Assembly (NCBI GenBank): GCA_905116865.2
Contig: CAJHNH020007924.1
Span: 186,001-250,000 of the forward strand
Direction: 5' to 3'
Length of the DNA: 64,000 nt
Source of the DNA: Candidula unifasciata
Lineage: Eukaryota > Mollusca > Gastropoda > Stylommatophora > Geomitridae
How positions within the stretch are numbered: position 1 is the first letter of the stretch; each line of letters starts with the position of its first letter. Under the pieces are notes generated by a model that had not been told where the DNA came from, did no database searches, and worked only from the letters and a program-made list of their open reading frames with translations. This document shows positions 1 through 64,000 of this stretch, in pieces. Made by a program: the position numbers and the translations under genes.

Positions 1-784
1 GTTTCACCATTCTGTCTAGCTTTGATGTTTGTGTGAGTAATAAGTGTTATCTGTGTTAACATGGCTATGATAGTATACTATCATAACCTGGGGGCTATCT
101 TTTTATAGTAGTGGGGGGTCCAGCTAAGTGTACCTAGGAATAATATATTTTTTAGTGCCAAGACTTGAGTTGCCCTACTCCTGAAATAAGTTGAGCGTAT
201 ATTGGCCACGGGGCATCCCTTAGACTAATACGAGCCAACGACTCAACATAATTATTTCAGAGTGCTGTTGGTTCTTAAGGAGAAATCCTTAAATCAGGCA
301 CGCGACAGGAGCGATATGTGACAGATGCAAGTCAGAGAGTTTGGTCAAAAGATTGTTTTTTCCTTCCAAGGGGCTGGAGAGCTGGTTAGGGAAAGGGATA
401 CTTTCAGGCGCACCATCAAACAAGCGAAGTTATGTCAAGGACTTGCTGATTGATGATAATGATGAGCTAGTTCTCCAACTCTGTGTGTCTTCATAGCCAG
501 TGAATCTTCAATGTCGGCCTTGACCTCGTTTTCCAGAAATGCAACATCACCTGAAAGTTTAACCATCACTGCAACTCAAAGAGCAGCATCCCTGATGGCA
601 ATATAAAAAAAGCCAATCCTAGATGCTGCTTCAATCCTGAAAACGTTATAATTAGGACATCCAAATACTACCTTGGAGTACCTTGCATTCTTGTATCAAA
701 TAATAACATTACTACATGACAATATGCTACCAAGAAAGCATTGTTTGAAGAGCTAACCATAGGTCGCTACTGGTGCCCTGAGTT
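1..784. other. Intronic sequence, no gene seen
   Basis: No cysteine-patterned exon on either strand. The segment 360-475 is shared with 11510-11625 and is part of some dispersed repeat; the rest is unrecognised. Confidence 0.6.
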
Positions 785-1115
785 AAGTTGAGAACCAGCA
801 TCACAGCATTTAGGACATTCCCATAAGTGCTCGAGGCCCATCTTCAGCAGTCAGCAACGAGTTCCTCTTCTGACGGTACCAGCAACAGTCTGACTGTATG
901 TCCTTTTTTATTTCCCTTTCCTCGAAGTGTTGAGTCTGCTGGTCACCCCCTAACTGCACCATCCTCTCCAGACTGTAATGATTTATTCCTGCTTCCACAC
1001 TGTTTACTTGCACCTAAAGGGCCTTGAGCACATCTAGCTTGTGATGCAGTAATTCACCACCCAGTGGTGCAACACCAGCTAATCTGTCTGCCTGTTCATT
1101 TTCCCAACACACCTA
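785..1115 (-). mobile_element. RNase H-bearing LINE, 3' end fragment
   Basis: The minus strand carries a degenerate stretch ending the RNase H domain (equivalent to VLGNEQVDRLAG in the 23.5-kb copy), then the family's short 3' end with the cttcagcag and gacattcccataagtgc elements. Many stops are present. It lies in the gene A intron downstream of exon 7. Confidence 0.7.
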
Positions 1116-1295
1116 GATAATGCAAAGAAAATGTAGCCCCCCCCCCCCCCCTTTCCATCTTTCTTAGCATTATTTGTGAATGTTCTAAAACTGAACAGCA
1201 AAAGTAGGAAAGAGAACAAGGAAGAAAACAGTAAGTCTTCTACCGGATAATGTACAATTCTTCCAGCAAGCAATGAATACAAACACACTGCTTAC

Positions 1296-1433
1296 CTTCG
1301 TCACACAGAATTCCTTTATGGCCTGACTTACATCCTTGTGTGCAAATTCCAGAAACATGATCACAGACGGTATTCTCACAGTGTTGTGGGCAGTCATAGC
1401 TGCAGTCTTGGCCATAAGTTTGCCGGCCGCATT
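1296..1433 (-). CDS. Gene A exon 7: EGF-like module 6 (last in window)
   Basis: A 138-nt phase-1 exon with acceptor AG at 1434-1435 and donor GTAAG at 1291-1295. The peptide begins ECGRQTYGQDCSYDCPQHC and ends GCKSGHKGILCDE. It is a near copy of exon 5, but five codons are missing between HC and VC. The long intron between it and exon 6 carries an RTE LINE, an RNase H LINE and a minisatellite. The exon ends in phase 1 with no stop, so the gene continues past the left edge; a transmembrane segment and cytoplasmic tail, if present, are not in this window. Confidence 0.88.
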
Positions 1434-1555
1434 CTGTGTGGAGAAGGTTGACTTCTGAGAAAATATTCATCCTCTACAAATATATAATGGGGTGCACTTA
1501 TAACACCTACACAGGTACAGATTAAGACCCTTTGATTCCCTAAGCACTATATGTA

Positions 1556-2128
1556 ATGGGTGACTTCAACGGGAGGGTAGGAAATAACAGAAGAGAATTC
1601 GAACAGTTTTTAGGTCCACATGCAGCTAAGAACAGTGCTAGAAATGGAAATGGTCAAAGAATATTGGATCTATGCAGCCAGCACAATCTTTTTATTACGA
1701 ACACATTCTTTGACCATAGAGATTCACAACTTTACACTTGGTACAAATGGAATGATGTCTCCATCAAGAGCCAGATTGACTTTATACTTACCAGAGCTCA
1801 AGGAAGAATGAGAATTCTTGATTCAAGAGCAATCCCTAATGGTCTATGTGACACTGACCATAAAATAGTTGTGTTAACAGCAAAACATCTTACATTAAAG
1901 AAACACAGAAAAAAATTAACCAGAAACAAGGATCTCATCAAGATAGCAAATCTGAAACAGGAAGGAGTAAAAGAACAGTTACAACAGAAAGTAGAGACAG
2001 CATTCAAACAACTTCCACATGTAGTTGGCAATATTGAGGAAGAATGGAGTAAATATAAAAACACTATGCTTAGTATTGCAGAAAAATTATGTGGAAAAAG
2101 GGAAGAGTGGAAACAGACGGGGAAATAA
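1556..2128 (+). pseudogene. RTE LINE endonuclease domain, C-terminal part
   Basis: The reading frame starts MGDFNGRVG, containing the GDFN motif of exonuclease-endonuclease-phosphatase nucleases, then QIDFILT and the D-DHK end motif (CDTDHKIVVLT). The N-terminal catalytic residues are missing through 5' truncation. The frame is lost near 2100 by a small indel relative to the homologous copy at 53.9-54.3 kb. In an intact element this domain nicks target DNA to prime reverse transcription. Confidence 0.85.
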
Positions 2129-2197
2129 CAAATATTCACTTTGGTGGTGCGAAGAAGTAAAAGAAGCAATTCAAAAGAAAAAGGACTTATTTAAACA

Positions 2198-4075
2198 GTG
2201 GATAAAATCAAAGAAAGAAAAGAATATTTAAACTATAGACTGCAAAGGAGAGAAACCAACAGGAGTGTCAAGAAAGGAAAACAAGCATCCTGGGAACGTT
2301 TCAGTGAGTCATTAGCAGAAAATGAGAAAACAGCCAACAGAAAATTTTTCAAAGTAGTTAAAAATATGCGGAAAAAAGATGAGAGCTACAACCCAACTGA
2401 AATAATTAATGATAAGACAGGAAGGCCATTGATAGATCCACCCGAGATAGCAGAAAGATGGAGGGAATACTTCAATGAGCTCTTTAATCCTCTAGGAGAT
2501 CATCAGGAAAGAACAACTGAAGAGCACAGAGCAACAGTGTTAGAACCACACATACTAATGGATGAAGTAGAAAAAGTCATTAAGCAACCACACATACTAA
2601 TGGATGAAATAGAAAAAGTCATTAAGCAGTCTCCCAAATATAAAGCACCAGGAGCTGATAGATTACCAACAGAAATAATTCAAGCAGCAGGTGAAAGCAG
2701 CATGAGATGGCTTCACAGAATATTTAATGCAGCATGGGTACAACAAACTGCCCCTATTGATTGGCAACATGCAATAGTTATACCATTGTGGAAGAACAAA
2801 GGATGCAAACGAGAATGCGGTCAATACCGAGGCATCTTTCTTTTAAGCCATGTTGGCAAAATGTATGCCAAGATAATTGAAACAAGACTGAGACCAGTGA
2901 TAGAACCACATCTGGCAGAAGAACAGATGGGACTTAGGAGAAATAAAAGCTGCACAGATGCAATCTTCACACTTAAACAGTTAATAGAAAAGAACATTGA
3001 AATCAATAAGAACTTATTTGTGACATTCGTAGACCAGGAGAAGGCATTTGACGGAGTCGACAGACAATTATTATGGAAAGTAATGGCAAGATATGGAGTA
3101 AGCGAACACCTCATCGAAGTGTGCAAAAGTTTATACAGAGATTGTAGAAGTGTAGTTAGAATAAATCGGGGAACATCTCATCCATTCACAGTGACATCTG
3201 GAGTAAGACAGGGGTGTGTCTTATCACCACTGCTGTTTATCACCTACATCGACAGTATATGCAAGAATGCCAAGCCCATGAATGAAAATGTTAGTAAGAT
3301 CAACGAATTACTCTTTGCAGATGACCAGGCCTTGATAGCAGATACAGCCATGAAATTGCAACAACATCTAACATCAATGAATGAAGAATGTAAAACAAAT
3401 AATATGAGAATCAACACTGAAAAGACAGAAGTAATGTCAATAGGAAAAAAGAAGACAGATCTAAACATAGCAATAGAGTGCAAAGGCATTAAACAGGCAT
3501 CTGAGTTTAAATATCTGGGAACTACATTTACCGAAGATGGGAAATTGGATAAAGAAATTACCATTAGATGCAGTAAAGCAAACCAAGTATTGGGACAGCT
3601 AGCCCCCCTCTTACAGCATAAGACAATCCCAATCAGGACAAAGAGACATCTTATTCAAAGCATATTTATTCCAACTCTGTGCTACCAGTGCCAGACATGT
3701 TCACTCACAACAAACCATAAAAGAAAATTAGTAACCACGGAAATGAGATGTCTGAAAAGGGCTGTAGGAGTGACCATTAGAGAAATGATCAGGAATGAGA
3801 TCATAAGAGAAAAAGCCGGCACAGAACTAATTCTGGATTACATACGAAGACAGCAAGTGAAATGGTTTGCCCACTTAGAGAGAATGCCTTGTGACACCAT
3901 ACCATACAAAGTATACATGGAAAGAGAAGAAGGACGTAGAGCACGAGGTAGACCAAGAACAAGATGGAAGGATAACATCAGAGAAACTCTACAACAGCCC
4001 TATGTGCCTATGGTCGAGACGGCCAGAAGAGCTAGAAACAGAACCTTATATCTCCATCGACACCCACAGTGGTAA
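2198..4075 (+). pseudogene. RTE LINE reverse transcriptase, long open frame (625 aa)
   Basis: The frame reads through all RT blocks: KAPGADRLPTEI, the AIVIPLWKNKG region, VDQEKAFDGVD, SGVRQGCVLSPLLF, catalytic LLFADDQ and FKYLGTTFTEDGKL, then the C-terminal QQVKWFAHLERM and GRRARGRPRTRW motifs typical of RTE elements. The catalytic FADD is intact. PHILMDEVEKVIKQ is repeated almost exactly through the 42-bp duplication; the copy at 53.5 kb has it once. The frame is out of register with the endonuclease upstream, so I treat it as the remnant of one polyprotein. Confidence 0.9.
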
Positions 4076-4118
4076 AAGAGGAAGTGAAGAAGAAGAAGAA
4101 GAAGATTCCCTAAGCACT

Positions 4119-4751
4119 TAAAAGATTCTGCTCCCCCCCCCCCCCTTTTTCATCTAGCCGTCCTGACAGCATTATGGGCCCCTGAGCAAACCAGTGTGCT
4201 GGGGCCCCTTGGACAACCACCCACAGGAATGAAATGCAAACAGCTACTTCATCACCATCACTGTCCTGTTGTGCCATTGTATGAGATATGTCACACTGGG
4301 CTTTCAGTCAGTTTCTCCATCCTGTTCTATCCTGTCAATCAATGACTTCAATACCATGACCTCTCATATCAACATTCATTTTAGGATTTCTTTTGGGCGT
4401 CTTCACATCCCCAGGCCTTTATTTCCCATTTCAGTGCCTATCTAGCGATTCTCTGCCCATTTCTTCTCTTTCTTATCAGGATGTGTTCGATATAGAGCCA
4501 TCTTCTATGTTTTATAATGGCTGATACTAATACTAATGGTTGCCCAGATAATTCTCTTATTTCTTTACTCCTTCTGAATACATCCCATTGCATCCTCAGG
4601 CATTCGTTCCATGTCTTGAGTGGTATATGTTAAAAATGAAAAAAACATTAGAATTTAAAATGTGTAACTTGGTTTTAAAATTAACAATTTGGAGTTTTAT
4701 TCTTTTTATATCAGGTTTTTGAAAGCTGCTGACGCGTTATCAATCTGTGGT
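4119..4751. other. Intronic sequence, no gene seen
   Basis: Begins with a poly-C run (4133-4145). The remainder has no open frame of note and no repeat that I could match elsewhere in the window. Confidence 0.6.
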
Positions 4752-4911
4752 TCAAAGTAGCTGTCTGGGACAGCATGCTACAATTCCCAAAGGCACACAG
4801 TGGGTTAAAGTAGCTGTCTAAGACAGCATGCTACAATTCTCACAGACAAAGATTAGGTTAAAGTAGCTGTGTGGGACAGCCTTCTACAATTCCCACAAGA
4901 ACAGATTAGGT
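4752..4911. repeat. Same 53-bp minisatellite, three units on the far side of a LINE
   Basis: Three units matching the main array, for example agctgtctgggacagcatgc and agctgtctaagacagcatgc. The 4924-6121 LINE separates them from the other units. Confidence 0.9.
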
Positions 4912-4923
4912 TGAAGCAGCTGT

Positions 4924-6121
4924 GATTAGTGATTAGAAAGGATTATCATCACAGCACTCCGGACATATCCATAGGTGCTATGATCTCCTCCTCAAAAGCT
5001 CCACAATTGTAACAACCGATGACGCCTGTTCTGTGTTGGTTAATGAAATGTCTTGTCCCCTTAGTGAAATGTTCATTTCTTGCAGCTCCAGGCTGCACCC
5101 CCATGTCCATTAGTCTAGACAGGGATATGGAGTCATCTCCTTTGGCGTGCTCCTCTGTATGGTAAGTGCAGCGCATGGCATTGATAACATCACTTCTGTC
5201 CAGTACTGGGCCAGCCACAGCAACTGCAGTGTCAGGAAGATAGTCTGCACGCCCGTTCCCTTTAACACCGGCAAGACCTGGCACAAAGATGAAGGTTAGG
5301 GCAGATATTCGGGAAGTGCTTAGTGTTTCAATCCATTCTTTGCCTGATAAAGCCAGCTTGATTTTTTTTAATGCATATTCATAGTCGCTAAGAATGCATA
5401 CGTGTGTGAACTTTTGAGTACCAAGCCATGCTAAAGCCCTTGTTTCCATTGTAAGGCTACTAGTTGTAACAGCAAAGGTGCCATTCATCTCCTTGATGGT
5501 TTTCCCCTTCGAGCTTACTGTAAAGACCCATGCACTTCGCTTGCCCCTAATTACTTACCCATCTGTGTAAACTATAGCATCACCTTCATCTGTGTTTTCG
5601 TCAATAAGTGTTTTGACCAAAGTGTCAACAATGCCAGGAATCTGCTCTCTACAGCTTCCATCAGTGTGATATGGACTGTAATATTATTGTTTGGAGAGGG
5701 AGGCATAATTATCCATTCATTTCCAAAGTTAATGTCAGTAAGGTGGCAAACATGTTTGACGGCATCCTCAGCCCGACCCATCCAGGATTTGCCTCGTTTG
5801 AGTCTACTCTTTTTTATTGGCTTGAATAATTCCTCATAAAGTGGGTGTCGATGGTCTAACTTCACTTTGAGGAAATCAACAGCCCTGGATAGCTTGATTC
5901 TGTTTTCCATTGTGGGGAAATCCAAGAAGTATCACATGGATTTACAGGAGGTGTCTATAGTGCATCCATACGCATTGCCTCGTTTTCAATTTTTTCCAGT
6001 CTCTGTTCATGTGTGTGGTGCTGAGTGTCATGAGGGCCAAGGCATATTCAATGGTGGAGAGAACTAATGCACGATGCAACATTACAAGTAGCCATTGCTC
6101 AAAGTTTGCAGCTCCCATAAC
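4924..6121 (-). mobile_element. RNase H-bearing LINE inserted in the 53-bp minisatellite
   Basis: Two minus-strand frames, 5572-5925 (C-terminal RT/connection) and 4949-5488 (RNase H, with TMETRALAWLG and IFVPGLAGVKGNGRADYL), lie in order. The element is 5'-truncated at about 6121. Minisatellite units lie on both sides; tgaagcagctgt (4912-4923) and tgaagtagctgt (6122-6133) are the likely target duplication, with one mismatch. Here the RNase H motif is GVKGNGRADYL where other copies have VLGNEQxDRLAG, so this may be a related subfamily. Confidence 0.8.
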
Positions 6122-6975
6122 TGAAGTAGCTGTATGGGACAGCTTGCAACAATTCCCACAGGAACAAATTAGGTTAAAGTAGCTGTCTGGTAGAGGATGC
6201 TACAAATCCCACAGGCACAGAGTGGATTTAAGTAGCTGTTTGTGACAGCATGCTACAATTCCCAAAATCACACAATTGGTTAAAGTAGCTGTCTGGGACA
6301 GCATGCTACAATTATCACAGGCACAGGTTAGGTTAAAGTAGCTGTGTGGAACAAATGCTACAATTCCCAAAAGCACAAATTAGGTTAAAGTAGCTGACTG
6401 GGACAGCATGCTACAATTAACACAGGCACAGATTAGGTTAAATTAGTTGTCTGGGACAGCATGCTACAATTAACAGTCACAGATTAGGTTTAAGTAGCTG
6501 TCTGGGACAGCATGCTACAATTAACACAGACACAGATTAGGTTAAAGTAGCTGTCTGGGACAGCATGCTACAATTAACACAGACACAGATTAGGTTAAAG
6601 TAGTTGTCTGGGACAGCAGGCTGCAATTAACAGTCACAGATTAGGTTAAAGTAGCTGTCTGGGACAGCATGCTACAATTTCCATAGGCACATATTAGGTT
6701 AAAGTAGCTGTCTGGGACAGCATGCTACAATTAACACAGACACAGATTAGGTTAAAGTAGCTGTCTGGGACAGCATGCTACAATTTCCATAGGCACATAT
6801 TAGGTTAAAGTAGCTGTCTGGGACAGCATGCTACAATTAACACAGGCACAAATTAGGTTAAAGTAGTTGTCTGGGACAACATGCTAAAATTCCCACAGGC
6901 ACATAGTTTGTTAAAGTAGTTGTCTGGGACATCACACTACTATTCTCACAGACAAAGAGTCTGGGACAGCATCAC
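6122..6975. repeat. 53-bp hairpin minisatellite, about 16 units
   Basis: The consensus starts gttaaagtagctgtctggga and goes on with cagcatgctacaatt. Each unit holds gctgtc-tgg-gacagc, a 6-bp stem with a 3-nt loop, extended by gta/tac across a bulge. Units alternate between aacacagacacag-type and ccataggcacat-type right halves. The array ends exactly at the gene A exon 6 donor. Confidence 0.93.
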
Positions 6976-6979
6976 TTAC

Positions 6980-7132
6980 TTTCACCACAGTGAATCCCTT
7001 TGTAGCCATGCTGACATCCCTGTAGGCAAGCTCCAGAAACACGATGGCAGACAGACCGTCTTGAGTCAGTATTCTCACAGTGATGGGGGCAGGTAGAACT
7101 ACAGTCTTGGCCATATGTTTCCCTGTCACATT
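6980..7132 (-). CDS. Gene A exon 6: EGF-like module 5
   Basis: A 153-nt phase-1 exon with acceptor AG at 7133-7134 and donor GTAAG at 6975-6979. The peptide begins ECDRETYGQDCSSTCPHHC and ends GCQHGYKGIHCGE. The donor sits directly against the last, partial unit of a 53-bp minisatellite (6122-6975), so the first bases of the intron are minisatellite sequence. A (GA)n tract of about 150 bp lies roughly 90 bp upstream of the acceptor. The exon itself is intact. Confidence 0.9.
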
Positions 7133-7218
7133 CTGTGTGGAGAAAGCTGTGTTGAGGTCACCTGTATAGTTCAGCCTATAATAAAATTTTTAACAGCTGC
7201 TCTTTAAAGCCACATATC

Positions 7219-7374
<156 letters not shown>

Positions 7375-7486
7375 TTCTCCAGAGCAATGAAGAGCCAATC
7401 CTGATAGGAGGATGTGAATGACAGTCTGTCATCATTTAAGTGCAACTAAGCAGAAGTTCCTGAGATACTGCTTTACAGAAGATTGA

Positions 7487-7620
7487 TAAAAACACCACAA
7501 ACCGATAAAAACCTTGATGGTATCAATCAATTTGAAAAGAGAACTGGTTACCAACACCACAAACTGATAAAAACCTTGATGGTATCAGTGAATTTGAAAA
7601 GAGAACTGGTTACCAACATC
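7487..7620. repeat. ~67-bp tandem duplication
   Basis: Two direct units beginning caccacaaac and ending gagaactggttaccaaca, with four or so substitutions. Confidence 0.85.
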
Positions 7621-7785
7621 AGAAGAGGCCAGTCTATACTCTTTCGCACATCACGAGATAAGGAAAACTGGAGTAAGCAATGACAGCAATAACAGAGAAA
7701 AACAGAGGCAGGAAAAGACTAAAAGAGGTGTTAAACACTTTGGCTTCTTCTTCTTCAGCATTCCCAGCCCTTGAGGTTAACTGAT

Positions 7786-7990
7786 GCAGATGATACCTGA
7801 ATCCATTCATCTCTGATCCTAACCTTTTCTTTCTAGTTAGTGTCTCTAAATGGTTCAGCTGCAGATGATACCTGAATCCATTCATCTCTGTGATTGGCCT
7901 TCTCTTTCTCGTAAGTGTCTCTGTGTGGTTCAGCTGCAGATGATACCTGAATCCATTCATCTCTGTGACTGGCCTTCTCTTTATTAATGA
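7786..7990. repeat. 75-bp tandem repeat, 2.7 units
   Basis: Units begin at 7786, 7861 and 7936 with gcagatgatacctgaatcca. Confidence 0.9.
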
Positions 7991-8238
7991 GTGTCTCTTA
8001 GTGTTTATAAGTCTGTCTCATGTTCATCTCCCATTCAGCTCCTTCGTGTCAAGACAATATCAGACTGTGAATACCAGTGTTTGAAGGGCACAAAATGGTC
8101 TGAACCAGGGGCCCCTTTTTAGCCTAACATTGAACGTCAAAGTAGGGATGAGAACAGGAAGGTAGTAAACACTCTCCTCTACTGGATAATGTATCATTCA
8201 TTCCCCCAGCAACCAATGAATGCGAACACAATGCTTAC

Positions 8239-8391
8239 CTTCAGCACAGAGAACTCCTTTATGACCTGCCTCACATCCTTGTGTGCATATTCCAGAAACA
8301 TGATCGCAGACAGACTGGCTTGTATCAGAACTATCACAATGTTGTGGGCAGTCATAGCTGCAGTCTTGGCCATAAGTTCGACTGCCACATT
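8239..8391 (-). CDS. Gene A exon 5: EGF-like module 4
   Basis: A 153-nt exon, phase 1 at both ends, with acceptor AG at 8392-8393 and donor GTAAG at 8234-8238. The peptide starts ECGSRTYGQDCSYDCPQHC and ends GCEAGHKGVLCAE. It is very similar, at nucleotide level and into both flanking introns, to exon 7 at 1296-1433, so the two come from a fairly recent duplication. Exon 5 keeps the full length, with an SSDTSQS loop that exon 7 lacks. A second minus frame is also open across this exon but has no cysteine pattern and is a shadow. Confidence 0.9.
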
Positions 8392-8504
8392 CTGTGTGGA
8401 GAAAACTGTCATTTGAGACCAGCTGATAATGTTCACCCTCCACAAATATACAATGGACTGCCTGTTAAAACCTCTCTGGCATTTTCTGCCCGCTTGAAGA
8501 TCTA

Positions 8505-8788
8505 GGGTAAATAAAGTAAAGGACCCTTTTCCATGCCTTCAGGTGTACTGGGCATATAAATAGGGCTAGACCTATATTTTATAGACCAATCAGCACTAGA
8601 TGGGTGAAGTGGTCAGTATCATGCCAGTCGCTTTTACTTCCTATGATTTTTCCTGGTACACACTCAAGGCTGGGTTGAGCTGAGAGTAAAAGTCATTTTC
8701 TGAAAAATGTCTGGCCTCATCAGGAGCCGAACCCATGACTTTCCGATCTGTAGGCGAGCGACTAGCCGCCACACCATGACGGCTCCCA
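8505..8788 (-). mobile_element. tRNA-like SINE, family 1
   Basis: On the minus strand the right end reads gtgtggcggctagtcg (A-box-like) and catgggttcggctcc (B-box-like), then a body with the taggtctagccc core and a 3' end of the ctttactttatttac type. A plus-strand partial copy follows at 8795-8960, making an inverted pair. Confidence 0.8.
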
Positions 8789-9359
8789 AATATCTTAGCC
8801 TAAAACCTGTACCAGGAAATATCCTGGATAGTAAAGGTGGCCAGCAGGATGTTGGCTACACCATCCATCAAGTATCAATTGGTCTATATGAATCGGGGTC
8901 TAGCACCACATGCCTAGCGCATTAAAGGTGTGAAAAAGGTCCTTGATTTATTTTGACAAACATAATTTAACTAGTACTTTCCAGGAATTTGGTTTCCAAA
9001 AGTTCATATCATAGCCATCTAGGATATATGCTACACTACCCACAGGATGCAGTGTTTAAGCACTTACTATCAACGGCAGAATGAAAAAAAAATAACACCA
9101 GTGATGGAGTCAGATAAAGTAAAAATGTGTGCATAATATATTCAAATGAGAACAAAGTGGCAGAGGGAAAGCAGAAAAAGGGTAACTGGGGATCTCCTTC
9201 ACTTCTGTTGCTTTGGAGCAATTTTACAGATCAATCAACACGATTGGTGATGTGTTCAACATCTCACTGGCTGCATTTACTTCCCAGTAAATCTTTGGTT
9301 ACCAAGATCAAACTGAGCTCCAGTTTCACTGTAAAATCAGTGTGTTATATTATCTTGTT

Positions 9360-9660
9360 ATAGTACTGTGCCATCTGGAACTGGGCACATGGATCAAGAC
9401 TATGATGAAAGACAGAATACGAAATCACAAAATCAGACAAATGCTAGGAATAAAGTCTGTCTTACAGGTCATCAAAGAACAACAAATGAAGTGATTTGGA
9501 CACTTAACAAGAATGCCTTGGTATTAACCACCACAGCGAGTCACACTAAACATTACAACGAGTATAGAGCGAGGAGAAGATCTTGTAAAACATGAAGTAT
9601 GGCATAAAGAACACGCCTTTCAGAAATGAACATCAATCTTAATAGTGCTGTTGACAGAGC
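9360..9660 (+). mobile_element. LINE RT C-terminal fragment
   Basis: With frameshifts the plus strand reads RIRNHKIRQMLGIKSVLQ, VIKEQQMKWFGHLTRMPW and EHAFQK, the standard C-terminal end of RTE/Jockey-type RTs. It is followed by a poly-C tract near 9682. Confidence 0.65.
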
Positions 9661-9829
9661 TCATCAACGATTATTATACCTCCCCCCCCCCCCTCCCCCT
9701 TTCCACTTTGCTGAGGTGCAAGATGGAAGAGAAAAAGAAGAAAAATAATACTAAAATGCCACAAATGATGGAGTTATGGAATATTTAAACTCGACTGTTG
9801 GACTGAAGTTTTTAGGTTCAAATCCTTAT

Positions 9830-10060
9830 CAAGTGAGATTTTCTCAAAATTTGATATTGGTGCCCAGGTCAACCCAGCCTAAAATGGGTGCCAGGCAATG
9901 CCCTGGGAAGTGAAGGTGGACGACATTGACCACATCACCCTTGTATACCAGTGGGTCTTTAAAACATATTATACTAGCATCCTATACCCTATTGCACCCC
10001 TTGCATTACAAAGCGTCCTTAACTTACTTTTACTTATAAGGAATATCTGAGGCTGTAAAT
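9830..10060 (+). mobile_element. tRNA-like SINE, family 1
   Basis: The body reads caggtcaacccagcctaaaa, accacatcaccc and a tail near 10005-10040 of the cttaacttacttttac type. The head is truncated. Confidence 0.7.
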
Positions 10061-10155
10061 ACAACTTTAAAAAGAAGAGTTAATTATGTTCTCCTCCTTT
10101 GGGTTCAAATGCTTGAATTAGGAAAACAAACAAATAAACTTTATTTTCAAAGGGT

Positions 10156-10342
10156 TAGGAACTAGGCATACAGGCCCATCTAACATTGTGTTTTACTTGT
10201 CTCCCTTCTTTCAGACATAGGAACTAGGCATACAGGCCCATCTAACATTCTGTTTTACTTGTCTCCCTTCTTTCAGACATAGGAACTAGGCATACAGGCC
10301 CATCTAACATTGTGTTTTTCTTGTCTCCCTTCTTTCAGACAT
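10156..10342. repeat. 62-bp tandem repeat, three units
   Basis: Units begin at 10156, 10218 and 10280 with taggaactaggcatacaggc and are almost identical. Confidence 0.93.
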
Positions 10343-10539
10343 CATTTCATTCATACATCACGTCATAGTAAACATTAACAATAGATAAAAATATTCAATA
10401 CAACTACTGGAATATGCACATTTCTAACAACAGTAAACTGTAGTTATTGTAATAAATCTAGGGAAAATATGCGTTGTTTCTAAAATATCTTTTATGCAGG
10501 CAGGTAATCTGTGCTCAGATAATATTTCAACAGCTTCTG

Positions 10540-10760
10540 ATTGTATGTATAAGGACTATAGGAAAGCAAAGAATAGAACCACTGGCACCTAACAAGTATG
10601 TCGCAGGAGAGACAAATAAACTAACAGTCTGCATATCAATAAGCCAGATCTGTAAAATAAATGTGTGGGCAAAACTCAAGTTCTGGATCAAAACCAAAGT
10701 CCAGCAGTGGACGAACAACCAGAACTTTCTGCTGGAGTTTATAGCTGGTGATCACAAAGA
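10540..10760 (+). mobile_element. SINE-like repeat of the (GAA)-tailed family, 3' part
   Basis: Reads aaccaaagtccagcagtgga, cagaactttctgctgg and tatagctggtgatcac. The tail here is gagagagac rather than GAA. Confidence 0.65.
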
Positions 10761-11097
10761 GAGAGACAGATTGAGACAATGGTGAGTCTCCTTTGCTAAA
10801 CAATGTTAAATATTTGGCTTCTTTATTAATATCCTACCCAGATGACATAAGACAGTCCAACATTTTAGAGGGCAGTAAGACTGGGTTTGCGGGCTTTTTT
10901 ATGCTTGTAAGAACCCCAGAACATTTAGAACTGGCCCTAACTCCAACCCACCTATGTTCCACGAGAGAGTGCAGCCTAGGTCCCATGACTGCAGGCAGCC
11001 TAGGTTCCACGAGTGCATTCAGCCTATCTACCATCCCTTGAAAATAATGCACCAAAAATTCTCCAAATCTATGAAAGAAAGAAAAAGTTGACCTCAC

Positions 11098-11247
11098 TTT
11101 CATTGCAATGGATGCCTTGGTAGCCAGGCTGACATCCTTGTGTGCAAGCTCCAGTAACGCGATGACAGACAGGCCGGTTTGTGTCAAAGGTCACACAATG
11201 TTGAGGGCAGAGAGAACAGTCTCTGCCATATGTTCCTGGGTCGCATG
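11098..11247 (-). CDS. Gene A exon 4: EGF-like module 3
   Basis: A 150-nt exon, phase 1 at both ends, with acceptor AG at 11248-11249 and a GTGAG donor at 11093-11097. The peptide begins ACDPGTYGRDCSLCPQHC and ends GCQPGYQGIHCNE. The second cysteine cluster is one residue shorter than in modules 2, 4 and 5 (CSLCP rather than CSxxCP), which accounts for the 150-nt length. It is intact. The upstream acceptor lies about 60 bp from a hAT-like insertion starting near 11313. Confidence 0.88.
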
Positions 11248-11312
11248 CTGTTAGAAGTTGTCAAGAAAATCTGATTAGTTCTTCCTGTACAAAAGTGTGT
11301 GACATTTTAAAA

Positions 11313-11355
11313 CATGGTGGTCTCCAAACTGGGCCTAAGGTTGTTCGGGGTGAGG

Positions 11356-11389
<34 letters not shown>

Positions 11390-11904
11390 CTAGCAATTTT
11401 GAAAGTAAGAACATTTGTACTTGTAAAAATGCATAATACTTACATTTTGTTTTATTTTAAATATAATTACAATTACAGTTAAATACAATTAATCCACGTG
11501 AAGATGGACACAGGACACTGAACAAGCACTGGCAGTGAAAGCACAGGGGGCCTTAGAGCTGGCTAGGGAAAGGTATAGTTTCAGCCGTGCGTAAAGGACT
11601 TGCTGATTGATGATGAATTACAATGATTTTTTTAAACTATTTATTAAGCAATATGACAAGGACATTTTTGTTTTCATAGGCAGTTTGTACATCTACCGTC
11701 AAAAATCTTCTTAATTTGACAACAGAATTAGATATTAAGAATTCATTCTTATCAAAACGTATCTTTTGAATTTCTGTTTCTCTTGTTGCGGAATCTACTG
11801 TTTTCCTCTTTTTAATCACATTTCATTAAATTTGAGGGGGGGGGGGGCATGGGGGTCTTGCCGTATAATCTGAGAGGGGTGGCCTCAGAAAGGTTGGAGA
11901 CCAG
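11313..11904. mobile_element. hAT-like non-autonomous element with a poly-G core
   Basis: The ends tggtctccaaac (left) and ggttggagacca (right) are inverted repeats. The flanking octamers ttttaaaa and tcttaaca match at six of eight positions. A 40-bp poly-G tract starts near 11349. The segment 11510-11625 matches 360-475 of the window. Confidence 0.55.
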
Positions 11905-12419
11905 TCTTAACACTAGCTTTCCCAGGTAGTTTAGTCATGAAAACGCGGGTCAAAAGCACGGTCTTAAATTTAAGGTCAAGAATATATTGTTGCAGGAAGA
12001 CAAAAAAAAAAAAAAAACATCACCAAAACTGATGCAGCAATACAGGTAAACTGTTGTTGAAACATATGACCGCTAACAAAAAAAAATCTGATACATCAAC
12101 GGGGACATCTGAATAGGTTGTTTGTAAGAAAGTGCAATATAAGAAGGTGTGTTCACTGTGGGTACTGTGGATGCTGACCAACCACCAAATTAAGAAACAC
12201 ATGGGATGGCCTTGCTGCATTAATTTTGGATGGACTTTTAATCAACCCAGCATTTTCTCAACAGTCAGAAACAGAAACTATCCATGATGGGATGATAGGC
12301 ACATGCTCTTTTAAAAACTGGTCAGTAATTATCTCATAACTATAACATGATTATGTTTAACGCATACAATTACATGAGGTGCCGCATGAGCAGGTTTCAT
12401 ATGAACGCTCATTATTTTA

Positions 12420-12545
12420 TAGTCAAATGCAAGTAAAATGGTTTGGTCACTTTTATGGATTTGAACAAGAGACTGCTATAGAGAGAGAGAGTTTAAGCAT
12501 ATAAGCATAATGGAAACAGATACAAAGATTTAAAAAAAACAGCAA
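12420..12545 (+). mobile_element. Short LINE RT C-terminal fragment
   Basis: The plus strand reads SQMQVKWFGHFYGFEQETA, the WFGH motif of LINE RT C-termini, and decays within about 100 bp. Confidence 0.5.
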
Positions 12546-12598
12546 ACGACAGAGTGGTTAATGCTAAGTGTATCTTAGTACACCATATCATAGTATAC

Positions 12599-12940
12599 CA
12601 GCGGTTCTTAGCCTGTGCAATTTCCTCCAGCGGTTCTCAGCCTGTGCAATTTCCCAGGGGCTCAATGGCCACTTCAGAAAAATTAATTTCAATGAAATCA
12701 AAGATTAAGAAAAAACCCTTTAAAAAAATTAGAATCACAACAATTATTTGAACACAAAACTAGGAAATGTTTAGACATCTCTTTACATTGGCTTACTCTC
12801 TAGCCCCTCTTCTTTTGCTCCATTAGTAATTCTAAACACCATTATCTTGTAAGACATAAGATACAGTATGTCTAAAAGGTTCTGCCATAGAAGCTGAGTC
12901 TAACAAGGTCTCCACAAGTCAAACAGTTTGGGAACCACTG
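12599..12940. mobile_element. hAT-type MITE, short
   Basis: The left end starts cagcggttct and the right end finishes gggaaccactg, imperfect inverted repeats of the kind found in hAT elements. The left end is duplicated about 30 bp in (12599 and 12630). Flanking octamers match only partly, so the copy is old. Confidence 0.6.
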
Positions 12941-13165
12941 GTCTACACACCAACACACAAATTAATGGTTAACAATTAAAGCTGAGAACAGCAGTGTGTG
13001 AAGCACAGACTTTAGCTCCATATGTCTATTCTTTACACTGGAAGGTAAATCAGCACAGGAATTTTCTTTAAAAAAAAATAATTAAACCTAAATCTTTTAT
13101 TAGACAAAGAATGATCTATTCTCCTGGCATTCAATGAATGGATTTTAAAAAAAAGTTGCCCTTAC

Positions 13166-13318
13166 GTTCATCACAGTGAACACCTCGAAGGCCAGGCCTA
13201 CATCCTTGTGTGCAGACTGCAGAAATATGATGGCAGACAGGCTCACTTATGATCACCTTCAGACAGTTTTGTGGGCAGTCAGAGTTGCAGTCTTTGCCAT
13301 AGGCTTCTCTATAACAAC
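13166..13318 (-). CDS. Gene A exon 3: EGF-like module 2
   Basis: A 153-nt phase-1/phase-1 exon between acceptor CAG (just above 13318) and donor GTAAG (13161-13165). The translation starts GCYREAYGKDCNSDCPQNC and ends GCRPGLRGVHCDE, with eight cysteines in the spacing shared by the other modules of this gene (YGxxC, CPxxC, VC, GCxxGxxGxxC). No premature stop is present. It lies in order between the exons at 16 kb and 11 kb. The middle of the module (KVIISEPVCHHIS) is the most divergent part. Confidence 0.88.
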
Positions 13319-13772
13319 CTGTAAGCAGAATGGTTCATTCAATGAATTTTCTTCTTTGCAATCACCAGTCGTGAATTTCAGTGAAAATTCATAGCTTCTC
13401 ATCCTGTCTGTACCTCAGTCTTAACCCAGGATTTGGGTGCTACAGGCACATACATTTTACAGATCTGAATTATTTGTGCGCAGACTGTTGGTTCCTTGCT
13501 TCAAGCAGACATACTTCAACTTCAAAGGAAACACTGATCCCGTCTATGATGGCCAGAATCTGGTGAATCAAAAACTTTGATAATTAACAAATGAAAAGAG
13601 TGACTAACAGTCAGCATCACAATAAAGTAGAAGATAGAAGAACAAGTTTCTCCTATCTTTGACACATCTAACTGATGATGGCAGAAGTGAAACGGAAATA
13701 GAAAAGAGAATATGAATGGCTGAAACTATCTTCAATAAGATGCAAAAATTGTTGACATCTAGACAGATCAAC

Positions 13773-15053
13773 TTCTTCTTCTTCTTCTTCACTTCCTCTT
13801 TTACCGCTGTGGGTGTCGAGGGAGGTATAAGGTTCTGTTTCTAGCTCTTCTGGCTGCCTCGACCATAGGCACATCGTGCTGTTGTAGAGTTTCTCTGATG
13901 TTATACTTCCATCTTGTTCTTGGTCTACCCCGTGCTCTACGTCCTTCTTCTCTTTCCATGTATGCTTTGTATGGTATGGTGTCACAAGGCATTCTCTCTA
14001 AGTGGGCAAACCATTTCACTTGCTGTCTTTGTATGTAATCCAGAATTGGTTCTGTGCCGACTTGTTCTCTTATGATCTCATTCCTGATCTTATCTCTTAT
14101 GGTCCCACCTACAGCCCTTCTCATACATCTCATTTCCGTGGTTACTAATTTTCTTTTATGGTTTGTTGTGAGTGACCATGTCTGGCACTGGTAGCACAGA
14201 GTTGGAATAAATATGCTTTGAATAAGATGTCTCTTTGTGCTGATTGGGATTGTCTTATGCTGTAAGAGGGGGGCTAGCTGTCCCAATACTTGGTTTGCTT
14301 TACTGCATCTAATGTCAATTTCTTTATCCAATTTCCCATCTTCGGTAAATGTAGTTCCCAGATATTTAAACTCAGATGCCTGTTTAATGCCTTTGTATTC
14401 TATTGCTATGTTTAGATCTGTCTTCTTTTTTCCTATTGACATTACTTCTGTCTTTTCAGTGTTGATTCTCATATTATTTGTTTTACATTCTTCATTCATG
14501 GATGTTAGATGTTGTTGCAATTTCATGGCTGTATCTGCTATCATTTCCTGGTCATCTGCAAAGAGTAATTCGTTGATCTTACTAAGATCTTCATTCATGG
14601 GCTTGGCATTCTTGCATATACTGTCGATGTAGGTGATAAACAGCAGTGGTGATAAGACACACCCCTGTCTTACTCCCGATGTCACTGTGAAAGGATGAGA
14701 TGTTCCCTGATTTATTCTAACTACACTTCTACAATCCCTGTATAAACTTTTGCACACTTCGATGAGGTATTCGCTTACTCCATATCTTGCCATTACTTTC
14801 CATAATAATTGTCTGTCGACTCTGTCAAATGCCGTCTCCTGGTCTACGAATGCTACAAATAAGTTCTTATTGTATTCAATGTTCTTTTTTATTAACTGTT
14901 TAAGTGTGAAGATTGCATCTGTGCAGCTTCTATTTCTCCTAAATCCCATCTGTTCTTCTGCCAGCTGTGGTTCTATCACTGGTCTCAGTCTTGTTTCTAT
15001 TATCTTGGCATACATTTTGCCAACATGGCTTAAAAGAGAGATGTCTCGATATT
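13773..15053 (-). mobile_element. RTE-clade LINE copy 2, 5'-truncated
   Basis: This is the same family as copy 1 on the opposite strand. It keeps an open RT frame of 422 codons (13801-15069) from the fingers region through FADD (LLFADDQEM) to the C-terminal end, and a (GAA)n tail at the left (13773 on). An 11-bp direct repeat, gacagatcaac, flanks it at 13762-13772 and 15054-15064; its first bases overlap the LINE sequence. It lies in the gene A intron between exons 2 and 3, in the same sense as the gene. The lack of frameshifts suggests a young copy. Confidence 0.9.
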
Positions 15054-15117
15054 GACAGATCAACAACACATTAAAAATGAGAATCCTAAAATGTTATGTA
15101 TACTCAATCCTGCTGTT

Positions 15118-15400
15118 AGTTAGTTAGTCATTACACTTCCGGCATCACAGCCAACGAGCTTGGCCCATAATTGCTCAACCGCCTATGCCAGTGATTCACA
15201 AACTGAGTCAGATACGCTGGATACTCCAAGTGAATGCTGTAGCCATACAAAGTGTCTTCAGTCAGCAAAACACACACGATTTGATCTGGCAAACCATAAG
15301 GTGCATGCGTCCTTAAACACACTACAAGACCAAGTTTCATCGCTGAAAATCAACTTCATTCGATGAATAGCTGGGCGATGAGAAGATTAAAACTATCCTG
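15118..15400. repeat. ~285-bp dispersed repeat, copy 1
   Basis: Matches 61863-62155 over its whole length with few changes (gcttggcccataattgctca, ctgtagccatacaaagtgtc, aaccataaggtgcatgc). No coding pattern. Type unknown. Confidence 0.85.
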
Positions 15401-15700
15401 CTGTATAGTGTAGAAACTTGGACAATGAAAAGGCAACTAGAAAATCAAACTTGAGTCTTTGGAAATATGGATAATCAGAAGCATGGTTTGTATTTCATGA
15501 AAACAAAAACAGTCAAATACAGAGGTTCTGGAAAGACTGCTAATGAAAAGTGAATTACTGAAAGAAATAAAAAAGAGACAACTTGATTATTTTTGCCACA
15601 TTAAAAGACAAAATAAGCTTCGAAAAATTACACTGGAGGGAAATGTTGAAGGCAAAAGGCAGACAACGACACAAGTGGTAGAAAAACATAAATAGATAGA
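15390..15700 (+). mobile_element. LINE RT C-terminal fragment
   Basis: Across small frameshifts the plus strand reads LLYSVETWTMKRQLEN, MWIIRSMVCIS, RLLMKSELLKEIKKRQLDYF and EGNVEGKRQTTTQ, the thumb and end of a LINE RT. A second short remnant, RHVMRSNGLKNLE and EKRLRKRQRDQDL, follows at 15850-15980. Confidence 0.65.
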
Positions 15701-16057
15701 CTAACAGTGGTCTGAGAGTGTGTGTACAACCAAGACAAGAGATAGAGTGTGTTGGAAATCCATTGCAGTCAACTTTCACTATAGACGCAGGCGGCACCTG
15801 AGTTTGACTGAGATAACTTACTTAGATTACAACAGTGAATGCCGATAGTTTGTATTTTTCAGTTGCAGTTTTTAGACATGTCATGAGAAGTAACGGGCTC
15901 AAGAACCTGGAAATAAATGAAAAGTTTGATGAAAAGCGATTAAGAAAAAGGCAAAGAGACCAAGATCTGTGATTCTGATGATTGTGTAAGATGATGAAAC
16001 ATGACAGTACATGCTTACAAGCAGGGCATATGACGATGATGATGATGAAGAACTTAC

Positions 16058-16210
16058 GTTTATCACACTTGGCTCCCCGATAGCCAGGCTGACATCCATG
16101 GAGACAGGTGCCATCAAAATTATGACAGATAAACTCATTTGCGATTCCAGCTGCACAAAACTCCGGGCACTGGGAGCTGTTGGTGTTTCCATGTGTGACA
16201 ATGCCAGTTG
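16058..16210 (-). CDS. Gene A exon 2: first EGF-like module
   Basis: Acceptor AG at 16211-16212 and donor GTAAG at 16053-16057 bound a 153-nt exon, phase 1 at both ends. The translation begins ATGIVTHGNTNSSQ and carries six cysteines, ending in the GxxCxxGCxxGYRGxKC pattern of EGF modules. It has two fewer cysteines than the later modules of this gene and a possible N-glycosylation site (NSS). It follows the signal peptide directly, so it would be the membrane-distal module. Family knowledge: such modules occur in MEGF10/11, Draper and CED-1 ectodomains. The shifted minus frame with a serine-rich stretch is not the coding frame. Confidence 0.85.
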
Positions 16211-16984
16211 CTATTTTTAAAACAACAACAAAACAATGTAAGTAATGGTCAAGTAACTGGTTGGCAAGATGAAAATCTGACTCTAAAGTCTGACATGTTG
16301 GCTGCTAATTAACAAGCATTCCTTAAAAGGCAACTAATTACGATTTAGTTGAAGAATTTGGTTGTGTTAGGGCAACCTGCAACCTGCTTTTAGGTTGTCT
16401 GAGCCCAGAAAAGAGCTTGTAAATATAGGACAAGTAGTTTTAGAGGCTTTCCTTCTTATCTGGAATTAAAGCACCACTACTATGTGGATTATATTTCAGT
16501 GCTCCTTTTTCTTTCTGGAACTGGTTTACCATCACTGTAGTTTTACCATAAAAAAGATAATCCTTTTTTTCCTCTTCTCCATATCCACAGACAAAACTCA
16601 TGTGAAAGGTTCTGGTGTTCATCTACCTATGGACTTTAGTCTTGTTCCAGAACCTCAGTGATGCATGCACACCCGTTTCACAAATCTGGCTCATTACTAT
16701 GCAGACTTGGTTCTTTGCCTCTCAGGCAGATGTACTCTGACTTCGAAGGATGCCACAAATTAGTCGACTCCTTGATGAGGAGGCAGTGGTTCTATTCTTC
16801 TCTTCCCCCCCCCCCCCTTACCAATATGGGGCCCTCAGAACCAATACAGGTGAAAAGAAAGATAATTATCGTAATATACTGGGTAAACTGAGCCGGCCAG
16901 CATATTCCTTCCACAAATATCTGCCTGCTTCATCTTCTTAATACGAACAGAAAATGCAGAGAAATATTCTTAGGAAATAAAACA

Positions 16985-17560
16985 GAAAAGTTGCATATCC
17001 TTTACAGGATGTTGCAGAACCAACCCCATCATTTTTTTTTTGGACTGTTGTGGTTTTCCTAGGCTAATTTATGACCAGTCGTTTGCCACTATCTTGGACA
17101 AAGAAGAGAAGAAATACTGACATCTTGAAAGATCTGAACATCAAGGAAGATTGAATAATAAACAGCATCCTGTCTTGGTAGCTGAAATATATTGGTCATA
17201 CCAAGCGCCACGACGGATTGGACAAAATTACTGCAGAAAACATGGTACTAGGAAGAAGGGGCAGGGGCCGACCGAAATGAAGATGGGCACAGGATATAAG
17301 TGACTCCTTGAGTATGAAAGTACATGAGGCGGGAGAAGTGGCGAGAGACCGAGTTTCTTTCAGGCAGACTGTGATGAGAGCGACGTTCTGCAAAAGACCT
17401 GCTACATGATGATGCTGATGAGTTTGCCACTGCTTTTTGGTTGGTTGGATTTTCGATACCACTGTCGAACCAACACAAGGCGCAAGGCCCGCAGCTGGGA
17501 TCGAGCCTGGCACCCTGGCATTAAGAAGCACGTTCGCAAAGCCTAAGCCACAGACGCTGA
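16985..17560 (-). mobile_element. tRNA-like SINE, family 4, split by a LINE fragment
   Basis: The right part (17432-17560) has a tRNA-like head (minus strand gtctgtggcttaggctttg, ggctcgatcccagc). The left part (16985-17080) has the 3' end (atggggttggttctgcaaca, ctgtaaaggat). The LINE at 17091-17421 sits between them. Confidence 0.8.
17091..17421 (+). mobile_element. LINE RT C-terminal fragment inserted in a SINE
   Basis: The plus strand reads LGRRGRGRPK and RWAQDISDSLSMKVHEAG, then RQTVMRATFCKRPAT, the last segment of a LINE RT, ending in a gatgatgctgatga tail. A 10-bp target duplication, gtttgccact, flanks it at 17081-17090 and 17422-17431, splitting a tRNA-like SINE. Confidence 0.75.
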
Positions 17561-17639
17561 CAAATAAACAGAATCTTGTGTAAAATGTATAGAGTTAGAC
17601 TACATAGTGTGTGGTGTGGTGACAGAGCCTCGCAATAAC

Positions 17640-17820
17640 TAAGTCTCCAACTGCTATAAAGTTGTAAAAGTGTCAGATAAAATGTCTGCCAGTGTCTATC
17701 ATTTGCCAAAGTCTAACATCTGTTCAATGATCCAACCGCAAGCATGTCACTCTGGTCATGAAGGTAGGTGGCTAATTTGCTACCGCAGTGACACATATCT
17801 ATTAGCTTTAGATCAGTAAG
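17640..17820 (+). mobile_element. Older R2-like 3' UTR fragment in tandem
   Basis: The text around gccaaagtctaacatctg, ccaaccgcaagcatg and ctaccgcagtgac follows the same order as the 18.06-18.18 kb portion of the neighbouring fragment, with more substitutions. It is directly followed by that fragment, head to tail. Confidence 0.6.
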
Positions 17821-17824
17821 AATC

Positions 17825-18425
17825 TTCGCCGTTGAGGTAGGCGCAAGAGGTCTCGTTTCCACTTCTATGTGATAAAACAGCGGGGCTTGCAAGGAAATGA
17901 GCGCAAACGATCACTAAAACAACAGGACGAGGCTGCTAAAAGGGCCTCGAGCTCGCTCTGGACACAACGGAACGTCGTGTGGGACGGGCCTCCGTGAGCT
18001 GGTCTGGATGTCTAGTGGAAAATAAAGTCTTATCCCTTAAAGTCCATCGTGTCCGAATTGTCTGCCGGTGTCCCTCTGCCATTTGTCAACGAAGTCTAGC
18101 ATGTGTCCAATAAACCAACCGTAAGCTTGCCACTTGGTCGTCCAGGTATGCTGACTGCTCTAATATGCCACCGCAGCGACTATGTAAATAAACTGAATCT
18201 CACAGTATCTGCTGCACAGTCACCAATTTCGTCTTGTCTCTGTCCGAGAACATTCGGTAATACATGCAGCAAGAGCAGATCAACACTGAGTTCATGAACT
18301 CAGGTGGGCCCACCCTCTGAGATTGTCTAGGAGCTCGTGGGCCGAAACAACTGCAGACGAGGGATCACTTCTACTGATGATTGGTAGACTCCTGCTGTAC
18401 ATGCTCCCCTGTGGTTTCTTCTTAC
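17825..18425 (+). mobile_element. R2-like LINE 3' fragment
   Basis: The plus strand here matches the minus strand of 24.25-24.87 kb along its length. The start reads FAVEVGARGLVSTSM, the endonuclease C-terminus, then frames break and the 3' UTR follows, with palindromes at 18287-18314 and the terminal segment ending near 18425. Just upstream, 17640-17820 resembles part of the same 3' UTR again (compare 18050-18190), a second, more eroded fragment in the same direction. It lies in gene A intron 1. Confidence 0.8.
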
Positions 18426-18429
18426 TTAA

Positions 18430-19075
18430 ACACCAAATCTCACAATACCTGTTGAAAGTCACAATTTTTTTTCTTATTCCAGTCCGAATGTTTGAAAAAG
18501 TGCAGCAGGAAATGTTTGAGGTCCTCTTCATGACCCAGTCAGCTGAAACAATCCTCGACAAAAATTTCTTGACTCCAGGAGATGGCCCTGAAGGTCTTCC
18601 AGGTATTGAGGCTGGGCACAGGGACTGTCAGTGTTTCTGCCTAGTACAGATATAGATATATACCTATATCCATATATTAGCATCATAACCTTGACAATGA
18701 CTGTCTATGTTTATAAAAACATACAAGTATAAAACCTATATTTGAGCATAGTTAAAATCAGAAAGCATACATTAACTCATATAGACAGATAGATCACAGA
18801 GACATATATATAAGCAGATGAAACCATAATATTCTTGAGCCAGATCTTTTCTCAGTAGCGCATATTTTTTTAGTATTATCAGCCACGATCCCATCTTACA
18901 TTTTTGAGTGGTGTAAGCAGGTGTCTGTAAGAGAAGCAGACATACAAATTGGATGGATCAATGCATGAAAGCATATATGATCATAAGCATCAAAATTTGA
19001 ATCTCTTATATCAACTGTGTTAAATCAAGAGTAAATAAGAAGACAAAGCAGACAATGACTGCTAAACAATCTCAA
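18430..19075. other. Start of gene A intron 1, AT-rich
   Basis: Unique-looking AT-rich sequence with no long frame and no recognised transposon. Confidence 0.6.
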
Positions 19076-19080
19076 CTTAC

Positions 19081-19132
19081 CAGCAACCAATAACCCTGCC
19101 CAGAAAACAAACCAAATGCTGTGTATAAACAT
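19081..19132 (-). CDS. Gene A exon 1: signal peptide
   Basis: On the minus strand an ATG at 19132 opens 17 codons reading MFIHSIWFVFWAGLLVA, a short hydrophobic secretion signal. A GTAAG donor (19076-19080) follows one base into the next codon, so the exon ends in phase 1. This matches the phase of every EGF exon downstream on the same strand, which is why I take it as the first coding exon of gene A. Joining it to the exon at 16058-16210 keeps the frame. The product is predicted to enter the secretory pathway. The 5' UTR and promoter are not identified. The join is inferred from phase and order and has no transcript support. Confidence 0.72.
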
Positions 19133-19549
19133 TACAGAAAACAGAAGAAAGCTACATTAACAGCTCAACTAATTGTCTTTTGACTGGCTCCGGTTAACAC
19201 ATTTCAGTTAACCACCTTCAGTATGTGCGGTTACAGGAGAGAATAACCCTGTAGTAGTCAACTGACGACACGTTTTACAGAAGTTTCTGCTTGTCCTCAG
19301 TAAACATAATCACAAATGTATAGAAACTAATTGTCCTATTAATGTTTGCAGTCTGTGCAACTGCTGCTATATATATATATATATATTGATTAACGGGCCA
19401 ACTTTCAAATAAGCCTTGTGATTTATCACAAAAATGCTTAATACAGGGACTGCAAACAGATTGTCCCTAGTTGTTTTATAGTATATGTATGTGTAAACTA
19501 GCTGTACCCGGCAACGCGTTGCTGTGGCCCAGAATGGTGAAAATGAAAA

Positions 19550-19985
19550 GAAAGAAAATAGCTCTCAGCTAACAGTGTCTGTCATATCTCTCTCTCTCCC
19601 CCCCCCCCCCCTTTCCCCCTAGTCATATCTCCCTCTCCAAAGGACTGAAAAATCATCCCTGGCGAAATTATTAAAATAGAAATAGTTAAAAAATAAGAAC
19701 TTTAAAATAATGTTTTAAGCTCTCTAAGCTAACTGTGTCTGGCCTAACACCCCCCCCCCCCTTTCCCAATCAAATCTCCATCTCCGAAGGATTGGAAAAT
19801 CATCACCTGGCGAAATTATTAAAATAGAAATAGTAAAGAAATGAGAACTTTAAAATAATGTTTTAAGCTCTCTCAGTTAAAAGTGTCTGGCATAAACCCC
19901 TCTTTAACCCCCCCCCCCCCCCCCCCCAGTCATATCATCCTCTCTGAAGGATGGAAAAGTCATCATCTGATGAAATATTGTAACT
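19550..19985. repeat. ~153-bp tandem repeat, three units, each with a poly-C tract
   Basis: Units restart at about 19561, 19718 and 19867 (gctctc-agctaac-gtgtctg). Each holds a C12-C19 run and gcgaaattattaaaatagaa or a decayed form of it. The array is preceded by tagctgtacccggcaacgcg, a sequence style that recurs in many invertebrate repeats. Confidence 0.8.
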
Positions 19986-20607
19986 AAATTGAGCTTGGCA
20001 TCCGTGTTCACCCAAACTAAAATGGGTAGCATTAATGTGTACTGAGAAGTAAATGTGGCCAGTGTAACAGCTACCACATCACCCATCCAGTACCAGTACT
20101 ACTGCTACCACTATCACCACCACCATCACAACAACAACAACAACAAAAACTGCAACTACAGTCTGTGTAGGTCGGTGTAGCCAGAGGAGTTAGCACCGCA
20201 TGCTGTCGCCATGAACTGTTTAGTTTAATTTTGCCCCCCAACATAGAGAAAGAAAAAAAAAACTTCAACACCTAACCAGTGATGGAACCCACAGTAAAAA
20301 GTACTATATACTCACAAATAGAAGAGAGAAATACCCCGCACCCGTTATCTCTCCCTCTCTGAAGGGACGACGGTCAACTGACTTTGGCATCCGTGTCCAC
20401 CCAAAACTAAGCTGGACTGTAAGCCATCTTAGTAAACAGCTTCTGTCATCGCCGAATAGTTTTTTGATCGAGAAGCGTCGCGGGGAGGCTAATTGGGACT
20501 CTACTGAAATCGGATGTCATTGGGCGAAAGGCGCAGATATCGCAGCCTAGCTGTAAACCCCAACACAACGTGGCAACCACCCTTTTAAGGGGAAAAAGAA
20601 CCATTAT

Positions 20608-20678
20608 CAGCCAGCAGGGAATCGAACACCGGTCACCTGCGTGAAGGGTGGAATACTTACAACTATACTACCAAAGAC
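20608..20678 (-). repeat. tRNA-Asp-like head of a third SINE family
   Basis: The minus strand reads ctttggtagtatagttgtaa, then a cacgcaggtgacc arm and ggtgttcgattccct, very close to metazoan tRNA-Asp. The anticodon position reads TTC, not GTC, and the acceptor stem does not pair well, so it is a SINE head, not a tRNA gene. The body continues to about 20300; a second body piece lies at 20690-20760. Confidence 0.72.
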
Positions 20679-21424
20679 TGAAGAGTTTAGGTCAGATATC
20701 GCAGCCTAGCTGTAAACCACAACACAATGTGCCAGCGGGCCTCATGAGGGCGAACGAAGATTACCTGTGACAAGACCACTGAGCATGCACTCATTCTCAT
20801 ACACATACAAACAACTAAACACACACAAGCACCCATACATGCACACACACCTATCTGTACACAATATCCAAACATACACAAATACCCCTACACACACAAA
20901 CACAACTATCCCTACACACATAACACACACACAAACATATACATACATGGACACCCACAATTACGCACACTCATAAACACCTATTCATGCACACACACCC
21001 ACACTCATACATACACAATCACACTTATGTACTTATCACAGAAACTTATATCTAATTATAAAATGATAATGCATTATAACTTAATTTAATTTGGCATATA
21101 ATCACTGGTAAGCATGAACTGAAAATGTCTGCAGTTAAGAGTAGTGACTCTTTGCATCTTTTACACTGAGTGGAAGTTAGTTCCATAAATTAGAGCAGGA
21201 GAATATGATAAACTTGTTCTAAATAAATTAATTCTAGGTTTAGGAAAATGTAATTAGCTTAGTCGTTTGCTATTAGTAGGATGGGGTTGAAACAACCTGA
21301 AAATGTAATTTGAAATATTTTAAGATAGGATAATATGAATGAATTTGGCCTTTTAAAAAATTTAATGTTTACTGAATGGCAGAAGTCCTAGACTTCCATA
21401 TATGTAATGTGACTGTTAAATTAA

Positions 21425-22478
21425 CCCTTTCAGGACCAAATTTATTTCTGGGGTTTGGACAGAATTAAATTTTAGCGGAATTTTTTTTACTGAAACACAA
21501 CAAAGCTAAAACCTTTCTCAAAAAAAGTACTGGCTGCATCGGGACGTATAATATATCAAATTAAAGATAAATTAGTGCAGAATAAATCTAAACTATTTAA
21601 GTGTCAGTATTGAAACAAAATATTATTAAAATCACACAACATTCAAGTATGTTAGACACATATGAAGATTGTTTACATAAAAAATGGTGTGCTTACCTTA
21701 CTTTTTTACTTGTTCAACAAAACTGTATCTAATTCTAAGAATTCACTTGCCTTCCCTGTTTAATTATGTATCAGCTAGTCTTTATTTGAAACAATTACTT
21801 TAAATACTTTGAATGTTATGATCATTTTTGTATGACAAGTTCGATTTCACAACAACCAAAAATCGGGAAAACAGCTGATCGAAACAGATGATACGATTGA
21901 AATATTTTGTGCAATTTTCATATCCTAAACTAAATTATCACCAATAGGTTCATCACTTAGATATCAATCATAATATCAAAAACTATTGTCACTATCTTGC
22001 AGAGATTGATCAACATCAGAGCAGTATGAACAGTTCTAGACCTTTTCCCTTATCATTTAGTATAGAAAAATCACGTAAAAATTGTATCACAAATAAATAA
22101 TTTTGTTTGGCTATCCTCTGAATAACGGTCTCAAATTATCGAGTCTAAGAAAATACCCTTTCAGGGCCTCAGTCATATGTAAATTGCAGACCTCTTTCCG
22201 GCCCTGAGGGTATTTTCTTAGCCTCGATAATTTGGGACCGTTATTTGGAGAATAGTCTTCTTTTTAAAAAATAAAGTGATGCAAAAGCCATGCAGGACAT
22301 CGCAAATGAAAGGACATCATGTTGTTAGTCCTTATCTTTCAAAAACTTGTTTATAAAAGTTCATTTTCCCCACATATGGAACAAAATTAGAATGTCTCAA
22401 TGAAACACCAGTATACTGGCAACCGTCCGATAGGGATAACTTCAGAAGCCAGTTAATTAGCGACCCGTCTTTAAAGAG
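21425..22478. mobile_element. piggyBac-like non-autonomous element
   Basis: TTAA at 21421-21424 and 22479-22482 bracket the segment. The inward sequences cccttt-caggac and, on the other strand, ctctttaaagac form short imperfect inverted repeats, as in piggyBac ends. No transposase frame is seen. A long hairpin lies inside at 22111-22255. The interior is AT-rich. Confidence 0.5.
22111..22255. repeat. Long hairpin, arms of about 56 bp
   Basis: The left arm 22111-22168 and right arm 22199-22255 are reverse complements with about five mismatches and a one-base offset, around a 30-nt loop. Shared pieces include aataacggtc, caaattatcgag and taagaaaataccc. Confidence 0.85.
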
Positions 22479-22609
22479 TTAAGCATTGTAGTCATAATGG
22501 CAAGTGAAAATGTAACCAGTGTATTGGCCAAAGTTTGGGAGGAGTGAACACTTCATTTATAATGAACACACAAAACAGAAAGGGTTTGTATATTTATAGC
22601 ATAGATATT

Positions 22610-23905
22610 CCTATAATATCTTGATGACTGCACTGAAAGAGAAAAAGGTCAGTCCATGGCTAGTGAATTGGGTTGTAGCTGTCCTGTATTCACGTCGGGT
22701 TGCTCTCCGTCTGGGCTCACAACCTCAGAATCATGCAGTTTGGACCAGGAATGCCCCATGGATCCGCCATCTTGCCTGTGCTCTTTAACGTGTATACGAG
22801 CAAGATTGCAAGCCTAGAAGCACAAGGAGTTGGAAGGATACTGACTTTTACATATGATATACTTCCATTTAGGCAGGGGGAAGAGAGTGAACAAACAGCC
22901 CGGGAGCTACAAGCAACAGAAGACAAAGTGAATGAGTGGTGTACAGAAATAAGGGCTGTCGTCCACCCGGAAAAGAGGTATGTTTTGTGGTGTTGACCAT
23001 GGCTGCAATTGACATAGAGCACAGAATGCTTTTTGCACTATATCAGCACCTGATCCTCTCAGGGGTTGATTATGGTCTGGGACTGCTTACCATCTCAAAG
23101 AGCCAGATGGACAAACTAGAGCGCACATAGAACGTAGCTAAACAAGTCATTCTGGCTTGCATCAGTGTTACCCCAGTGGTGTGTATGCGATACATCCTTG
23201 GTTTGCCAATTGTTGCAGGTAGGTACAACGTGCTGCAGGCGAAGTAATATCTCAGGGTAGCTGCAGACACAGACCACCCTTTGCATGAAGCTCTGGGTGC
23301 AGTTAAGGATCAGTGGCTGATAAGAGGGAAGTCATGGATGGCTCAGGCAGAAGACACAATTGCATTTGGTACCACAACATCCAGCTTAAAAGAATGGAGG
23401 TGGAGGCGGTCACTGCAGCTTTCCGCTGGTTAGAGAACACGACACACATACATCATGATTGTAACTGACTCAGAAAGCATGCTGAGGAAGATCAGGACAG
23501 TAATCGCTGTTTCGCTGCGATGGACACGGGTAAGGAGTATTGTCTGGATTTTTTCAACGGGCTATGCCGGTGTGTTGGGAAATGAACAGGTGGACAGACT
23601 GGCTGGCTCTGCACAACTTAGTGGAATACTGATACATGATAAGGCAGACATAGTTAGTGCCTTGTGGGAGAGCATGTACAGTTCGGAGGAGCAGATGGAT
23701 CACCAGTCTGGTGAGATTGAAGCAGAGGGGAAGTGACGAGAGGTTCTGGCAGATGCTCAAGGCTCAGAGGAAAGGCAAGACGGACGTTTAATAAGAATGA
23801 TACTGGCACCATTAGTATCGGAACTCTTCACTGGCTGCTGAAGATGGGGACGGAGCGCTTATGGGGATGCCTCAAGTGATGTCGGTTCTTGAATCAAATC
23901 AAATC
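22610..23905 (+). mobile_element. RNase H-bearing LINE, RT palm to 3' end
   Basis: The frame 22700-22996 reads PGMPHGSAILPVLFNVYTSK followed by GRILTFTYDILPFRQG; the FADD core has decayed to FTYD. Later frames give RYILGLPIVA-like text and, at 23455-23736, the RNase H domain (VTDSESMLRKIR, VLGNEQVDRLAGSA). The 3' end near 23836-23900 carries the family tail gctgaagatgggga and gatgtcg. Stops and frameshifts mark it as dead. The RT-RNase H order places it in the I-type lineages, by family knowledge. Confidence 0.82.
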
Positions 23906-24675
23906 AAATCTACAATATGTTACAATTATGTGATATCATGTGGCATCTTTGCAATATTATTAAAATAACCAAGCGTAATTTAACTAATTGACAAACATAA
24001 ATATCCATAATTGAAACAGTCTAAAACTCTAAATATCCAAATGATAATCCAGGTATGTAGAAGAGAATATTGCTGTTGAACTCTTTCAGTCTCAAACAAC
24101 GTATGATGTGTGGTTAACTCTTCTGTGAATCATAAGTAACACTGAATGTGTTCTTATACCGTATACATTTGATCAGAACATGCTCAAGAAATTTGGCTTC
24201 CTCAATATTTAGCTTCCTTCAAGGTAAGACACTCATGGATTTTCCTAGTGATAGGAATAAACTCACAGGGAGCAAGTACAGCAGGGATCTACCAGTCATC
24301 ATTAGAAGTCATCCTCGTCGACAAGTGTTTCGGCCCACGATTTCTCCTAGACACTTTCGGAGGTGGGCCCACCTGAGTTCATGAAGCTCAGGGCTGGTAC
24401 CCTGCTGCACGAAATTACCGGATGGTGTTTTTCTTTCGGATAGGGACAAGACGACTTGGTGATTTGCAGAAGGTACTGTGAGAAAAGAAGTCGTCGCGGC
24501 AGCCTAATTAGAACAGTCAGCGTACCTGGACGACCGAGCGACAAGCTTACGATTGGTATCCCGGACACATGTTGGACTTTTGTTAGCAGGTGGCAGAGGA
24601 ACACTGGCAGACAATTCGGACACGATGGACTTTCAAGGGGTGAGAAACCCTTTTCCGCTAGACACCCGGACCAGC

Positions 24676-25368
24676 TCACCGAGGCCCGTCCCCTATGTTG
24701 TTCCGTTGCGTCCAAAGCCAACTCGAGGCCCTTTCGGCTGCCTCGCCCAGTTTTTCAAGTGTTCGTTTCCGTTCATTAGCGCGCAATCCTAGTTCTTTAA
24801 CCACATTGTACAGTGAAGTGGAGACGAGACCTCGCGATCCCACTTTGACGGCAAAGACACGTACCGTGTACGCCTCGTTTCTCCTCAGACAGGCTGCTAA
24901 ATCACTGTATTTCTCGAGCTTATACATGTGATTTTCGTCCATACGGGACAGTCAGCTCAATCAGGATGAGCTGCCGTTTCTCCGCAGAGTGGAGAACTAT
25001 GTCAGGTCGCAGACCGGTCTTCCGGATTAACTCAGGGTACCTTTCATGGCCCGGCAGATCAACCGCCAGTAACCAGTCCCTCGCAGAGTCTAGCACAGAT
25101 GGAGCGAATGCGTTTCGTTGACCTTACCTTTTTGAACCTGCCCAGCCTTGAGGAAGCGTATGGGGACGACGGTAGGACTAGCTCTAGCGTTAGCCCGCAT
25201 CCTAGCCTGATCAACAACGGCTGCTAACTCTTTTAGCACCTTGTTGTGTCGCCAGGTATATCGGCCTTGACCTAGGGCTTTCCTGCATGCGGACAGAATA
25301 TGTTTGAGAGTCTGCTTCGCTTTACACAACGGGCAAGTCGGATCGTTAGTCGCAGACCACTTAACCAT
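24676..25368 (-). pseudogene. R2-like zinc knuckle and PD-(D/E)XK endonuclease
   Basis: The first part reads DPTCPLCKAKQTLKHILSAC, a CCHC-type knuckle. After a stop near 25090, frames continue with TGLRPDIVLHSAEKRQLI and LIELTVPYG, the RPD and E-TVP motifs of the restriction-like endonuclease. A frameshift near 24940 then leads to KYSDLAACLRRNEAYTVRVF, GSRGLVSTSLYNVVKELGL and the RASSWLWTQRN end. In a working element this nuclease nicks the target strand that primes reverse transcription. At least two disruptions make it non-functional. Confidence 0.85.
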
Positions 25369-25382
25369 GTTAACACCGGACG

Positions 25383-25937
25383 TTAATACATCGTACGCCG
25401 AACGATAAAGCTAAGTCGCAGCGGGGTCATTCGCCAGATCTCACCCCATGTGAGTATTCTTGGCAATGCGCTCTCCAGGCTGACCCAATGGCCCTGCTGC
25501 GACTGCTGGGCTGCTTTCTGGAAACGAACCTCTTTTTCGTTGTCCCTCACCTGTTGTATTACCATGTCTCGGCGTTCTTTGGCTGAGGCCTTTGACCACC
25601 AATTGACCTTCCCGTGCTCTAGGCCTCGACGGTCGGTTTGAGTGTAACCCATTATCTCCCTCAATTTTAGTGCGTTCTGCGCAGATTCAATCGCATCGAG
25701 GATTCTCCACTTCTTGAGAGCGGGCTGGACAGCGATGCCATTTGGGTCTGAAGACTCGCGCAAGAGCATGGCGAGTCTTACTTTGCCAACTTTAAACTCT
25801 TCGGTTATTGATTTGAACGGAAGTACTAGCTTAGCCTGCTTGCAATACAGAGCCACGTCGGTCAGACAAGGCGGTGCACCAATCCACTTTCTTGAGGCTG
25901 TGCTGATTTTCCTCTCCATGGTTTCCACTGCAGTCAT
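25383..25937 (-). pseudogene. R2-like region between RT and zinc knuckle
   Basis: The frame starts MTAVETMERKISTASRKW, in the same phase as the RT frame and separated from it by one stop. It is the conserved linker of R2-like proteins (WIGAPPCLTDVALY, LEHGKVNWWSKA), ending at LSFIVR, where a one-base shift moves the frame to the zinc-knuckle segment at 25368. The alignment with known elements is from memory of the family style. Confidence 0.8.
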
Positions 25938-25961
25938 CGTTACCTCGTAGACTAACAGTAG

Positions 25962-27317
25962 TCATAGGAGCTTCAGAATCAACATGAATTGGAGACACCA
26001 TACCTTAGATTTCCCGATCAGCCTGCAACGCCCAATCGCGAGCAGGCCTGTAGCCAGTGACTCGTGTATTCGCCGGACCTCCGCTCTATCAGATAACTTC
26101 GAATCGTAAACGCGACCGAGGCTCTTCACCGGTTCCTCCAGAACCGTGGGGATCTTGTTCCTTGCCACCGTAAAACTGGTTGCCGACACCTTGCCCTTAA
26201 GGATAGACAGACTCCTTGACTTCTGCGGTTTGAACTGCATACCGCTCCATTGGACCACCGCGTCCAATCTTTTCAGGATCGTGCGGGCAGACTCCTCGCT
26301 ACCCGTTATAATAGTCGTGTCATCCATAAATGCACGTAATGGCGGCATCCAGTAGGCCCCATCCAACATGATCTGCATGGCCATGACAAACAGTACTGGT
26401 GAGATCGTACAGCCCATAGCTATCCCAATCTGCAACTCAGTCCAACTTGTGGTAAACGTCGAAGTAGAGAAGCGCAAAGCGAACTTGGAGAAATATTGCT
26501 CGATCATTTGATTGATCTGTGCCGGTACGTGAAACATGCGAAGGGCTCGCCACAGTAGCCTATGGGGGACTGACCCGTAGGCGTTGGCTAAATCCAACCA
26601 TATTACTTGCAATTCGGTTCTCTCATGCTTGGCTCTCTGGATAGCCTCCCAAATCATGGTCGCGTGTTTAAGGCACCCAGGAACGCCTGGAATACCACCC
26701 TTCTGAACACTCGTATCGATGTACTTGTTAGCCCTCAAATACTGTGTGAGCCGGCGAGCCATGACCGAGAAGAATATCTTACCCTCGACATTCAACAGTG
26801 AGATGGGCCTGAATTGAAAAAGACTCTTCGAGTCCTGCTCTTTGGTAATGTAGACCCCATTTGCCTTTTGCCACTCTGGACATATGTGTTTGCGGATCCA
26901 CGCTTGTCTCAACAAGACGTGAAGCATTTTTAGGATTTTTGGGCAACGCTTGTAAAGAACGTACGGAACACCATTCGGACCTGAGGCAGACTTACCGCTG
27001 GCCTTTTTGACAACTTCCTCAACCTCAGACCAAAGGGGAGGTACCATTTTGAATGGTACCTTCGGCAACTCAGGCTGCTTGAGGCCGCTAAGGATCTCTG
27101 GATTGTCATCGAGAGGCTCTCTCCTCTTTTTGTCAGAGTACATCTTGCATAGATGTAACTCAAGCTCTTCCTTACTGACAACCAGAGTCCCAGACTTCAG
27201 TTGCTCGAATAGACCTCGGGCAAACTGATACGGGTCCCTAAAGAATTTCTCTCGCTCCCTTTTGGTTCTTCTCCTGTTATTACAGAAACGCTCAGCGCGA
27301 CAGAGGGCACTCTGCAT
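25962..27317 (-). pseudogene. R2-like reverse transcriptase region
   Basis: This 451-codon frame contains SGKSASGPNGVPYVLYK, FRPISLLNVEGKIF, VIWLDLANAYGSVPH, GIAMGCTISPVLFVMAMQ and catalytic AFMDDTTIITG (FMDD in place of the usual FADD/YADD), then the thumb. An in-frame TGA follows CLQFMLILKLL, and the next segment continues in the same frame at 25937. The palm aspartates are preserved, so the fold is intact to that stop. Confidence 0.9.
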
Positions 27318-27990
27318 TCTTTAAATGCAACCAAACTTCGTACAGCCCCTCCCGTTCGCTGCCTGAAGCGGCTTTGAACCGTTTTCTGAGGGCATTCTTG
27401 TCCGCCCGACACTTCAGAATGTCCCTCTGCCTCCTGCTAGTATTCTGCTTGGCACCCGGCTGTGCCTTTTCTACTGTCCCGAACTCACGGGAGCAGTGTT
27501 CATATATTACATCACCAAATTTTGTAAGCTTGTCGCCTAATGACTTCTTGTTTAAATCATGTTTAAGTATCTCACATAATGTAGCCTCCAACTTACACCA
27601 CACCACCTTATCGCTCGCAGGTGGAAACCTGATCTTGGAACGCACTTCCTCAGAAATCATCAAAGGTGCTCCTCCGCAATCGAAGACGTGGGCCTCTCCG
27701 GGCGAGTGGGTTTCACCCTGCCCGTCGTTCCCTAATGACTCAGAAACTACCACAGGAGTAGTAGTTTTGCGACGGCGTTTACTGCGTGGAGCACCCTCGC
27801 ATTTCATTCTTCCGGCATGCGTTCTCAGACTATGCAACCCCGTGAAGCTCTTTCCACATGTACAGTGCCAGCCCGGATGTTGGGCGAGTATCTGAGTCCG
27901 GGGGCTAGCATTGTCGTCACCGAGAGTATCAATTTGAATGGGCCCTTCATCCTCCCCCCCCCCCTTCCTTTCGGGGGGCCCTGGGGGCAT
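27292..27990 (-). pseudogene. R2-like ORF, N-terminal part with C2H2 zinc finger
   Basis: This open frame of 232 codons starts MPPGPPERKGGGEDEG and contains WHCTCGKSFTGLHSLRTHAG followed by RMKC, a single C2H2-type finger as used by R2-like proteins to contact target DNA. A basic SKRRRK stretch follows. Its C-terminal end overlaps the RT frame by 26 bp in another phase, so a frameshift near 27300 separates them. The start codon follows two hairpins in the 5' leader. Confidence 0.85.
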
Positions 27991-28187
27991 ATTTCTATTT
28001 GGTTTTGCGAAATCGGAGGTATTATACTGTGTTAGGGGTGATCAACCCGGTCCACAGTCGACATCAGTCTACAGATGTCAGTTTTCCCCCCGGCGATACC
28101 GGGGGGCCAGTCTTTCCATAGGTGTCACAAGGTCTTTCCCGAGAGTCACCATTCTTTCATGGTAGTCTTGTGGGCTAGCCACGTACA

Positions 28188-28265
28188 ATAGGAATAAACT
28201 CACAGGGAGCAAGTACAGCAGGGATCTACCAGTCATCAGTAGAAGTTATCCTCGTCGACAAGTGT
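28188..28265 (-). repeat. 78-bp copy of the R2-like element's 3' end at its 5' border
   Basis: This segment matches 24251-24328 with two differences. The same segment is also recognisable at 18330-18415 inside another 3' fragment of the family, so it belongs to the element rather than being only a host target duplication. Confidence 0.85.
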
Positions 28266-28324
28266 GATGATATATACATGTGCATATGTCATGTAAAACA
28301 TTTTAGTACTTAAAGAGTTAAGTT

Positions 28325-29880
28325 ATTACTGATACCATAAAATCAACATATTTCATGGTAGCAGACAGTGAACCAGTGCTTATGACACTTAACAGCGTTA
28401 TACAAAGCAAACAGGGTACAGCCATGAGGGTACTTCTGGGATATACAATAGATACCCTAATATTAAGTATGCTTGCACTGCCGACTGTTACAGCTGCAAG
28501 CAAATTCATATCTCAGAGTAGTGCCAAAACAAAACATAACTCTTGCATGAAACCCTAGATCTGTTTAGGGTGACAGACTGAAAAAAAAGGAAGGTCTTGA
28601 ATGGTTCAAGCTGAAGACACAGTTAGACTTGTGTAAGCTTGATAATATTTGGAAGGAGTGGAGTGGTCAATGTCTGAGCAACAATCAGATGTGTAAGGTT
28701 CTAAATACTGGATGTGGAGTTCAAAGACATGCCAGTGAGTACTGCAGAAGTAGAAGTTTAACAACTGGTTCATGGCAATTTCCACCAAGATGATGTCATT
28801 ATACAGATGGCTCTGTTTTGAGAGGCAGAAAAGTGCTAGGGGTTTCATAGTAAAAGTGATTGGATGTTGCTGACAGCAATGAAGCTCGCTTTTGATACCA
28901 CAACATACAGTTTGAGAATGGAGGCGGAGACAGTCGCTGCAGCCTTCAGGTGTATACAATGTCATGATTGTAACTGATTCACATGGCATATTAAGAAACG
29001 ATTGCTATATGCAGAGTGGCAAGCATGGCTTTAGAGGTCCCTGTTAGTTAGTGTCCAAGTAATGATTTCCAGCCCAGACACATCATTATTGGCCATTTAT
29101 TCCTGCTTGCTAACCTTTCACACTCGCTAGTCTAAGTCAGAGGTAAGTCAAGTTGTGTTCTGTAATGTTTATGTGAGCGATAAATACAGTGTGTTTCACT
29201 CATTGTTCTGAAGGGCCTGCAACATTACGTATATTTTAGCCTTCTCAGACTTCAGTACGCCATGAATTTACTTCAGTTGTCAGCACTGATGACCGACAAG
29301 TAGGCTGCAATCTCTCGTGGGACGTAGGCTGAGGCTGTGGGGTTGTGGGGTTGTGGGGGGGGGGGGGGGGGGGTGTGGTTAGAGCCAGTTCTAGATATTC
29401 TTGGGTCGTTAAAAGCTGTCACATCGTGTAATATAGAGCAAGCAAGCTTCATTGCCGGTGAGAGCCACAAAGAAAATAAAACTTGACTCCCCTGTAACAG
29501 AGAGTGGCACGTGTGAAAGGTCAACAAGCATGAATGAAAGGCCAATCCTGGTTTGCCTGGGTCAGAAATCGTAAGTTGTACCTCCTTTGCATATTTTCTC
29601 TAGGTCAATGTGCTGGGTAATGAACAGAAAGAAAGACTGGCTGGTTCTGCACATTTTTGTGGTGAGCTGATGCACCACAAGCTAGATGTTATAAGGGTAC
29701 TTTAGAGGCGAGTGAACAGAGGCACTGTGAGGAGTGACCAGGGATAAGACCGACTCTCAATACTCAGGAGAAAGACGATACGGACAAGCAATCAGACTGT
29801 TAATGGTAACAGCGGAACTGTAACTCTGCGTCTGTCGCTAAAGATGAATGTCCCGAGTGCTATGATGTCGATTTATAACA
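28325..29880 (+). mobile_element. RNase H-bearing LINE, split by a ~525-bp insertion
   Basis: Degenerate RT/RNase H sequence runs from about 28325 to 29057 and resumes at about 29583 with gctgggtaatgaacag, the RNase H motif region. The 3' tail ends at about 29875. The interruption (29058-29582) contains a long poly-G tract and matches nothing else that I could place in the window. No long frame survives. Confidence 0.7.
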
Positions 29881-30131
29881 CTTAACAGACACATAAGTGA
29901 GCTCTCCTTGCAATAACGGTCGCTAGTTGGACGGCGACGGCAGCTTCGTCGGAGTTAAGTCCCCTGGCTGCAGTGCAATTACGGAGTGGAATGTCCCGAG
30001 TGCTATGATGTCGATTTATAACACTTAACAGACACATAAGTGAGCTCTCCTTGCAATAACGGTCGCTAGTTGGACGGCGACGGCAGCTTCGTCGGAGTTA
30101 AGTCCCCTGGCTGCAGTGCAATTACGGAGTG
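29846..30131. repeat. 143-bp tandem duplication
   Basis: 29846-29988 and 29989-30131 appear identical. Each unit holds the RNase H LINE tail (gaatgtcccgagtgctatg) and the left inverted arm of the adjacent DNA element. Confidence 0.9.
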
Positions 30132-30515
30132 TAAAAGAGGGAACGAAACAAATGACATAATTAGGGCTAGGGGTAGGGTTAGGGTAACATATGTAACGTC
30201 GAGTACTTAACCACAATGACGGCCGCTATATCTGATAATTTTCTATGCTCAGCTAGCCACCGCAACCACGCGAGCTTATCGCTCATTAAGGCATACAGAT
30301 CCGCAGGAGTCACATCCGTGGCCACTAAGTCTTGCGTCGCAAGAACGCGGTCACTAATGTGAGTCGCAGCGCGGGGTCTAGACGACATGGTGAACTCAAT
30401 TTGTTTTGTGATTCGTGGCTTGTCCACTCCGTAATTGCTCTGCAGCCAGGGGACTGAACTCCGATAAAGCGGCCGTCGCCGTCCAAGGATCGACCGCTAT
30501 TGCAAGGAGAACCCA
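30044..30515 (-). mobile_element. DNA element with ~90-bp inverted ends and a short ORF
   Basis: The left arm (tctccttgcaataacgg, then ggacggcgacggcagc and cccctggctgcag) is repeated in inverse at 30425-30515. Inside, a minus frame at 30179-30427 encodes RPRAATHISDRVLATQD and YALMSDKLAWLRWLAEHRKL, which resembles the start of ISXO2/Merlin-type transposases only weakly. Telomere-like TTAGGG text lies at 30161-30186. The left arm is present twice because of a 143-bp tandem duplication. Confidence 0.65.
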
Positions 30516-31550
30516 GTTATTAACATTAAGTTTCATTAACACAGTAGCCGACCCCCAACAGCCATTTTAGCTCTTTCCAAGAATACAAACGTTTGCCTGA
30601 AGAACATAACATCGGAGAATCAAATATGAACCCACTTTGCAAAAGTGCATGAATAATAGAGTACATCCTGACACTGTCAGTGCACCTACTACAGACAGAT
30701 AAACTCCCTACCAACTTGAGAGCTGCAGCCCACACTCTGCCATTGTAGCGGGACTCACTTCTGCTGCTAGATTTTTTAAAAGTTGCTTGTGAAAGTTGGT
30801 GAAACGAAACATTTGAAATGTAACTGGAAATTATAAACGAACATTGGTGATATAAAAGAAATATCAAGTTTGAAACAGAAAATAAATTACCGTTTTTGCA
30901 ATACTTTATAGAAATAAAACTTCGGAATCTAAAAGAAAAAATGTAAAGTAGTAACCCAGGGAATAAGGAAATGTCCAGGCTAGCACTGAGATAATTACTT
31001 TGAAAGCTAATATTAACGAAGATGGTCAACGGATAAAATAGATCCACTGTTTTCTTTCTTTAGGTGTACAGTGTCAAAAAGATTATCTTGTTTCTCATTG
31101 TACAGTGTATGTTGTAACCACAGACCACAATGTGAGGGCAAGGCAATTTCTAAATTGATTTTGATCCAAACTGCATAAATGTCTTTACAAATGATTATGT
31201 TTGTCCCTGGGCACATCTCCTTCTTTGCAGACGACAGTGTTATACTGTGCTATGAGGAGACATGAGAATCACAGCCTATGGCGATGGCGAATGCGACTAG
31301 CAAGGCCCGCTCGTGTTAATAAGAGTCTTTCACAAATGAGAGCATGGGATTTCAGGACTGTTGTTGCCATGGTGTTTATTCAGCGTGTGTGTGTGTGTGT
31401 GAGTGTGTGGTTTTTTTTCTTTCTCTTTCTCTCTCAAATGCTCAGTTCTTATCCTGTCTGCAATTATTTCTTTCATCACTCTGATTCCTTTCCTCATTTG
31501 CCCGCTCCACGCAACACGGTCCATTACATTTTGTTCAAACGAATACATAT

Positions 31551-31810
31551 CTATACCTGTATCGCTTGTACACATTTTTTTTTTATCTGAATAGAGGTCG
31601 TCCTCGACATTTTTTTACCCATCTGTAAATCACCATAAAGGATGTCCTTGGAGATTTTGCCATCCTTCATTCTCCAGGTGTGGCCAAACCACCTGAGTCT
31701 TCGTAGACTGAGCAATGAGAAAACTGGTGTAGTGCCTGCTCTTTCCAATGCCTTAGTCTTACTGATCTTGTCCTGCCACTTAAAATCATATCTAAAATAT
31801 ATACTCTACT
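31551..31810 (-). mobile_element. LINE RT C-terminal fragment
   Basis: The minus frame reads SLRRLRWFGHTWRMKDGKIS and KDILYGDLQMGKKMSR, the C-terminal end common to craniofacial-development-protein-2-like endonuclease/RT LINEs. It is followed by short simple repeats. Confidence 0.7.
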
Positions 31811-32139
31811 ACTTCTGCACCTGCCAACTGATATTTTTAATTTCTGCCAATATTGTACTGAGACGTATAGGGGAAAAGGGTAAGTGGGAGAGGAGGAGGG
31901 CAGTGGTGTTTGTTACGCCTAATAGGTTGTTGTTGCTTGAACTAGGCATATTATAAGAACGTGTTACTTTACCTTTTTGCATTTTATGAAGTTTGTTTCC
32001 TTATATCCTAAGAATGCGTTACTTTAAAAATCTTAACACCAAAAAAAAAATTATTTTAACTCATCACATCCTAAGAATGTGTTACTTTATCTCGTTACAT
32101 CCTAAGAGATGCATGGACCTCAGAACTACACAAAATCGC

Positions 32140-33780
32140 GCCGGGACTTATCCAGGCATCTGCAATTTCCCTATTACTCTTTAATTTGTATACAAGCAGG
32201 ATGACAGAACTTGGAGCACCAGGTGGTAGAAGGATATTGACATTTGAAGATGATGTTTTTGCATATAGACAGGGGCGCGATAGGCAACAGACAACCGGAT
32301 AGCTAAAGACAACTGTAAAAAAAAAATTTTATGACTGGTGAGAAAAGATAGGTGCTGTCATCAACTCAGAAAAGACGGCTGTTTTATGGTGCTCTCTGGA
32401 CAATAAAGTTGGAAGAGCTTATGTTCAAAGTCTCACAATTAATGACAGAAAAATCAAAAAAGAAAACAAACTGAGGTACCTGGGTAACATTTCCGATAGA
32501 AACCTGCCTTTCAGTGATCATGTGAAGGCAGTTGTGGTGAAATGCCAAAAAGGATTGAATGCTCTCAAGATTATGGCCGCAATGGACATGAAACAAAGAA
32601 TGCTATTCGCAATGTCGCAGCATGTAATCATGTCGGTAATAGATTATGGTCTTGGAATGCTTACCATATCAAGGATAAATCTGATAAAACGCATACAGAA
32701 TGAAGCCATATGGGTAATTCAGTGATCTAGAAGAGATACCCCGGTAGTATGTGTGCGATACATACTTGCACTGCCTACTATTGCAGATAGGCTCAAAGTT
32801 TTGCAAGTAAAAACATATCTCAGAGCAGCTACAGTCAAGAAGCACCTCCTACGCGAAGCCCTAGCTAAGGATCACAGACTGAAAAGAGGAGGTCTTGGAT
32901 GGCGCAAGCTGAAGACCTAATTAAACATGTGTGCAGGCTTGATAAATTAAGACAAGAAGAGGGTCAAAGTGTCCGAGCAAGAATCTGACCTGTGTAGAGT
33001 TCTAATCACTTTAGGCCGTGAGTGCGGAGACTGGCCAGTTGGTGCTGCAGAATCAGAAGTTCAACAAATAAATAATTTCAATCCTCCCTTCCCCCTCCCC
33101 TCCCCTTTCCCCGCACCTCGGGTGATGTGATTATAAGATTTCTCTGTTTTGAGAGGGAGACCAAGTGTATGGGTTTCAAAGCAAAAGCAACAAACCCTAT
33201 CATATGATATCACAATATAGTTTAAGAATGGAGGTGGAGGCAGTGACTACAGCCTTCCGCTGGCTTGAGAATTAGCTGCACACACATGTCTTAATTGTAA
33301 CTGACTCACATAGCATGTTGAGAAAGATGGAGACAGCTATGCTCCGTGCAGAGTGACAAGCATCGCTTCAGAGATCCCGAGTAGTTAGTGTCCTTTGGAT
33401 ATTTTCCCCATGTATGCCGATGTGTTAGAAAACGAGCAGACTGAGAGACTGGCCGGGTCTGCACCACTTCGGGATGAACTGATGTATCACAAGCTAAACG
33501 TTGTGAGGGTCCCTTTGGAGTCAGTGAACAGTGCAGAGGCACAAAAAGATCATTATGATCTTAGGAGAATGACGCTGCGCTGCGAGGAGTTACCAGGGGA
33601 TCTGGCCAATGCTCAACACTCAAGGGAAAGGCGAGACGGATATATATATATATATATATAGTTAAACAGTTACTGGTGCCATCGGAACTAAAACTATTCG
33701 TTTGCTGATGAAAATTGGGGACGTGTCCCGAATGCTGTGATGTCGATTCCTTATTCAATATTCAAAAGCATTCAACATTC
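32140..33780 (+). mobile_element. RNase H-bearing LINE, longest RT-RNase H copy
   Basis: Starting near 32140 the plus strand encodes LLFNLYTSRMTELGAPGGRR and LTFEDDVFAYRQG (FEDD for FADD), then RYLGNISDRNLPFSDHVK, the RYILALPTIADRLKVLQ region and RNase H (VTDSHSMLRKME, VLENEQTERLAGSAPL). It ends with the family tail near 33720-33780. Frameshifts and stops are present. A short (TA)n run at 33642-33660 interrupts the 3' part. Confidence 0.82.
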
Positions 33781-34499
33781 ATAAATCTTGAGAATCTATT
33801 ACTTTAACTAGTTACATCCTAAGAATCTGCTGTTACTTTAACCAAAACACGCTTGGGCTTTCAAGACGTTAAAACTTTACCAAATTCATGAGACAGAAGA
33901 AGTTAAAAGGTAAACAATTAGGACAGAATGTAACACTCGATCGGACACATATTAACAACTATGGTCCTGAAACCCTATGCTATAGTTGTAAAAGACGCGG
34001 GAAGGTTTTGCTAGTCACTCTCCACCACCATCGGCTGTGGTCCAATGACTCCTCATAGTGCAACATAACACTATTGTCTGGAAAGACGGAAAGGTGCCAG
34101 TCAATCATGGATGGTGCACATGCAGTTTGAGAAAAGTCGAGCATGTCAACAAAAGCGTGGTTGCTTAATACATAAAGAGACCTGTTCCTCTGCTGTTGGG
34201 ATTTTTTAGTTTCAATCCCACAACCATGATTTTTTTTTGTCTCTGGTGTTACGTAACGGTACGTACTACCGGTACATTTTAAAGACGTCATCTTGTTTTT
34301 AGTGCTACTCTAGTATATACTCTGTGGTGAGTACCGGCACCTTTTTGTAGACACGTTGTGAAGAGTGCCGGCGCACTTTCTTCTTTAAAAAAAAGCCCTG
34401 CCTACACCTCATCTGGCTTCTGTACCCGGGGTCAAGTGCGCAGACACAATTAGAATACGGAAAGGGGAAGAGGGGGGGGGGGGGGGGGAAGAACTTTGC

Positions 34500-35785
34500 A
34501 AATTTTATGGGGGAACTAAGCCTTCTTTTAAGTCTTTTTCTACTTCTTCTTTCTTTCGTCGTCTCACTGACACCAGGTTGTAGCCCAGTGTCGTGGTTTT
34601 CTGTATTTGTCTTGCTCTTCTCGGGTAGCTTCGTGATGGATTTGTTTATCGTTTTGCAGGTTTCAACTACACCATTCATCCATCTATTTCTTGGTCTTCC
34701 TCTTGCCTTCCTCCCAAATGTTCTACTGTCTCATATGCGGTCTGTTCTAGCTGCATTCTCACTAGATGGCCGAACCCTTTCATTATTTGCCTGTCAATAT
34801 AATCCATTCCGGCTTTCTCTGTAATGCTGATATTCATAACTCTGTCTCGTCTAGTGAGTTGCGGAGACAGCACATTTCACCTGTGATTATTTTCTTTTCT
34901 ACTGCCTTATTCATTGTCGATGTTCGGCATTGATAAATTAAAGTAGTGATAAATATGCTAATAATCATTTGCTATTTTGCAGGAAGGGATACATTTGTGT
35001 GTCCAAGCAGTAGGGCTAACTGGTAGATGACAGTGTTTGCCTTCTGTACTCTGGCTTCTTTCTCTGTGTGGGGTCGGCCATCCTCCGTAACTATGCTTCT
35101 AGATAATTTGAATTCTCTTACTTGTTTGATTATAGTACCGTTAACATAAACGTTCGTGAAATTATGTTTCCAGCCCATCCTCATTACCTTCAATTTTCGC
35201 AGTGTTTTTAATCATGTCATACTTTGTGCCGGCTTGATGTAAGAAGTCAGTGTGGTATTTAAAATTATGTTCTTGGTGGTGTATTAGGCATCGATCATCT
35301 GCAAAAAGAATTTCATTAATTTCTTCAGTGCATGTATTTGCCTCCTATGTTATTCATGTTAGAAATGAATAGCAATGGTGAGGGGGCACATCCCTGTCTG
35401 CCACCTGATGAGATGGGAAATCAGTCTGTCATTCATTCTGTTGTTCTTACTGTGCACTTACTATCTTGGTAAAGAGTCATGTTGTCCTACAGTTGATCTT
35501 GAATATCATAACCTTTTACAATTTTCCATAGTTTGCATCTGTTAACTCGATCGAATGCCTTCTCTTGATCTATAAATATAATTTGACTTCTATCATATTC
35601 AATAGACAGCTCGCATATCTGCCTAAAAAAAAAAAATATTGCATCTATACAGCTCTTTCTCTGCCTGAAACCGAACTATCTCCTACTTAAATGGGGTTCG
35701 AGTACTGGTCGAGCTTTAAGCCCCATAATTTTTGCAAACATCTTTCCATTTACTCTGTTATTATTCTTCTTTGGGTGCTTCATGA
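34500..35785 (-). mobile_element. Degenerate LINE RT, second RTE/Jockey-type family
   Basis: Minus frames 34676-34873 (IDRQIMKGFGHLVRMQLE), 34972-35193 (VNGTIIKQVREFKLSRSI, EDGRPHTEKEARVQKAN) and decayed palm text between 35300 and 35780 lie in RT order. The residues differ from the (GAA)-tailed RTE copies, so this is another family. It is heavily frameshifted. Confidence 0.7.
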
Positions 35786-36180
35786 TAATAATGATGTGTT
35801 TTATGGCCAAAAAATTTGTAAAATACATTTGAAATATAAATATGTATTAAAACAATGTTTTTATCAAACAGATTATTATTATTAAGCACTTAAAGAAGGC
35901 TTATGCTTTTTAAGGATCCCTTTAAAATTTGCAAGGGAGGTTCTCAACCCCCCCCCCCCCCCCCCCCCCCCCCCATCTTGCACCCTATTCCGTATATTTA
36001 TTGGGCAGCTTTCCAACCAAACAAATAGTTATCAAACTTACCAAGCAACCAGACAGCCACCTGACCAACCAGGTAGATATCAAACTATCTGAGCAACTAA
36101 AACTAAGCCGGCTATCCAACCATGTTGCCATTCAACCAGTCAAGCAATCTACGAATCACATAGCCCCCCCCCCCCTCCCC

Positions 36181-36544
36181 CAGCCAACCGCACAGATATC
36201 CAACCAACCATACAGCCATCCAACCAACCACACAGCCATCCAACCAACCATACAGCCATCCAACCAACCATACAGCCATCCAACCAACCATACAGCCATC
36301 CAACCAACCATACAGCCATCCAACCAACCATACAGCCATCCAACCATACAGCCATCCAACCATACAGCCATCCAACCAACCACACAGCCATCCAACCAAC
36401 CATACAGCCATCCAACCAACCATACAGCCATCCAACCAACCGCACAGCCATCCAACCAACCATACAGCCATCCAACCAACCATACAGCATTCCAACCAAC
36501 CATTCAAACCATCCAACCAACCATCCAACCAACCACACAACCAT
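36181..36544. repeat. 20-bp minisatellite, about 17 units
   Basis: The unit is ccatccaaccaaccatacag, with a few shortened units near 36340-36365. The array is open in several frames on both strands (QPSNQPYSHPTN on plus, WLVGWLYGWLDG on minus) only because the repeat lacks stops; I see no gene. Confidence 0.95.
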
Positions 36545-36832
36545 CCTGTTAATAAAGCAGCCAACCAGCCATCCAGTCAACCAAATAGTCATTTAACAAC
36601 CACGGAACAGTTACAGTAATCACCGAAAATACAGACACTTCAGACAAGTGACAAACAGAAGCGACAACAATCAGCGGATGGAAGCTGTTAGTGTGTTATT
36701 GTCATTCACTGTACATAGATTTAATCAGCAGAAGATACGCGTAACTCGTGACTAGAACAACGAGGAGTTGCTTCCTCTTTTGACTGTTTTTGAACACGAG
36801 AGAAAGGACAATGGGGAGAGGTGAGGGGATTA

Positions 36833-36889
<57 letters not shown>

Positions 36890-36929
36890 GACAGAGAGAG
36901 TGTGAGAGAAAGAGAGAGATAGAGACAGA

Positions 36930-36976
<47 letters not shown>
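36833..36976. repeat. Compound (CA)n/(GA)n microsatellite
   Basis: (CA)n from about 36833 to 36867, then interrupted (GA)n to 36976. Confidence 0.93.
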
Positions 36977-36978
<2 letters not shown>

Positions 36979-37204
36979 GGCGGAGATAGATTGGAGGGGG
37001 GGGGGGGAATTCTGCAAGCATACAATAAAGAAAAGGACAACGGGCACTTTTACACGATTTCAGACGTATTGGGCTAATAGGGCTAGACCTATATTTTATA
37101 AACCAATCGACACTTAGTGGATGTCGTAAATACATGGCCAGATTTAGACCTGGTTACTTACTGATTTAAACGACACCAGGTAATTTTAGAAAACTATTAA
37201 ATAT

Positions 37205-37440
37205 ATTTTCCGGAGTGCCTGGCTTGGGCGTTGCGAAAGTGCTTCGTGATACCGGGGTGCCTGGCTTCGATCCCAACTTCGGACGTTTTGTCTTGCGTTG
37301 GTTTCGACAGTGGTAGCGAGTGCCAACCGTCCAGAAAGCAGTGGCAAACTACTAGCCGTAAATTTGCATATAAAAATCGCAACAGCCAAAAAATGATGGG
37401 GTTGGTTCTACAACGTCCTGTAAAGGATTCGCAACTAACT
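37205..37440 (+). mobile_element. tRNA-like SINE, family 4, most complete copy
   Basis: Contains ggcttcgatcccaac (B-box-like), gcagtggcaaactac, atgatggggttggttctaca and ctgtaaaggattcgcaac in order. Another copy at 55085-55295 and 55640-55682 is split by the dispersed repeat at 55296-55636. Confidence 0.78.
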
Positions 37441-37444
37441 TTTT

Positions 37445-38790
37445 TTTTCATTGTTACCCTCCAGTGAGCGAACTCACACCAAGAATCCATACTTAGCTAT
37501 CGTGTGCAGCTCATGTGAAATCTTCTGATTTATTTCCAGCTCCCTCCGTAATTATCTTCTCCGAGTTTTCTTTGTTCTGCTTCTATCCCCTTGACCTTGT
37601 ACACTCTAGTTATAATGGTGCCATTTTTTTTTTTTTGTTTTTTAATGTGTCCTATTCAAAGCCAGCACCTTTTCCTCCCCTCCTTGTTCATTCAAATCAA
37701 ATTTTTTTTTCCACAGCTTGATATCAATGATCCTGTAACGTCATTTAGTTCCCTCTTTTTGAACCAGCACAGCCACCTTCACCACCACTAGTACTACTAC
37801 GACCAACCATAACGACTATTACTACGACGGCGAATACGACAGCAGCTATTACTATTACGACTCCCGCACTGTTGCTGTTTCTGCTACTACTACCACTATA
37901 CATAACTGGGGAAAAAAAATAACATAGAAAGCGCCTGTTTCGATACAACTGGACAGTCTAAATATTATTTATGCATAAAACATTAACGTCGAGATAAAAA
38001 TAGGACACTATGACAAACATGTTTCTATGATAAGTAATAACTTAAGAAATATCGAAAACACAACGGCACAGCTTTGTAAACGCAATATAATACTATGTGT
38101 AAGGCAGCTGTGCGACCCCCCCCCCCCAGCACCCATCTTTTCTTTGTGGCCACGCTCCTGACTTACAGGTCCCACGAAACATTTCCCATTCATGTCATTG
38201 TTTTTCAGTTTTCTAAGTGCTGTGTCTGGTCTGTGCAGGATCTTTCACTCAAAAGAAAACACTATGTGCAACCATTCAAAGTAAGCGACTTTCAAAACCT
38301 GGTACCCCTTGACTTGGCCAGGAAATGCCAGCTTGTTACCTAATTGTAAAGATAAACAGATTACTGGCCTATATAAAAACTTTGGATTTACGCTCACAGA
38401 ATTCGCGAATTTGAACCAACTATGGCTCAAAGAGCCATGTGTTTATAACCAATTACCTATTGACAGGTAGGCCTATGGTATCTTCTTTTCTGTAGCAGCG
38501 TCGGTGGTAGGAATAGTTGCAGCAGTAGCAGTAATTGTAGTAGTAATAGTTGTTGTTGTTGATATTTGAAATACTATGTTAATAATGTCACTATTAAAAC
38601 TTTAAAGTTATAATTGGAAAGTATAAAGTATGGCATTTTTTAAAAAATATTCACATTATGTATATCTGAAGTTTAAAAAAAAAATACATTTCAATATCAA
38701 ATTAAATCAACAATGTCGCTATTTGACCATTTGTGTAGCTGAAACCCACAATCAAAGAATTAGGTGATTGATATGTAGCTTAGTATGTTT
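37445..38790. other. Between genes A and B, nothing recognised
   Basis: AT-rich sequence with short triplet-like runs (tactactacgacc near 37790-37870), a poly-C run at 38110 and no supported gene or transposon. Confidence 0.55.
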
Positions 38791-38800
38791 TTTAATTGTA

Positions 38801-38870
38801 AAGGTGTGTGTGTGTATGTGTGTGTGTGCGGGTGTGTGCGTGCGTATGTGGGTGTGCGCGTGCGCGTGTA
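38801..38870. repeat. (GT)n-rich microsatellite
   Basis: Interrupted GT/GC dinucleotides; a further pure (GT)12 lies at 39007-39031. Similar GT-rich runs are at 31383-31410 and 49490-49600, and a CA-rich run at 20800-20990. Confidence 0.9.
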
Positions 38871-39888
38871 TTTATTAAATGGGAAATCCAAAACTCGGAG
38901 ATTGTTATCAGACTCCAGATTCCAGAAATTAATATCATTCTTCCTGTACTTGGTGTCCTTTTACGCATTGGCATGCCGGCTACATCAAGCTGCTGAGGCT
39001 GGGCTTGTGTGTGTGTGTGTGTGTGTGTGTGGTTGTTCAGGTGCTCCAGTTATAACTTCTTTAGAGGCTGAACGGGATATCTGGAATTTGGGGTTTTGGG
39101 TTGACATCAAGGATGAGACTGAGACTCAGATTCTCAGAGGGTGATCTAACCAATGCCGTTTCTAGAATGGGCAAAGGCTCTTCCGGTTAGCTGTAAAGCG
39201 TGGGCCAAAAAAATAAAAATAAATGTGTAGTTTTTTTTCCTGGAGTTAACTGATAGCGGACCTGCGATTTTTACAAAAAGACGGGACTGTATCGTAAGCC
39301 CGGGGTTTTGACGTCACGTCAAGCTGACGTCACCAGCCCCCACGGCCCATACTGGTGACGGTCTTGATCTAAACCTCCGTTAGCAGCCTAAAACGAAAAA
39401 CAGACTAGGAGGACGCATTCAACAATAAATCTAAAAAATAGCATTGTTTTTCAAAATCTATCAGTCTCACATATTTTCCTCGTTTTCCAAATCTTTGGAT
39501 TTTTTTCTGGCGATACGCAATGGTACTCATTACCAGTACCTTTTCTTTAGTCGACATTTTTTGTTATAAGTCTACTGCAATGGACAATGTATGGCGAGTA
39601 CCAGCCACTTTTTAGACACTTTATCGCGTGTACCGCACTTTTGAGGCATCTTTGTTTTTCAGCACTTCTGTAATGGACACTTTATGGCGATTATCGGCAC
39701 CTTTTCTTCTTTTAAAAAAAAAAATCGTTGTCCAATTCTTTGAACTTAACCATTATTTTCCAGAATGCATTGACTTAAAATAATTAATGTTTTTGACAGA
39801 ATGAGAAGGACATAAAGTAACAATTGGTCCACATTGAGTAGCGTAACAATTGAATGTGGCGTGAGGAGGAGGAGGTGCGGAGGAGGGG

Positions 39889-40380
39889 GAAGAAGAAGAA
39901 GAAGAAGAAGAAGAAGAAGAAGAAGAAGAAGAAGAAGAAGAAGAAGAAGAAGAAGAAGAAGAAGAAGAAGAAGAAGAAGAAGAAGAAGAAGAAGAAAAAA
40001 GAAGAAGAAGAAGAAGGAGAAGAAGAAGAAGAAGAAGAAGAAGAAGAAGAAGAAGAAGAAGAAGAAGAAGAAGAAGAAGAAGAAGAAGAAGAAGAAGAAG
40101 AAGAAGAAGAAGAAGGAAAAGAAGAAAAAGAAGAAGAAAAAGAAGAAGAAGAGAAAAAAGAAGAAGAAGAAGGAGAAGAAGAAGAAGAATATGAGGAAGA
40201 AAAAAAAAGAAGAAGAAGAAGAAGAAGAAGAAGAAGAAGAAGAAGAAGAAGAAGAAGAAGAAGAAGAAGAAGAAGAAGAAGAAGAAGAAGAAGAAGAAGA
40301 AGAAGAAGAAGAAGAAGAAGAAGAAGAAGAAAAAGAAGAAAAAGAAAAAAAAAAAAGAAAAAGAAGAAGAAGAAAAATGC
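39889..40380. repeat. (GAA)n triplet block, ~490 bp
   Basis: An almost uninterrupted GAA/AAG run with scattered A insertions. All long open frames here are low-complexity artefacts. Confidence 0.97.
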
Positions 40381-40487
40381 GAAGAAGACGAAAATAAAAG
40401 ACGAAGAAGAAGAAGTAGTAGTAGTAGTGGTTGTCACAGTAATAGCATTGCAGCAGTAGCAGCAGCATTAGTTGTAGTAGTTTCTCT

Positions 40488-40945
<458 letters not shown>

Positions 40946-41010
40946 AGATCTCTAATCCGACATGTTTATTACAGAAGCAGAAACACGACCAGCAAGCTCC
41001 TGTATTGACC

Positions 41011-41071
41011 ATGAAGAGACTCGTATTGCCAGTGTGGATTATTCTCGCTTGCCTGAGACTGTCATCTTCAG
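41011..41071 (+). CDS. Gene B exon 1: signal peptide
   Basis: ATG at 41011 opens 20 codons (MKRLVLPVWIILACLRLSSS): a basic start, hydrophobic core and small-residue end, typical of a secretion signal. The GTAAG donor begins at 41072, leaving phase 1, which matches the acceptor at 42111. About 40 bp upstream is a possible acceptor (ttattacag at 40965-40973), so a non-coding 5' exon may exist farther left; if not, transcription must start within or just after the large triplet-repeat block ending near 40943. The start is chosen because it is the only ATG giving a signal peptide in the frame of the splice. Confidence 0.75.
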
Positions 41072-41859
41072 GTAAGCAGGGCGTTTTTCACTTTTTGCGT
41101 CTTTATAGTTCCTCGCAGTGACACTGACACAAGCAAAACAGGAGGTGATTGCGCCTCATTACAAATGTAAGAAAGGTGCAATGCTTATTTAAGTGCCTAA
41201 TAATAATAAACAACAACAATAATAATGTGCTGAATGAGAAATAAACAATAACATTTTTTATAAAAAAATGTGGGTACTTATCACGCACGGCGAGAGTTCC
41301 TTCCCTTTCTATTCATGCCGTGGTGTGTTGCATGGCCTATCCTATGTTGTGAGAGTGTCATGCATTCCTTTTTTTTTTCAACACCTTAACTGGTGTATTT
41401 TTTCTCGTGTTTGCATCGCTCACTTGCGTGATTATTTCTAAGTTGTGCTACTTGCTGGACTATTCCAGAGAATGAAAACTACGACGTTTTATATTTATAC
41501 GTTTCTTGTCTGTGGCTTCTTTTTCCTGGGGGGGAGGGGGGGGGGCGCAAAAAACCTATTAATAGACTAGCAACAAACTTAAACTGCGAACAACTGGTAA
41601 ACTACAGAGTAACAAACTACTGACAACTATTAGCTGGCAAGCGACCAGATAGTACCGTTATTCCATCTGTACCTATTCCGCGCGCCTCAGCCGTGTACAG
41701 TTTGGCGGCAGATACAAAGGGCTTCTTGCCTCTGGGGCAGCTGCAGCCAAAGGCTGCAAAATCAAAAAACTTATAACAGGCCACAACCTTCCCCGCAGGG
41801 CTGTTGCATTAGGTAACACTAAAGACACAAAGTTGCATGTAATAGGTTCCTTTATACAC

Positions 41860-42078
41860 TATTGGAGCATTGGTCGCATAAGGCTAGACTCATATTTGTT
41901 GGTTGATGTGGTCAGCATCATGCCGGCCGCCCTTACTTGCCAGGACTAGCTGATACCTATTTTAGACTGGGTCGACCTGGGAACCAAGATCATGTCTGTG
42001 AAAAATCTGGCGCTTTGCGGATCTGAACCCGCGACCTCCGGATCCACAGTGCAGTGTCTAGCCACTACACCACTCTCA
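41860..42078 (-). mobile_element. tRNA-like SINE, family 1, next to gene B exon 2
   Basis: The minus strand at the right end reads gtggtgtagtggctagacac, then a B-box-like segment near gcgggttcag. The body matches the other copies. The head ends 32 bp before the exon 2 acceptor. Confidence 0.8.
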
Positions 42079-42110
42079 TTTGCGTATAACCCCTGTTATA
42101 TTCTGTTCAG

Positions 42111-42248
42111 TGTGTCCAGGTGGATGGTTCGGCTTGAGATGCGAATACAAGTGCCGCTGCACCGAGAACAAATGTGAACAACCAGAAGGAACCTGCTACG
42201 GCGGTGCCACCTGCCAGCCTGAATGGTTCGGTCCAGCGTGTCAGTACG
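42111..42248 (+). CDS. Gene B exon 2: EGF-like module
   Basis: A 138-nt phase-1 exon after the acceptor ttctgttcag, with donor GTAAG from 42249. The peptide runs from VCPGGWFGLRCEYKCRC to CQPEWFGPACQY, with eight cysteines and two WFG motifs typical of MEGF/scavenger-receptor-type EGF repeats. It follows the signal peptide directly. In molluscan lectin-receptor proteins this module is usually the N-terminal one, followed by VDLA as here. A SINE in minus orientation ends about 32 bp upstream, close to the branch-point region. Confidence 0.87.
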
Positions 42249-42374
42249 GTAAGTTTAATCATTCTTTTTGAAAATCTGTGAAATGATTTCAGTTACAGAC
42301 TGATGCACCGAAGGTCACGGATACACAATGTGAATATCATAGCTGTCTAGGATGTCTCTTTATACAGTGTATAA

Positions 42375-42560
42375 GTAAACTAAAGACCCCTTTTCATGCC
42401 TTTAGGTGTATTGGTCATATGGGAAGAACTCACATATCTTTACAAACCAATCGGCGTAATGGGGTCGGCATTACGCCGGCCGTCTTTACTTCCCCAGGAC
42501 ATACACCCTGGTACCCATTTTAGGCTGGGTCGACCTGCGACGTCCCATACCATTGCTCGA
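42375..42560 (-). mobile_element. SINE family 1, partial
   Basis: Body and 3' end only (gaccccttttcatgcc, gccggccgtctttacttcc, gctgggtcgacctg); the head is missing. Further short pieces are at 19985-20110 (+) and 37070-37130 (-). Confidence 0.75.
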
Positions 42561-44437
42561 AAAGCTCGAAGTACGAAGAAAAAAAAAGGAAACTAGTTCG
42601 TTAGATGGGAACTAGAAATATAGAACACAAATATTCTAGCCTAGACAAGAAATCTTCTGTGTACAGTCTAGATCAGCAGTAACAAGGAATAAACTAGGCA
42701 CACTAACCACAAGTCCTAATCTGAACCAAAAAACAACTGGAACTATGATTACCAAAATTGAACATATGTTTATTTCACTTAATATAAAATCAGCGTGGTT
42801 CACAAATAACAACATTAACAACAACCGACGTGCTCGACCAGAATCTAAAGTGCTAATCATCTCCAGCTAACAAGGAAATATAATAATGACACCATACACT
42901 CAGCGAGATTACCTGAACAAAAGCAAAAAACCGAAACATATTTAACATGTACGTTAAGCTTCAGTATGCCACAGACCAACAGATCACTTATAGCGAGAAG
43001 ACACCCCGATAAATTACACCGTATAACAACTAGAGACTATTATTTCTGGACTAAATATGGAAACATACCACCACCGCGAAATCAGTTTGACAACCGATCT
43101 TCCCCTGCAGTCGCCCATACCCATGCTGGCTAGCCCAATACGCAGAGCTACAACAGCTGGGTCGGTCTCCACGGGGTGCGTCCGGATGTCAAATAGACTG
43201 TTAAAATTCCAATTCCAATTCGTCTAACACAGATTTCAAATTTGATCCTTGTTTTAGCCGCCCTGAGGCCTGCTATATCGAGGAAGGTTCCTTAGCTGTC
43301 TTATATGGTTTCCTTTTATTTGTGGTGTATAGTCACACCTGATATTACGGTTGTTTGCGTCCTTGCTGTGCTGCATGTGGTCTTTTGGTCTGGTGTGGTC
43401 CAGATCTCTTTGTGATGGTATCTACGGGTATTAGCTGACTGTTGCTGGTGCTTGGCTTGCTTCGTGCTGGTCGCTGTGCTGGTGCCCTGTTGCTGCTTGG
43501 TTGCCGTTCTGTAAGCCGCCGGAAAAAGCCAAACATCGGTCCACGTCGTCATAAACAATGTTCCTTTTCAGGACAACCAGGGCCGTCACAATCTGTTGTT
43601 GTGATCAGCTCGTTTTTTTTCCCCCTTTTTTTTCACGGAGTGTGGAGGAGTAGTGGAAGTAAGATAGGCTGCAAATGAGAGATCTAATTTGCTCGAATGT
43701 GCCAGATGTGATAGTTAGGTCGGGAGAATGAGAGTGACAAATAGAGGTAGGATCCACCCTGGTCGGTTGAGGTCACTTGGTCTGAAATAAAAGTGAAAGG
43801 CATTTGTTAAGATACATGTGGGGTGGGGTGGGGTGGCATGATGGAGACTGGAATTCCCAAGTGCTAGTCCCCTTAGGTGCAATGCCCTCGGCTATCTGCT
43901 TCGGAGCGTCGGGTGGCCTGTGGTAGTTTCCGTGGTCTTCTTTTTCCTGAAAATATACTAGGTTCAAAATTTTGGTTAGCTCTATGGTGATTACATGGTT
44001 ATTTGCCAGTGGGGCGGAGCGGGTGGGTGCGGCTCTGGTGCGGCGACTGTCTGTCTGGTTGGTGGTTGTTTGTTTTGGGCTGTCCGTGAAGATGGCGGCT
44101 TGTTTGGTGGGCTTCTCCTGTGGCTCTTAGAATTGGCGGTAGCCTCTTCTGTTCGTTGTGCCATTTTCCCACTGCTTTCTCTTGCAAATTTGGATCATGG
44201 CCGCATTAAGTTCGCCATGGAGTTTGTCAACTAGTTCGCGCATTTCTATTTCTTCTGGAGTTTTGACTTTATTCTCGAGCACTTCCCATTTGTATTGGAT
44301 ACAGTAGCGCTTGATTTCGTCGCAATACACCAGCTTGTGCGGGTCCACTTGCTCGTTGTATTCTTCAAGCATTGCCATAAGGTCGGGTTCGCAGGTTGCG
44401 TCAGATGCTGCTTCAGGCTGCTGCGTGGGGTGACTGG

Positions 44438-45553
44438 CTACCTGGTGTCTGTTTCGTCGCTTGGTTCTTCGTTTTCAGGGGAATCTGTCATCTGTTCCTG
44501 GTGCTGCATCATTACCGCTTCGGTAACTGTGCTTTTGTCGGCCTTGCTGGTACTTGGTTGTTTTACAACTTTGATGTAGGCCTCTCTTTCTTTCTCTAGC
44601 AGGGCACGCTCCGTTCTTGCCGCCAACACTGCAGCTTCAGCTTCTGTCTTTGCTTGGATCATAAGGGTGACTTCTTTATAAGTGCTTTCTCGGGCTTCCT
44701 TGAGTGCTTCGGTTTCCTTTCTTCTCTCCTCCCTTTCTTCTTGTCGGCGGGTCTCGTCTGCTGCTTTTTCTGCTTGGAGATTTAAGGTCATTTCTGTCAG
44801 GTTTTTCTGCATTTGTGCAGCCTCTGCTAGCCACTTTGTTTGCTGCGAGACTTGTTCTTGTCTGTCTTCTTTCAAGGTTTTTATTTCATCACGCATCTGC
44901 GATATCAGGTCTAGCAACTGGGTTTTGTCAGCGGTGGTATCTGCAGCGTCAGACTTTTCTTTGTGGAGAGCTCTAATTTCGGCTAAAATTTCAGAAATTT
45001 CAGAGATTTTAAGCAAGATTTCAGGGTCCTTTGTGGTTGTGATCGCCTTATCGGTTCGTTTCTCTGATGTGCTATGTGCTGACTTCCCACTTGGTTGCTT
45101 TGGTGTTACTGAGGACCTGGGTGCCACGTATCTCTTTCTAGCTGTTTCGTGGGCGGTTCTTAGTGACTTCTTGCACTGCTGGAGATACGGGCAGCCCATG
45201 TATCTCGCGCCGTGTGCGCCGGAACAGTTAGAGCACTTGCGGTTGCTGTTCGGCTTCTTGAAGTTGGTGTTAATTTTAGCCAGCGGGCACTCCTTGAATT
45301 CGTGCGCACCAGAACAGTATCTGCACGATAGGCTGCTGCGGCAGGACGAGGCTGTATGCCACGCCCTTTTGCAGCGTGAGCACTGCATGATGTCTGGTGT
45401 GTTGGTCTCAGGCTGCCGCTGCTTTCGTAGGCGAGGAGGTCCTTGCGTCGCTACCGAGACGGCTTCATGCGCTACTGAAAGGTCGGCTCCCGGGGGAGCG
45501 GCCCTCTGTGCTGGTGATCCTGGAGTTTCAGCCGTTATGGGCGCAGTTTCCAT
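44438..45553 (-). CDS. ORF1-like nucleic-acid-binding protein, zinc knuckles plus coiled coil
   Basis: This intact 371-codon frame starts METAPITAETPGSPAQRA. Residues about 57-130 hold three cysteine-rich knuckles: CSRCKRAWHTASSC, CRYCSGAHEFKEC and CSNCSGAHGARYMGC. Residues about 180-340 are strongly charged and helical (EKSDAADTTADKTQ, EEREERRKETEALKEARE), a predicted long coiled coil. This is the architecture of non-LTR ORF1 proteins of the Jockey/I type, which bind element RNA. It ends GluAsp-rich with a stop at 44438; a further frame at 44127-44378 (RELVDKLHGELNAAMIQIC) may be its frameshifted end. Being long and open makes it young or under constraint. Confidence 0.75.
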   Translation of the reverse strand: METAPITAETPGSPAQRAAPPGADLSVAHEAVSVATQGPPRLRKQRQPETNTPDIMQCSRCKRAWHTASSCRSSLSCRYCSGAHEFKECPLAKINTNFKKPNSNRKCSNCSGAHGARYMGCPYLQQCKKSLRTAHETARKRYVAPRSSVTPKQPSGKSAHSTSEKRTDKAITTTKDPEILLKISEISEILAEIRALHKEKSDAADTTADKTQLLDLISQMRDEIKTLKEDRQEQVSQQTKWLAEAAQMQKNLTEMTLNLQAEKAADETRRQEEREERRKETEALKEARESTYKEVTLMIQAKTEAEAAVLAARTERALLEKEREAYIKVVKQPSTSKADKSTVTEAVMMQHQEQMTDSPENEEPSDETDTR

Positions 45554-45602
45554 TTTCTACGGTAATTGTAAAAGTTCTCGAATTTATTTAGAGGTTAAAC
45601 GC

Positions 45603-45660
45603 ACGCCCTAGGTTTCGGTTTAAAAAGGTTTATAATGTAGATTAAAATTACCTAGGGCGT
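45603..45660. promoter_or_regulatory. Perfect 11-bp inverted repeat upstream of the ORF1-like gene
   Basis: acgccctaggt at 45603-45613 and acctagggcgt at 45650-45660 are exact reverse complements with a 36-nt, AT-rich spacer. Transcribed on the minus strand it would form a hairpin in the leader of the ORF1-like frame. Confidence 0.7.
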
Positions 45661-46619
45661 AGTTCCTTCCTCTGGTGATTCTTTGATACACTGGTCACCT
45701 GTGTAGATCTCTGTTTCTGGTTGTTATCGTTTGGCTAGGTGCGTACACGGGCTACTAATGACCCAAACGCAGCCGACCCCGATAGCTTAGTCGAGACAGA
45801 CTCAGCCGAATATCAAGCGAATCTGTCCAGTAGCTAGCTATCGAAAATCAGGCAACGAATGGATAGTTAGCGGGCGACGTGGTGAGGCGGGGCGGGCTTG
45901 GGCGTTCAACGTCTTGCTCGACCAAAGGCAGTCATCGAACTGTTAAAGCTGTTAAAAGACTAAGCCCGGTCTTTTATTAACTGATGGCTGGCCAGTTTTT
46001 TTTTTTCCGGATTTGTAAACCAGAGTATCCACCAAACAAACTAAAATCGTCAAGCTGCTGAATAGCAGTCTTTATCGTTCTCCAGCCTATCACACCATAA
46101 TTAACATCCGTGCAGCCAGCATTGGGTTTCGACTGCGGTACGTTGGAATTACGAGTCGGACTCGCAATGCTTCTGCAACTGACGCACCATTATACAGTGT
46201 ATACACGGCCTTCTTTATTTATATACAGAAGGACCTGAGTGTATACAACATGAAAATGCATAAGTAAAAGTTGCAACAAAAGCCAAACAGATATCAATCA
46301 TGTGGTATAACAGGGTGTCATAAACAAAACAAACAAATTTGCGGAACACCCGGAGCCTCTATAGGCAGTTGTAAAACATCGCAAGCTAGCTTGATTCGGG
46401 CACTTGGTGAGACATCATTCGATTGCAAAGACTTTACTTTAAGGAACATTGAGGGGGGGGGGGGGTAGTCGAAGAAGAGGAGGGCAAAGAAGAAACTGGA
46501 ATGAAAACATCAAAAAATAGACAGGACTATGTTATCATACACTTATTGGTCAAGCGGAAGACAGAGAAAGATGGTGGGTTTTATGTGCTAGTGTTTCCAT
46601 TGATACACCTCCACGACCG

Positions 46620-47785
46620 TAACGGGTCAAGGGTTTTGAGTGAGATATAAGGTCCTGCTTCGTGCTCTTCTGGCTGCTTCGACCATAGACACATCGTATT
46701 GCTGTAGAGTTTTTCTTATGATATCTTCTCATATTGTTCTTGGTCAACATGTTGCTTTACGTCCCTCTCCTCTTTTGTTATATACCTTGTATTTGTATGG
46801 TATAACATCAACAGGCATTCTCTCCAAGTGGGAAAACAATTTGATTTGTTGTCTTTGTGTAATTTAGAATTGGTTCTGTGCCGACTTTGTCTCCTATTAG
46901 CTTATTCGTGATTTTATCTCTTCTGGTCACTCCTAGTCTTTCTTAGATACCTCATTTCCATAGTTACTAATTTAAAAAAAAATGTTTTGTTGTGAGTGAC
47001 CATGTCTGGCACTAACAGCATAGAGTGGGAATAAATATGCTTTGTGAGATGTTTCTTTGTGCTGATTGGGATTGCCATATGCTGTAAGAAAAAGGAAAAA
47101 GGGGGGCGGGGGGGGGGGGGTTGTCCTAATACTTGGCTGGCTTTACTGCATCGAATGCCAATTTCTTCGTCAAATTTACTATCTTCAGTGAATGTTGTTC
47201 CAAGATATTTAAACTCAGATGCCTGTTCAATATATATATGCTCTGATGCTATATTTAAATTCTGCTTGTTTCTTCCTACTGACATTACTTCTGTCTTTTC
47301 GGCGTCGATTCTCATATTTTTTTTATTTACATTCTTCATTCATGGATGGTGAAGATGTTGCAAATGCACAGCCGTATCTGTAGTCGAGGACTGGTCGTCA
47401 GCAAAGAGTAATTCGTTGATGTTACTATTAATTTCGTTCATGTGCCTGGCACCCCTGCTAAAACTGTCAGTGTAGGTGATAAATAGGAGTGATGATAAGA
47501 CACATCCCTGTCTTACTCCAGATGTTTCACTGAATAATGTAATGTTCCCTGATTTATTCTAACTACTCAAACAATCTCTATATAAGCTTTTGTAAACTTC
47601 AATGAGGTGTTCACTTATTACATATCGAGCCATTACTTTACATAATTATTTTTTTTTATATATGTCGACCCTGTCCACAGTTTTCTCCCGGTCTACAAAT
47701 GCTACAAATAAGTTCTGACCATATTCCATGTTCTTTTCTATTACCTGTTTAACATGACTTAAAAGAGAGATGCCTCGATAGACGG
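46620..47785 (-). mobile_element. RTE-clade LINE copy 3, old and degenerate
   Basis: Minus-strand frames at 46914-47339 read EFKYLGTTFTEDSKFDEEI and related RTE text. Sequence to about 47785 matches the RT core of the other copies, with many indels, stops and a poly-G insertion near 47100. The C-terminal end near 46640-46750 is still recognisable. It lies in the gene B intron between exons 2 and 3. Divergence is clearly greater than between copies 1, 2 and 4. Confidence 0.82.
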
Positions 47786-48649
47786 ACATATAAAAGCTGC
47801 AAAACTGATGGCAATAATAATCAATAATTCATGACATCTGGAGTACTACGTCACAAACAATGTGTGTCGTATCATTACGGCATTGAGCCTGTCGTCTGCT
47901 AGTGGTCAACAGACAAGAAAGAACAACGTCAGCTGGAAGGGGTCGTTATGGCAGCTAGGTTAGACAGGAGCTTAATCCAAATCCCAGACGCTCTTTTCCA
48001 GCTGTGTAAGTCTTTGCTTTAATAACATGTTCCTATATTATTGTATTAATTTCATGGAACATAAAATAATGGTTTAGTATGGTCGTCTGGTCAGAATGAA
48101 ACAAAATCAGCCAGCAGTTAGAGCGAACTACACAAGAGCAGCAGTAGGTAGTGTGGCCAAAGGTATTAAACCCAAGCTAAGCTGACCAAAAAACTAAGCA
48201 TACATAAGCAAAGAAAAAACAATACCCAAGAATGATTTTTTTTTTTTAAAGTATACATTTTATAGTTACGAAAAAGATTCCAAAATCGTAACCCTAGGCG
48301 TCATTTTAGTAAAAAAAAAAAAAAAAAATTGCAGATCAGAAAGAAAAAATCCAGTATTGGTAGCCCGAAACAGCAGGATACGAATTCGAGGCCGAAAAAG
48401 AAAGAAAGAGAGGGGTGGAGGGAGTAGAAGAGTCACTACAGCAACGCAGTATGACATTAACACATGCACACAAGCAGCAGAAGACAGCAAACTACATACA
48501 TACAAATACAACTCTCTGCAGCGCTTTTTGACATAATCTGTAGGATAAAAGAAGAAGATGATTGATATATTAAATAAATCGACTCTAGGGCCAGATAGAT
48601 CATTGTAGATGAGTATTGTAATATAGTGTTTTCTGATCTTCCCAGAAAT

Positions 48650-48940
48650 AAAAAGGTAAAGTCCGGAGATGTGAACCAGCTGCACACGGTTTTAAACCTA
48701 AGTGCTCTGCCACAAGTACGGACAGCTGATAAGAAACTGTCCGACTGTGTCTCCGTCGAAACTCAGTAGCTACAGTGACATTCCGCAATTTAATCCAGAG
48801 TATTAACTCTGGTACCCATTTCCTAGAGGCTAGGTGAACCCCGGGAAAAGCCCGGTTTCGAACACTGGCTGTTGACTGCAGCGAGTCGCAATTGGATTTA
48901 AAAGAGTTCCCTATCGACGGCGCTAACGCGGCCCCTAAAC
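48650..48940 (-). mobile_element. tRNA-like SINE, family 2
   Basis: Same body as the 60.3-kb copy (ccacaagtacggacagctga, aagaaactgtccg, cccatttcctagaggc). Imperfect repeats cttcccagaaa and cttccagaaa flank it. Confidence 0.82.
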
Positions 48941-49922
48941 TTCCAGAAACGTAGGGCTAAAGAGAGGAAACTATACTATTTGATTAACAAAAAAAACAAA
49001 AAAACTGCTATCTACTTGAAGGTTAAACCACATCTGAGACCATAAGAAAGTTATTCTGGATGGCAAACCAACAGGACAAAGGGTTCTTATTTTTGGTCAC
49101 CATTGGGAAATCCAAAACATCTGGTACAGTCCAATATTTTAGGGGTGTTAAGACTGGTTATCTGTGCAGGCAAAGTCTAGATACCTTGTTCTGTCTTCAA
49201 GAAGATTGTATTGCGGCATGGTAATGGCTAACGGTTACCTTGCAGGCCGGTGCGGGCAAGGATACAATGAAGCGACCACACGTCTGTGTCTTTTTAACGT
49301 GTTATTGACGGATAGTTAAACTAGACTGGGAAAAGCAAAGTATGCTTTGACATGTCTTTATTCAACAACTGTGTTTTGGAATCCCATCTATATATTTTTC
49401 TCAAACAAACTCTATGGCGCCCCTTGTTTAAACATGACGTGTTATCAGCTATTCATACCTTCAGGACGTGTGTCTGTTTCTGCGTGCGTTGATGTATGTG
49501 AATGTGTGCGCGTGCGGTGTGAGCGCGTGGGCGCGCGCATGTGTGTAAATGTATGTGTGTGTGTGTGCGCGCGTGCATCCATGCTTGTGTGTGTTTACGT
49601 GCGCTTGCGAATTCAAATACCCGTTAAAGGAAATTGTTTCTTTGTTCAGCGAGTATAGGGAATATGGTAAACTGTGGCAAATGACGCCACTGATTTTTTC
49701 ATTATAGCTTAATCTCACATGGTTTAGTGCCTGAGAGTCTGCACTTCCTCGAAGTTCCCCCGCTAGAAACGTTGTGTTTTCTTTAAGCATTGAAACGGAA
49801 GCTTGATAATAAAATGCCTACAGCTCTTCGCACCCCCCCCCCCCTCCTTTTCCCCTTAGACCCTTAGAAATGCCTGAAATAGAAGAAACATCAGTCTAGG
49901 CCTAATTTCAGCTAGTTACTAT

Positions 49923-50173
49923 AAAATGGACCCTTTTCCACGCCTTTTAGTATTGGGTATATTGGGCTAGACCTATATTTTATAGACCAAAGGCACTTAG
50001 TGGGTAAGGGGGTCAGTATCACTCTGGGACTGTACATCGTACCCACTCAAGGCTGGGTCTACCTGAGAGCAAAGGTCATTTAAAAAAAAAAAAAAATCCG
50101 ACCCCTGTCAGGAACTGAACCCACGACCTTCTGATCTGCAGCCGAGCCTCTAGCCAGTAGACCACAGTGGCTC
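49923..50173 (-). mobile_element. SINE family 1 with perfect 15-bp target duplication
   Basis: tcagctagttactat occurs at 49908-49922 and 50174-50188, flanking a full copy whose head (minus strand: ctgtggtctactggctagag, then gtcgtgggttcag) lies at the right. The intact target duplication shows retroposition. Confidence 0.9.
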
Positions 50174-50189
50174 TCAGCTAGTTACTATG

Positions 50190-51098
50190 TGCTGTGTTAA
50201 ATCATGACCTAGTAATATACCTGTCTCTCTACAGATGTGAACTGTGGTCTTTACCCAAAGAGTACTGCAGGTTACACCTGGCTAGTGTAGCCATTACAGA
50301 TGCTCTTATTATAACTTCTTTGTAAGTTGAACAGGGTATCAGGGATGTGTCTTGCTTGTCTGCCATCCAGATGAGATTTTCTAAAAATTGTATGATGGTA
50401 TGGTAAACCTTTAAGTAGCTGACAGGAGGGAAGAAACTGATCGATCACTCAAATTTCCAACACCAGCCTCGCACATCCTGTGGCTAAGCTTTCATAGAGG
50501 AAGGAGAAGAGCTCTGCATATAAGTTCATGCCGAGATATTAATTTGGCCAGGAGAATAGTTTCTACGTCTACCACACTGAGAGATAAAAACAAAAACAAT
50601 GAAACAAACAACTATAAATATACTATAGCAGGAACAGCTGGAGATGGGTGGATGGATGAGTGAGCTTACAGATGAATGGAGGGGTCAGTGGATAGATGGT
50701 TGGATAGTCGGATGGATGAGTGGGCGGTGGCTTGGTGGTGGGGGATAGAAAGTATACATGTTATATAGTAGAAATATATAAAAGTGATAAAATAGAGTGA
50801 TAAGACACTAGACTTATATAAGTTATATATTAGAATAGAGGATGAGGGATAGAGGGGTGAATAGCTGGAGTGATGAATTGATAGATGTGTAGATGGTTGG
50901 ATGGAATGATAGATGAATGATTTAATGGAAGGCAGGATGGATGGATAAAGAGATTGTTAGATGGGTAACAGTCAGAGTTAAAACTCACTCTACCAAAGGA
51001 TTCACCAACCAACCAGCTAGAAGGACTAAAATTTCCAGTATGTCCCCTGTACAATGAAACAGATAAGTTCGTCATCAACTATTCCTCTTTGTCTACAG
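50190..51098. other. Gene B intron just before exon 3
   Basis: Contains imperfect ggatgga/tagatgg short repeats at 50640-50960. A good-looking acceptor at 50234 is not followed by a convincing exon. No other gene signal. Confidence 0.6.
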
Positions 51099-51257
51099 TT
51101 GACCTGGCCCAACGATACAAAGCATCTGATCCTCGGCTGCCAGTAAATCTAATCCTAGACGGAAATGAGAACACATGTCTGAATGCGAATGAAGTCACGC
51201 TGTCCTTGTTGGAGCCATTTCAACTGTCATGGTTTCGAGCACATGTGAGGGACTCTT
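51099..51257 (+). CDS. Gene B exon 3: first half of a galactose-binding-like domain
   Basis: A 159-nt phase-1 exon after ctttgtctacag, with donor GTAAG from 51258. The peptide starts VDLAQRYKASDPRLPVNL, contains ILDGNENTCL and ends SWFRAHVRDS. The LDGNxxTC motif and the following strand pattern resemble the start of F5/8C/fucolectin-fold domains. I infer that exons 3 and 4 together make one divergent beta-sandwich domain placed before the clearer fucolectin domain. This is inference from fold-like pattern; a profile search would decide. The intron before it is nearly 9 kb and full of transposons. Confidence 0.8.
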
Positions 51258-52041
51258 GTAAGTTTTAGTGTGTGAACATTTACGAATTGATTTCTAGTCT
51301 TCTGTCATTCTGCCTTAGGGGGAGGGAGGAGAGAGAGGGGAGAGAGAGATGTAGATGTGTGGGGGAAAGTATATAAATGAAAGTTTTTCTTTTATGAGGC
51401 ATGTTAATAGTTACAATTAAGGTGAGATGTCTTAGGAGAGCTGTTAAAATAAAAAGAAGAGATTAAATAAAAACTTAAGAATTTGCCCCCCCCTCCCCCC
51501 CCCCCCCCCAAATGAGGTCTGAAGCCTGTTATCCCATTTATTAAATGCAACATATGAGATGATTTGGCCATCTGAAAAAAAAGGTTCTTTACTAATATCT
51601 TATCCCAGATTATGTCAGGAAAGTTCAACACTTTAGAGGGTGGTAAAACTGGGTTTCCCAGCTTTCTGATGCTTTAATTGACCCTAAAATATTTAGAACT
51701 GGCCCTAACCCCAACCCATCTACGTGAGAGTGCAGCCTAGGTACTACGATTGCATGCAGCCTATGTACCACCCTCTGAAATATTAGAATATTTTGTGACC
51801 TCTGGATTTACCCTTCTTGGGGAAGGATATTAAAAAAGCACCTGGTATCAACTTGTATAATGCATTATAAAGAGTACACAGAAGATCCCTAAATCTCTCC
51901 CTAACACAAGGTAAGCAGAGGAAGGTAAGAAGGGGAAAAAGAAGATGACGATGACAATGTCTCAGATCCTGGGCCGCTATTTAAAGTTATTTGAAGTTGG
52001 CAGATAATTTTATAAGGCACATAGGACAGTAATTCACAATT

Positions 52042-54320
52042 CTTCTTCTTCTCTTCTTCTTCACTTCCTCTTTTACCGCTGTGGGTGTCGAGGGAGATAT
52101 AAGGTTCTGTTTCTGGCTCTTCTGGCCGCCTCGACCATAGGCACATCGTGCTGTTGTAGAGATTCTCTGATGTTATCCTTCCATTTGTTCTTGGTCTACC
52201 TCTTGCTCTACGACCTTCTTCTCTTTCCATGTATGCTTTGTATGGTATGGTGTCACAAGGCATTCTCTCTAAGTGGGCAAACCATTTCACTTGCTGTCTT
52301 TGTATGTAATTTAGAATTGGTTCTGTGCCGACTTGTTCTTATGATCTTATTCCTGATCTTATCTCTTATGGTCACTCCTACAGCCCTTCCCAGACATCTC
52401 ATTTCCATGGTTACTAATTTTCTTTTATGGTTTGTTGTGAGTGACCATGTCTGGCACTGGTAGCACAGAGTTGGAATAAATATGCTTTGAATAAGATGTC
52501 TCTTTGTGCTGACTGGGATTGTCTTATGCTATAAGAGGGTAGCTAGCTGTCCCAATACTTGGTTTGCTTTACTGCATCTAATGTTCATTTCTTTATCCAA
52601 TTTCCCATCTTCGGTAAATGTAGTTCCCAGATATTTAAACTCAGATGCCTGTTTAATGCCTTTGTTCTCTATTGCTGTGTTTAGATCTGTCTTCTTTTTT
52701 CCTATTGACATTACTTCTGTCTTTTCAGTGTTAATTCTCATATTATTTGTTTTACATTCTTCATTCATGGATGTTAGATGTTGTTGCAATTTCATTGCTG
52801 TATCTGCTATCAAGGCCTGGTCATCTGCAAAGAGTAATTCGTTGATCTTACTAAGATCTTCATTCATGGGCTTGGCATTCTTGCATATACTGTCGATGTA
52901 GGTGATAAACAGCAGTGGTGATAAGATACACCCCTGTCTTACTGCAGATGTTACTGTGAATGGATGAGATGTTCTCTGATTTATTCTAACTAACTTCTAC
53001 AATCCCTGTATAAACATTTGCATACTTCGATGAGGTGTTCGCTTACTCCATATCTTGCCATTACTTTCCATAATAATTGTCTGTCAACTTTGTCAAATGC
53101 CTTCTCCTGGTCTACGAATGCCACAAATAAGTTCTTATTGTATTCAATGTTCTTTTCTATTAACTGTTTAAGTGTGAAGATTGCATCTGTGCAGCTTCTG
53201 TTTCTCCTAAATCCCATCTGTTCTTCTCCCAGCTGTGGTTCTATTACTGGTCTCAGTCTTGTTTCTATTATCTTGGCATACATTTTGCCAACATGGCTTA
53301 AGAGAGAGATGCCTCTGTATTGACCGCATTCTCGTTTGCTTCCTTTGTTCTTCCACAATGGTATAACTATTGCATGTTGCCAATCAATAGGGGCAGTTTG
53401 TTGTACCCATGCTGCATTAAATATTCTGTGAAGCCATCTCATGCTGCTTTCACCTGCTGTTTTAATTATTTCTGTTGGTAATCTATCAGCTCCTGGTGCT
53501 TTATATTTGGGAAACTGCTTAATGACTTTTTCTATTTCATCCATTAGTATGTGTGGTTCTAACACTGTTGCTCTGTGCTCTTCAGTTGTTCTTTTCTGAT
53601 GATCTCCTAGAGGATTAAAGAGCTCATTGAAGTATTCCCTCCATCTTTCTGCTATCTCGGGTGGATCTATCAATGGCCTTCCTGTCTTATCATTAATTAT
53701 TTCAGTTGGGTTGTAGCTCTCATCTCTTTTCCACATATTTTTAAATACTTTGAAAAATTTTCTGCTGGCTGTTTTCTCATTTTCTGCTAATGATTCACCG
53801 AAACGTTCCCAAGATGCTTGTTTTGCTTTCTTGACACTCCTGTTGGTTTCTCTCCTTTGTAGTCTATAGTTTATATAATCTTCTTCTTTCTTTGATTTTA
53901 TCCACTGTTTATATAGTCCTTTTTCTTTTTAATTGCTTCTTTTACTTCTTCGCACCACCAAGGTGAATATTTGTTATTTTCCTGTCTGTTTCCACTCTTC
54001 CGTTTTCCACATAATTCTTCTGCAATACTAAGCATAGTATTTTTATATTTACTCCATTCTTCTTCAATATTGCCAACTACATGTGGAAGTTGTTTGAATG
54101 CTGTTTCTACTTTCTGTTGTAACTGTTCTTTTACTCCTTCCTGTTTCAGATTTGCTATCTTGATGAGATCCTTGTTTTTGGTTAATTTCTTTCTGTGTTT
54201 CTTTAATGTAAGATGTTTTGCTGTTAACACAACTATTTTATGGTCAGTGTCACATAGACCATTAGAGATTGCTCTTAAATCAAAATTCTCCTTCTTCCTT
54301 GAACTCTGGTAAGTATAAAG
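52042..54320 (-). mobile_element. RTE-clade LINE copy 4, endonuclease plus RT with frameshifts
   Basis: Minus-strand frames at 53898-54230 (end of endonuclease and linker), 52990-53736 (RT fingers and palm), 52529-52867 (FADD block) and 51901-52290 (C-terminal end) follow in order, separated by frameshifts. A (GAA)n-type tail begins near 52042. An 8-bp repeat, tcacaatt, flanks it at 52034-52041 and 54321-54328. It sits in the gene B intron between exons 3 and 4, antisense to the gene. It serves as a reference showing that copy 1 carries an extra 42-bp duplication. Confidence 0.9.
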
Positions 54321-54595
54321 TCACAATTAATGCTAAAAAACTTAAATTACAAAATATTTTGGCAACACTTTACAGAAGAATAACAAGAGAAAATACTGTT
54401 TCAAACTCTGTTACTGCCGAGGCACAGACACAAAGAAAACATTGGTCCTTTAAAAAGTATAAGAATTAAACCCACTGCAGTCAGCACTCATTTGGAGGTG
54501 ACAGTTTTGCAGTCAATCTAAGTCTGGTTTCCTCATAGCTTTTAATAACTGTATTGTCTTTTGTAGCATGTCATTCAGTCTCTTGAATGTTGAAT

Positions 54596-54910
54596 GTTGA
54601 ATTAAGAATCAACATCACAGCACTCGGTACATCCCCATAAGTGCTCCATCCGCATCTTCAGCAGCAAGGGAAGAGTTGAAATTTTGATGGTACCAACTGT
54701 CATATTTGTATGTCCGTCTCGCCTTTCCCCTGAGTATCGAGCGTCGGCCAGATCCCCTTGCAACACCTCGCAGTGCCATTCTCCTCAGACCGTAATGATC
54801 TATCTGTGCCTCGGCACTGTTCACTCGCTCCCAAAGAGCCTTCACAATTTCCAGCTTGTCATACATCAGTTCACCACCAAGTCTTTCTCTCCTTTCTTCT
54901 AACTCTAACA
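54596..54910 (-). mobile_element. RNase H-bearing LINE, 3' end fragment
   Basis: The minus frame 54615-54911 reads ERLGGELMYDKLEIVKALWE and ALRGVARGSGRR, the region after the RNase H motif, followed by the tail (AAEDADGALMGMYRVL). It is homologous to 23.6-23.9, 33.45-33.75 and 57.2-57.5 kb. Confidence 0.8.
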
Positions 54911-55295
54911 TGCCAGTAAGTAACTGTGAATTTATTTCTCAAAGTAAAACAGAACACTCTAGATATCACTGTGAGTATGCATCTGTAAAGTGAATATTAA
55001 TATATGAAAAGCCATTAATGAACTGGGACAGCCGGTCATGTTATAGTCATGTTTAAGCAAACTTATCACCATCTGTTTCTTATGCTTTGCAAACACGCTT
55101 CATAATGCTGGGTTTGATCCCAGCTGCAGGCGATTTAGCGGTAGACTGTCCTGCATTGGTTTCAACAGTGGTACCAGGAGCCAACCGTTCAGTGGCAATG
55201 ACAATCTACCACACAAAAATGTGTCTAGAAAAACATCTACAGCCAAACAAATGCTGGAGAAAGACGGAACATAACTGGAGAAAAGAAGAATAAGA

Positions 55296-55636
55296 AAGCT
55301 AATGCTTAAATTATTTTTTTGCCCAGCTAAGTAAAACAGACACCTTTGTCCATTTGTTTATGGGGGGGGGGGGGGGGGGGGGGGAGACCTTTGTACAATT
55401 TTTTTTGGGGTGGGGGAAGGGGGTGGTCTCTCTCTTGCCTAGCATTTTACCACATAAAGTGTGTTATTTCTTTCACACCTCTGCTGCTATGCTTTAAGTT
55501 AATTCTGTGCCATCTCTGCGATGAAGGTTGGCTATGTTGCACAAACTGCTGTCTGTGGGAATATTAAGTGGTATGGCCCCAATCTTGGCCATGTCACAGG
55601 TCTTGTATTACTGAAAACCTTGAGAAATTAAAAAAA
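55296..55636. repeat. ~320-bp dispersed repeat, copy 1
   Basis: Homologous to 59345-59660 (cttgcctagcattttaccac, ctctgcgatgaaggttggct, ccccaatcttggccatgtca). Contains a long poly-G run at 55362-55384. It splits a family 4 SINE. Confidence 0.88.
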
Positions 55637-55809
55637 AAAATGTGGTTTTGCAAAGTCCTGTAAAGGATACACAGCTAACTTTTGTGTGAACCAGATTGGT
55701 TCTGTACCCCAGACAACTCATTCTTATTCTTCTGCATTCACCCTTTTGAGAGCAGCTCACACACTGTGCTGTGGTTTACAGCTAGGCTGCAATTTCTGTG
55801 CCTTACAAC

Positions 55810-56858
55810 TAGGGCTGTACCGAATATTCGCTTTGTATTCGCTTCGGGGCCGAATAGTGGACCTAATAACTATTTGGTATTTGGCCGAATAGTTGCGGTC
55901 GGGACGAATACGAATAGTGGCTACCCGTTTCTGGACTGGTGGTAAAAAAATATATCAAGATTTTCCACCTTGGTTCATACTGTCAAGCGTTATCTTTGTG
56001 CACCACCTACGTGCGTACCTAGTGAACGCCTGTTTAGTGCAGCTGGAAATACCTTCAGTGGGACAAGAAGCTGCCTTAATGCTGACAACATGGAACGATA
56101 AGTTTTTTTTTTTTTTAAAGCTAATGCTGCTTTCATGGATTAACTAAGCTGTCTGTGACAATTTAAAAGTTTAGTTACTTGTTATAAAACTAAGAATACT
56201 TTAATTCCTAGGTATTAGTTACCACAGACTGACTGACTGAAGGATGCAAAACATGAAATGTTTTTAAATGTTCACTATTCTCTACTATATTTTGTGATGT
56301 ACATTTTTGGGGTGTACATTTGACATTATGAATGTTTTTTTTTTTTTAAAGATCTATTTTATACACTATTCGAAAGTGGAAGAATGGGTCTCAGTTTGAA
56401 TAGTGGGAAGACAGAAGTAATGGTGGTATCAAAGAAAATTATTATTCCTAAATGTGTAAGAAAGTTAATGGTTTTATTTTGGGACAAGTACAGAAATTTA
56501 AGTATCTGGGCACATGGATAACATCAGATGGAAGATGCATTACTGAAATAAGAAACAGAATAGGACAGGCAAAAACTGCATTTTTATAAAATGAAGAACA
56601 TCTTATGCAAAATATCTTTGTAATTGAAGGGTAGAGAAGATTCTTGACAGTCTTGTTGCATGGCATGGAGGGGTGTCAGCACACAAACTAATATATGCTG
56701 CAAGAGATCGCAGATTGTGGCGAGGCATAATCGCCCATGCCATTCGGCAAGGCACCTGATAATGATGATTCACTGTTCGTATTCATATTCGGCCGAATAG
56801 TTGGTCCAGCTATTCATATTCGGCCGAATAGTGAAAATCACTATTCGGTACAGCCCTA
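55810..56858 (+). mobile_element. hAT DNA transposon remnant with 8-bp target duplications
   Basis: Ends are inverted repeats (tagggctgtaccgaat at the left, attcggtacagcccta at the right). Exact 8-bp direct repeats, cttacaac, flank it at 55802-55809 and 56859-56866, a hallmark of hAT elements. Near 56000-56100 the plus strand reads RYLCAPPTCVPSERLFSAAG and RSCLNADNMER, the hATC dimerisation end of the transposase. The rest of the transposase is absent, and a LINE fragment fills 56385-56760. It is non-autonomous and lies in the gene B intron between exons 3 and 4. Confidence 0.92.
56385..56760 (+). mobile_element. LINE RT fragment nested in the hAT element
   Basis: The plus strand reads RMGLSLNSGKTEVMVVSKK, QKFKYLGTWITSDGRCITE and, after an internal deletion, ARDRRLWRGIIAHAIRQGT: RT blocks and the very end of a LINE polyprotein. 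It must have inserted after the hAT element. Confidence 0.78.
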
Positions 56859-57134
56859 CTTACAACCCCACTGCTCTGGTTTCAGCAAACTCTTATTTAG
56901 TCACCTTTTACACCATGCTTGTTAGAGGACATTGGGTCTATTTTACCTCCAAAACTGACTACAGAGCCCACACAGGGAAAGCAACTCATTCAATGTTCTG
57001 AGATACTTTAAAAAGTGCTCATGTTCTAGCCATCTGGTGCACTAATCTATTCTATCCCAGATGCTACAAACTCATTGTGGGCAATAGTTTAATACTGTAA
57101 TTCGATATCAAAACATGCATTAACCTTAGTAGTC

Positions 57135-57500
57135 CTTTGGATATTTTCTCCAGATATGCCAGTGTTTTGGGAAATAAACAGGCAGATAGACTGGCTGGTT
57201 CAGAACCACTTGGTGGTGAATTGATATATGACAAGCTTGACATTGAAAGGGTCCACTGGGAGAAAATGAACAATGAAGAGGTACAAATACATCATTTCGG
57301 TCTGAGGAGGAAAGTGTTGTGACGAGCTACCAGGGGACCTGGCTGATTCTCAGCATTCAAGGCAAAGGCAAGATGGATATACAATTACTGCTTCTGGTGT
57401 CACTGGAGTTGGAACTCTTTGCTTGCTGTTCCAGAGGGGGATGGAGCACTTATGGGAATGTCCCTAGTGCTTTTATGTCGATTCTTAATTCAACATTCAG
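57135..57500 (+). mobile_element. RNase H-bearing LINE, 3' end fragment
   Basis: The frame 57137-57322 reads MDIFSRYASVLGNKQADRL and AGSEPLGGELIYDKLDIERV, then breaks; the tail (gcttatgggaatgtccctagtgc) follows to 57500. It ends about 100 bp before gene B exon 4. Confidence 0.82.
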
Positions 57501-57601
57501 GTGGAGATAGAACTGAGTCAACAGGTGTTTGGGATAGACAAGGTATTGTCTTGTCACACTTTGTGTCTGCAGTAAAAGTGTCTGTTTATGATGGTTTTCA
57601 G

Positions 57602-57793
57602 ATGTTCCAGGAACATTGAAGATACAATTCAGAGAAAAGACCAACTCTCCACTTCTTGCTTGTGAAAACCAAAGGGCAGCACAGGTCTCTGATACAGCTG
57701 TAGACATCCATTGTGATTTGAACATTATGGTCAGTCAAGTGATCCTAACAGGTGAAAGTGTCCGAGCCCTGTGCTCCTTCTTCATCAGTGGAG
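57602..57793 (+). CDS. Gene B exon 4: second half of the galactose-binding-like domain
   Basis: A 192-nt exon after gatggttttcag, with donor GTGAG from 57794, phase 1 at both ends. The peptide starts YVPGTLKIQFREKTN, has a central LLACENQRAAQ, then VDIHCDLNIMVSQVILTG, and ends ALCSFFISG. Three cysteines and alternating hydrophobic strands continue the domain begun in exon 3. The last residues (FFISGG across the junction) lead straight into RNVALKQ of the fucolectin exon, the usual join for these domains. No stop or frameshift is present. Confidence 0.8.
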
Positions 57794-57799
57794 GTGAGG

Positions 57800-58560
57800 A
57801 TAGGTCAGCAGATTCTAAATGTTAACAGTTTGTCAGCTGGTTGAAAATCACTTCAAGCACCATATACTAATGACTGCTGCAGAACACAATTTTTTTCTTC
57901 TTTTTTTTGCCTCTTCTCTTTCTCTCTTCATCTTCCCTTTCTCTTCCTGCTCCCCCTACTTCTGCTTCTGCAATGGCATTGAAACATTCTTAACCAGTAT
58001 TCTCTGCACAATTTGAAAACACATTGGTGTTTACTTGATTGATTGATTAATTAAAACCCTTAGGACAGCCACTGGTGAGCCACTAGATACCGCTTGGAAC
58101 ACACATACAGTCACACATACATGGGTGGTTTGATAGATATCTTTGTGTTGAATTTCTTCTATTTCCAGAATAAGTCCGCTTTATGTAATCATAGAAATGC
58201 CTCAGTGCACTCGTGAGGTTAATATCGACATTCTGTGGATACTTATCCAATTAAGAGTTTAATTCTTTACATAGCTGTCCCCATTGAAGTTTTTACATTT
58301 CTGAGGCCCCTACAGACTGTGAGACCCTAAGCTGTCGCTTATTTAGTTTATATCTAAATCTAACACTACTGGTAAAACATAAATCCTACCTCTGCTAGTG
58401 ATTGGTCTTAGACAACTGTTTTGACAGGCAAGCTAGTGAACCATCTTGGCTGCTAACATTGCCCTTTGCAACACCAAGAATGTTAGGTTGGTTCATCAGC
58501 ACCTGGATTAACTTACAGCAAGCTGTCATATTTGCTATTTAATGTTTGTGCTATGCTCTG
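57800..58560. other. Gene B intron after exon 4
   Basis: Pyrimidine-rich patch at 57890-57960, otherwise AT-rich and unrecognised. Confidence 0.55.
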
Positions 58561-58564
58561 TTCT

Positions 58565-58925
58565 TCTTCTTCTTCATTCACCAGCTGTAAGCTCCGGCAG
58601 AAAGTCCTGATTGTTTGTCCATTTGGACTTTGGCTCAGTGCCATTGCCTGAGTTTTGCAGGTACATCCATTTAACTAGCTTATTTGTGTGCAATTGATTG
58701 TTCCTTGCCGCGCAGACAAATGCACTCCCACTTTGAATAAAGTCCTCAGTTAGTCGACTCTTATGACCTGCTTGTTGGGGAGGAAGGAATCTACTCTTGT
58801 TTTCCCCCACAATGGGGCCCGAAAACCCACACAGGGAGCTGTACCCTTTTAAATCCCATTCCGTCTCATTTGCCGGGCCTGGAATCCAGCTGACCATCAT
58901 GACTATTCTAACTTCTGTCATCTGA
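58565..58925 (-). mobile_element. SINE-like repeat with (GAA)n tail, longest copy
   Basis: On the minus strand the 3' part reads tgcaaaactcaggcaatggc, gactttctgccggagc, ttacagctggtgaa and then (GAA)n at the left end (58562-58576). The 5' part contains gtcgactaactgaggac and ccccattgtggggg. Related pieces: 16640-16900 (-), 10540-10760 (+), 63500-63655 (+, also GAA-tailed). Confidence 0.75.
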
Positions 58926-59149
58926 TATTTTGATGAGGTTTCTTTTGCTTATATCAAATGGTTCAGATGTCTCAAAACTGCCATAAGATAGTGCACCACA
59001 GACAGTCTGTCGCTTAGACACAGTGGAAGCAGAGCTTTAGGTCACCCAATCATTGGATAGATGAGATGTTCCAAGGCTGCGAAATGACTATCCACACAGC
59101 ACACACCAAAGCCCCTACCAGTTGTTTCTTCAAAATCTGAAGCTGTTGA

Positions 59150-59345
59150 ATGTTGAATTAAGAACTGACATCACAGTACTCGGGACACTCCCATAAGCGC
59201 TTCATCCCAATCTGGTACCAGTAACTGTCTAACTGTATATCCGTCTCGCCTTTTCCCTGAGTGCCCAGCATCAGCCAGATTCTACTGTAACTCCTCGCAG
59301 TGCCATTGTCCCCAGACCCTAATTATCTGTCTGTGCCTCGGCACT
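59150..59345 (-). mobile_element. RNase H-bearing LINE, 3' end fragment
   Basis: The sequence is the minus-strand tail of the same family: gacatcacagtactcggg, cccataagcgc and the Val-Arg-rich region. It is about 200 bp long and directly abuts the dispersed repeat at 59345. Confidence 0.7.
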
Positions 59346-59660
59346 GAAAGCTATTGCTTAAATTAATTTTTTTGGGGCCCAGCTTGTAAAACATACACCT
59401 TTGTCCATTTTAGAGGGAAGAGGGTTGGGGAGGGGGTGGTCTCTCTCTCTTGCCTAGCATTTTACCACACAAGGTGTGTTATTTATTCCACACCTCTGCT
59501 GCTGTGCTTTTATTTAATTCTGTGCCATCTCTGCGATGAAGGTTGGCTATGTTGCACAAAGTGCTGTCTGTGGGAATATTACGTGGTATGGCCCCAATCT
59601 TGGCCATGTCACAGGTCTTGTAATACTGAAAACCTTGAGAAATTGAACCCCCCAAAAAAG
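59345..59660. repeat. ~320-bp dispersed repeat, copy 2
   Basis: Same direction and order as copy 1, with a shorter G-rich segment; ends gaaaaccttgagaaatt. It lies about 175 bp before gene B exon 5. Confidence 0.88.
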
Positions 59661-59834
59661 TCCACAATGAAAACCAGACTTTAGTAATGCATATCTTAAA
59701 ATTGTTAAACACATTCACTAACTAAGGTTAGTTGTGTTCAAGCAGAGACTCATTAGAGCCAAGCCTTCGGCATGGAGACGTCATTGGGTAACAATAATGA
59801 TCAGGTGACAACAACTGTAATGTTTCCTTCCTAG

Positions 59835-60050
59835 GACGAAATGTTGCCCTCAAACAAAAGGCAGCACAGTCTACAATTTATGATGTCAGAAACTCACAAG
59901 CATCAAAAGCTGTTGATGGGGATGCCAGTAATTGGTATGACAGTGCCACCTGTAGTCACACTGACGAAGGAAAGCGTGAAGCTAACTGGAATGTCACATT
60001 TTACCAGCCTGCATCAGTCAACAGATATGTCATCTACAACAGAGATGAAG
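59835..60050 (+). CDS. Gene B exon 5: N-terminal part of an F-type lectin (fucolectin) domain
   Basis: A 216-nt exon after tttccttcctag, with donor GTATG from 60051, phase 1. The peptide begins GRNVALKQKAAQSTIYD, contains SKAVDGDASNWYDSATCSHT and then WNVTFYQPASVNRYVIYN. This is the standard opening of the eel-fucolectin/tachylectin-4/pentraxin (FTP) F5/8C-type domain: NVAL, A-DG, TCSHT, W-V, P-V-R-IYNR. Family role: calcium-dependent fucose or glycan binding in innate recognition. The sugar-contacting C-terminal half must be encoded by a later exon, mostly or wholly outside the window. Confidence 0.9.
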
Positions 60051-60268
60051 GTATGTTTGTGTTACCTCTTAATTGACCCTTTTAAATAATTAATGGCTGT
60101 TGAAATGAAAGTGCATATTAGATTAACATATATCTGGGCTGTAAATAACTAATGAAGTCATGTATTGTCTTTACAAATTAAGACAAATGTTTATTACCTA
60201 CTGGCGGGATGTTGACCACATCACCCACCGAGTGCTGATCGGTTTATAAAATATAGGTCTGCCCTAAA

Positions 60269-60569
60269 AGTAAAAGTAAAGTCAGGAAAGGTGAACTAGC
60301 GTCATTGCACACGGTTATAAACCATAAATGCTCTGCCACCAGTACGGACAACTGATAAGAAACTGTCCGCCTGTGTCGCCGTCTGCACACAACTTTGTAG
60401 CTACAGCGACGGTCCTCCATTTACTTAGAGTGTCAACTCTGGTATCCATTTCCTAGAGGGCGGGTGAAGCCTGGGAACCGCCTGGTTTTGAACACCAGCC
60501 ATGTGCTGCAGTAAATCACATTTGGATTTGAAAGTGAGTCTCCTATCAACTATGCTAACGCAGCCCCTA
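60269..60569 (-). mobile_element. tRNA-like SINE, family 2, inserted in SINE family 1
   Basis: A 14-bp perfect target duplication, aggtctgccctaaa, flanks it at 60255-60268 and 60570-60583, inside a family 1 copy (60190-60268 and 60584-60640). On the minus strand the head reads ggggctgcgttagcatagtt and gtgttcaaaaccagg (A- and B-box-like); the tail is ctgactttacttttact. Confidence 0.88.
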
Positions 60570-60799
60570 AGGTCTGCCCTAAATGCCCAATATGCCTTTA
60601 GAGGTGGAAAAGGGTCCTTTACTTTACTTATTTTAGGTATATTACCAATAACAGATGTGGTATGTTTGCAGTATCTATAAAATATAGGGGGAGGCATGGT
60701 TCTGTTATTGTGAAGCTTGAATGGAGAAGACAAACAACAGATTGCCCAATTTATTGCCTGGCATATTTAACTATCACAACTGCCTGAGTGTCACAAATA

Positions 60800-61012
60800 T
60801 GTTTGTGACACTGGCAAAAATAGCTCTCCGGCAGACAGCAGATGGGAAAAGTAGACGTGGATGACCTAAGGAAACCTGGAGAAGGACAATAAAACGGGAA
60901 ATGAAGGAATGTAAACTGACATGGGATACCATGGACAGAAAAGCAGCAGACCGGCAGCAATGGAGATCACTTGTGAATGCCTTATGTGTCAACAACGACA
61001 TGAAGAGGATAT
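60800..61012 (+). mobile_element. LINE RT C-terminal fragment
   Basis: The plus strand reads LRQTADGKSRRG, a stop, PKETWRRTIKREMKECKLTW and RQQWRSLVNALC. This is the usual C-terminal end of RTE/Jockey-like polyproteins. It lies downstream of gene B exon 5, in sense. Confidence 0.75.
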
Positions 61013-61862
61013 AGAAGATATTTCACTGTATCTCATAGGTGCATACTGCAGCAACAGTTGATTAAAATGAAGCAAATAAATGAATCATTCGAGCTGAAAC
61101 ACAAAATCTACTACATTCAGAAACTTTCTGTCACCAAGCTAAATTGTTTCTGTAGTATGCACCTTATGGGATACAGCGAAATATGCCAGGCAGTAAATGG
61201 TATAATGTATTGTGTGTGTGTTTTCTTTGCTCATATTTGCAACAGAAAAACATTGTTTTGATTCATGAAGTTATCAATCGGTGTTCCAAATTCATTGCAA
61301 ACAGGCCATCCCATAATTGCTCCGTTCCTGTGCCAGTGACAACCACACAAAATGCCCTTCACTGTCGCATGTTAAAATTCAAGCACAGTAGTCCCAGCAA
61401 ATTCTAACAGCTCACACATGCATCAGATGTATGAGGAAGCACCAAAGTTGTCAGCACCAATACTAACAGTCCACAGTTCCCAGTTTATTGAAGCAGCAGT
61501 CATTATAAACCAGCCGGTGCACATGCATTACTATATAAGGCACACCACTAATTCTATGGCAACCAGTCACTCGCAGTTGTAGGATATGCAGTTTACAACT
61601 CACCTCCAGTGTACAGACAAGCATTCCAAATGAAATCCAAAGCTCACATGGTTGCACCATAAGCTGGCCAACACATTAGGACATGTCTACATTATCAATC
61701 ACAGATAAAGGTCTGTTGTATTATCTATAACACATGAAGGAATGTGTATGTGTGTACATGTGCATGCGTACATGTGTGAGTATCTGCGTGTGTGAGCGTA
61801 TAAAACAATTTAAGATATGTCTACATTATCAGTAATAGTTAAAGACATGTATGTATTTTATA

Positions 61863-62155
61863 TAGTTAGTTAGCTAGTCGTTACGGTTCCGTCATCACAG
61901 CAAATGAGCTTGGCCCATAATTGCTCAACCGTCTATGCCAGTGATTCCAGTCACAAACTGAGTCAGATACGCTAGATACTTCAGGTGAATGCTGTAGCCA
62001 TACAAAGTGTCCTCAGTCAGCAAAGCACGCACGATTGTATCTGGCAAACCATAAGGTGCATGCCTCCTTAAACACACTGCGAGACCAGGCGTCATCGCTG
62101 AAAATTAACTTCATTCAACGAATAGCTGGGCGATGAGTAGACTAAAACTATTCCT
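61863..62155. repeat. ~285-bp dispersed repeat, copy 2
   Basis: Same family and direction as 15118-15400. It has a small insertion near 61945 (gattccagtcacaaac). Confidence 0.85.
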
Positions 62156-62159
62156 GACC

Positions 62160-63500
62160 ATTCTCCACATGTCCTTGGCCAAGTTGCAGCCACGGCCAGC
62201 AAATAAATAGAAGCCATAGCACACGCCTTGTCCAGGTACACAACGAAGAAAAATACACCACCCATCATTGCTATTATGTACGAATCTGGAACTCAGTCGT
62301 GGCGCGGTGATTTCGGTCACAGGCATGAGGGGAATGTTAAGTCTGATGTGATGTGTATAAGGAGATATTCCGTACCCCACTCGGGCGCCAGTCCTTCACT
62401 GTTCTGGTTCTACGGAACCTCATGCAAGACTCCTGCTGCACGTCCCCGTCGTGCACCACGGATAATGTCTCAAAGGAGCATTAACAGAGTTGGTAGGGGA
62501 TTTCGGAGCTGGCGGCCCCTAGAGGTGTAGTGTCCTTTCTGGCTCTCACCAGCCCGCGCCCAAACGCATGGGTGAAAAGTCTAACAAAACTCATTCGGAA
62601 CATGAGTAAGGATTGCTTGCCAAATGTACCATCAAATGACAACTCTCGGTTAAAATTCGGGAGCGAATGGAAAACTGTGCTGCTGAGACTCAACCCTGAC
62701 CGAGAGATTTACCCGCACCAAGACGAGTAACATCTCTTGTGGGGGATTTCTCGCAGCAAGATCCTACCTACGTACATCCTCTGTCAATCCTCAGTGTCGT
62801 CGTCACCCTACTGAGGTACACCACGGCAGCAGCTTTTTATCTGCTGACTAGGAAATAATGTCCGACAAAGTTAAAGCCAACGGCACACATGCAAGCTCAA
62901 AGTCCGATGATCATAATTCGTACCGATTAGGAAAAAGTCCAAATGTCTGTATCCACTAATCCCACTCGCCCGAGTGTTGGGACCAAACAGGTGAAGCCAC
63001 GTCTGACGCATTTTGCTTCCCCACTCTGTCGTGCTAAGGGCACAGCTGAAACAACGTTCAAGGTGTCTACCGTACGATGAAAAGAATGTACCTATTTGTG
63101 TGGCCAAAAAATCCTTGACCTGCGGGCTGCTCCCCGCTGATCTCCGGAGAGCGCAGCCTTGTAGCGCGGGAAGCTCAATACACGGTTGAGAGGTTAAGCA
63201 GTCATGGGCAGTACGTGGCGATTCCTTGGGTGAGCCCAGAACCAGAGCATCATGTGTCGGCTCTGCATTTATGGAAGACTCTTTGGATGGCGGGGAATGC
63301 CCATGATCTGCTCCTGCCTTGCCTTGAGGGCTGACAACTCTACCTAGGGCTGCCTTAAGGAGGATATTCTGGGGGCCACACCTGTTAAAGGTCAAAGAGG
63401 ACACCACACAAATGAGGCAACATCTCGACCCACACAAAACAATGGCCACAGTCAACCTAGAAATAGGCTTGACGTCTTCCCTCGAAGTCGGAGTACATCT
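62160..63500. other. GC-richer intronic block, unidentified
   Basis: Base composition is higher in G and C than the surroundings. Open frames exist on both strands (a 218-codon minus frame at 62871-63527, a 100-codon plus frame at 62228-62530), but none has a recognisable domain or a credible splice context. It may be an unrecognised transposon. Confidence 0.45.
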
Positions 63501-63655
63501 GCCGGAGAGGCGGGGAACTGCAAACAAATAAGCCAGTAAAACGGATGTACACGCAAAACTCAGGTCAAGGTAAAAACCAAAAGTCCATTTGGATGAACAA
63601 CCGCAACTTACTGCCGGAATTCACAGCCGGTGAACAAGAAGAAGAAGAAGAAGAA
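63500..63655 (+). mobile_element. SINE-like repeat with (GAA)n tail, 3' part
   Basis: Reads acgcaaaactcaggtcaagg, ctgccggaattcacagccgg, then aagaagaagaagaagaagaa. Same family as 58565-58925. Confidence 0.75.
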
Positions 63656-63869
63656 GGAACTCAGTCAATAACCAATAATCACAACTCATAGTACCACCAG
63701 GAGCACTAAACTCAGTAGCTCTGGCTGCAAACCGGACTTCCACAGTCTTGCAACATTGAAACTGGAGCAGAAACGGCAACGAGAACGGTCAACATAAGTC
63801 AAGTTCTCAACCGTCATCCATTCCCTATCAATATCGGAATCGGAAGTTAAAAAAAAACCTCTTCGTTTG

Positions 63870-63955
63870 CTGCTGAAGATGGGGACGAAACACTTATTGG
63901 CGCGTTTCAGGTGCTCTGATGTCAATTCCTAATATAGCATTCAACATCTTTTAAT
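63870..63955 (+). mobile_element. RNase H-bearing LINE, 3' tail only
   Basis: The terminal sequence (gctgctgaagatgggg, then ctctgatgtcaattcc and attcaacatc) matches the 3' ends of the other copies. It is followed at once by the possible acceptor of gene B exon 6. Confidence 0.65.
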
Positions 63956-63965
63956 ATTATTTCAG

Positions 63966-64000
63966 AAGAACTAAGTACCTGTGTGTCCGCCCAAATAACA
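63966..64000 (+). CDS. Possible gene B exon 6, cut by the window edge
   Basis: After the pyrimidine-rich ttaatattatttcag ending at 63965 there are 35 open bases to the edge. Read in phase 1 after exon 5 they give EELSTCVSAQIT. The acceptor is good and the phase agrees. The residues do not show the ERLxGFxL pattern normally expected after IYNRDE, and a LINE tail lies just before. It could be a real exon start or chance. Confidence 0.22.

Follow-up and report, generated by a model that had tools for sequence, protein, structure and literature searches.

The copy in the window

The window is a 64-kb stretch of Candidula unifasciata DNA. Its minus strand carries one 3937-bp unit (24251..28187) of what looks, from its sequence, like an R2-group LINE. 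The unit starts with TGTACGTGG at 28187 and ends with CCTAT at 24251. Directly in front of the 5′ start, on the same strand, lies a 5′-truncated, 78-bp copy of the element's 3′ end (28188..28265). This copy, which we call the pLTR, joins the 5′ UTR at 28188/28187. Its counterpart is the terminal 78 bp of the element (24251..24328, minus strand). The two form a direct repeat of 97.4% identity with 2 mismatches (E 2.7e-32), in agreement with the original prediction of a recurrence with two differences at the 5′ border. Genome-wide, the 78 bp are the 3′ terminus of the element, so the sequence was correctly assigned to the element and not to a host target. Units of the genome copies L031, L032, L033 and L036 span 3947–4003 bp.

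All features of the unit lie on the minus strand. The 5′ UTR occupies approximately 28042..28187, measured to the first long frame. It is followed by an open frame (27292..28041) that has one C2HC finger-like motif, seen by eye, and no Pfam match. The reverse transcriptase (25962..27320) matched RVT_1 with an E value of 1.3e-22 and is 90% identical to a Candidula unifasciata protein; related proteins were also matched in Plakobranchus, Elysia, Aplysia and lancelet. A CCHC knuckle and a PD...E motif, both found by eye, were located at 24920..25410 in two frames, neither of which is the frame of the reverse transcriptase; the window copy is therefore broken. The CCHC region gave a weak zf-RVT match (21.1 bits, under the cut-off of 27.5). 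We take the PD...E motif to be that of a restriction-like endonuclease; no nuclease profile matched. With P0003, a homologue (56% identical) distinct from the window copy, R2 chains ranked top among solved structures (E 1.5e-24). Together with the RVT_1 match, this bears out the predicted R2-like LINE. None of the six frame pieces examined matched a GIY-YIG endonuclease.

When the window copy was compared with 4227 Rfam families, no ribozyme, hammerhead included, was found at the junction. CTGATGA and GAAA, as in a hammerhead motif, were seen there by eye. This candidate was dropped, as CTGATGA falls in a simple predicted hairpin and Rfam returned nothing. An HDV-like ribozyme at the 5′ end was likewise without Rfam match. 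Folding an alignment of 59 3′-end sequences gave no convincing covariation. A distant relative, L126, assembles as a closed circle of 4284 bp with one frame of 1252 aa. A search of a virus collection returned no relative.

A second locus contains an older, 5′-truncated 3′ fragment of a related copy (17823..18424, plus strand), 75.5% identical to the element's 3′ end. As predicted, the 78-bp segment is present inside this separate fragment (18356-18424, 86% identity). The proposed head-to-tail arrangement of the 17.64-17.82 and 17.83-18.43 kb pieces was not found on alignment of both flanks. The left piece (17641-17792) and a right piece (18436-18510) match consecutive stretches of 3′ UTR sequence; the younger fragment is thus nested in a still older copy. 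The right piece was too weak for detection by BLAST. Its local score of 26 exceeds the maximum of 18 from base-shuffled sequences (0 of 2000 shuffles as high).

The 3′–5′ junction in the genome

We found 505 exact 5′ starts in the genome and took the first 100 for a census. In 95 of these 100, the family 3′ end lies directly upstream of the 5′ start and meets it at the same base. The exact 22-nt 3′ end stands before 72 starts, and a diverged or short 3′ end before 23 of the remaining 28. In the same census, matching 3′-end sequence upstream was just 9 and 17 nt in L135 and L139, and none was detectable in L140, L146 and L160. Copies that stop exactly at the junction numbered 2–3 of 100, compared with about 0.3 under a flat stop rate, a hand estimate from 44 pLTR lengths. 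With 28060-28187 as query, 775 candidates were obtained and 40 were scored (34 junctions read together, the window copy and 5 more). All 40 have the same junction, and no extra nucleotides were seen in the 34. A 26-nt junction pattern with up to 2 mismatches occurred 572 times; the reversed control occurred 0 times.

Counted from the other side, there are 1814 exact 3′ ends. In 402 of them the 5′ start comes next, always at the same position, an arrangement the original prediction had looked for, and 1412 have no exact TGTACGTGG behind them. Among the matches listed (100 and 74), no two 5′ starts lay within 9 kb of each other on one contig strand. One multi-unit locus was found, C108/L080.

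The 44 measured pLTRs range from 33 to 1464 bp. They have no common maximum length, and the repeat can reach through the 3′ UTR into the ORF. Lengths are contiguous alignments, and the values for L032 (607) and L052 (509) are therefore too small: the L032 repeat continues past an insertion to unit 2892, and that of L052 past a deletion to unit 2752. A boundary near unit 3331 is common to L032, L034 and the older copy in the window. We considered whether transcription starts at a set point within the 3′ UTR and rejected this, because in L032 the boundary at about unit 3331 merely marks where an insertion of some 770 bp begins or ends, and because pLTR length has no ceiling.

Among 40 sampled 3′ ends, 31 have no 5′ start behind them, so the 78 bp are not a host target. 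pLTRs end earlier than these ordinary 3′ ends: 26 of 40 pLTRs are shorter than 250 bp compared with 6 of 31 ordinary ends (p 1.4e-4; pLTRs of at least 78 bp only, 40 of the 44). Shorter pLTRs would be expected if the enzyme re-enters RNA that is already paired or bound. Of 31 copies, 18 full ones could be matched to their own 3′ end, the remaining 13 being unused as pairs. Behind none of the 18 does a second 5′ start occur; in L080 a copy that begins at unit 598 comes next. Both the 31 of 40 and the 0 of 18 argue against the predicted use of the family's own 3′ end as target.

The 48 downstream flanks have T in 32 at +1 and G in 25 at +2. By eye, when compared among themselves, they are unlike one another, and several begin with CCTAT or TG. 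The window contains no rRNA match. A strict scan for target duplications at the outer borders, which required an identical suffix and prefix at an offset of no more than 3, was positive in 3 of 27 composites (control 1.7%) and 1 of 19 solo copies (control 2.0%). A wider scan, chosen after the strict result had been seen, took in 16 bp ahead of the border and 10 bp beyond it. It found duplications of at least 5 bp in 7 of the 27 composites (control 5%). Neither scan included solo copies that had a neighbouring match, and the wider one also omitted a solo with N in its flank.

Origin of the terminal repeats

We compared each pLTR with the 3′ end of its own copy. In a tree of 15 copies (pLTRs of at least 195 bp), 10 of 11 cherries are a pLTR paired with its own 3′ end, that is, 10 of the 15 copies. 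The pLTRs form no lineage of their own in this tree. Such sister grouping suggests that one template per insertion supplies both ends. Mean identity between a pLTR and its own 3′ end was 0.959 in 22 pairs, compared with 0.927 after permutation (0 of 10000 as high; at least 120 bp). Because the assembly is a draft, polishing could raise the likeness between the two ends of a copy. With a minimum of 85 bp and 72 sequences, 9 variants were limited to an own pair; 7 of them come from L070, whose pLTR and 3′ end share them to the exclusion of all other sequences. In a ranking against all P and T sequences (at least 120 bp), the own 3′ end took first place, alone or shared, in just 10 of 21 pairs. 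For L080, whose ends belong to different subfamilies (0.884), 57 of the 59 other sequences ranked above it; for L035 it was 29 and for L058 it was 9. L079, whose assigned 3′ end is apparently an older copy, was left out of the variant count, the ranking and the tree. It was kept in the permutation test, where it counts against the result, and in the wider duplication scan.

We favour, with some reserve, a high-copy R2-group LINE whose full-length insertions acquire their direct repeats anew with every transposition, from a circular or concatemeric template. In the DNA, copies have one fixed final base (CCTAT), and nearly all that extend to unit base 1 continue across an exact junction into another 3′ end, from their own or a sister template, and stop there at varying points. 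Reverse transcription would begin at CCTAT, a fixed start site, and one unit would be copied. The enzyme would then continue past the 3′–5′ junction, which would leave a truncated pLTR. As no RNA end would be met at the junction, the template would be circular RNA or a head-to-tail concatemer. Priming would be internal, perhaps aided by target DNA beginning with TG, because TG follows CCTAT in such a template. A narrower form is tentative and somewhat short of an even chance: an autonomous LINE would move via circular RNA, with target-primed reverse transcription set off within the circle at CCTAT|UG and carried beyond its own start, so that the terminal repeat is there from birth. By either template, the pLTR may give a new copy upstream sequence such as a promoter. 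The closed circle of L126 speaks for the favoured reading. It is weakened by the excess of copies that stop exactly at the junction, by the outcome of the ranking, by the unlike ends of L080 and by the lack of an Rfam ribozyme match at the junction of the window copy.

The nearest competitor is end-to-end template jumping, in which a linear RNA is copied to its 5′ end and the enzyme then moves to the 3′ end of a sister RNA transcribed from the same locus. R2 reverse transcriptase is capable of such jumps in vitro (a work cited in PMC2881922). Jumping would likewise remake both ends from like templates and put truncated pLTRs on full copies only, and the 2–3 copies in 100 that stop exactly at the junction fit it. 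On the other hand, frequent failure of the jump would be expected, and with it many more copies that stop at base 1 than those 2–3. Non-templated bases, which R2 polymerase is reported to add on running off a template (PMC2718515, in part), would also be expected, and they are missing from all 34 junctions read. We consider jumping unlikely. Repeats inherited through terminally redundant RNAs, made from a 3′ UTR promoter or from tandem or circular DNA loci (HeT-A-like, or a master array), seem less likely again. In HeT-A, the 3′ UTR contains a sense promoter and the elements form head-to-tail arrays (excerpts of PMC5537684). Like ends would also result from an array whose units stay uniform, and one multi-unit locus, C108/L080, exists. 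However, the pLTRs lack both a lineage of their own in the tree of 15 copies and a common maximum length, no neighbouring 5′ starts within 9 kb were seen among the matches listed, and over the same sequence pLTRs stop earlier than ordinary 3′ ends.

Two further readings fare worse. The simplest interpretation in the original prediction was that full-length copies land behind older truncated copies, with the element's own 3′ end as target. The junction is indeed exact to the base, several 3′ flanks start with CCTAT or TG, and L080 is directly followed by a truncated copy. Nevertheless, two independent insertions would not produce sister ends in 10 of 15 copies, the match tables showed no same-orientation truncated copy right behind any of the 31 ordinary 3′ ends, and most exact 3′ ends (the 1412 of 1814) lack the 5′ start. 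This makes the interpretation very improbable, for the window copy as well. We give practically no credence to the 78 bp being a host repeat duplicated on insertion, like the long target duplication of R9. A direct repeat does flank the element in the window, but its length varies by copy and can extend into the ORF, and the same sequence ends truncated copies with differing downstream flanks.

Comparison with known systems

LINEs are generally held to lack terminal repeats and to lose the 5′ end in truncated insertions. GilM and GilT of Giardia form tandem arrays. These are telomere-associated LINEs, placed in the CRE clade by reverse transcriptase (PMC10088271, in part), and MoTeR1 of the rice-blast fungus is a telomere-associated LINE with a restriction-like endonuclease (excerpts of PMC12857005); the snail LINE does not seem to be bound to telomeres. 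In HeT-A/TART, the 3′ end of one copy abuts the 5′ end of the following copy, which has been likened to an LTR element (PMC5537684, same excerpts). Those are telomeric arrays, whereas the snail composites are dispersed, with both ends apparently remade from one template. For animal retrozymes, studied in species including a mussel, circRNA intermediates leading to tandem cDNA have been proposed (sections of PMC7229834). Retrozymes are about 300 bp, non-autonomous and carry hammerhead ribozymes; the snail family is 3.9 kb with its own reverse transcriptase.

We found no report of a pseudo-LTR on an R2-group LINE in the open-access literature searched. The text of a gastropod LINE survey (PMC11203168) does not contain the terms R2 clade, Hero, tandem or truncated. 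If our reading is true, a dispersed R2-group family with repeated ends at birth would be a second origin of pseudo-LTRs, with another endonuclease type, and would link the life cycles of LINEs, Penelope-like elements (PLEs) and LTR elements. By the circular-RNA route, each full-length insertion would gain sequence upstream of its 5′ UTR, and a LINE would reach LTR-like ends without strand transfer. Which form of RNA (linear, concatemeric or circular) acts as template would then be open to testing with RNase R sequencing and with target-primed reverse transcription in vitro, and the enzymes concerned belong to a class under development for gene insertion.

The snail LINE resembles R2 in the reverse transcriptase of P0003 and, by eye, in candidate CCHC and restriction-like endonuclease motifs; the R2 enzyme is able to jump templates. 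R2 inserts at one rDNA site, in the 28S rRNA gene, whereas the snail LINE is dispersed, with a TG flank bias and terminal repeats. BLAG of the German cockroach comprises non-site-specific R2-like LINEs spread through the genome (PMC7650587, in part). By that description it is similar in its dispersal; the word "tandem" is absent from the text. PLEs occur as tandem or partial-tandem copies whose repeated UTRs are termed pseudo-LTRs, and for one of them reverse transcription began inside the RNA in vitro (portions of PMC11167929). That PLE encodes a GIY-YIG endonuclease and carries a hammerhead ribozyme; in the snail LINE the motif is of the restriction-like endonuclease type, and the window copy matches no Rfam ribozyme. 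What the two have in common is a full copy with a truncated one attached upstream, seen here in all 40 scored matches and in 95 of the first 100 of 505 starts, and the predicted likeness to Penelope tandems thus stands as a Penelope-like pseudo-LTR.

The window element and its 3′ terminus

The LINE unit lies on the minus strand of the window, from 28187 down to 24251 (3937 bp). From 5′ to 3′ it comprises a 5′ UTR, a C2HC finger-like motif, RT, CCHC, a restriction-like endonuclease motif and a 3′ UTR. The RT matches RVT_1 in a profile search; the single C2HC finger-like motif, the CCHC and the endonuclease motif were recognized by eye. The coding part of this copy is broken into several frames. 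In a protein search, the RT shares 90% identity with a Candidula unifasciata protein; among the 120 matches listed of 662, the named proteins from sea slugs, bivalves, lancelets and fish reach 42–61%. Directly upstream of the 5′ UTR, at 28188–28265, is a 78-bp partial copy of the 3′ end (pLTR, or P) that differs at two bases from the unit's terminal 78 bp, just as the original prediction described.

When the genome was queried with these 78 bp, 40 matches of 1123 candidates were scored. In 39 of 40, at least about 12 bp more of the element's 3′ UTR stand upstream of the match, whereas in locus L014 the match totals 81 bp. Only 9 of the 40 have the element's 5′ start downstream, the other 31 having none. 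The 78 bp are therefore the 3′ terminus of the element and, as had been proposed, not merely a host target duplication. An 82–83% copy of this tail is present at L003:765–845, where the upstream sequence is not the element's 3′ UTR; the tail may thus be common to another LINE or a SINE.

Other repeats in the window include a dispersed family at 1818–4104, 13772–15056 and 52052–54283, in both orientations and with copies mostly 94–97% identical. At 29846–30131, 143 bp are duplicated exactly in tandem, and inverted copies of this duplication (86–88%) lie at 30419–30520.

The junction across the genome

All genome counts and pairings come from a draft assembly. With the 5′ UTR alone as query, a 3′ end precedes the 5′ start at the same base in 40 of 40 matches, which are the top-scoring ones of 775 candidates and comprise 34 newly read loci, the window and five loci also in the 78-bp sample. 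Exact matches to a 21-nt 5′ start number 505, and we examined the 100 listed ones in a second census. An exact 22-nt 3′ end stands directly before 72 of them. The remaining 28 were read singly: 23 have a recognizable 3′ end (only 19 nt in L148), the upstream matches in L135 (9 nt) and L139 (17 nt) do not exceed their own shuffles, and no 3′ end is detectable in L140, L146 and L160. By eye, the sequence upstream in L146 resembles a decayed 3′ end. Eight exact 5′ starts (L132, L133, L134, L137, L150, L152, L154 and L157) carry the tail of a clearly diverged subfamily; because these eight were selected by exact 5′ match, a constraint on the element's first bases is no more than a guess. In the other direction, 402 of 1814 exact 22-nt 3′ ends run on directly into the 5′ start, TGTACGTGG, so the majority of 3′ ends are ordinary insertions.

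We measured pLTRs in 44 composites (pLTR plus unit): 34 from the 5′ UTR query, nine other loci and the window. Four (L032, L033, L035 and L037) are known from the 78-bp sample alone. Their contiguous lengths span 33–1464 bp (median 192.5) without a shared upper limit, and the pLTRs of L052, L064 and L080 extend into the ORF. No extra bases were found at the junction in the 34 composites read. The pLTRs break off early: 26 of the 40 that measure 78 bp or more are shorter than 250 bp, while among the ordinary 3′ ends this is so for 6 of 31 (p = 1.4e-4). Of the 5′ starts listed and compared, no pair on the same strand of a contig is closer than 9 kb; complete two-unit arrays were thus not seen among them. 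The only multi-unit locus seen, L080 (G000:C108:290717-300634), consists of a pLTR of 1464 bp, a full unit and then a copy starting at unit base 598, and its two ends belong to different subfamilies.

The flanks downstream of L020, L024, L035 and L056 open again with CCTAT or TCCTAT. Downstream flanks favour TG (T at +1 in 32/48, G at +2 in 25/48). Preferred target sites may resemble CCTAT|TG, the element's own end.

One insertion event or two

The original prediction was that the full copy inserted exactly behind an earlier truncated copy. We compared each P with the copy's own 3′ end (T). Mean identity in 22 pairs is 0.959 versus 0.927 when permuted, with 0 of 10000 permutations as high. The own T is best or tied among all T in 12/22 pairs, and against all P and T in 10/21, where L080, L035 and L058 depart furthest from own pairing. 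A tree was built from the 15 copies whose P measures at least 195 bp; in it, own P-T pairs make up 10 of 11 cherries (L032, L037, L052, L053 and L080 lack one), and the path from P to own T is 0.036 versus 0.101 permuted (0/10000 as short). Of the variants present in exactly two of 72 sequences, the 25 own P-T pairs hold 9, seven of which come from L070; the 1207 other P-T pairs hold 18, the 946 P-P pairs 11 and the 378 T-T pairs 13. Duplications of at least 5 bp occur near the outer borders of 7/27 composites versus 5.0% of mispaired controls in a wider scan, and in 5/18 solo copies versus 5.9%; a stricter scan gave 3/27 versus 1.7% and 1/19 versus 2.0%. On these results P and unit most likely insert together, one template giving both ends each time. 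Such an origin argues against insertion behind an older copy, and equally against a separately inherited lineage of 5′ repeats. The supposed second head-to-tail pair at 17.64–18.43 kb is instead a 5′-truncated copy (17823–18424) nested, in the same orientation, inside the 3′ UTR of an older copy from this family (17641–18510).

From the anatomy, copying likely begins at CCTAT; nearly all copies reaching unit base 1 proceed exactly into another 3′ end, and beyond the junction copying ends sooner than in ordinary 3′ ends. Copies stopping at the junction are 2-3 of 100, versus 0.3 under a flat stop rate. R2 polymerase reportedly extends its product with additional bases upon template run-off (PMC2718515). 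Because so few copies stop at the junction and extra bases were not seen, the template would have no end there. A circular template would account for the early stops past the junction, since the enzyme would re-enter circle RNA already paired with cDNA or bound by protein. The target TG could pair with the UG after CCTAT in a continuous template; an endonuclease preference would produce the same TG bias.

Distant relatives and known systems

A single scan of bacterial assemblies with the RT alignment gave two stray relatives, L126 (PIVK01000096.1, 28% identity) and L127 (NZ_MPRK01000146.1). Both contigs encode a LINE protein of this eukaryotic type and are probably host DNA that was binned among bacteria. 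The ends of L126 are an identical 119 bp; closed, it forms a 4284-bp circle with a single 1252-aa frame, in which RT, CCHC and PD...E motifs were recognized by eye; 525 nt separate the stop of the frame from its start. In this distant relative, too, the 3′ UTR thus continues into the 5′ UTR. The arrangement may represent tandem or circular DNA, copies with a pLTR or a loop in the assembly. L127 has no terminal repeat of this kind.

In the open-access literature we found no dispersed R2-group LINE described as remaking its terminal repeats, which to that extent appear new; pseudo-LTRs themselves are already known. Dispersed R2-like LINEs are described in a cockroach genome (PMC7650587), HeT-A has promoters at its 3′ end and forms head-to-tail arrays (PMC5537684), and circRNA intermediates have been proposed for retrozymes (PMC7229834). 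Pseudo-LTRs and internal initiation are known in Penelope-like elements (PMC11167929), and the snail R2-group LINE likewise has pseudo-LTRs.
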